Position numbers and translations under genes: made by a program
The notes under the pieces: generated by a model
What the model was told of the DNA's origin: nothing
What the model saw: the letters and a program-made list of their open reading frames with translations, nothing else
The model's database searches: none
Part shown: positions 1 to 20,327 of the stretch, in pieces
Numbering within the stretch: position 1 is the first letter of the stretch
Layout of the letters: every line of letters starts with the position of its first letter
Virus record (IMG/VR): IMGVR_UViG_3300043410_002326
Coordinates: 1-20,327 of that record
Source of the DNA: a virus
Length of the DNA stretch: 20,327 nt
Direction: 5' to 3' (one strand)

Positions 1-2
1 GT

Positions 3-395
3 AGTTATGTTAGTATTAAAGGAAGTAAACATGGACAACTAAAACAAGTTGTTCCTGAATATCGTAGATTAAAAAACAAATATGAACTTTTATGGGAACA
101 ACAAAGTCCAGAAGGATATTTGAAATTGTGTGCAGTATTACAAAAGTACATTGACCAAGGTATTAGTGTTAATACATCTTATAATCCACAATTCTACGAA
201 GATGAAAAAATTCCAATGAGTGAAATGCTTCAACACATATTAATGTGCTATAAGTATGGATTGAAACAATTATATTATTTTAACACCTACGATGGTCAAG
301 GTGAAATTAATATTGACAAATTAAATGAAATAAAAAATGTTGAAGTGCCAGTTGAGATAGTAAATCAAGAAGACTGTGACAGTTGTGTAATCTAG
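3..395 (+). CDS. nrdA: Ribonucleoside-diphosphate reductase alpha subunit, class Ia, C-terminal part (5' end outside window)
   Basis: This is the 3' end of a gene that begins before the window; the open frame runs in from the left edge without a stop. Its 130 visible residues match the end of class Ia NrdA, the catalytic subunit that reduces ribonucleotides to deoxyribonucleotides. The segment SVNTSYNPQF followed by IPMSEML and LKQLYYFNTYDG corresponds to the last part of the catalytic barrel (E. coli has ISANTNYDP and KTLYYQNT). The tail ends in EDCDSCVI. The two cysteines are the swinging-arm pair that passes electrons from a thioredoxin or glutaredoxin to the active site. Here they are spaced CxxC, tighter than in E. 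coli NrdA. The gene leads an operon with nrdB and a glutaredoxin. A TTG at 120 is not a start; homology continues upstream of it. Confidence 0.95.
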   Translation, partial: SYVSIKGSKHGQLKQVVPEYRRLKNKYELLWEQQSPEGYLKLCAVLQKYIDQGISVNTSYNPQFYEDEKIPMSEMLQHILMCYKYGLKQLYYFNTYDGQGEINIDKLNEIKNVEVPVEIVNQEDCDSCVI

Positions 396-406
396 GAAAA
401 GTATAA

Positions 407-1180
407 ATGATTGATACAGCAAATTATTGGGATTTATCTCCAATTGCCCCTCCAGATTCTATTAATTTAGAACTTTATGATTATAAAACTCCAGGAGTTC
501 CAAGAAGATATTGGAGAAGACAAGATTTCTCTCCAGTGTCTGATTGGTTAATGAGTTTACGAGAAGGTCTTACAAAAGATTTTATGCGTGATCATAAAAC
601 TTTAGAAGAAGCAGTTAAAGCAAAACCAAACATCCTACCAGTATTGGAAGGTAGAGAAGACCTTGAAGGATTAGATGTCAGTGGTGTTGTATCTAGTGTT
701 GCTAAAGAACACCTTAAATCTTGGAAAAATTTAACTATTAGAACTGTTCATAAAAAAGTTGGTAGAGATTGGACTATGGATAGGAAAGAACGTTTTACAT
801 TGTATCCTACTGCAAGTCAAATCATTAGTAAATTTCACGATGATATGCAACACGCAGCATATAGTTTAATTGAGCCACGTAGTTCTATTGAACGGCACAC
901 TGGACAAGAAAATAGAACTGGTGAATTTTTAAGAATTCATATACCACTTATTATTCCAGAAGGCGATTTATATTTTGAATGTATGGGTGAAGTGATTTAT
1001 TGGGATGATATTTGGGGATTTAATAATCAACTAACTCATAGTGCACACAACAATACAGATGAATATAGATTAATATTTTTACTTGATTTACGTATGTCAG
1101 CGTTAGGTTTAGAACCCTGTGGACAGTTTGACCCAAAATGGCAGTTACATGCTAAACCATTTATTAGAGAGAAACAATGA
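407..1180 (+). CDS. Aspartyl/asparaginyl beta-hydroxylase-like 2-oxoglutarate/Fe(II) dioxygenase
   Basis: A 257-aa protein. The C-terminal half (about residues 155-230) matches the aspartyl/asparaginyl beta-hydroxylase fold: RHTG (H164), LRIH (R176, H178), a W-x-D-x-x-GFNN-type loop, then LTHSAHN (H211) and EYRLIFLLDLR (R221). In that family H164 and H211 would be the two iron ligands (these enzymes lack the usual acidic ligand), and R176 and R221 would bind 2-oxoglutarate. Expected chemistry is hydroxylation of an Asp, Asn or related side chain. The substrate is unknown and the first 120 residues match nothing I recognise. A Shine-Dalgarno-like AGGAAA lies 7 nt before the ATG. The gene sits between nrdA and nrdB and overlaps nrdB by 4 nt (ATGA), so all three should be co-expressed. 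The fold assignment is strong; the biological role is not. Confidence 0.82.
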   Translation: MIDTANYWDLSPIAPPDSINLELYDYKTPGVPRRYWRRQDFSPVSDWLMSLREGLTKDFMRDHKTLEEAVKAKPNILPVLEGREDLEGLDVSGVVSSVAKEHLKSWKNLTIRTVHKKVGRDWTMDRKERFTLYPTASQIISKFHDDMQHAAYSLIEPRSSIERHTGQENRTGEFLRIHIPLIIPEGDLYFECMGEVIYWDDIWGFNNQLTHSAHNNTDEYRLIFLLDLRMSALGLEPCGQFDPKWQLHAKPFIREKQ

Positions 1181-2304
1181 GCGTATTTAATATTAATAAT
1201 AAAAATGATCACACCAAATCATTGGCGTTTTTAGATGATGCTGGAGCAGCACCAATTCAACGTTATGATGTTTTAAAATATCGTCAATTTGATAAGCTAA
1301 CAGATAAACAGTTAGGATTTTTCTGGCGACCAGAAGAAGTGGATGTTCTTCGTGATGCAAAAGATTTCAAGGAATTAACTGAACATGAAAAACATATTTT
1401 TACTTCTAATCTCAAGCGACAAATTTTACTTGACAGCGTTCAAGGTCGCAGCCCCAATCTTGCTTTTTTGCCTATTGTTACACTTCCTGAGTTGGAAACA
1501 TGGATCCAGACTTGGGCATTTAATGAGACTATTCATAGCCGTAGTTACACTCATATTATACGTAATGTGTATAGTAATCCAAGTTCCGTATTTGATGAAT
1601 TACGAGACATAGAGGAAATAGTAAATTGTGCAAAAGATATTTCAAAATACTATGACGATTTAATTCATAATGCACAGTATTACAATTTATTGGGTTATGG
1701 TGTCCACACAGTTAATGGTCAGACTATTACTATTGATAGATATGAACTTAAAAAGAAATTGTGGTTATGCCTAAACAGCGTAAATGCATTAGAAGGAATC
1801 CGATTCTATGTTTCATTTGCTTGTTCGTGGGCATTTGCAGAACTAAAGAAGATGGAAGGCAATGCCAAAATCATTAAACTGATTGCACGAGATGAAAATG
1901 TACATTTAGGGTCTACGCAAACCCTACTCAAATTGCTACCACAAGATGATGCAGATTACATCCAAATTAAAGAAGAAACTCGTGAAGAATGTGAAAGTAT
2001 GTTTTTAAGTGCTGCTGCCCAAGAAAAATCATGGGCACATTACTTGTTTAAAGATGGAAGTATGATTGGATTAAACGAACAACTATTATGTCAGTATGTT
2101 GATTGGTTAACATGTAAACGTATGACAGCAGTAGGATTAGATTGTGGTATAAAGCCTGGTAGTAATCCATTACCATGGACACAAAAATGGATTGCTGGTT
2201 CCGAAGTGCAAGTAGCACCACAGGAAACAGAAATTAGTAGTTATGTAATTGGTGGTACAAAACAAGATGTTGATCAAAACACATTTAAAGGATTTAGTTT
2301 GTAA
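1177..2304 (+). CDS. nrdB: Ribonucleoside-diphosphate reductase beta subunit, class Ia
   Basis: A full-length 375-aa NrdB, the size of the E. coli protein. It carries the di-iron tyrosyl-radical cofactor that starts catalysis in NrdA. All expected cofactor residues are visible by comparison with E. coli: D86 (in LLDSVQGR), E117 and H120 (in NETIHSRSY), the radical tyrosine Y124, E206, and E240 and H243 (in ARDENVHLG). The retained tyrosine points to class Ia rather than the Tyr-less Ic type. The C-terminus DVDQNTFKGFSL resembles the tail that docks NrdB on NrdA. The start ATG overlaps the preceding stop (ATGA) and the stop overlaps the glutaredoxin start (TAATG), so it is translationally coupled on both sides. 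The product helps supply dNTPs for phage DNA synthesis. Confidence 0.97.
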   Translation: MSVFNINNKNDHTKSLAFLDDAGAAPIQRYDVLKYRQFDKLTDKQLGFFWRPEEVDVLRDAKDFKELTEHEKHIFTSNLKRQILLDSVQGRSPNLAFLPIVTLPELETWIQTWAFNETIHSRSYTHIIRNVYSNPSSVFDELRDIEEIVNCAKDISKYYDDLIHNAQYYNLLGYGVHTVNGQTITIDRYELKKKLWLCLNSVNALEGIRFYVSFACSWAFAELKKMEGNAKIIKLIARDENVHLGSTQTLLKLLPQDDADYIQIKEETREECESMFLSAAAQEKSWAHYLFKDGSMIGLNEQLLCQYVDWLTCKRMTAVGLDCGIKPGSNPLPWTQKWIAGSEVQVAPQETEISSYVIGGTKQDVDQNTFKGFSL

Positions 2305-2549
2305 TGTTAACAGTATATTCAAAAAATAATTGCCCATTTTGCGATAAGGCAAAATATCTATTAGAAACAAAAGGCATCGCTTACGAAGAAGTAAAGATTG
2401 ATGAAACACCAGAAGCAAGAGAGTTTGTAATGTCAGAAGGTCATAGAACAGTCCCTCAAATTTACAAAGATGGTAAACTATTAGTAGAAGGTGGCTATAT
2501 GGGTTTATCAAAACAACCAGATGATTTTTTTCAACAACTAAGAGGATAA
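2304..2549 (+). CDS. Glutaredoxin
   Basis: An 81-aa one-domain glutaredoxin, typical for phage and NrdH-like redoxins. The active-site dithiol is CPFC (C10, C13) after the first beta strand. The cis-proline motif TVPQIY is at about residues 49-54, and the GG-Y glutathione/substrate-site motif (EGGYMGL) follows. It should reduce the C-terminal cysteine pair of the phage ribonucleotide reductase encoded just upstream. The start codon shares one base with the nrdB stop (TAATG), so stoichiometric coupled expression with NrdB is likely. Whether it uses glutathione or thioredoxin reductase as electron source cannot be read from the sequence. The CPFC motif does not match the CPYC of T4 NrdC or typical NrdH exactly. 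Confidence 0.93.
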   Translation: MLTVYSKNNCPFCDKAKYLLETKGIAYEEVKIDETPEAREFVMSEGHRTVPQIYKDGKLLVEGGYMGLSKQPDDFFQQLRG

Positions 2550-2550
2550 A

Positions 2551-2862
2551 ATGTTAGTATCTAAAGGTTATCAAGAAGGTGATATTATTAGTTTCAAATT
2601 AGTCAATGGCGACGAAATTGTAGCAAGAATCGTTGACTCTGGTCCCAATGGATTTGAAATTGCAAAACCATGTACAGTAATGCCTAGTCCACAAGGTATG
2701 GGGCTTATTCAAAGTTTGTTTACTGCCGATGCAGATGCTAGCGTAGTATTACAAAAAGAACATGTTATTATGCATGCACCAAGTATAGATGCAATGCAGA
2801 AACATTATATTAAAACTACTACAGGTATTGAACCAGTTACTAGAGGTAGTATTATTACCTAA
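2551..2862 (+). CDS. Small Sm-like (SH3-type barrel) phage protein, function unknown
   Basis: A 103-aa protein. The N-terminal half, GDIISFKLVNGDEIVARIVD followed by a glycine turn and FEIAKPCTVMP, has the alternating pattern of an Sm/LSm-type five-strand barrel. In such barrels a conserved G-x-E after strand two and a KP-V strand are typical. Proteins with this look are common in marine T4-like phages and are often labelled Sm-like or LSm, but I cannot show RNA binding here. It follows the glutaredoxin gene by one nucleotide and has AGAGGA 4 nt before the ATG. It is joined to the next gene by TAATG, so it belongs to the same transcript. Fold assignment is moderate; function is open. Confidence 0.75.
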   Translation: MLVSKGYQEGDIISFKLVNGDEIVARIVDSGPNGFEIAKPCTVMPSPQGMGLIQSLFTADADASVVLQKEHVIMHAPSIDAMQKHYIKTTTGIEPVTRGSIIT

Positions 2863-3338
2863 TGTCATACACACTGAGTCCTTCTACATTAACTGCTACA
2901 AAAGAAAAAACATCTTTAAATCAAACTGTTACTGTAGTTCCTGGTGCATTTGATTCGGCAGTTACTAGTATATCTGTAATTAAAGGCGATAATACTTTGG
3001 GTAACATTGTTGTTACTAGTTTAACATCATCGTCGTTTAAAATAACTGGACAATATTATGATAATTGGTCAAAAACAATTGTCTATGAAGGGTCAACTCA
3101 AACAGGCGAAACTTGGGCTAACACGCTAGTAACTGCGTCTAAATGGTCTGAAATTGGTGCTAATTTAAATTTTGTTCAAAGTTATACAGCAGCAACTTCT
3201 CCTAGCACCAAAACTGCAAAATATTATGTGGTAGTGAATGGAACTGTTGCTAATTTGACGCTAACTCAAGTTATAAATAATGATTACACACCGGGCGCAC
3301 AGACGCTTGTTGAGTTTGTATCAAAAGGAAAAGTTTAA
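2862..3338 (+). CDS. Beta-rich putative virion-associated protein
   Basis: A 158-aa protein that I do not recognise by family. It is rich in Ser, Thr, Val and Asn, lacks Cys, and shows alternating hydrophobic/polar strands throughout, as in Ig-like or tail-decoration proteins of phages. There is no signal peptide or membrane segment. It is joined to the upstream gene and to the downstream PAAR gene by one-base TAATG overlaps. Co-translation with a spike-tip protein suggests a role at the baseplate or spike, for instance as a hub accessory or adhesin. That role is inferred from context only. A T4-type late motif (TATAAATA at 3272-3279) lies within its 3' part and could additionally serve the PAAR gene. 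Confidence 0.8.
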   Translation: MSYTLSPSTLTATKEKTSLNQTVTVVPGAFDSAVTSISVIKGDNTLGNIVVTSLTSSSFKITGQYYDNWSKTIVYEGSTQTGETWANTLVTASKWSEIGANLNFVQSYTAATSPSTKTAKYYVVVNGTVANLTLTQVINNDYTPGAQTLVEFVSKGKV

Positions 3339-3634
3339 TGCCACCAGTAACAAGAAAAGATGTTGATGCAAGCACAGGACATGGTGGCTATGTTCCAAGA
3401 CCAAATACACCAAATGGAAGTCCCGATGTATTAGTCAACAATCATGGTGTAGTGCGTGTCACCGACGCATGGCCTGATCATACAGATCCAGGTCCACCAT
3501 CAACACATGGCGGTTCACAGAGTGGAGGTTCATCAACTGTGTTCGCAAATGGACTGGCAATTGCAAGAATTGGTGACGCAATTGACTGTGGAGACTTTAC
3601 TGCCGCAGGTAGTCCAGATGTAATTTCTGGTTAA
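3338..3634 (+). CDS. PAAR-domain spike-tip protein
   Basis: A 98-aa PAAR protein, similar in size to T4 gp5.4. PAAR proteins form the sharp metal-stabilised cone on the tip of the tail spike (gp5/VgrG-type) and help pierce the outer membrane. The protein is Gly/Pro/Asp-rich with the expected pattern: an N-terminal GHGG, a HGV-VRVTD strand, a STHGG turn, and a C-terminal VFANGLAIARIGDAIDCG block. Candidate zinc ligands are H15, H36 or H48, H57 and C84. The PDVLVNN and SPDVISG segments are the two halves of the pseudo-threefold repeat. It is the last gene of the first operon and is followed by a non-coding region with a new promoter. The family call is firm. Confidence 0.92.
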   Translation: MPPVTRKDVDASTGHGGYVPRPNTPNGSPDVLVNNHGVVRVTDAWPDHTDPGPPSTHGGSQSGGSSTVFANGLAIARIGDAIDCGDFTAAGSPDVISG

Positions 3635-3662
3635 ATTTACCAGAGTAAACACCGCACTTAAC

Positions 3663-3691
3663 TTGATTTTTTTCAAAAAAACGCCTATAAT
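3663..3691 (+). promoter_or_regulatory. Sigma70-type promoter upstream of the cell-wall hydrolase
   Basis: TTGATT (3663-3668) and a perfect TATAAT (3686-3691) are separated by exactly 17 bp, the optimum for host sigma70 RNA polymerase. Transcription should start near 3698, giving a leader of about 80 nt with a strong AAGGAGGA ribosome site before the ATG at 3777. This lies in the largest non-coding stretch of the window (3635-3776). A 10-bp perfect palindrome TAACTAGTTA (3701-3710) sits at the expected start of transcription and could be an operator. Confidence 0.8.
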
Positions 3692-3776
3692 AACCTGTTT
3701 TAACTAGTTATATGGGTTGTTATCTTTGTTTTTACAGGGGTATATAAAACTACAACCTGAATAAGGAGGAAGTAAT

Positions 3777-4331
3777 ATGAAACAAGCACTACCTAGTGTG
3801 GCTAAATTTGTAGCCATTGTCTTTGGGATGTGGCTAGCGACATATAGTTTAGTTGCAGTAACCAAAGCAAAATTTGAAAGTCTGCGTGAAGAAAAAGTTG
3901 CAATGCAGAATACAAAACTCGTAACATCAGATGACCGTGAGCGTCAATTACGTTGCCTAACCCAAAACATTTATTGGGAGGCAGCAAGTGAGCCTTTTGA
4001 AGGCAAAGTTGCAGTTGCACAAGTGACATTAAATCGTGCCGCAAGTTCGGCATTTCCAAGTGACGTTTGTGCTGTTGTTTACCAAAAGAATGTGATATAC
4101 TCAAAAGTAGTATGTCAGTTCTCTTGGTATTGTGATGGAACTCATAGAGTGAAACCAGTATATCAACCACTATATCGTGAAAGCGCAGAAGTGGCTAAAA
4201 AAGTTTTACTAGAAGGATTCCGTTTACCCAGTCTCAAGAATGCAATGTATTATCATGCTGACTATGTTCAACCAGGGTGGGGCAAAAAACCCATTGCCAA
4301 AATTGGACACCATGTGTTCTATGGTAGTTAA
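3777..4331 (+). CDS. Membrane-anchored SleB-type cell-wall hydrolase (probable endolysin)
   Basis: A 184-aa protein with an N-terminal hydrophobic segment (about residues 7-29) and a Hydrolase_2/SleB-like domain (about 58-182). Diagnostic features are IYWEAASEP with the likely catalytic E68, GKVAVAQVTLNR, SDVCAVVYQ, the QFSW motif (114-117) and the terminal IGHHVFYG. The family cleaves peptidoglycan glycan strands; many tailed phages of Gram-negative bacteria use such enzymes for lysis. The N-terminal segment could be a signal anchor or a signal-arrest-release sequence, which would put the enzyme in the periplasm through the host Sec machinery. The gene has its own strong promoter and an AAGGAGGA site, the best Shine-Dalgarno in the window. 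The next gene is a membrane protein, as expected for a lysis pair. Confidence 0.88.
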   Translation: MKQALPSVAKFVAIVFGMWLATYSLVAVTKAKFESLREEKVAMQNTKLVTSDDRERQLRCLTQNIYWEAASEPFEGKVAVAQVTLNRAASSAFPSDVCAVVYQKNVIYSKVVCQFSWYCDGTHRVKPVYQPLYRESAEVAKKVLLEGFRLPSLKNAMYYHADYVQPGWGKKPIAKIGHHVFYGS

Positions 4332-4348
4332 GCAGGATAATAATATAG

Positions 4349-4720
4349 ATGCCAATTTTAACTTCAACACCTAAATCAAAAACTATGCCTAAAATGGAAT
4401 ATTCAAATAAGATTGATTTTGAAAAAATCAAAACTATAGTTGTGGAGTTTTTTGCTTCACATTTTGGTAAGATATCGGCAGAAACTCTTGGGTGGTTAGC
4501 AGCAATTGCATTACATGCTGCTACCATACCAACGCTGCTTGCACTATTAACTGGATTGACTGATCACACACCATCAGTGGACATAGTAATGTTCATGTGG
4601 TTAGGATTAGTGCTTCTATTTGGTAGGGCTGTTATCTTAAAAGATTTGCTTAATATTATTACTATTGGTCTTGGCTTTGTTGTACAGGCTGTTCTAATGG
4701 CACTTATTCTATTCAAATAG
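4349..4720 (+). CDS. Small integral membrane protein, candidate holin
   Basis: A 123-aa protein of unknown family. The first 45 residues are polar and charged. The rest is strongly hydrophobic, with a segment at about 47-68 (LGWLAAIALHAATIPTLLAL) and two more at about 77-95 and 103-122 separated by a short R/K/D stretch. It begins 17 nt after the hydrolase stop and probably shares its transcript; AGGAT lies 10 nt before the ATG. A small protein with three membrane segments directly behind an endolysin gene is a reasonable holin candidate. However, no holin family motif is visible and the long soluble N-terminus is unusual, so this role is inferred from position only. Confidence 0.75.
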   Translation: MPILTSTPKSKTMPKMEYSNKIDFEKIKTIVVEFFASHFGKISAETLGWLAAIALHAATIPTLLALLTGLTDHTPSVDIVMFMWLGLVLLFGRAVILKDLLNIITIGLGFVVQAVLMALILFK

Positions 4721-4759
4721 CAAGGGTAAATATTAGTATCTCATTCAACAGGGGGCGTA

Positions 4760-4984
4760 ATGAGTAACAAACGAGTTGAAGTTGAATACGAGCTTTACCC
4801 AGAAGAATCAGGCGAAATTGAAGAAGAAGACTACGGATTTGTTTTTGGTCCAGATGGTGAAATAAAAGCCATTTTTGTTCCAGATAATTTGCCTTTTAAG
4901 TTGCCCAAGAATATCAACAAAATAATGAAAATGTTGGGTATTACAAATTTAGAACAATTTAACGAAGATATAACCATTCATTGA
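4760..4984 (+). CDS. Small acidic phage protein, unknown
   Basis: A 74-aa acidic protein without recognised family. The N-terminal half is a stretch rich in Glu and Tyr. The middle reads FGPDGEIKAIFVPD, then LPFKLPKNINKIMKMLGI, which suggests a small beta hairpin followed by a helix. There is no signal or membrane segment. A G-rich ribosome site (AGGGGG) lies 6 nt before the ATG. Its last 26 bases overlap tail-to-tail with the end of the minus-strand SGNH-like gene. A rho-independent hairpin follows 6 nt after its stop, so it ends the lysis-region transcript. Confidence 0.8.
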   Translation: MSNKRVEVEYELYPEESGEIEEEDYGFVFGPDGEIKAIFVPDNLPFKLPKNINKIMKMLGITNLEQFNEDITIH

Positions 4985-5636
4985 TAATATGGTCATAAAG
5001 CAATTTATGACCTTTTCTATTTGCGTGGTAGTTATCTGGCCAAAAGAATTTGGGATTTGATTTCCATAGAGAAAATTTATGGCTTGATTTTATTATCACT
5101 TCAGTCCATGATAATTTTTGTTCGTGGTTAAAATTTTTGTAGTGTAGATCAAAAATCTTTCTCCACTCTACCGAATCCATATAGTAACTATCTCTGTAGG
5201 ATGGTATTAAAAATTCATTTATACTTGGTATTATTAAATCTATAAATTCATCTAGTTTAGTAAATTTTGCACACCCACCTATTACAGTCAATTTCAGATT
5301 TGGGTTATTTGTTTTGATATTTTCCAATTCGTTAACTACATAATTTAAATTAGATTCTATTATTTCTTTTGGAGTCAAATTTGCTATATCTTCGGATGAT
5401 GCTTGTCTAAGAGGATCAGTAAAAAATAATATAAAATGATCAAATGAATTATCCAAGATTGATAATGCAGAAGTTATAGACTCAATATTATTAAATCCAC
5501 CCCTTCCCACATTTACAACTTCATGCCCATCTTCTTGAAAATACTGGCTGATACCCCCATGAGTTACCGTGGCGCAACCATCAATTTGCTCCCACTCGCC
5601 CTGACTCCAACTATCTCCAGATATTAATACACGCAT
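4959..5636 (-). CDS. SGNH/GDSL-like hydrolase
   Basis: The only minus-strand gene in the window; 225 aa. It shows the order of SGNH blocks: block I GDSWSQGE near the N-terminus (S8 of MRVLISGDS as nucleophile; MRVLISGDSW places it at residue 9 if counted from the initiator), block II-like VNVGRGGFNN, a weak block III region (LFFTDPLRQ, with no canonical GxND), and block V WPDNYHANRKGH with Asp and His in DxxH spacing. Such enzymes are usually esterases or deacetylases acting on glycans or lipids. The imperfect block III makes catalysis plausible but unproven. No signal peptide is seen. It is divergent from the radical SAM gene (21 bp between the starts) and convergent with the upstream small gene. 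The pair looks like an inserted cargo module. No clear ribosome site precedes the ATG. Confidence 0.82.
   Translation of the reverse strand: MRVLISGDSWSQGEWEQIDGCATVTHGGISQYFQEDGHEVVNVGRGGFNNIESITSALSILDNSFDHFILFFTDPLRQASSEDIANLTPKEIIESNLNYVVNELENIKTNNPNLKLTVIGGCAKFTKLDEFIDLIIPSINEFLIPSYRDSYYMDSVEWRKIFDLHYKNFNHEQKLSWTEVIIKSSHKFSLWKSNPKFFWPDNYHANRKGHKLLYDHIINEWLYLR
4991..5022 (+). terminator. Intrinsic terminator lying inside the end of the convergent SGNH gene
   Basis: GGTCATAAA (4991-4999) pairs perfectly with TTTATGACC (5004-5012) around a GCAA tetraloop (GNRA type), and TTTTCTATTT follows on the + strand. It lies 6 nt after the stop at 4984, so it should end the + transcript before it runs antisense into the SGNH gene. 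The same bases encode the GHKLLYDH stretch of that minus-strand protein. Confidence 0.75.
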
Positions 5637-5644
5637 AAATGAAA

Positions 5645-5652
5645 AATAAATA
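5645..5652 (+). promoter_or_regulatory. Putative T4-type late promoter giving a leaderless radical SAM mRNA
   Basis: AATAAATA ends 5 nt before the GTG start codon at 5658. T4 late transcription starts about 6 nt after the motif, which would be the initiation codon itself. No Shine-Dalgarno sequence is present between the upstream in-frame stop (5640-5642) and the GTG. It forms a divergent pair with the minus-strand motif at 5667-5674. Confidence 0.5.
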
Positions 5653-5657
5653 ATTCC

Positions 5658-6575
5658 GTGAACGAATATTTATTGGCTACTGACTATCTAGAAGCAACAA
5701 ATCATTTTCCAAGAATACAATATCTAGAAACCATGACAACCTATGCTTGCACCCTAAGTTGCAAGTGGTGCACCAATTATTCTGATTACGGAATGAAGGG
5801 TGGGTATGTAAAATGGGAAACCATAAAACCAACATTAGATAAATTGTTTTCTAGAATGCGTGTTGATTGCTTTGGGTTTATAGGGGGCGAACCATTTCTT
5901 AATCCAGAACTTGAAACATGGGTTCGTGAATTTAAAAAGAATTACCCTTTTGTAACCTTAATGATTCTTACGAACGGACAACTATTCCATAAAAATAAAT
6001 GGATACTTGACTGTATGGAAGAATATGGAATGATTTATTTAAAAGTATCTGAACATCAGCCAGGCGAAGCATACTTTGAGGACATGGTTTCTGCTATTTT
6101 AAATCGTTTTAAATGGGAACGTGTTGGATCAGAGTTATATTTTTACCAAGAAAAAATTCTAGATTTTGAGATTGCTAAATTACCAACGTTTTTAAAAACA
6201 TATCAGGGAGAATATGGTTCAATGAAACCATATGATAGTAATCCTGATGAAGCATTTAAAATTTGTAATCAACAAATTTGCCCTATTTTAGAAGATGGTA
6301 AATTATATAAATGCAGCACTGTTGGTATGCTAGAACGTGTACTGCGTGATCACAATCAATTAGATGATCCAGATTGGAAACCATATTTGGATACAGGATT
6401 ATCGCTAGATTGCACCGACGAAGAACTTCGTGTGTGGGCAGATAATTTTGGAAAATCTAATCCTATATGTAAAATATGCCCAACACACAAAGATAATCCA
6501 TATTACCCACATTATCAAAATGTTACTAGTAATCTAAAACCAAATTTTTATCAAAAAATAATAAAAATAAATTAG
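5658..6575 (+). CDS. Radical SAM enzyme with Cys-rich C-terminal (SPASM/Twitch-like) region
   Basis: A 305-aa radical SAM protein. The [4Fe-4S]/SAM motif is CTLSCKWC (C31, C35, C38, the standard CxxxCxxC). It is followed by the GGEPFLNPEL motif (77-86) that contacts the SAM amino group, and an ILTNGQ strand. The C-terminal part has further cysteines, C203, C208, C219 (in DGKLYKCS), C271 and C274. This resembles a Twitch/SPASM domain holding an auxiliary cluster, as in peptide- and sugar-modifying radical SAM enzymes. The reaction is unknown. The GTG start is chosen because a stop lies in frame just upstream and the next ATG (M26) would cut into the first barrel strand. There is no ribosome site; a late-promoter motif ends 5 nt before the GTG. 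It is paired divergently with the SGNH-like gene. Confidence 0.88.
   Translation: MNEYLLATDYLEATNHFPRIQYLETMTTYACTLSCKWCTNYSDYGMKGGYVKWETIKPTLDKLFSRMRVDCFGFIGGEPFLNPELETWVREFKKNYPFVTLMILTNGQLFHKNKWILDCMEEYGMIYLKVSEHQPGEAYFEDMVSAILNRFKWERVGSELYFYQEKILDFEIAKLPTFLKTYQGEYGSMKPYDSNPDEAFKICNQQICPILEDGKLYKCSTVGMLERVLRDHNQLDDPDWKPYLDTGLSLDCTDEELRVWADNFGKSNPICKICPTHKDNPYYPHYQNVTSNLKPNFYQKIIKIN
5667..5674 (-). promoter_or_regulatory. Putative T4-type late promoter for the SGNH-like gene
   Basis: On the minus strand this reads AATAAATA, matching NATAAATA. It is the only ATAAATA I find on the minus strand of the window, and it lies about 30 bp upstream of the only minus-strand gene. The predicted transcript start is near 5661, giving a leader of about 25 nt. 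It is inside the first codons of the divergent radical SAM gene. Confidence 0.5.
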
Positions 6576-6601
6576 ACATATCTTTTGAAATTTGATAAAC
6601 T
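6573..6601 (+). promoter_or_regulatory. Possible sigma70-type promoter
   Basis: TAGACA (6573-6578) and TAAACT (6596-6601) have a 17-bp spacer, right after the radical SAM gene. This would start transcription about 20 nt before the GTG of the next gene, whose GGGAG ribosome site lies at 6615-6619. The boxes match consensus at 5 and 4 of 6 positions, so this is weaker than the other promoters listed. Confidence 0.4.
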
Positions 6602-6625
6602 TTCATTTCATTATGGGAGTTTCCT

Positions 6626-6889
6626 GTGCGAACAGTTAATGTTGAGTTAACACCAACTGGTGGTCGTTATTATCGTGCACGTACATTTTGGTTTTTAATA
6701 ACAGCAATACTATTACTACCTATTTTTACTGTTGTTGTTTTTGCAATTCTTAATCCATTTTGGTTTAGGGAAAATTTTGCATTGTGGCTTAACAATACAG
6801 TAGATCAATTTGTTAAATGGCGTAGTTATCAACAATATAAAATCTATTTGGGAATGGATCCCAAAGTTTGGCATACTTTAAAGGATTAA
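6626..6889 (+). CDS. Single-pass membrane protein, unknown
   Basis: An 87-aa protein starting at GTG, with GGGAG 6 nt upstream as ribosome site. Residues 1-20 are polar with several Arg. Residues about 21-43 (FWFLITAILLLPIFTVVVFA) form one membrane segment. The remaining 44 residues are aromatic-rich and polar. The Arg-rich N-terminus suggests an N-in orientation, with the aromatic tail in the periplasm, by the positive-inside rule. No family is recognised. It is followed after one nucleotide by the acidic 388-aa protein and likely shares its transcript. Confidence 0.75.
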   Translation: MRTVNVELTPTGGRYYRARTFWFLITAILLLPIFTVVVFAILNPFWFRENFALWLNNTVDQFVKWRSYQQYKIYLGMDPKVWHTLKD

Positions 6890-6890
6890 T

Positions 6891-8057
6891 ATGAAATATA
6901 CTATTGAAATTTGGAGTCGTGGTGTAGATGTGGGTATTGGAACTATTACCAAAGAACAATACGATTATTGGAGTGAGCGTGAAAGTTATGATTTAGATGA
7001 AGCGTTGAATAATAACTTTGATTATGAATCCGAAGAAACACCTTCAGAAGCTATCTTAGATAAAGAATATTATAACGAGTATAGCGATGTTTTGTATGCA
7101 TGGGGACCAGATATGGATCACCATGAAATGGTAATTAAAGATGAAAATGGCACCGAAGTTTACAAAGGCGATGCATACGATTTGATTCATGAATATGATG
7201 AAGATTACGAGTCCATGTATGAAGGCGAAGAGTATTTCATGAACGTTCAAAAACCTGGATATTATGTTCAATGGTGTCAGGGTGGCAAAGGAATATACTT
7301 TGAGGGCGAGTTTGAAGCAGATGAATTTGATCCTAAAAAACTGAAATTTTTTAATAGCGAAACTAATTATGGTGATGTTCTTAGCAAAGTATACTATGAT
7401 GGTGAAGAGCTAGATAACAATGCTGGTGATTATGATATCAAATCATTTGAGGCATCACTAGAGCATGTCACTGAAGAGGGCACTTATTATTCTAAACTCC
7501 AACAAATTCGTGATGCTGTTAATGCAATCAGATCTTCTTATAATTATGAAAAGATAGACAAAGTTTTACAGCATCTGGTTGATAATAGATGGTATGACGT
7601 TGACAATCTTGAGGTTGGTGAAAACATTAGCGATTATTCTGAAGTCAAAATCATCTTTGATGGTTATGGTGATCTTGAAGAAGATGAAAACGGTGACTAT
7701 GTAGAAGGTGGCAATAAGAATATGGAATCTTACGCTGTCTTTATCCATAAGAATTCAGCGGAACCAGATTTTGAATTTCCAGAACATGAGATGACTCCAT
7801 GGGCGCTGATCCATCGTCCCGATGACGAAATATGTTTTTGGGCATGGCATGATGTAGAAAACGATTCATGGGATTTTAGTATGATTGATGATACTAGTTC
7901 AAATCTTTCTGAAGAAGTTCTTATCAAGTTGTTTGATGAATTGTATGAAAAATACAATTTGGATGCAGAGGATGAAGACGAAGATGATGGTGATGGTGGT
8001 GGGGGTAATACATTGGTTCCTTCTGCTGCTTGGCCTTTTCCAACTGAACGTCCATGA
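6891..8057 (+). CDS. Highly acidic 388-aa phage protein, unknown
   Basis: No recognised family. The protein is unusually acidic: 21 of the first 80 residues are Asp or Glu, and residues about 360-372 are a nearly pure D/E run. This run is followed by a GGGG linker and a short Pro/Trp tail (TLVPSAAWPFPTERP). It is also rich in Tyr and Trp. The N-terminus MKYTIEIWSRGVDVGIGTI, followed by KEQYDYW, looks like a small alpha/beta domain seen in other phage proteins of unknown role. There is no signal or membrane segment. Very acidic soluble phage proteins sometimes mimic DNA or bind basic host proteins, but nothing here proves that. It starts one base after the upstream stop and overlaps the next gene by 4 nt (ATGA). 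Confidence 0.85.
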   Translation: MKYTIEIWSRGVDVGIGTITKEQYDYWSERESYDLDEALNNNFDYESEETPSEAILDKEYYNEYSDVLYAWGPDMDHHEMVIKDENGTEVYKGDAYDLIHEYDEDYESMYEGEEYFMNVQKPGYYVQWCQGGKGIYFEGEFEADEFDPKKLKFFNSETNYGDVLSKVYYDGEELDNNAGDYDIKSFEASLEHVTEEGTYYSKLQQIRDAVNAIRSSYNYEKIDKVLQHLVDNRWYDVDNLEVGENISDYSEVKIIFDGYGDLEEDENGDYVEGGNKNMESYAVFIHKNSAEPDFEFPEHEMTPWALIHRPDDEICFWAWHDVENDSWDFSMIDDTSSNLSEEVLIKLFDELYEKYNLDAEDEDEDDGDGGGGNTLVPSAAWPFPTERP

Positions 8058-8329
8058 AATTTATAAAATTAGATAAACGATATAAAGGATATGGATGGGG
8101 TTACAATTATGCTTTTGAATTTAGAAAGCGTGATCCAGTAGTTCGTAAAATCCAAGACATACTTCACGACATGTATGGCAATATGAGAGTGTATCCAAAA
8201 GAAGGTACTTTAATCTATTGGGAAAGAAATAAAGATTGGTTTTTAGCTCCAATAGATGGAAAACGTGTTCGTATATATCTAAAAAACGAAGCCGATGCAA
8301 CTGCTATCATAATACAGATACCACAATGA
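8054..8329 (+). CDS. Small basic phage protein, unknown
   Basis: A 91-aa protein rich in Lys, Arg, Tyr and Trp with no recognised family and no signal or membrane segment. It starts within the stop of the acidic protein (ATGA) and ends in the start of the next gene (ATGA), so translation of the three is coupled. Its net positive charge contrasts with the acidic neighbour upstream, which leaves open a complex between them. That idea rests only on charge and coupling. Confidence 0.78.
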   Translation: MKFIKLDKRYKGYGWGYNYAFEFRKRDPVVRKIQDILHDMYGNMRVYPKEGTLIYWERNKDWFLAPIDGKRVRIYLKNEADATAIIIQIPQ

Positions 8330-8598
8330 AAACTATCAAACATATAATTCGTGGAATGGGTTACCTTGAAGGATTTGGTTATCATCCAGGCAATTGGATG
8401 ATGGTTAGTATTATGTTAATTGGTGGAATCGCTGGTATAGATGGTGGATGGCGTGGATTTTTTGGTGGGTTTGGTATTGTTTTTTTGGGTATGTTGCCAA
8501 TGTATATGTATGGATGCTACACGAGGTCTGTAAATTATGAAAAAGATCGGGAACGAACTTTTAACATTTTGGCAACTGTTGTGGAAAAACAACAATAA
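8326..8598 (+). CDS. Small Gly-rich membrane protein, unknown
   Basis: A 90-aa protein. A longer open frame extends upstream to 8236, but the ATG at 8326 overlaps the previous stop (ATGA) and gives a compact product; the upstream part is a shadow of the preceding gene. Residues about 24-63 are hydrophobic and glycine-rich (MMVSIMLIGGIAGIDGG, then FFGGFGIVFLGMLPMYMYG), which suggests two closely packed membrane helices with GxxxG-like contacts. A charged helix (YEKDRERTFNILATVVEKQQ) ends the protein. No family is recognised. It is the last gene before the promoter at 8606. Confidence 0.75.
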   Translation: MKTIKHIIRGMGYLEGFGYHPGNWMMVSIMLIGGIAGIDGGWRGFFGGFGIVFLGMLPMYMYGCYTRSVNYEKDRERTFNILATVVEKQQ

Positions 8599-8605
8599 AA
8601 AGTTG

Positions 8606-8634
8606 TTGACCAAAAATCCTCTTTACCCTATAAT
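8606..8634 (+). promoter_or_regulatory. Strong sigma70-type promoter
   Basis: TTGACC (8606-8611), a 17-bp spacer, and a perfect TATAAT (8629-8634). It begins 7 bp after the stop of the preceding gene. Transcription should start near 8641, and GGAG at 8656-8659 serves as ribosome site for the ATG at 8665. This is one of the two best host-type promoters in the window and should make the 8665-9998 block an early transcript. Confidence 0.85.
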
Positions 8635-8664
8635 TTAGTCATTATTAATCAACTGGAGTGTGAA

Positions 8665-9339
8665 ATGACTATCGCTACTAAAGAACTCGCAGCACTGGCT
8701 TTTGCGGCTTATCGTTTTAATAATGGTCTTATCAAAGATTCTATGCGTTGGGATGACGCTACAGAATCGCTAATTCCTGTTACTCCTAACAAAGTTTTGA
8801 TGCGTAATACTGTTTCGCAGAAAGAAGGCGAAGTATTTCTCACAGTTACTGCCGATGATCGCCAACAAGCAGAAGATGCAATTAATGCACTGCATGGTGA
8901 CATTACCTTGAAGTTGTTGATGGGCAAAACAGTCAGTGATTTTGTGCAAAGCCTGAATACTGCAATTAGTAAAGAAACATCCACTGCGAGTGACTGTGGT
9001 ATCGTGGCATGGTTGCCTGAAATGTTTGGTCGTGTTAAACAAGATCAGGCGCACAAAGAACAAATGTTTGAACTTGCTGCTACCAGTGAATACATTGGTG
9101 CTATTGATCAAAAGGTTACAATTGATTTTACGATGATCAGTTCTCGTTTTCTGCGTGACTATGATTGCTACTCAGTGTTTGGTCATGACAACAATGGCAA
9201 CTGTGTGTCGTTTTTTACTCGTAAGTCTGAAATGACTAAAGGTGGTAAAATCACTGGTAAAGTAAAATCGCACAAAACTGATGATTATCACAATGGTGCA
9301 CGTGTTACTACTATTAACTATGTTAAGGGAGCACAATAA
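8665..9339 (+). CDS. Conserved phage protein with OB-fold-like C-terminus, function unknown
   Basis: A 224-aa soluble protein. The C-terminal part (about 160-222) shows a strand pattern, YSVFGHDNNGNCVSFFT, then GGKITGKVKSHKTDD and ARVTTINYVKG. This resembles the end domain of several phage proteins where a D-x-x-GN turn and a G-x-VKxH strand suggest an OB-type barrel. The N-terminal half is mixed helix and strand without a known motif. It is first behind the strong promoter at 8606 and has a proper GGAG site, so early expression is likely. A nucleic-acid role would fit an OB fold but is inference. Confidence 0.82.
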   Translation: MTIATKELAALAFAAYRFNNGLIKDSMRWDDATESLIPVTPNKVLMRNTVSQKEGEVFLTVTADDRQQAEDAINALHGDITLKLLMGKTVSDFVQSLNTAISKETSTASDCGIVAWLPEMFGRVKQDQAHKEQMFELAATSEYIGAIDQKVTIDFTMISSRFLRDYDCYSVFGHDNNGNCVSFFTRKSEMTKGGKITGKVKSHKTDDYHNGARVTTINYVKGAQ

Positions 9340-9641
9340 TGCTAACTCCAATTACTGAACGTCAAAAAACTCTGATTGTTAATAATGTTGTCAAGGCAGT
9401 CAAGGACATTCATAACCTAAATAAAACTGGTTATAACTTTCTGTATCTTGCCATTGGATTTATTGCTCACTATAATATGCATGGTTTTATTGCACATTAT
9501 ACTAATGAAAATCTGAAAGAAGATATTCTCCGCAACCAACGTGCAAATAAGTATCTGAACTTTAATCCCACTGATGTTGGGTATGGATATTATAAAAGCA
9601 AGGCTGATGTTTATAACCGTATTGTAGAAGCGATTAGTTAA
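9339..9641 (+). CDS. Small conserved-looking phage protein, unknown
   Basis: A 100-aa protein rich in Asn, Tyr and Ile, probably mostly helical. The pattern FLYLAIGFIAHYNMHGFIAHY, then ILRNQRANKYLNFNP and a Tyr-rich end, looks like a family spread among phages, but I cannot name it. The hydrophobic stretch near residues 34-46 is short and contains His and Tyr, so a membrane segment is unlikely. The start codon shares a base with the preceding stop (TAATG), with GGGAG about 8 nt upstream inside the previous gene. Confidence 0.78.
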   Translation: MLTPITERQKTLIVNNVVKAVKDIHNLNKTGYNFLYLAIGFIAHYNMHGFIAHYTNENLKEDILRNQRANKYLNFNPTDVGYGYYKSKADVYNRIVEAIS

Positions 9642-9642
9642 A

Positions 9643-9813
9643 ATGAAAACCGAAAAAATGCAATTGATTATTCCTCGTCGTACACGTGCCCACAAGGTAC
9701 TGTTTGACAACGATAGTCCATTTCGTGGCCGTACTGTGGAAAATAAAAATCAGTACAAACGTAAACAAAAACATCGTGGGAAGGATTTATCATGGGATCA
9801 GGATGGGTTTTGA
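9643..9813 (+). CDS. Small very basic protein (56 aa)
   Basis: The ATG begins one base after the stop of the preceding gene. The 56-aa product is rich in Arg, Lys, His and Gln (PRRTRAHKV near the start, YKRKQKHRGKDL near the end) and has no Cys. Its PFRGRTVENKNQYKRK centre resembles short basic proteins found next to early genes in many phages. An RNA- or DNA-binding or ribosome-associated role is plausible from charge only. It fills an otherwise empty 150-nt gap between two genes and overlaps the next gene by 22 nt. The frame, coupling and composition make it likely real despite its length. Confidence 0.65.
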   Translation: MKTEKMQLIIPRRTRAHKVLFDNDSPFRGRTVENKNQYKRKQKHRGKDLSWDQDGF

Positions 9814-9998
9814 TAATCGCACTGCATACCACCAGTGGCAAGTTTGTGGATAAATTTGAAATAGGAACTTTTCCCACAAAACAAGCCTGTATGACGGCTA
9901 AAATTTCTGGATTAAATCAATTCAAAAAAAGTAAAGTTTGTGTAACTCAGGATCATTTTGAAGGACGTAGTATAGATTCTGATGTATCTCCAGACTAA
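9792..9998 (+). CDS. Small phage protein, unknown (68 aa)
   Basis: A 68-aa protein with AAGGA about 7 nt before the ATG. The N-terminal strand WVLIIALHTTSGK and the following FVDKFEIGTFPTKQACMTAK give an alternating beta-beta-alpha pattern, common to small phage accessory proteins. Two Cys (near residues 33 and 50) are present. There is no cleavable signal peptide, since the hydrophobic stretch is too short. It overlaps the 56-aa gene by 22 nt and is followed directly by a strong terminator, so it closes the early block that starts at 8606. Confidence 0.72.
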   Translation: MGSGWVLIIALHTTSGKFVDKFEIGTFPTKQACMTAKISGLNQFKKSKVCVTQDHFEGRSIDSDVSPD

Positions 9999-10001
9999 TC
10001 T

Positions 10002-10026
10002 AACCCGCTTCGGCGGGTTTATTTTT
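10002..10026 (+). terminator. Intrinsic terminator with UUCG loop
   Basis: AACCCGC (10002-10008) pairs with GCGGGTT (10013-10019) around a TTCG tetraloop, followed by TTATTTTT. A GC-rich 7-bp stem, a super-stable UUCG loop and a U-tract make this the clearest terminator in the window. It begins 4 nt after the stop at 9998 and separates the early block from the virion-type genes. Confidence 0.92.
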
Positions 10027-10034
10027 GATAAATA
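10027..10034 (+). promoter_or_regulatory. Putative T4-type late promoter giving a leaderless mRNA
   Basis: GATAAATA starts right after the terminator U-tract and ends 5 nt before the ATG at 10040. The predicted transcript start coincides with the A of the ATG. There is no Shine-Dalgarno sequence; the bases before the ATG are the terminator tail and this motif. The placement directly behind a terminator supports an independent transcription start here. Confidence 0.6.
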
Positions 10035-10039
10035 TCTTG

Positions 10040-10342
10040 ATGAAAATCACAGATATTATCCGTAATGTACTAGACATTATTGACCATGCTGAAGACCCAG
10101 AACCACAAGCTGTGGCAGTAGTACAGATTCAGTCTGACGGTGGTGAAGAATTACAAGATATGCAGCGTCTTGCTGGTTTAATTGATCTATCAGAACCAGA
10201 ATTTGCCAATGAACCAAATTCTGTTATTGCCCCAATGGGTGCTGCATTTCCAGCAGGTGATGATGTGCATCATGCTAAGAATCCCGCAGATATTAGAACT
10301 AATGCACCTAGTATGTTCCCTGATTGGCAAGCAAGGAATTAA
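10040..10342 (+). CDS. Acidic virion-type protein, unknown (100 aa)
   Basis: The frame is open from a TTG at 10025, but the ATG at 10040 is preferred because it gives a standard start exactly 5 nt after the late motif. The product begins MKITDIIRNVLDIID, a short amphipathic helix, and is then acidic with an Ala/Pro/Asn-rich end (NPADIRTNAPSMFPDWQ). There is no membrane segment. The next two genes look like virion structural genes, so a capsid- or tail-associated role is likely, inferred from position. The N-terminal MKITDI is similar to MRINEI of the kinase-like protein at 18092, another gene with the same late motif spacing. Confidence 0.75.
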   Translation: MKITDIIRNVLDIIDHAEDPEPQAVAVVQIQSDGGEELQDMQRLAGLIDLSEPEFANEPNSVIAPMGAAFPAGDDVHHAKNPADIRTNAPSMFPDWQARN

Positions 10343-10344
10343 TT

Positions 10345-10551
10345 ATGTCAGCGAATGGAATAGCACATTTAACAACAAGACAGGCACGACAGGATGCTAA
10401 ACTAGCATTAGCAACAACTAAACGTCAAACAGATGGTCGTCGCCATACTTTAGATAAAACACAATTACCTAATCCTTATAACGGCAACGATGTTAATCCA
10501 GATGAAAATCCTAATACAGGTGGATTAATTGAAGGTCGCCCCTGGGTTTAA
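10345..10551 (+). CDS. Small virion-type protein, unknown (68 aa)
   Basis: The frame extends 7 codons upstream into the previous gene, but the ATG at 10345 has AAGGA 8 nt before it and is the better start. The product has a basic helical half (LTTRQARQDAKLALATTKRQ) and a Pro/Asn/Gly-rich second half ending in NTGGLIEGRPWV. Small proteins of this build sit next to fibre or neck genes in T4-like phages of aquatic bacteria, in my recollection. The function is not known. It lies 3 nt upstream of the fibre-like gene. Confidence 0.75.
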   Translation: MSANGIAHLTTRQARQDAKLALATTKRQTDGRRHTLDKTQLPNPYNGNDVNPDENPNTGGLIEGRPWV

Positions 10552-10554
10552 ACA

Positions 10555-12693
10555 ATGAGTTACACACCACCTCCAAAAGGTAGATATGACCGTCGTTTAA
10601 ATAGTACCGATTACGAACATCCACAAGAAACTAATCTCCTTGATGTAGCTCGTGCTCTGCAGTATCGCTTTGATACTGGTGAACCTGAACTACGTGTTAA
10701 TTTTGGATCAAATGATTTTGTAATTTCAGGTAATGTTATTATTCCTGGAACCGTACAAGTTTTTTCCAGTCCAGAAAATCCTGTACACAACCATGTCACT
10801 GAAGTTGGTACTAGCGGCATTCTCACTGTGCCTTGGATGCCCATTGCTGGCAATGTTACTCTTGACGCTGGTACTAACAGTATAGGCAATGTACGCATTA
10901 CTGATATGCCTGGGGTATATGTTACAAACTTTCCTAGCAATGTACGCATTACTGATATGCCTGGTATTACTGGCACAGTAGTATTAGATGCTGGAACTAA
11001 TTTAATTGGTAATGTTAAAATTACACAGATGACTGGCATCACTGGCAATGTTTGGGTTGATGGTATTACTGGAAATATCGCTGGTATTACAACTCTACCT
11101 GCTATAACTGGTAATGTAGGTGTTAGTGGCAATGTTAAAATAGAACAAATGCCTGGCGTTACTGGTAATGTTCATGTGTATGGCGGCAATGTACAAGTTA
11201 CACAAGGTACAACACCTTGGGCAGTAACTGGTAATGTTACTGCTTCTATTGCTGGCAATGTTAGCATAGTTCCAGACGCCACAGCCGGAGACTTTTATGG
11301 TGAACCATATGCTGTGCCTATCACACCTGTGGTGCAGACCTATGGTGTCTATGGTACTAACACACGAGATCATCAGATTTACACCAGTGGTGGCGGAGCA
11401 GTTACTACAGTAGACAGTAGTTTCCAAGTTGCCTGTACGGCCAATGTAGGTTCTTATGCTGTATTTCGCAGTCGCAGATTTAATACACACAAGCCAGGAC
11501 AAACATTGTTGGCTAGATTCTACAGCAAGTTTGACACACCCAAGGCACAGACCAGTCAGCGTATTGGTGTACAGAATCAACAAGATGCTTACTATATTGG
11601 CTACAACGGCACACAGTTCGGTGTAGTACACATACACGGTGGCCGTGTGCCCTTGTACAAACTATTAGTTAACAGTTACACAGGCAGTCAGACTGTTACA
11701 GTTACCTTAAACGGTGTTGCTTACACAGCCAATATAGTTACTGGTGAAACCACAGGAGTAGCAGCAGAGCGTATTGCTCGTGCCATTGACACAGCCACTG
11801 ATACATGGTTAACAGAAAGTGTAGACAATGCTGTGTTCTTTCTTTACACCGGCACATTGGCTCCATTGGGTGGAACATTCTCTGCCGCAGGTAGCGGCAC
11901 ATTCTCAGGAACATTCACCACGCTACAGGCAGGTGTAGCAGCAACCAATGATTGGTATTATGCAGGAACAGATTTTAATTTACCTGCGGGGTTTGATAAC
12001 AATGGTTACAATCAGTGGCAAATTAAATATTCGTGGCCTGGTGCTAGGTTTTATGTATTAGATCAAACCACAGCTAGATATACAGAATTTTACAGTCACT
12101 ATCATCTAGGCAACGGAACAGATGCTCCGCAGGTATCTAACCCTGCTTACAAGATTGCTGGACTGGCTTATAACCTAGGTGGTTCCAATTCTGTTACCTT
12201 GAAAATAGGTGATATGATGATGGGTCTGGAAGGAATTACGAATCGTAATAACTTTCCTGGTGCAACCGCAGTTATTCAAACTAGTTTAACACAAAATGAT
12301 CTACACCATATAATATCAATATCAAATCCTTTAATTTATAACAACACTATTAACACTCGTGAAGTCTTGTTACAGGATTTGACTGTGAGTATGCAATGTA
12401 ATGATCCGACTAGTGTGTATATATTTCTAGATGCACCGTTAAGCACCGGAGTACATGATTTCCAAAGCCAAAATGGTTTTAGTGTAAGTGTAAGTAAAGT
12501 TACTGGTTTGGTTGATTTGAATACTAACTTTCCGGTACTAAGTTTTATTGTGGGAATTACTGGCAGTACTACACAGTTTGCTCTAGAACAATATCGTATT
12601 GTAGTTCCTCCAGGTAGTACTATGACCATTGCCGTAACTTCAACAGCGGTTATCCAAAAAGCCGCAGCCGCTATTAGTTGGTATAACGATTAA
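10555..12693 (+). CDS. Large repeat-containing tail-fibre/virion structural protein
   Basis: A 712-aa protein without membrane segments or enzyme motifs. Residues about 1-50 form a distinct N-terminal region (SYTPPPKGRYDRRL, then NLLDVARALQYRF). Residues about 95-240 hold around ten degenerate repeats of the type GNV-x-I-T-x-MPG-V-T, which would form a beta-solenoid or triple-stranded shaft. The remainder is beta-rich, with YGVYGTNTRDHQIY, a helix-rich insert near 400-415 (GVAAERIARAIDTAT) and a C-terminus ending in AAISWYND. The layout of N-terminal attachment part, repetitive shaft and globular ends is typical of phage fibres. The gene follows two small virion-type genes closely and has no terminator behind it, only a new promoter. 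Host-range or adsorption function is inferred. Confidence 0.85.
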   Translation: MSYTPPPKGRYDRRLNSTDYEHPQETNLLDVARALQYRFDTGEPELRVNFGSNDFVISGNVIIPGTVQVFSSPENPVHNHVTEVGTSGILTVPWMPIAGNVTLDAGTNSIGNVRITDMPGVYVTNFPSNVRITDMPGITGTVVLDAGTNLIGNVKITQMTGITGNVWVDGITGNIAGITTLPAITGNVGVSGNVKIEQMPGVTGNVHVYGGNVQVTQGTTPWAVTGNVTASIAGNVSIVPDATAGDFYGEPYAVPITPVVQTYGVYGTNTRDHQIYTSGGGAVTTVDSSFQVACTANVGSYAVFRSRRFNTHKPGQTLLARFYSKFDTPKAQTSQRIGVQNQQDAYYIGYNGTQFGVVHIHGGRVPLYKLLVNSYTGSQTVTVTLNGVAYTANIVTGETTGVAAERIARAIDTATDTWLTESVDNAVFFLYTGTLAPLGGTFSAAGSGTFSGTFTTLQAGVAATNDWYYAGTDFNLPAGFDNNGYNQWQIKYSWPGARFYVLDQTTARYTEFYSHYHLGNGTDAPQVSNPAYKIAGLAYNLGGSNSVTLKIGDMMMGLEGITNRNNFPGATAVIQTSLTQNDLHHIISISNPLIYNNTINTREVLLQDLTVSMQCNDPTSVYIFLDAPLSTGVHDFQSQNGFSVSVSKVTGLVDLNTNFPVLSFIVGITGSTTQFALEQYRIVVPPGSTMTIAVTSTAVIQKAAAAISWYND
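10837..11274 (+). repeat. Degenerate in-frame repeats encoding the fibre shaft
   Basis: About ten units of 12-17 codons share the pattern GNV-(R/K/Q/H)-(I/V)-T-x-MPG-(V/I)-T-G. The units vary in length, and the Val/Ile positions alternate as in stacked beta strands. Two of them (10886-10913 and 10937-10964) contain an identical 28-nt stretch, 51 nt apart and in frame, which could promote unit gain or loss by recombination. Confidence 0.8.
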
Positions 12694-12705
12694 CCAAAAC
12701 TAAGT

Positions 12706-12734
12706 TTGACACTCCTAAAATAGTCTGGTATACT
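12706..12734 (+). promoter_or_regulatory. Strong sigma70-type promoter
   Basis: A perfect TTGACA (12706-12711), a 17-bp spacer and TATACT (12729-12734). Transcription would start near 12741 and give a leader of about 23 nt without a Shine-Dalgarno site before the ATG at 12764. A separate late-type motif lies between this promoter and the gene, so the gene may be transcribed at two phases of infection. Confidence 0.85.
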
Positions 12735-12749
12735 TCCCGAACGACTACT

Positions 12750-12757
12750 AATAAATA
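12750..12757 (+). promoter_or_regulatory. Putative T4-type late promoter giving a near-leaderless mRNA
   Basis: AATAAATA ends 6 nt before the ATG at 12764, so the predicted start of the late transcript is the base before the ATG. No ribosome site exists. It lies downstream of a consensus sigma70 promoter (12706-12734), suggesting early and late promoters in tandem. Confidence 0.5.
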
Positions 12758-12763
12758 CCCCTT

Positions 12764-14431
12764 ATGATATTTGGCTACTTAATGTTAGTGATTGCTATCA
12801 CTATTTCTGCGATTGCTGCTTGGTACAGTGTTGCTGGTTTGACAGCAATTTTTAGTGCGGCAGTAATTCCTGTTATTATAATGGGCGGTGCACTAGAGGC
12901 AGGTAAAATTGCCGCCACTGTTTGGTTACATAATAATTGGAAACGTGCTGGATGGGCATTTAAATCCTATCTAGTACCTGCTATTATATTTCTTATGCTT
13001 TTGACAAGCATGGGTATTTTTGGTTTCTTATCAAAAGCACACAGTGACCAGAGTTTGGTTACTGGAGATGCACAATCCAAGATTGCAATCTACGACGAAA
13101 AGATTAACACAGAACGAGATAATATCGCTACAAATAAAAAAGCACTTGAGCAAATGAATGCACAAGTAGATCAAATGTTGGGACGTAGTGATAGTGAAAA
13201 CGGTGCACAACGTGCAGTTAATATTCGTAAGAACCAAGCTAAAGAACGTGCTGCCTTACAAGCAGAGATTGTTAAATCTCAAAAAACAATTCAAAAGTTA
13301 CAAGAAGAACGTGCACCCTTGGCTGCAGAATTTAGAAAAGTAGAAGCAGAAGTCGGACCGATTAAGTATATCGCCGCATTCATTTACGGAGATAATCCAG
13401 ATCAAAACATACTAGAACGTGCAGTGCGTTGGGTTATTATTCTTATTGTTATTGTTTTTGATCCACTGGCATTGTGTTTAATTCTTGCTGCTAATAAACA
13501 GTTGGAATGGGCACGTCAAGGTACTGGTGGATGGGTACATGATGAGGAAGAAAAAACCGTTCCAGTAGTTACTGCGACAGCGGAACAACCAGAAGAGTCG
13601 CCACCTCACCCTGAACCTGCAGAAGAAGAATTTTTTGAACGTGGTAAATTAGTTGCACAAGCAGCAGATATTATTGATGAACAACATCGTGCAGAGCAAG
13701 CCAATATTGAAATGGCAAGTGTTGGTAACTGTCCATCATGTAACACACCATTAGTTGATGTTGGTGGTAAAGTGACATATTGCCCAAATCCAGAATGCAA
13801 AGTTATTGATCCAGAGTTACCACCGTTTGAAATTGAATCTGTAAAAGAAGATACTGATTTAAATATTCCTGTTTTAGAAAACGAGGAAATGTGGGCGCAG
13901 CGTGTAATAGATGAAAATAAAGAAACACCCACAGAGGAAGAAAAGTCAGTTGAAGTGGCACAAAATTTAGAAGACACGCCACCACCTCCAGTTGAAGAAC
14001 CAAAACCAGTTGATGAATTTAACACACCAATTCGTCGTGGTAATGATTATGCAGTTCGTTATCAAGGTAAAGTTTATAATTTAGATGCATTTAGTAAATT
14101 ACATCCTAATCTGTCTATACTTGCTGATAATGACAAAGAACCAGAGGAAACCACTTGTGGTTTTGGTGAAAAGTTTCCAGAAGAACCTAAAAAAGGTGAT
14201 TTATTCATTAGAACAGATTATCTACCAGATCGCTTATTCAAGTGGAATGGTAACAAGTGGATTGAAGTTGATAAATCTACAACTGATTCGTATGCATACA
14301 ACGAAGCGTATATAAAACACCTTATTGGTAAATTGCAAAATGGTGAATATGAAATTGAAGATTTGTCTGATGCCGAACGTGATCAGGTAGAGCAGCAAAT
14401 TGAACAAATAGTTAACACTAAAAATACCTAA
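12764..14431 (+). CDS. Multi-pass membrane, coiled-coil and zinc-ribbon protein, unknown
   Basis: A 555-aa multidomain protein of unknown family. Membrane segments lie at about residues 4-22, 25-44 and 68-90. A long charged coiled coil (about 100-195) follows, then another membrane segment (about 221-243, VRWVIILIVIVFDPLALCLI). The tail is an acidic/Pro-rich linker with a four-cysteine zinc ribbon (C323-PS-C326 and C340-PNPE-C345). A short module at about 468-504 (KGDLFIRTDYLPDRLFKWNG, then KWIEV) of a kind I associate with phage virion proteins comes next, and a final helix. The topology puts the coiled coil on one side of the membrane between two anchors. The combination is odd for a virion protein and fits a host-membrane factor. 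The start at 12764 is the only one that keeps the first helix. It has a sigma70 and a late promoter and no Shine-Dalgarno. Confidence 0.82.
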   Translation: MIFGYLMLVIAITISAIAAWYSVAGLTAIFSAAVIPVIIMGGALEAGKIAATVWLHNNWKRAGWAFKSYLVPAIIFLMLLTSMGIFGFLSKAHSDQSLVTGDAQSKIAIYDEKINTERDNIATNKKALEQMNAQVDQMLGRSDSENGAQRAVNIRKNQAKERAALQAEIVKSQKTIQKLQEERAPLAAEFRKVEAEVGPIKYIAAFIYGDNPDQNILERAVRWVIILIVIVFDPLALCLILAANKQLEWARQGTGGWVHDEEEKTVPVVTATAEQPEESPPHPEPAEEEFFERGKLVAQAADIIDEQHRAEQANIEMASVGNCPSCNTPLVDVGGKVTYCPNPECKVIDPELPPFEIESVKEDTDLNIPVLENEEMWAQRVIDENKETPTEEEKSVEVAQNLEDTPPPPVEEPKPVDEFNTPIRRGNDYAVRYQGKVYNLDAFSKLHPNLSILADNDKEPEETTCGFGEKFPEEPKKGDLFIRTDYLPDRLFKWNGNKWIEVDKSTTDSYAYNEAYIKHLIGKLQNGEYEIEDLSDAERDQVEQQIEQIVNTKNT

Positions 14432-14781
14432 TGCATAGTAATTTTATAACCCCTCCAGATTTTGTGGATGAACCTTTGCCATCTATCACTATAATAAATG
14501 CTACTTTATTAGAAGTTGAGATGATGGCAAAGATGTGCCAAGAAAGCGACGAACAATATAACATATACCTATATCGTTCAGAAATGAATGACATGGATTG
14601 GTTATATGCGGCTATAAATCGTAGTGAGGCAGTAGTTTTAAACACTATTGATCCAGAGTTTGACCATATTATGGATATGAAAAAAACTTATTTTTATGGG
14701 GATCGTGTTTTTGTTACTGATAGAAAACAACTGGCTAGCCCACTTCATTTTTTCTTATTAAGAAAAACACCTAATAAATAG
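14431..14781 (+). CDS. Small alpha/beta phage protein, unknown
   Basis: A 116-aa protein. The pattern PSITIINATLLEVEMMAKMC, then YNIYLYRSEMNDMDWLYAAI and EAVVLNTIDPEF, reads as strand-helix-strand-helix-strand, a small Rossmann-like or flavodoxin-like arrangement. The end, GDRVFVTDRKQLASPLHFFL, adds another strand and helix. No catalytic motif is recognised. The start shares a base with the preceding stop (TAATG), so it is coupled to the 555-aa membrane protein. Its last codons contain the start of the late motif used by the following bS21 gene. Confidence 0.8.
   Translation: MHSNFITPPDFVDEPLPSITIINATLLEVEMMAKMCQESDEQYNIYLYRSEMNDMDWLYAAINRSEAVVLNTIDPEFDHIMDMKKTYFYGDRVFVTDRKQLASPLHFFLLRKTPNK
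14773..14780 (+). promoter_or_regulatory. Putative T4-type late promoter upstream of bS21
   Basis: AATAAATA ends 7 nt before the ATG at 14788; the predicted transcript would carry at most a 2-nt leader. It overlaps the stop of the preceding gene. There is no Shine-Dalgarno sequence (GTGTACT lies between motif and ATG). Confidence 0.5.
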
Positions 14782-14787
14782 TGTACT

Positions 14788-15027
14788 ATGAGTAAATTTG
14801 AAAAATTTTTAATTTCTGGTAATAAGGTTACGGTCACCCATGATAATGTAGAAAAAGCACTTCGTAAACTAAAAAAGAAGGTTGCTGAATCTGGTGTTTT
14901 ACAAGAATTGCGTGATCGTGAAACTTATGAAAAACCAACCACTGCTCGTAAAAAAGCAAAAGCAGCCGCCAAGCGTCGTTGGAAAAAGAAACTAGCCGAC
15001 GAACAGCTACCCAAAAAACTGTACTAA
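14788..15027 (+). CDS. rpsU: Ribosomal protein bS21 homologue
   Basis: A 79-aa bS21-like protein. The order of motifs matches the bacterial family: an N-terminal strand (NKVTVTHDNVEKALRKLKKK), then the ESGVLQELRDRETYEKPT signature (bacterial bS21 has G-x-x-x-ELR-x-R-x-x-YEKP), then the basic C-terminal helix ARKKAKAAAKRRWKKKL. It is slightly longer at both ends than the host protein usually is. bS21 sits at the 3' end of 16S rRNA near the anti-Shine-Dalgarno site and affects which mRNAs initiate. Phage copies of bS21 are known from aquatic phages and are thought to exchange into host ribosomes. This gene itself lacks a Shine-Dalgarno site and lies 7 nt behind a late motif. The family call is firm; the effect is inferred. 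Confidence 0.93.
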   Translation: MSKFEKFLISGNKVTVTHDNVEKALRKLKKKVAESGVLQELRDRETYEKPTTARKKAKAAAKRRWKKKLADEQLPKKLY

Positions 15028-15269
15028 TGTATATTGAGTTCCAATTGCCCAACGGAGCAGGAGGAATGGCTGCAGGACATGCTCTTAGTCTAATTAAATT
15101 AGATATTGAAATGTGGGCAGCAAAATATAATATTCCTTACAAAACTAAGTTACACAAATATACATTTCGTTTGTGTTTGAACTCGGATAAAGATTACACA
15201 CAATTTGCACTCACTTGGAACCCACATTCACATGCATCAAGCAGATTTGAATTTAAAAATCCAAAATAA
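15027..15269 (+). CDS. Small phage protein, unknown (80 aa)
   Basis: The frame is open from 14979, but the ATG at 15027 shares a base with the bS21 stop (TAATG) and is the natural coupled start. The 80-aa product begins MYIEFQLPNGAGGMAAGHAL, continues with a helix (LSLIKLDIEMWAAKYNIPY) and has a beta pair (KYTFRLCLNSDKDYTQFALT). I recall similar proteins in T4-like marine phages but know no function. No membrane segment is present. Because it is coupled to bS21 it should be made in comparable amount and at the same time. Confidence 0.75.
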   Translation: MYIEFQLPNGAGGMAAGHALSLIKLDIEMWAAKYNIPYKTKLHKYTFRLCLNSDKDYTQFALTWNPHSHASSRFEFKNPK

Positions 15270-15298
15270 TTGCAAAATTCTGATATTTCGTGTATAAA
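15270..15298 (+). promoter_or_regulatory. Sigma70-type promoter of hsp20
   Basis: TTGCAA (15270-15275) and TATAAA (15293-15298) with a 17-bp spacer. It begins at the stop of the preceding gene. The same TATAAA is part of the late motif TATAAATA, so host sigma70 and a T4-type late sigma could both use this site, each starting near 15305. Confidence 0.65.
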
Positions 15299-15300
15299 TA
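15293..15300 (+). promoter_or_regulatory. Putative T4-type late promoter of hsp20 (exact TATAAATA)
   Basis: An exact match to the T4 late consensus TATAAATA. Unlike the leaderless cases it is followed by a leader of about 61 nt that has a hairpin at its predicted 5' end and an AAGGAG ribosome site before the ATG at 15367. Confidence 0.6.
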
Positions 15301-15304
15301 TATT

Positions 15305-15330
15305 TGTAGATGCCGATGGTCGGGTCTACA
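15305..15330 (+). promoter_or_regulatory. 5'-terminal stem-loop in the hsp20 mRNA leader
   Basis: TGTAGA (15305-15310) pairs with TCTACA (15325-15330), and inside it CCGA (15313-15316) pairs with TCGG (15320-15323) around a 3-nt loop; a 2x1 internal loop joins the two stems. The predicted transcription start (about 15305) makes this the very 5' end of the mRNA. Such terminal hairpins usually protect mRNA from RNase E. The ribosome site lies outside the stem. Confidence 0.6.
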
Positions 15331-15366
15331 TTCTTAGTCATATTTTGCTTATAAGGAGAAAATAAA

Positions 15367-15819
15367 ATGACACAATTTAGCATTCAAACTATTGATCTTC
15401 CAAATCTTATTGCACATGTACACCGTCAAGCGGTTGGTTTTGACAGCCTATTTGAACGTCTGGATAAAACTTTTGTGAATAGTAAGACAGACGGAAACTA
15501 TCCTCCACACAACATCATCAAAGTAGATGAAACTCACTATGCTATTCAAGTAGCAGTTGCTGGTTTTGCGGAAGATGAACTTGATATTGAATTCCAAGAC
15601 AATATCATTACCGTCAAGGGCGAGAAGAAAACAAAGGATGAACAAGAGTACATCCATCGTGGCATTGGTCTACGTAGTTTCACTCGCAACTTCCCTGTTG
15701 GGGAGCATATGGAAGTCAAGGGTGCTACAGTGGTTAATGGTATCCTCGCAATCAGTATTGAGCACGTTGTTCCAGAAGAACAAAAGCCAAAAAAGATTGC
15801 TATCGCTTTCTCTAAGTGA
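15367..15819 (+). CDS. Small heat-shock protein Hsp20/IbpA-like
   Basis: A 150-aa small heat-shock protein, an ATP-independent holdase that keeps unfolding proteins soluble in the cytoplasm. The alpha-crystallin domain covers about residues 43-135. NYPPHNI at its start and the following YAIQVAVAGFAEDELDIEF are typical of IbpA-class proteins of proteobacteria and phages. The GIL triplet (G125-L127) ends the domain, and a C-terminal I-A-I (residues 144-146) matches the I-x-I motif for oligomer assembly. It is a complete protein with a strong AAGGAG site. It has its own combined sigma70/late promoter and leader hairpin and is followed by a terminator. Related genes are common in T4-like cyanophages and pelagiphages. 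Confidence 0.93.
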   Translation: MTQFSIQTIDLPNLIAHVHRQAVGFDSLFERLDKTFVNSKTDGNYPPHNIIKVDETHYAIQVAVAGFAEDELDIEFQDNIITVKGEKKTKDEQEYIHRGIGLRSFTRNFPVGEHMEVKGATVVNGILAISIEHVVPEEQKPKKIAIAFSK

Positions 15820-15833
15820 TATAATGTAACCAC

Positions 15834-15860
15834 AAGTGGGGGATCACCCCCCCACTTTTT
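15834..15860 (+). terminator. Intrinsic terminator after hsp20
   Basis: AAGTGGGGG (15834-15842) pairs with CCCCCACTT (15849-15857) around a 6-nt loop, followed by TTTTT-type bases (15856-15860). The stem is GC-rich. It separates hsp20 from clpS, which begins 14 nt later and has no obvious promoter of its own, so clpS expression probably relies on read-through. Confidence 0.88.
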
Positions 15861-15873
15861 AATAGGAACAATC

Positions 15874-16188
15874 ATGACTACAGTTGAAGATACTATCAAT
15901 AAACAAAAAATTCAAGTTAAAACAAATGTAAAACCTCCTAGTATGTTTAATGTCATTTACATTAATGATGAAGTGACTACTATGGAATTTGTAATTGAAA
16001 CCCTAACTTCCATTTTTGATCACACTCATGAAAAAGCCATGGAAATTACCATGAAAATTCATGAAGATGGTTCAAGTGTAGTAAGCACCCTACCATATGA
16101 AATTGCAGAACAAAAAGGCGTAGAAGCCACGCTAATGGCACGTAACAATGGCTTTCCTCTCAACGTTAAACTAGAACCAGCCAATTAA
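15874..16188 (+). CDS. clpS: ClpS-like adaptor of the ClpAP protease (N-end rule)
   Basis: A 104-aa ClpS. After an unstructured 20-residue N-terminus come PPSMFNVIYINDEVTTMEFV, then a helix (IETLTSIFDHTHEKAMEITM), KIHEDGSSVVSTLP and a last helix and strand. The N-degron pocket residues are visible by comparison with E. coli ClpS: N31, D32 and H63, plus the gate-like M37. ClpS brings proteins with Leu, Phe, Tyr or Trp N-termini to host ClpA, and it blocks some other ClpAP substrates. No ClpA or ClpP gene is in the window, so it would work with the host protease. AGGA lies 9 nt before the ATG. It abuts the nucleotidyltransferase gene with no gap. Confidence 0.92.
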   Translation: MTTVEDTINKQKIQVKTNVKPPSMFNVIYINDEVTTMEFVIETLTSIFDHTHEKAMEITMKIHEDGSSVVSTLPYEIAEQKGVEATLMARNNGFPLNVKLEPAN

Positions 16189-16725
16189 ATGATATTCAAT
16201 AAAATTAGAGAACTTAAGGATAAAGGTCTTAAGATTGGTATTACTTTTTCTACTTTTGACTTATTTCATGCAGGACATGTTGCTATGCTTGCAGAAGCAA
16301 AAAATCATTGCGATTACCTGATTGCAGGATTGCAAACTGATCCAACCATTGATAGACCTGATACAAAGAATCCTCCTGTGCAAAGTATTGTTGAACGACA
16401 AATTCAACTTGCAGCATGCCGTTATGTTGATGAAGTAGTTGTGTATCAGACTGAACAAGACTTAATAGATTTGTTACTAATACTTCCACTAGATGTTCGT
16501 ATTCTAGGTGTTGAATATCAAAACACACGATTTACTGGTGATGAAGCTTGTTATCAAAGAAATATTGAATTAGTATTCAACAATCGTGATCATTCGTTCA
16601 GTTCAAGTAGCCTACGTAAGCGTGTGGCAGCAGCAGAATCAATGCGTGTTCTAAAAAATGAACCAGATAAAGATAATATTAACTTTGAAGCGCAGCATCC
16701 AACCCTTTACCCACGGAGAGCATAA
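16189..16725 (+). CDS. Cytidylyltransferase-like nucleotidyltransferase (GCT/TagD-type fold)
   Basis: A 178-aa protein with the HxGH nucleotidyltransferase signature: TFDLFHAGHVAML, H27 and H30. It also has the VERQIQLAACRYVDEVV helix typical of glycerol-3-phosphate/ethanolamine-phosphate cytidylyltransferases. The second signature in that family (RTxGISTS) is represented by HSFSSSSLRKRV (about 135-146). It should transfer a nucleotide, probably CMP, from an NTP to a phosphate-bearing substrate; the substrate is not readable. Possible uses are surface glycan or lipid precursors or a nucleotide cofactor. The last 30 residues are basic and Pro-rich beyond the fold. Start and stop abut clpS (no gap) and the exonuclease (TAATG). 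Similar enzymes occur in several marine phages. Confidence 0.85.
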   Translation: MIFNKIRELKDKGLKIGITFSTFDLFHAGHVAMLAEAKNHCDYLIAGLQTDPTIDRPDTKNPPVQSIVERQIQLAACRYVDEVVVYQTEQDLIDLLLILPLDVRILGVEYQNTRFTGDEACYQRNIELVFNNRDHSFSSSSLRKRVAAAESMRVLKNEPDKDNINFEAQHPTLYPRRA

Positions 16726-17297
16726 TGGATATAGTATTGGACATTGAAACTCTAAGTACTAGACCAGATGCTGTAGTACTTACTATTGGCGCAGTAAAGT
16801 TTGATGTAAGTGGAGATGACATAGACCCTGCTAATAGTTTTTATACTAGAGTTGATGTAGATGAGCAAATTGATATGGGTCGTCACGTATCTGCAGATAC
16901 AGTTAAATGGTGGTCAACTCAACCAAAAGATGTTTGGGATGAAGCACTAAGTGAAGATAATAGAGATTCTGTAAAAGAAGCATTGATGGGTCTTAATAAG
17001 TTTTTAGTCTTTAGTGACAATATATGGGTGCAAGGTCCTGTGTTTGACATTGCTACATTAGAAAATTTGTATAGGCAAATTGAAATGCCACCCCCATGGC
17101 ATTTTTGGAATATTCGTGATAGTCGCACACTGTTTGGGGTGCATGGTGATCCACGTGAAAAAAACCACACTCATGCACATAATGCAATGATAGATTGTAT
17201 TATTCAAGGAAAGGCTATTCAACGAGTTTTTAAAGATAATAATATCAAACCGTTTAAGTATAATAGTTCAAATTTAAAATATGCAAATAATATTTAA
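16725..17297 (+). CDS. DEDDh-type 3'-5' exonuclease (DexA/Rv2179c-like)
   Basis: A 190-aa nuclease. The four acidic catalytic residues are in order: D6 and E8 (VLDIETL), D108 (GPVFDIATL) and D157 (HAHNAMIDC), with H152 five residues before the last Asp, as in the DEDDh class. The region around residues 55-75 (SADTVKWWSTQP) fits the Rv2179c/DUF5051-type exoribonuclease and the T4 DexA-like family. The enzyme should remove nucleotides from 3' ends of DNA or RNA. The basic C-terminal tail (KPFKYNSSNLKYANNI) could bind nucleic acid. The start shares a base with the preceding stop (TAATG) and its end overlaps the next gene by 17 nt. Confidence 0.9.
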   Translation: MDIVLDIETLSTRPDAVVLTIGAVKFDVSGDDIDPANSFYTRVDVDEQIDMGRHVSADTVKWWSTQPKDVWDEALSEDNRDSVKEALMGLNKFLVFSDNIWVQGPVFDIATLENLYRQIEMPPPWHFWNIRDSRTLFGVHGDPREKNHTHAHNAMIDCIIQGKAIQRVFKDNNIKPFKYNSSNLKYANNI

Positions 17298-17583
17298 TAA
17301 ACAAGCTGCCAAAGAATTGGCTGAAAGATACACAGTATTAGAACTTGAAACACACCAAGTAGAAGATAAATTATTGGAAACTTGGTGTGTTGTTCCATCA
17401 GAAAAAATTCCTCTAGAAGAGGTTGTTATGTTGGATCATTGGAAAAAACTTCATGCCGAATTTGTACAAGCAAATAAAGATAAAAATAGTAAATTGTGTA
17501 AAGATTTGGCAGTATACCTTGTTGGAAAATGGGGCGGTGAACTAGACGAGTTTTACGAGATTGTATGCGGTAGATTTAAATAA
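17281..17583 (+). CDS. Small phage protein next to the exonuclease, unknown
   Basis: A 100-aa protein with no recognised family. The N-terminal half is FNKQAAKELAERYTVLELET, followed by TWCVVPSEKIPLEEV. The C-terminal half holds helices ending in GKWGGELDEFYEIVCGRFK. Three Cys are present. The pattern suggests a mainly helical soluble protein. It starts inside the exonuclease gene (17-nt overlap) with no clear ribosome site and so depends on coupling. A partner role with the exonuclease is a guess from position. Related proteins seem to occur beside similar genes in other marine phages, in my recollection. Confidence 0.75.
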   Translation: MQIIFNKQAAKELAERYTVLELETHQVEDKLLETWCVVPSEKIPLEEVVMLDHWKKLHAEFVQANKDKNSKLCKDLAVYLVGKWGGELDEFYEIVCGRFK

Positions 17584-17625
17584 AGTATCAGATAATACTC
17601 TTGCTAATAAGTGATATATATTAAT

Positions 17626-17961
17626 ATGAAAACTTTATTAGCAGCCATCTTACTGGCAACTTTGACAACAGCATCTAGTGCTGAACCAATATCTAGGCAA
17701 ATTAGACTTATGTGTGGTTCTTTAGAAGATGTGCAAGCGACCATGGAAAAATATGGGGAAAAGTTAATTGTTGCCTCGTTAGCTCCAAATAAGAAAACTG
17801 TTAATATGGTATATATTAATATTGACTCACAAACATCTAGTTGGTTTATCCATGATATAGATTCAGATATGTATTGTATGTCTGGGGTTGGGGATAATTT
17901 GTTGATCCCCAAAGATAGTCCTCTAAATCAAGGGATTGGAGAAAGAACTAGTTACAAATAA
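17626..17961 (+). CDS. Secreted small protein with signal peptide, unknown
   Basis: The frame is open from 17611, but the ATG at 17626 gives a clean signal peptide, MKTLLAAILLATLTTASSA, with a likely cleavage after ASSA. The mature part is about 90 aa and has two cysteines (in IRLMCGS and DMYCMSG) that could form a disulfide in the periplasm. A third hydrophobic segment is absent. Phage-encoded periplasmic proteins of this size with a Cys pair are widespread in T4-like phages of aquatic bacteria, but the role is unknown. They are probably cell-envelope modifiers. No good promoter or Shine-Dalgarno is visible upstream. The stop codon lies inside the stem of the following terminator. Confidence 0.8.
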   Translation: MKTLLAAILLATLTTASSAEPISRQIRLMCGSLEDVQATMEKYGEKLIVASLAPNKKTVNMVYINIDSQTSSWFIHDIDSDMYCMSGVGDNLLIPKDSPLNQGIGERTSYK

Positions 17962-17985
17962 GCCTCAAATTGAGGCTTTTTTCTT
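17960..17985 (+). terminator. Intrinsic terminator
   Basis: AAGCCTC (17960-17966) pairs with GAGGCTT (17972-17978) around an AAATT loop, followed by TTTTTTCTT. The stem begins within the stop codon of the secreted-protein gene. It ends that transcript, and the next small open frame starts 15 nt later. Confidence 0.88.
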
Positions 17986-17999
17986 ATGGAGAAAAGAAT

Positions 18000-18080
18000 A
18001 TGAGTTGGTTCAATCACAAAAAACCTCACCCAAATCCACCTACGCCTGTGGAACCACGTAATGGTATTCCTAGTAGATAA
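18000..18080 (+). CDS. Proline-rich 26-aa micro-protein (possible)
   Basis: ATG at 18000 with a good GGAGA site 8 nt upstream (17988-17992), reading 26 codons to a TAA at 18078-18080. The product starts MSWFNHKKPHPNPPTPVEPR and contains six prolines and several basic residues. It fills the gap between the terminator and the kinase-like gene. The late motif of the next gene begins in its stop codon. The reading frame plus ribosome site support translation; the short length keeps it uncertain. I know no homologue. Confidence 0.55.
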   Translation: MSWFNHKKPHPNPPTPVEPRNGIPSR

Positions 18081-18086
18081 TAAATA
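18079..18086 (+). promoter_or_regulatory. Putative T4-type late promoter giving a leaderless kinase-like mRNA
   Basis: AATAAATA (it overlaps the stop codon of the 26-aa frame) ends 5 nt before the ATG at 18092. The predicted transcript starts on the A of that ATG. There is no Shine-Dalgarno site. Confidence 0.6.
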
Positions 18087-18091
18087 TATGG

Positions 18092-18877
18092 ATGAGAATT
18101 AATGAGATTGTAGACACTGAATTTAAAGATGTAGAGCGTAAAACTCCCTATGACAGTTATGCGTTGCTTAAACAAGAACGACGTGCTGCCAGACGTGGAA
18201 GTCCATCAAAACCTACAGGTTGGTATAGTGGAGGATATCAAAACCCACGTGATCCACATGAATATGTAAAAACTACGCATAAACCAAGTTATCTACATGA
18301 TGATGCCTATTATCTCTATGTTACTGCAATTTCCCACCTACAAAAAAAGAATTATAGAAACCCATATTTTCCAGTAGTGTACCAAGTTAGAGTTACCTCT
18401 GATCCACGTGGTATGGATCGTCCTAGATATAGAATTGAAACTTTACAAAATCCTGCGAATTATCCTGTAGAAGCAATTGAAGGTATGGTTGAAAGAATGT
18501 TTGTTGATCCATCAATTGTTCTCAAATCAGTGCGTGGTTCAAATCCACAACGTCAAGTTGGTGATGTTTGGAGGTCAATATCTGCTTTATTGGACGATTG
18601 TTTGGGCGAAAGTAATGCAGAAGCACTGGCAAAAATTAAAGACCCATTATTACAACAGGCACTTGCGGTTATTCATAAAATACTACAAAAACGAGCAACT
18701 TTTGAACCAGATATCCATGCAAATAATATCATGATACGTGGAACTCCAGTCGGTCCGCAATTAGTTCTTATGGATCCAATTAGTGATGCTGGAGCAAGCA
18801 TTGTTCCTGATGATGATATAGACGATCATTATGAGTATGATGACCATATTCAAGATGATGATGAAGATGAGTATTAA
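18092..18877 (+). CDS. Protein-kinase/APH-fold-like phage protein
   Basis: A 261-aa protein. The middle and end carry the layout of a kinase-like fold. Candidate elements are a lysine in HEYVKTTHK (about K60), an alpha-C-like helix (DDAYYLYVTAISHLQ), a hinge-like strand RPRYRIETLQN, then the catalytic-loop pattern D207-I-H209-A-N-N212 (DIHANNIM, like the DxHxxN of aminoglycoside and related phosphotransferases) and a metal-binding D228 (LVLMDP, equivalent to DFG). The Gly-rich loop is not clear, so activity is uncertain. It ends in a nearly pure D/E tail (DDHIQDDDEDEY). The N-terminus MRINEIV resembles other late proteins in this window. The gene has a late motif 5 nt upstream and no ribosome site. 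The fold is supported by the spacing; substrate and function are unknown. Confidence 0.75.
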   Translation: MRINEIVDTEFKDVERKTPYDSYALLKQERRAARRGSPSKPTGWYSGGYQNPRDPHEYVKTTHKPSYLHDDAYYLYVTAISHLQKKNYRNPYFPVVYQVRVTSDPRGMDRPRYRIETLQNPANYPVEAIEGMVERMFVDPSIVLKSVRGSNPQRQVGDVWRSISALLDDCLGESNAEALAKIKDPLLQQALAVIHKILQKRATFEPDIHANNIMIRGTPVGPQLVLMDPISDAGASIVPDDDIDDHYEYDDHIQDDDEDEY

Positions 18878-18904
18878 ACCCCCCTTAAATTATCCCCAAA
18901 CCCT

Positions 18905-18912
18905 CTAAATAC
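18905..18912 (+). promoter_or_regulatory. Weak late-promoter-like CTAAATAC
   Basis: CTAAATAC differs from NATAAATA at one position and lies 57 nt upstream of the small frame at 18969. It would give a leader of about 52 nt containing an AAAGGGA ribosome site. The 18878-18968 stretch holds nothing else that I can identify apart from short C runs. Low confidence. Confidence 0.25.
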
Positions 18913-18968
18913 AAGCATATTCAACAATAATTGGTTCCATCAATAATAAAAATAAAGGGATCAAGAAT

Positions 18969-19025
18969 ATGTTTGGCAAAGCCAGCATAACTTTCAACAG
19001 CACTACTAAGAACGGCGGTCATTAG
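18969..19025 (+). CDS. Possible 18-aa leader peptide coupled to the next gene
   Basis: ATG with AAAGGGA 8 nt upstream, encoding MFGKASITFNSTTKNGGH and stopping 2 nt before the next ATG (19028). The next gene has no good ribosome site of its own, so it may be translated by re-initiation after this peptide. The peptide itself may have no function. Its size makes the call tentative. Confidence 0.45.
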   Translation: MFGKASITFNSTTKNGGH

Positions 19026-19027
19026 TT

Positions 19028-19813
19028 ATGGATCCGCTAACCCTCTTCGCCCTTGCAAATGGGGCGGTCAAACTCGTCAAAGAAGGCTGTAAACTTTATA
19101 AAGATATAAAGAGTGCCTCTGGGGACATCAAAGATGTTCTCAAGGATCTTGAATCTCAATTTAACGAACGCCACAAAGATCATCCACCAACTATAGCTGA
19201 GAAGAATCAGTACATAGAAGAAAAAAATCGCATCATTAATCTAAACAAGCAGGGTGGTGAAACTTCTAATATCTATACAGAGATTGGACAGCAATTGGGG
19301 GTATATTTTGACAACCTTCATAAATGCTATGCAATATTTGAGGAAGAAGAGCGTCGTAGTAAAACTGAAGTATATCATGGTGAAGACAGCGTGGGTAAAC
19401 GTGCTTTACAGAGAGTACTACTAAGAAAACAGTTAGACGCAATGCGAACAGAGCTTCGTGAAATAATGGTGTATCAAAGCCCACCAGAGTTGGGTGCATT
19501 GTGGACTGAAGTAGAAGAAATGATGCAAATAGTAGGAGCCGAACAATCAGTAGTAATTGCAGCGGAGATGAGAAGAAATGCCGAAGCTGCCCGTTTAAGA
19601 AAAAAACGAATTAAAAAAATTAAGTATAAAACAATTTGTTGGGCTTTAAGTTCGTTGGGGGTGCTTTATTTGGCATGGTTAATTTGGGCTATCGTAGAAA
19701 TACGAATGGAAGAAAAGCCAGAACTTGGTAGATGTTTAATACCCAAAGGTTCGTATGGGTATACTTGGTACAACAATCTAAAATGGGTTGATTGTGAAAT
19801 ATACCAAAAATAA
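19028..19813 (+). CDS. Helical membrane-anchored protein, unknown (261 aa)
   Basis: No recognised function. Residues 1-45 (LFALANGAVKLVKEGCKLYK, then DIKSASGDIKDVLKDLESQF) form a small hydrophobic/amphipathic helical region of a kind I recall from other T4-like phages of aquatic bacteria. The middle is long, charged and mostly helical (about 50-200, coiled-coil potential). A basic RLRKKRIKKIKYKT stretch precedes one membrane segment (about 210-231, TICWALSSLGVLYLAWLIWA). The C-terminal 35 residues have two Cys and the motif YTWYNNLKWVDCEIY. By the positive-inside rule the bulk lies in the cytoplasm and the Cys-containing tail in the periplasm. No ribosome site is evident; the gene starts 2 nt after the 18-aa frame. 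Confidence 0.8.
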   Translation: MDPLTLFALANGAVKLVKEGCKLYKDIKSASGDIKDVLKDLESQFNERHKDHPPTIAEKNQYIEEKNRIINLNKQGGETSNIYTEIGQQLGVYFDNLHKCYAIFEEEERRSKTEVYHGEDSVGKRALQRVLLRKQLDAMRTELREIMVYQSPPELGALWTEVEEMMQIVGAEQSVVIAAEMRRNAEAARLRKKRIKKIKYKTICWALSSLGVLYLAWLIWAIVEIRMEEKPELGRCLIPKGSYGYTWYNNLKWVDCEIYQK

Positions 19814-19816
19814 ATA
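19809..19816 (+). promoter_or_regulatory. Ambiguous ATAAATA upstream of a gene with Shine-Dalgarno
   Basis: AATAAATA overlaps the stop codon at 19811-19813 and lies 11 nt before the ATG at 19828. An AGGAGG ribosome site follows at 19819-19824, so initiation 6 nt after the motif would cut into that site. This copy may be chance. Confidence 0.2.
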
Positions 19817-19827
19817 TTAGGAGGACT

Positions 19828-20163
19828 ATGGATTCAGATAACGAAAAAGATGATTTTAAAAAGAAATTAGAGGCACTAAAACCTAAAAAACCTAAACTTA
19901 CCGTACCAGAAGGTTTTCTTGATGATGCTAAAAGTTATGAAGGTAAGCAAATGGCTATTCGTATTATTGCTGAACGAGAAAAAGACCGAGTTGTTTTGAT
20001 GTTTAAAAAGATGATTGCACAAGGAAAAGAGGATGCAATACGTATTGAAAAAGAAAAAATAGAGGCTAAAAAAATTGCAGATGACAAAGCTGCTGCTGAA
20101 AAAAAAGCTAAACTAGCAGCAGAACAAAAAGCAAAGAAATCATTATTTGGTAGAAAAAAATGA
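19828..20163 (+). CDS. Highly charged coiled-coil protein, unknown
   Basis: A 111-aa protein with AGGAGG 3 nt before the ATG. It is very rich in Lys, Glu, Asp and Ala, with long helices typical of a coiled coil (IEKEKIEAKKIADDKAAAEK in the second half), ending in a basic KKSLFGRKK. The first 30 residues are Pro/Lys-rich (LKPKKPKLTVPEGFLDD). There is no signal or membrane segment. It starts 14 nt after the membrane-anchored protein and overlaps the next gene by 4 nt (ATGA). Structure and context suggest a partner of the neighbouring membrane proteins, but no homologue is recognised. Confidence 0.78.
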   Translation: MDSDNEKDDFKKKLEALKPKKPKLTVPEGFLDDAKSYEGKQMAIRIIAEREKDRVVLMFKKMIAQGKEDAIRIEKEKIEAKKIADDKAAAEKKAKLAAEQKAKKSLFGRKK

Positions 20164-20327
20164 AAGACCTATTAAAAATGTTACCTCAGATTTTGGGAAT
20201 GATGCCGGGAATTGTAAAATTCTTGAAGTATATTCCTATTCTGATGATATTAGTAGGTATTGGTTATGGCGTGGTATATTGGACTAAAAATTACAAAGAC
20301 CCTTACAAATGTGTAAACAATGAAATC
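20160..20327 (+). CDS. Small membrane protein (3' end outside window)
   Basis: The ATG overlaps the preceding stop (ATGA) and the frame is open to the right edge (56 codons seen). The product has an N-terminal amphipathic stretch (MKDLLKMLPQILGMMPG), then one membrane segment (about residues 24-40, YIPILMILVGIGYGVVYW), then YKDPYKCVNNEI. It continues past the window. The C-terminal soluble part resembles the end of the 261-aa protein upstream in carrying a Cys after a short membrane helix. Function is unknown. Confidence 0.7.
   Translation, partial: MKDLLKMLPQILGMMPGIVKFLKYIPILMILVGIGYGVVYWTKNYKDPYKCVNNEI

Follow-up and report, generated by a model that had tools for sequence, protein, structure and literature searches.

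The late promoter of phage T4, TATAAATA at -13 to -6, is read by gp55 with gp33 and gp45 (PMC1524935). In the RaK2-like jumbo phages CBB and GAP32, ATAAATA was predicted as the late promoter through a motif search 5' of structural genes, and CBB has gp55 without gp33 or gp45 (PMC5259590). Given that earlier prediction, the motif is an element of a known kind. Leaderless phage transcripts are known from Thermus phage P23-45. The AR9 paper makes a general remark on leaderless phage transcripts, with AR9 leaders of 26-491 nt (PMC5312081). In huge phages that encode the ribosomal protein bS21, metatranscriptomes show late expression of bS21 together with structural genes (PMC9723584).

Window and relatives

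The DNA analyzed, referred to as the window, was the entire 20,327-base virus record IMGVR_UViG_3300043410_002326. Its genes include those for NrdB, glutaredoxin, PAAR, cell wall hydrolase, radical SAM, bS21, Hsp20, ClpS, nucleotidyltransferase and exonuclease proteins. Genes were called as the longest open frames, part of which were covered by homology and annotation checks. The NrdB protein shared ~62% identity with NrdB of RaK2-like jumbo phages, and as much as 90-92% with NrdB of uncultured IMG/VR contigs. It was 76% identical to NrdB of the relatives G017 and G021, both of which also carry gp55. Motif statistics were obtained from 14 related jumbo-phage contigs (1.13 Mb). In the window, a gene of the Hsp20 family precedes a ClpS adaptor gene (15367-16188), and both were conserved in large relatives. 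Features of the window are given in Table 1.

Table 1. Genes, ATAAATA cores and other features of the window; distances take the first A of ATAAATA as their origin unless the row states otherwise
Feature	Position	Strand	Description
TATAAATA, role uncertain	3273-3279	+	Inside gene 2862-3338; 65 nt before PAAR gene
GDSW-protein gene	4959-5636	-	Sole - strand gene; 225 aa, N-terminal GDSW motif
ATAAATA core facing the - strand copy	5646-5652	+	GTG 5658 of radical SAM is exactly 12 nt on; near-class spacing
Radical SAM protein gene	5658-6575	+	GTG start; opposed to GDSW gene
ATAAATA core for GDSW gene	5667-5673	-	Within radical SAM codons 4-6 (Tyr-Leu)
Terminator-like intrinsic hairpin with T run	10002-10019	+	Ends just 5' of the 10028 promoter
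ATAAATA core, near class	10028-10034	+	12 nt before ATG 10040
ATAAATA core, near class	12751-12757	+	13 nt before ATG 12764
555-aa protein gene, conserved near-class promoter	12764-14431	+	Weak virion-structural PHROG match
ATAAATA core, near class	14774-14780	+	14 nt before bS21 ATG 14788
bS21 ribosomal protein gene	14788-15027	+	Pfam PF01165, 2.6e-16
TATAAATA, possible far-class promoter	15294-15300	+	73 nt before Hsp20 ATG 15367
ATAAATA core, near class	18080-18086	+	12 nt before ATG 18092
ATAAATA outlier, fits neither class	19810-19816	+	18 nt before ATG 19828; SD-like AGGAGG between

Strand and orientation of ATAAATA

The original prediction had counted eight ATAAATA on the + strand and one on the - strand, and a search of the window gave exactly these numbers (Table 1). 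The total of nine was at chance level (10.6 ± 3.5 in dinucleotide shuffles), which rules out above-chance abundance as evidence, and only orientation and position were used. The 8:1 strand split was weak by itself (two-sided binomial p = 0.039).

Outside the window, strand counts were strongly unequal and tracked gene direction. Between co-directional genes of the 14 relatives, ATAAATA occurred 87 times in sense and 2 times in antisense orientation (p about 1e-23), as expected from the claim that the orientation bias follows gene direction. The 20 other permutations of its letters occurred 16-46 times in sense and 6-27 times in antisense orientation in the same intergenic regions, and ATAAATA was the most lopsided among all 21. 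Within genes of the relatives, ATAAATA was depleted about fourfold on both strands compared with synonymous-codon shuffles, both in sense (33 vs. 130 expected) and in antisense orientation (TATTTAT, 30 vs. 111 expected; 3.7-fold), and permuted words had no comparable antisense loss. The words enriched 5' of genes were TAAATAC, ATAAATA and CTAAATA, plus the Shine-Dalgarno (SD) word TAAGGAG. A search of the motif flanks for a -35 element gave no signal. An intrinsic terminator was located directly 5' of the motif in 13 families.

Presence of gp55

A late-sigma gene of the gp55 type was found in the large relatives G017 (phrog_12791, 7.9e-65), G021 and G022, and also in 80 IMG/VR loci and in 9/9 cultured comparators. 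The window contained no gp55 gene; the window is merely a 20 kb fragment, so that this absence is uninformative. Pfam and PHROG models of gp45 had no match in the relatives, where control models were silent too. In G017 (L096:1872-3020), a radical SAM gene was located directly 3' of the gp55 gene.

The T4-type promoter features present were a directional enriched core, no -35 element, sense placement 5' of genes, and gp55 in relatives. These support ATAAATA as a T4-type late promoter, presumably recognized by gp55 and active late. A promoter rather than AT-rich noise was the initial interpretation of the window, and the unequal counts outside it, together with gp55 in relatives, favor that interpretation.

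Distance between ATAAATA and the start codon

Distance (d) to the start codon was counted with the first A of ATAAATA as origin. It was bimodal in the relatives, with a peak at exactly 12 nt (near class) and a broad hump at 22-40 nt (far class). There were 26 gene families at 12 nt, 11 at 11 nt, 4 at 13 nt and 4 at 14 nt, and only one family, that of the 19810 copy of the window, at 16-21 nt. The predicted +1 of this outlier would cut into its SD. Independently of gene calls, ATG occurred 29 times at offset 12, several-fold the typical offset count, and permuted words had no ATG peak at that offset. Among variant words, CTAAATA peaked at 12 and GTAAATA at 11. Start codons at d = 12 were 28 ATG, 2 GTG (GTG 5658 of the window among them) and 0 TTG. 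SD-like sites were found in 0/47 near-class and 76/118 far-class cases, a contrast partly fixed by geometry. A pyrimidine at -1 was in moderate excess in the near class (74 vs. 48%), and the YR initiator test of the near class gave moderate support only.

Near-class spacing was conserved. The NTAAATA word was kept at 11-14 nt in 48/52 distinct homologous upstreams of the 12764 family and in 40/51 distinct upstreams of the bS21 family. The bS21 gene of G017 had an SD and a TTG start, unlike the near-class promoter of bS21 in the window lineage. In nine gp55-bearing contigs outside the discovery set (G017 left out), ATAAATA-N5-ATG occurred 41 times vs. 5 for the reversed pattern. Five of the eight + strand copies in the window were near-class, with d of 12 nt (5646, 10028 and 18080), 13 nt (12751) and 14 nt (14774). 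The terminator that ends directly before the 10028 motif leaves only about 20 nt for a new transcript start.

Cultured phages differed in the near class. Phages T4, GAP32, RaK2 and S-PM2 had 0 genes at 11-14 nt and 17-32 at 22-40 nt. The near class was present in HTVC008M (11 genes at d = 12), Mosig (6) and RAS14 (8, with none at 11, 13 or 14). When near-class sites of cultured phages were compared with the deposited annotation, 16/18 were annotated start codons, and the annotated near-class genes of HTVC008M included tape measure, tube cap, baseplate wedge and DNA end protector genes. Phage GAP32 was rejected as a near-class example, as its two pattern matches were not annotated gene starts. 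One of two T4 pattern matches was inside uvsW and the other was off any annotated start. The pelagiphage HTVC008M (L465, 5000-50500) had 13 fused motifs at 11-14 nt vs. 5 leader-type motifs at 22-40 nt, and may thus depend mainly on leaderless late mRNAs.

The opposed gene pair

The gene order cell wall hydrolase, two small genes, GDSW (-) and radical SAM (+) was kept in seven contigs (L084-L090), with the GDSW and radical SAM start codons about 11 bp apart. The GDSW protein had no Pfam or PHROG match, and a search with the protein itself found no relatives; syntenic relatives of the block were found via the radical SAM gene.

The - strand copy (5667-5673) had been placed about 30 bp 5' of the sole - strand gene. 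Its position upstream of ATG 5636 was correct (37 nt from its first A; predicted leader about 25 nt), but the copy is inside the radical SAM open reading frame and not intergenic. A - strand ATAAATA inside the radical SAM codons was present in 7/7 syntenic relatives. The five radical SAM codons after ATG (AAA CAA TAT TTA TGT) were identical across all relatives, and only 23/103 amino-acid-invariant degenerate codons were identical at the nucleotide level. A second Tyr-Leu pair, six codons on, had five spellings across the window and relatives. Facing pairs of the same design, with cores inside or close to the opening codons of the gene opposite, were found at one more opposed gene pair, in seven additional contigs. 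From its conservation in frozen codons in all relatives, and from the recurrence of the embedded arrangement at another opposed pair, the - strand copy was concluded, on sequence grounds, to be a selected promoter.

The facing ATAAATA pairs of the seven additional contigs (G004, G005, G012, G014, G015, G016 and G017) were 29-45 bp apart and marked a small, solitary inverted gene in the neighborhood of tail-type genes. Their predicted transcripts would overlap at the 5' ends.

The + strand copy, given in the original prediction as 14 bp from the radical SAM gene, starts 12 nt before GTG 5658, with 5 bases between. The two copies had also been termed divergent. It is the genes that diverge; the copies face each other (convergent) and the - strand copy is inside the radical SAM frame, and a divergent 5646/5667 pair was rejected. 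None of the seven syntenic relatives had ATAAATA at the + strand position, and a conserved + strand promoter at 5646 was also rejected. The 5646 copy is plausible as a promoter private to the window, and is probably a recent local one of the near class. A chance origin of this copy alone is possible, if not favored.

Interpretation and alternative explanations

The preferred interpretation, which is considered quite likely, is a gp55-read late promoter used in two layouts, the near one giving leaderless mRNA. The core would be ATAAATA, or in looser form NTAAATA with C, T or A as the next base, a -10-like element that points in the reading direction of the gene and that would be read by host RNA polymerase in complex with the phage gp55 sigma. 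In the far layout (22-40 nt), the transcript would have a short leader, usually SD-bearing. With the T4 core at -13 to -6 (PMC1524935), the first A of ATAAATA would be at -12 and +1 would be 12 nt on. At the near-layout peak of exactly 12 nt, +1 would then coincide with the start codon's first base. The predicted product is a leaderless late mRNA, to be read by 5'-AUG recognition. The sparse zone at 16-21 nt would be expected of transcripts that either have no leader or have one with room for an SD. The - strand copy at 5667-5673 would drive the opposed GDSW gene.

Misassigned near-class starts, with an ordinary late promoter serving a later start codon or only later genes of the operon, are unlikely. 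Gene calls by longest open frame, and the fact that some near-class genes are singletons, would allow for such errors. However, internal in-frame SD starts were no more common in near-class genes (2/57) than in far-class (6/119) or other genes (44/453), homologous proteins align from the same ATG, and the 16 sites of cultured phages mentioned above are independently annotated starts.

The AU-rich word of the near class could instead be a translation enhancer or a ribosome/S1 site in an mRNA whose transcription begins further 5'. The near class lacks an SD, and ribosome recruitment needs some signal. This alternative is nevertheless quite improbable: the same word also occurs at 22-40 nt with an SD between, its placement has one-nucleotide precision equal to the T4 distance from -12 to +1, some near-class motifs directly follow a terminator (e.g., that at 10002-10019), and the word is avoided on the intragenic antisense strand, which would be needless for an RNA signal. 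An AT-rich coincidence at both 5646 and 5667, with the - strand copy as mere Tyr-Leu coding, agrees with the chance-level total in the window, the missing + strand copy in relatives and the coding of Tyr-Leu by TATTTA, but is highly improbable given that the codons of the - strand copy are frozen in all relatives while the second Tyr-Leu varies, that TATTTAT is depleted in genes, and that the embedded arrangement recurs.

Extending the leaderless interpretation beyond the window, it seems likely on balance that several T4-superfamily lineages (the uncultured jumbo lineage of the window, the pelagiphages HTVC008M and Mosig, and Stenotrophomonas phage RAS14) use leaderless mRNAs from start-codon-fused gp55 promoters to express a specific group of late genes. 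The group would include those for tail proteins, DNA-end proteins and phage bS21, and these phages would thereby have a second way of late translation, independent of the SD and missing from T4.

The analysis provides an uncultured lineage of jumbo phages with a tested map of its promoters. A core exactly 12 nt before the start would free a class of late phage proteins from the SD, and the near-class layout may be relevant to the presence of bS21 genes in such phages. Near-class spacing can also serve as a rule in the choice of start codons and in the search for late genes on phage contigs. Facing promoters suggest how a single inverted gene survives in a one-way late region: the codons of the neighboring gene conceal its promoter.

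Comparison with known systems

The ordinary ATAAATA late promoter was already known, and no earlier description of the start-codon-fused subclass was found. A search of an open-access literature library gave no report of leaderless T4-type late transcripts. Translation from a 5' start codon, as predicted here, is shared with the leaderless phage transcripts of the AR9 remark and of P23-45, whose promoters are not gp55-type. Late bS21 is shared with the bS21-encoding huge phages (PMC9723584), and here bS21 has a late-type promoter; those phages are predicted to infect Bacteroidetes, and the available part of the source makes no mention of promoters or leaderless mRNAs.

A relaxed first position is common to the motif studied here, the late promoter NATAAATA of cyanophage S-PM2 (PMC2984593) and CTAAATA of Aeh1 (PMC1524935), and CTAAATA variants are also used in the window lineage. 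Unlike this lineage, S-PM2 is without near-class genes. Compared with CBB and GAP32 (PMC5259590), the same 7-mer core, A/T-rich sequence downstream and the presence of gp55 were common features, whereas GAP32 had 0 genes with the motif 11-14 nt before ATG. Differences from T4 TATAAATA (PMC1524935) were that the leading T is not preferred here, that gp45 was not found in the relatives (controls silent), and that the start-codon-fused class is missing from T4. The core, the lack of a -35 element, the orientation and gp55 in relatives were alike in both.
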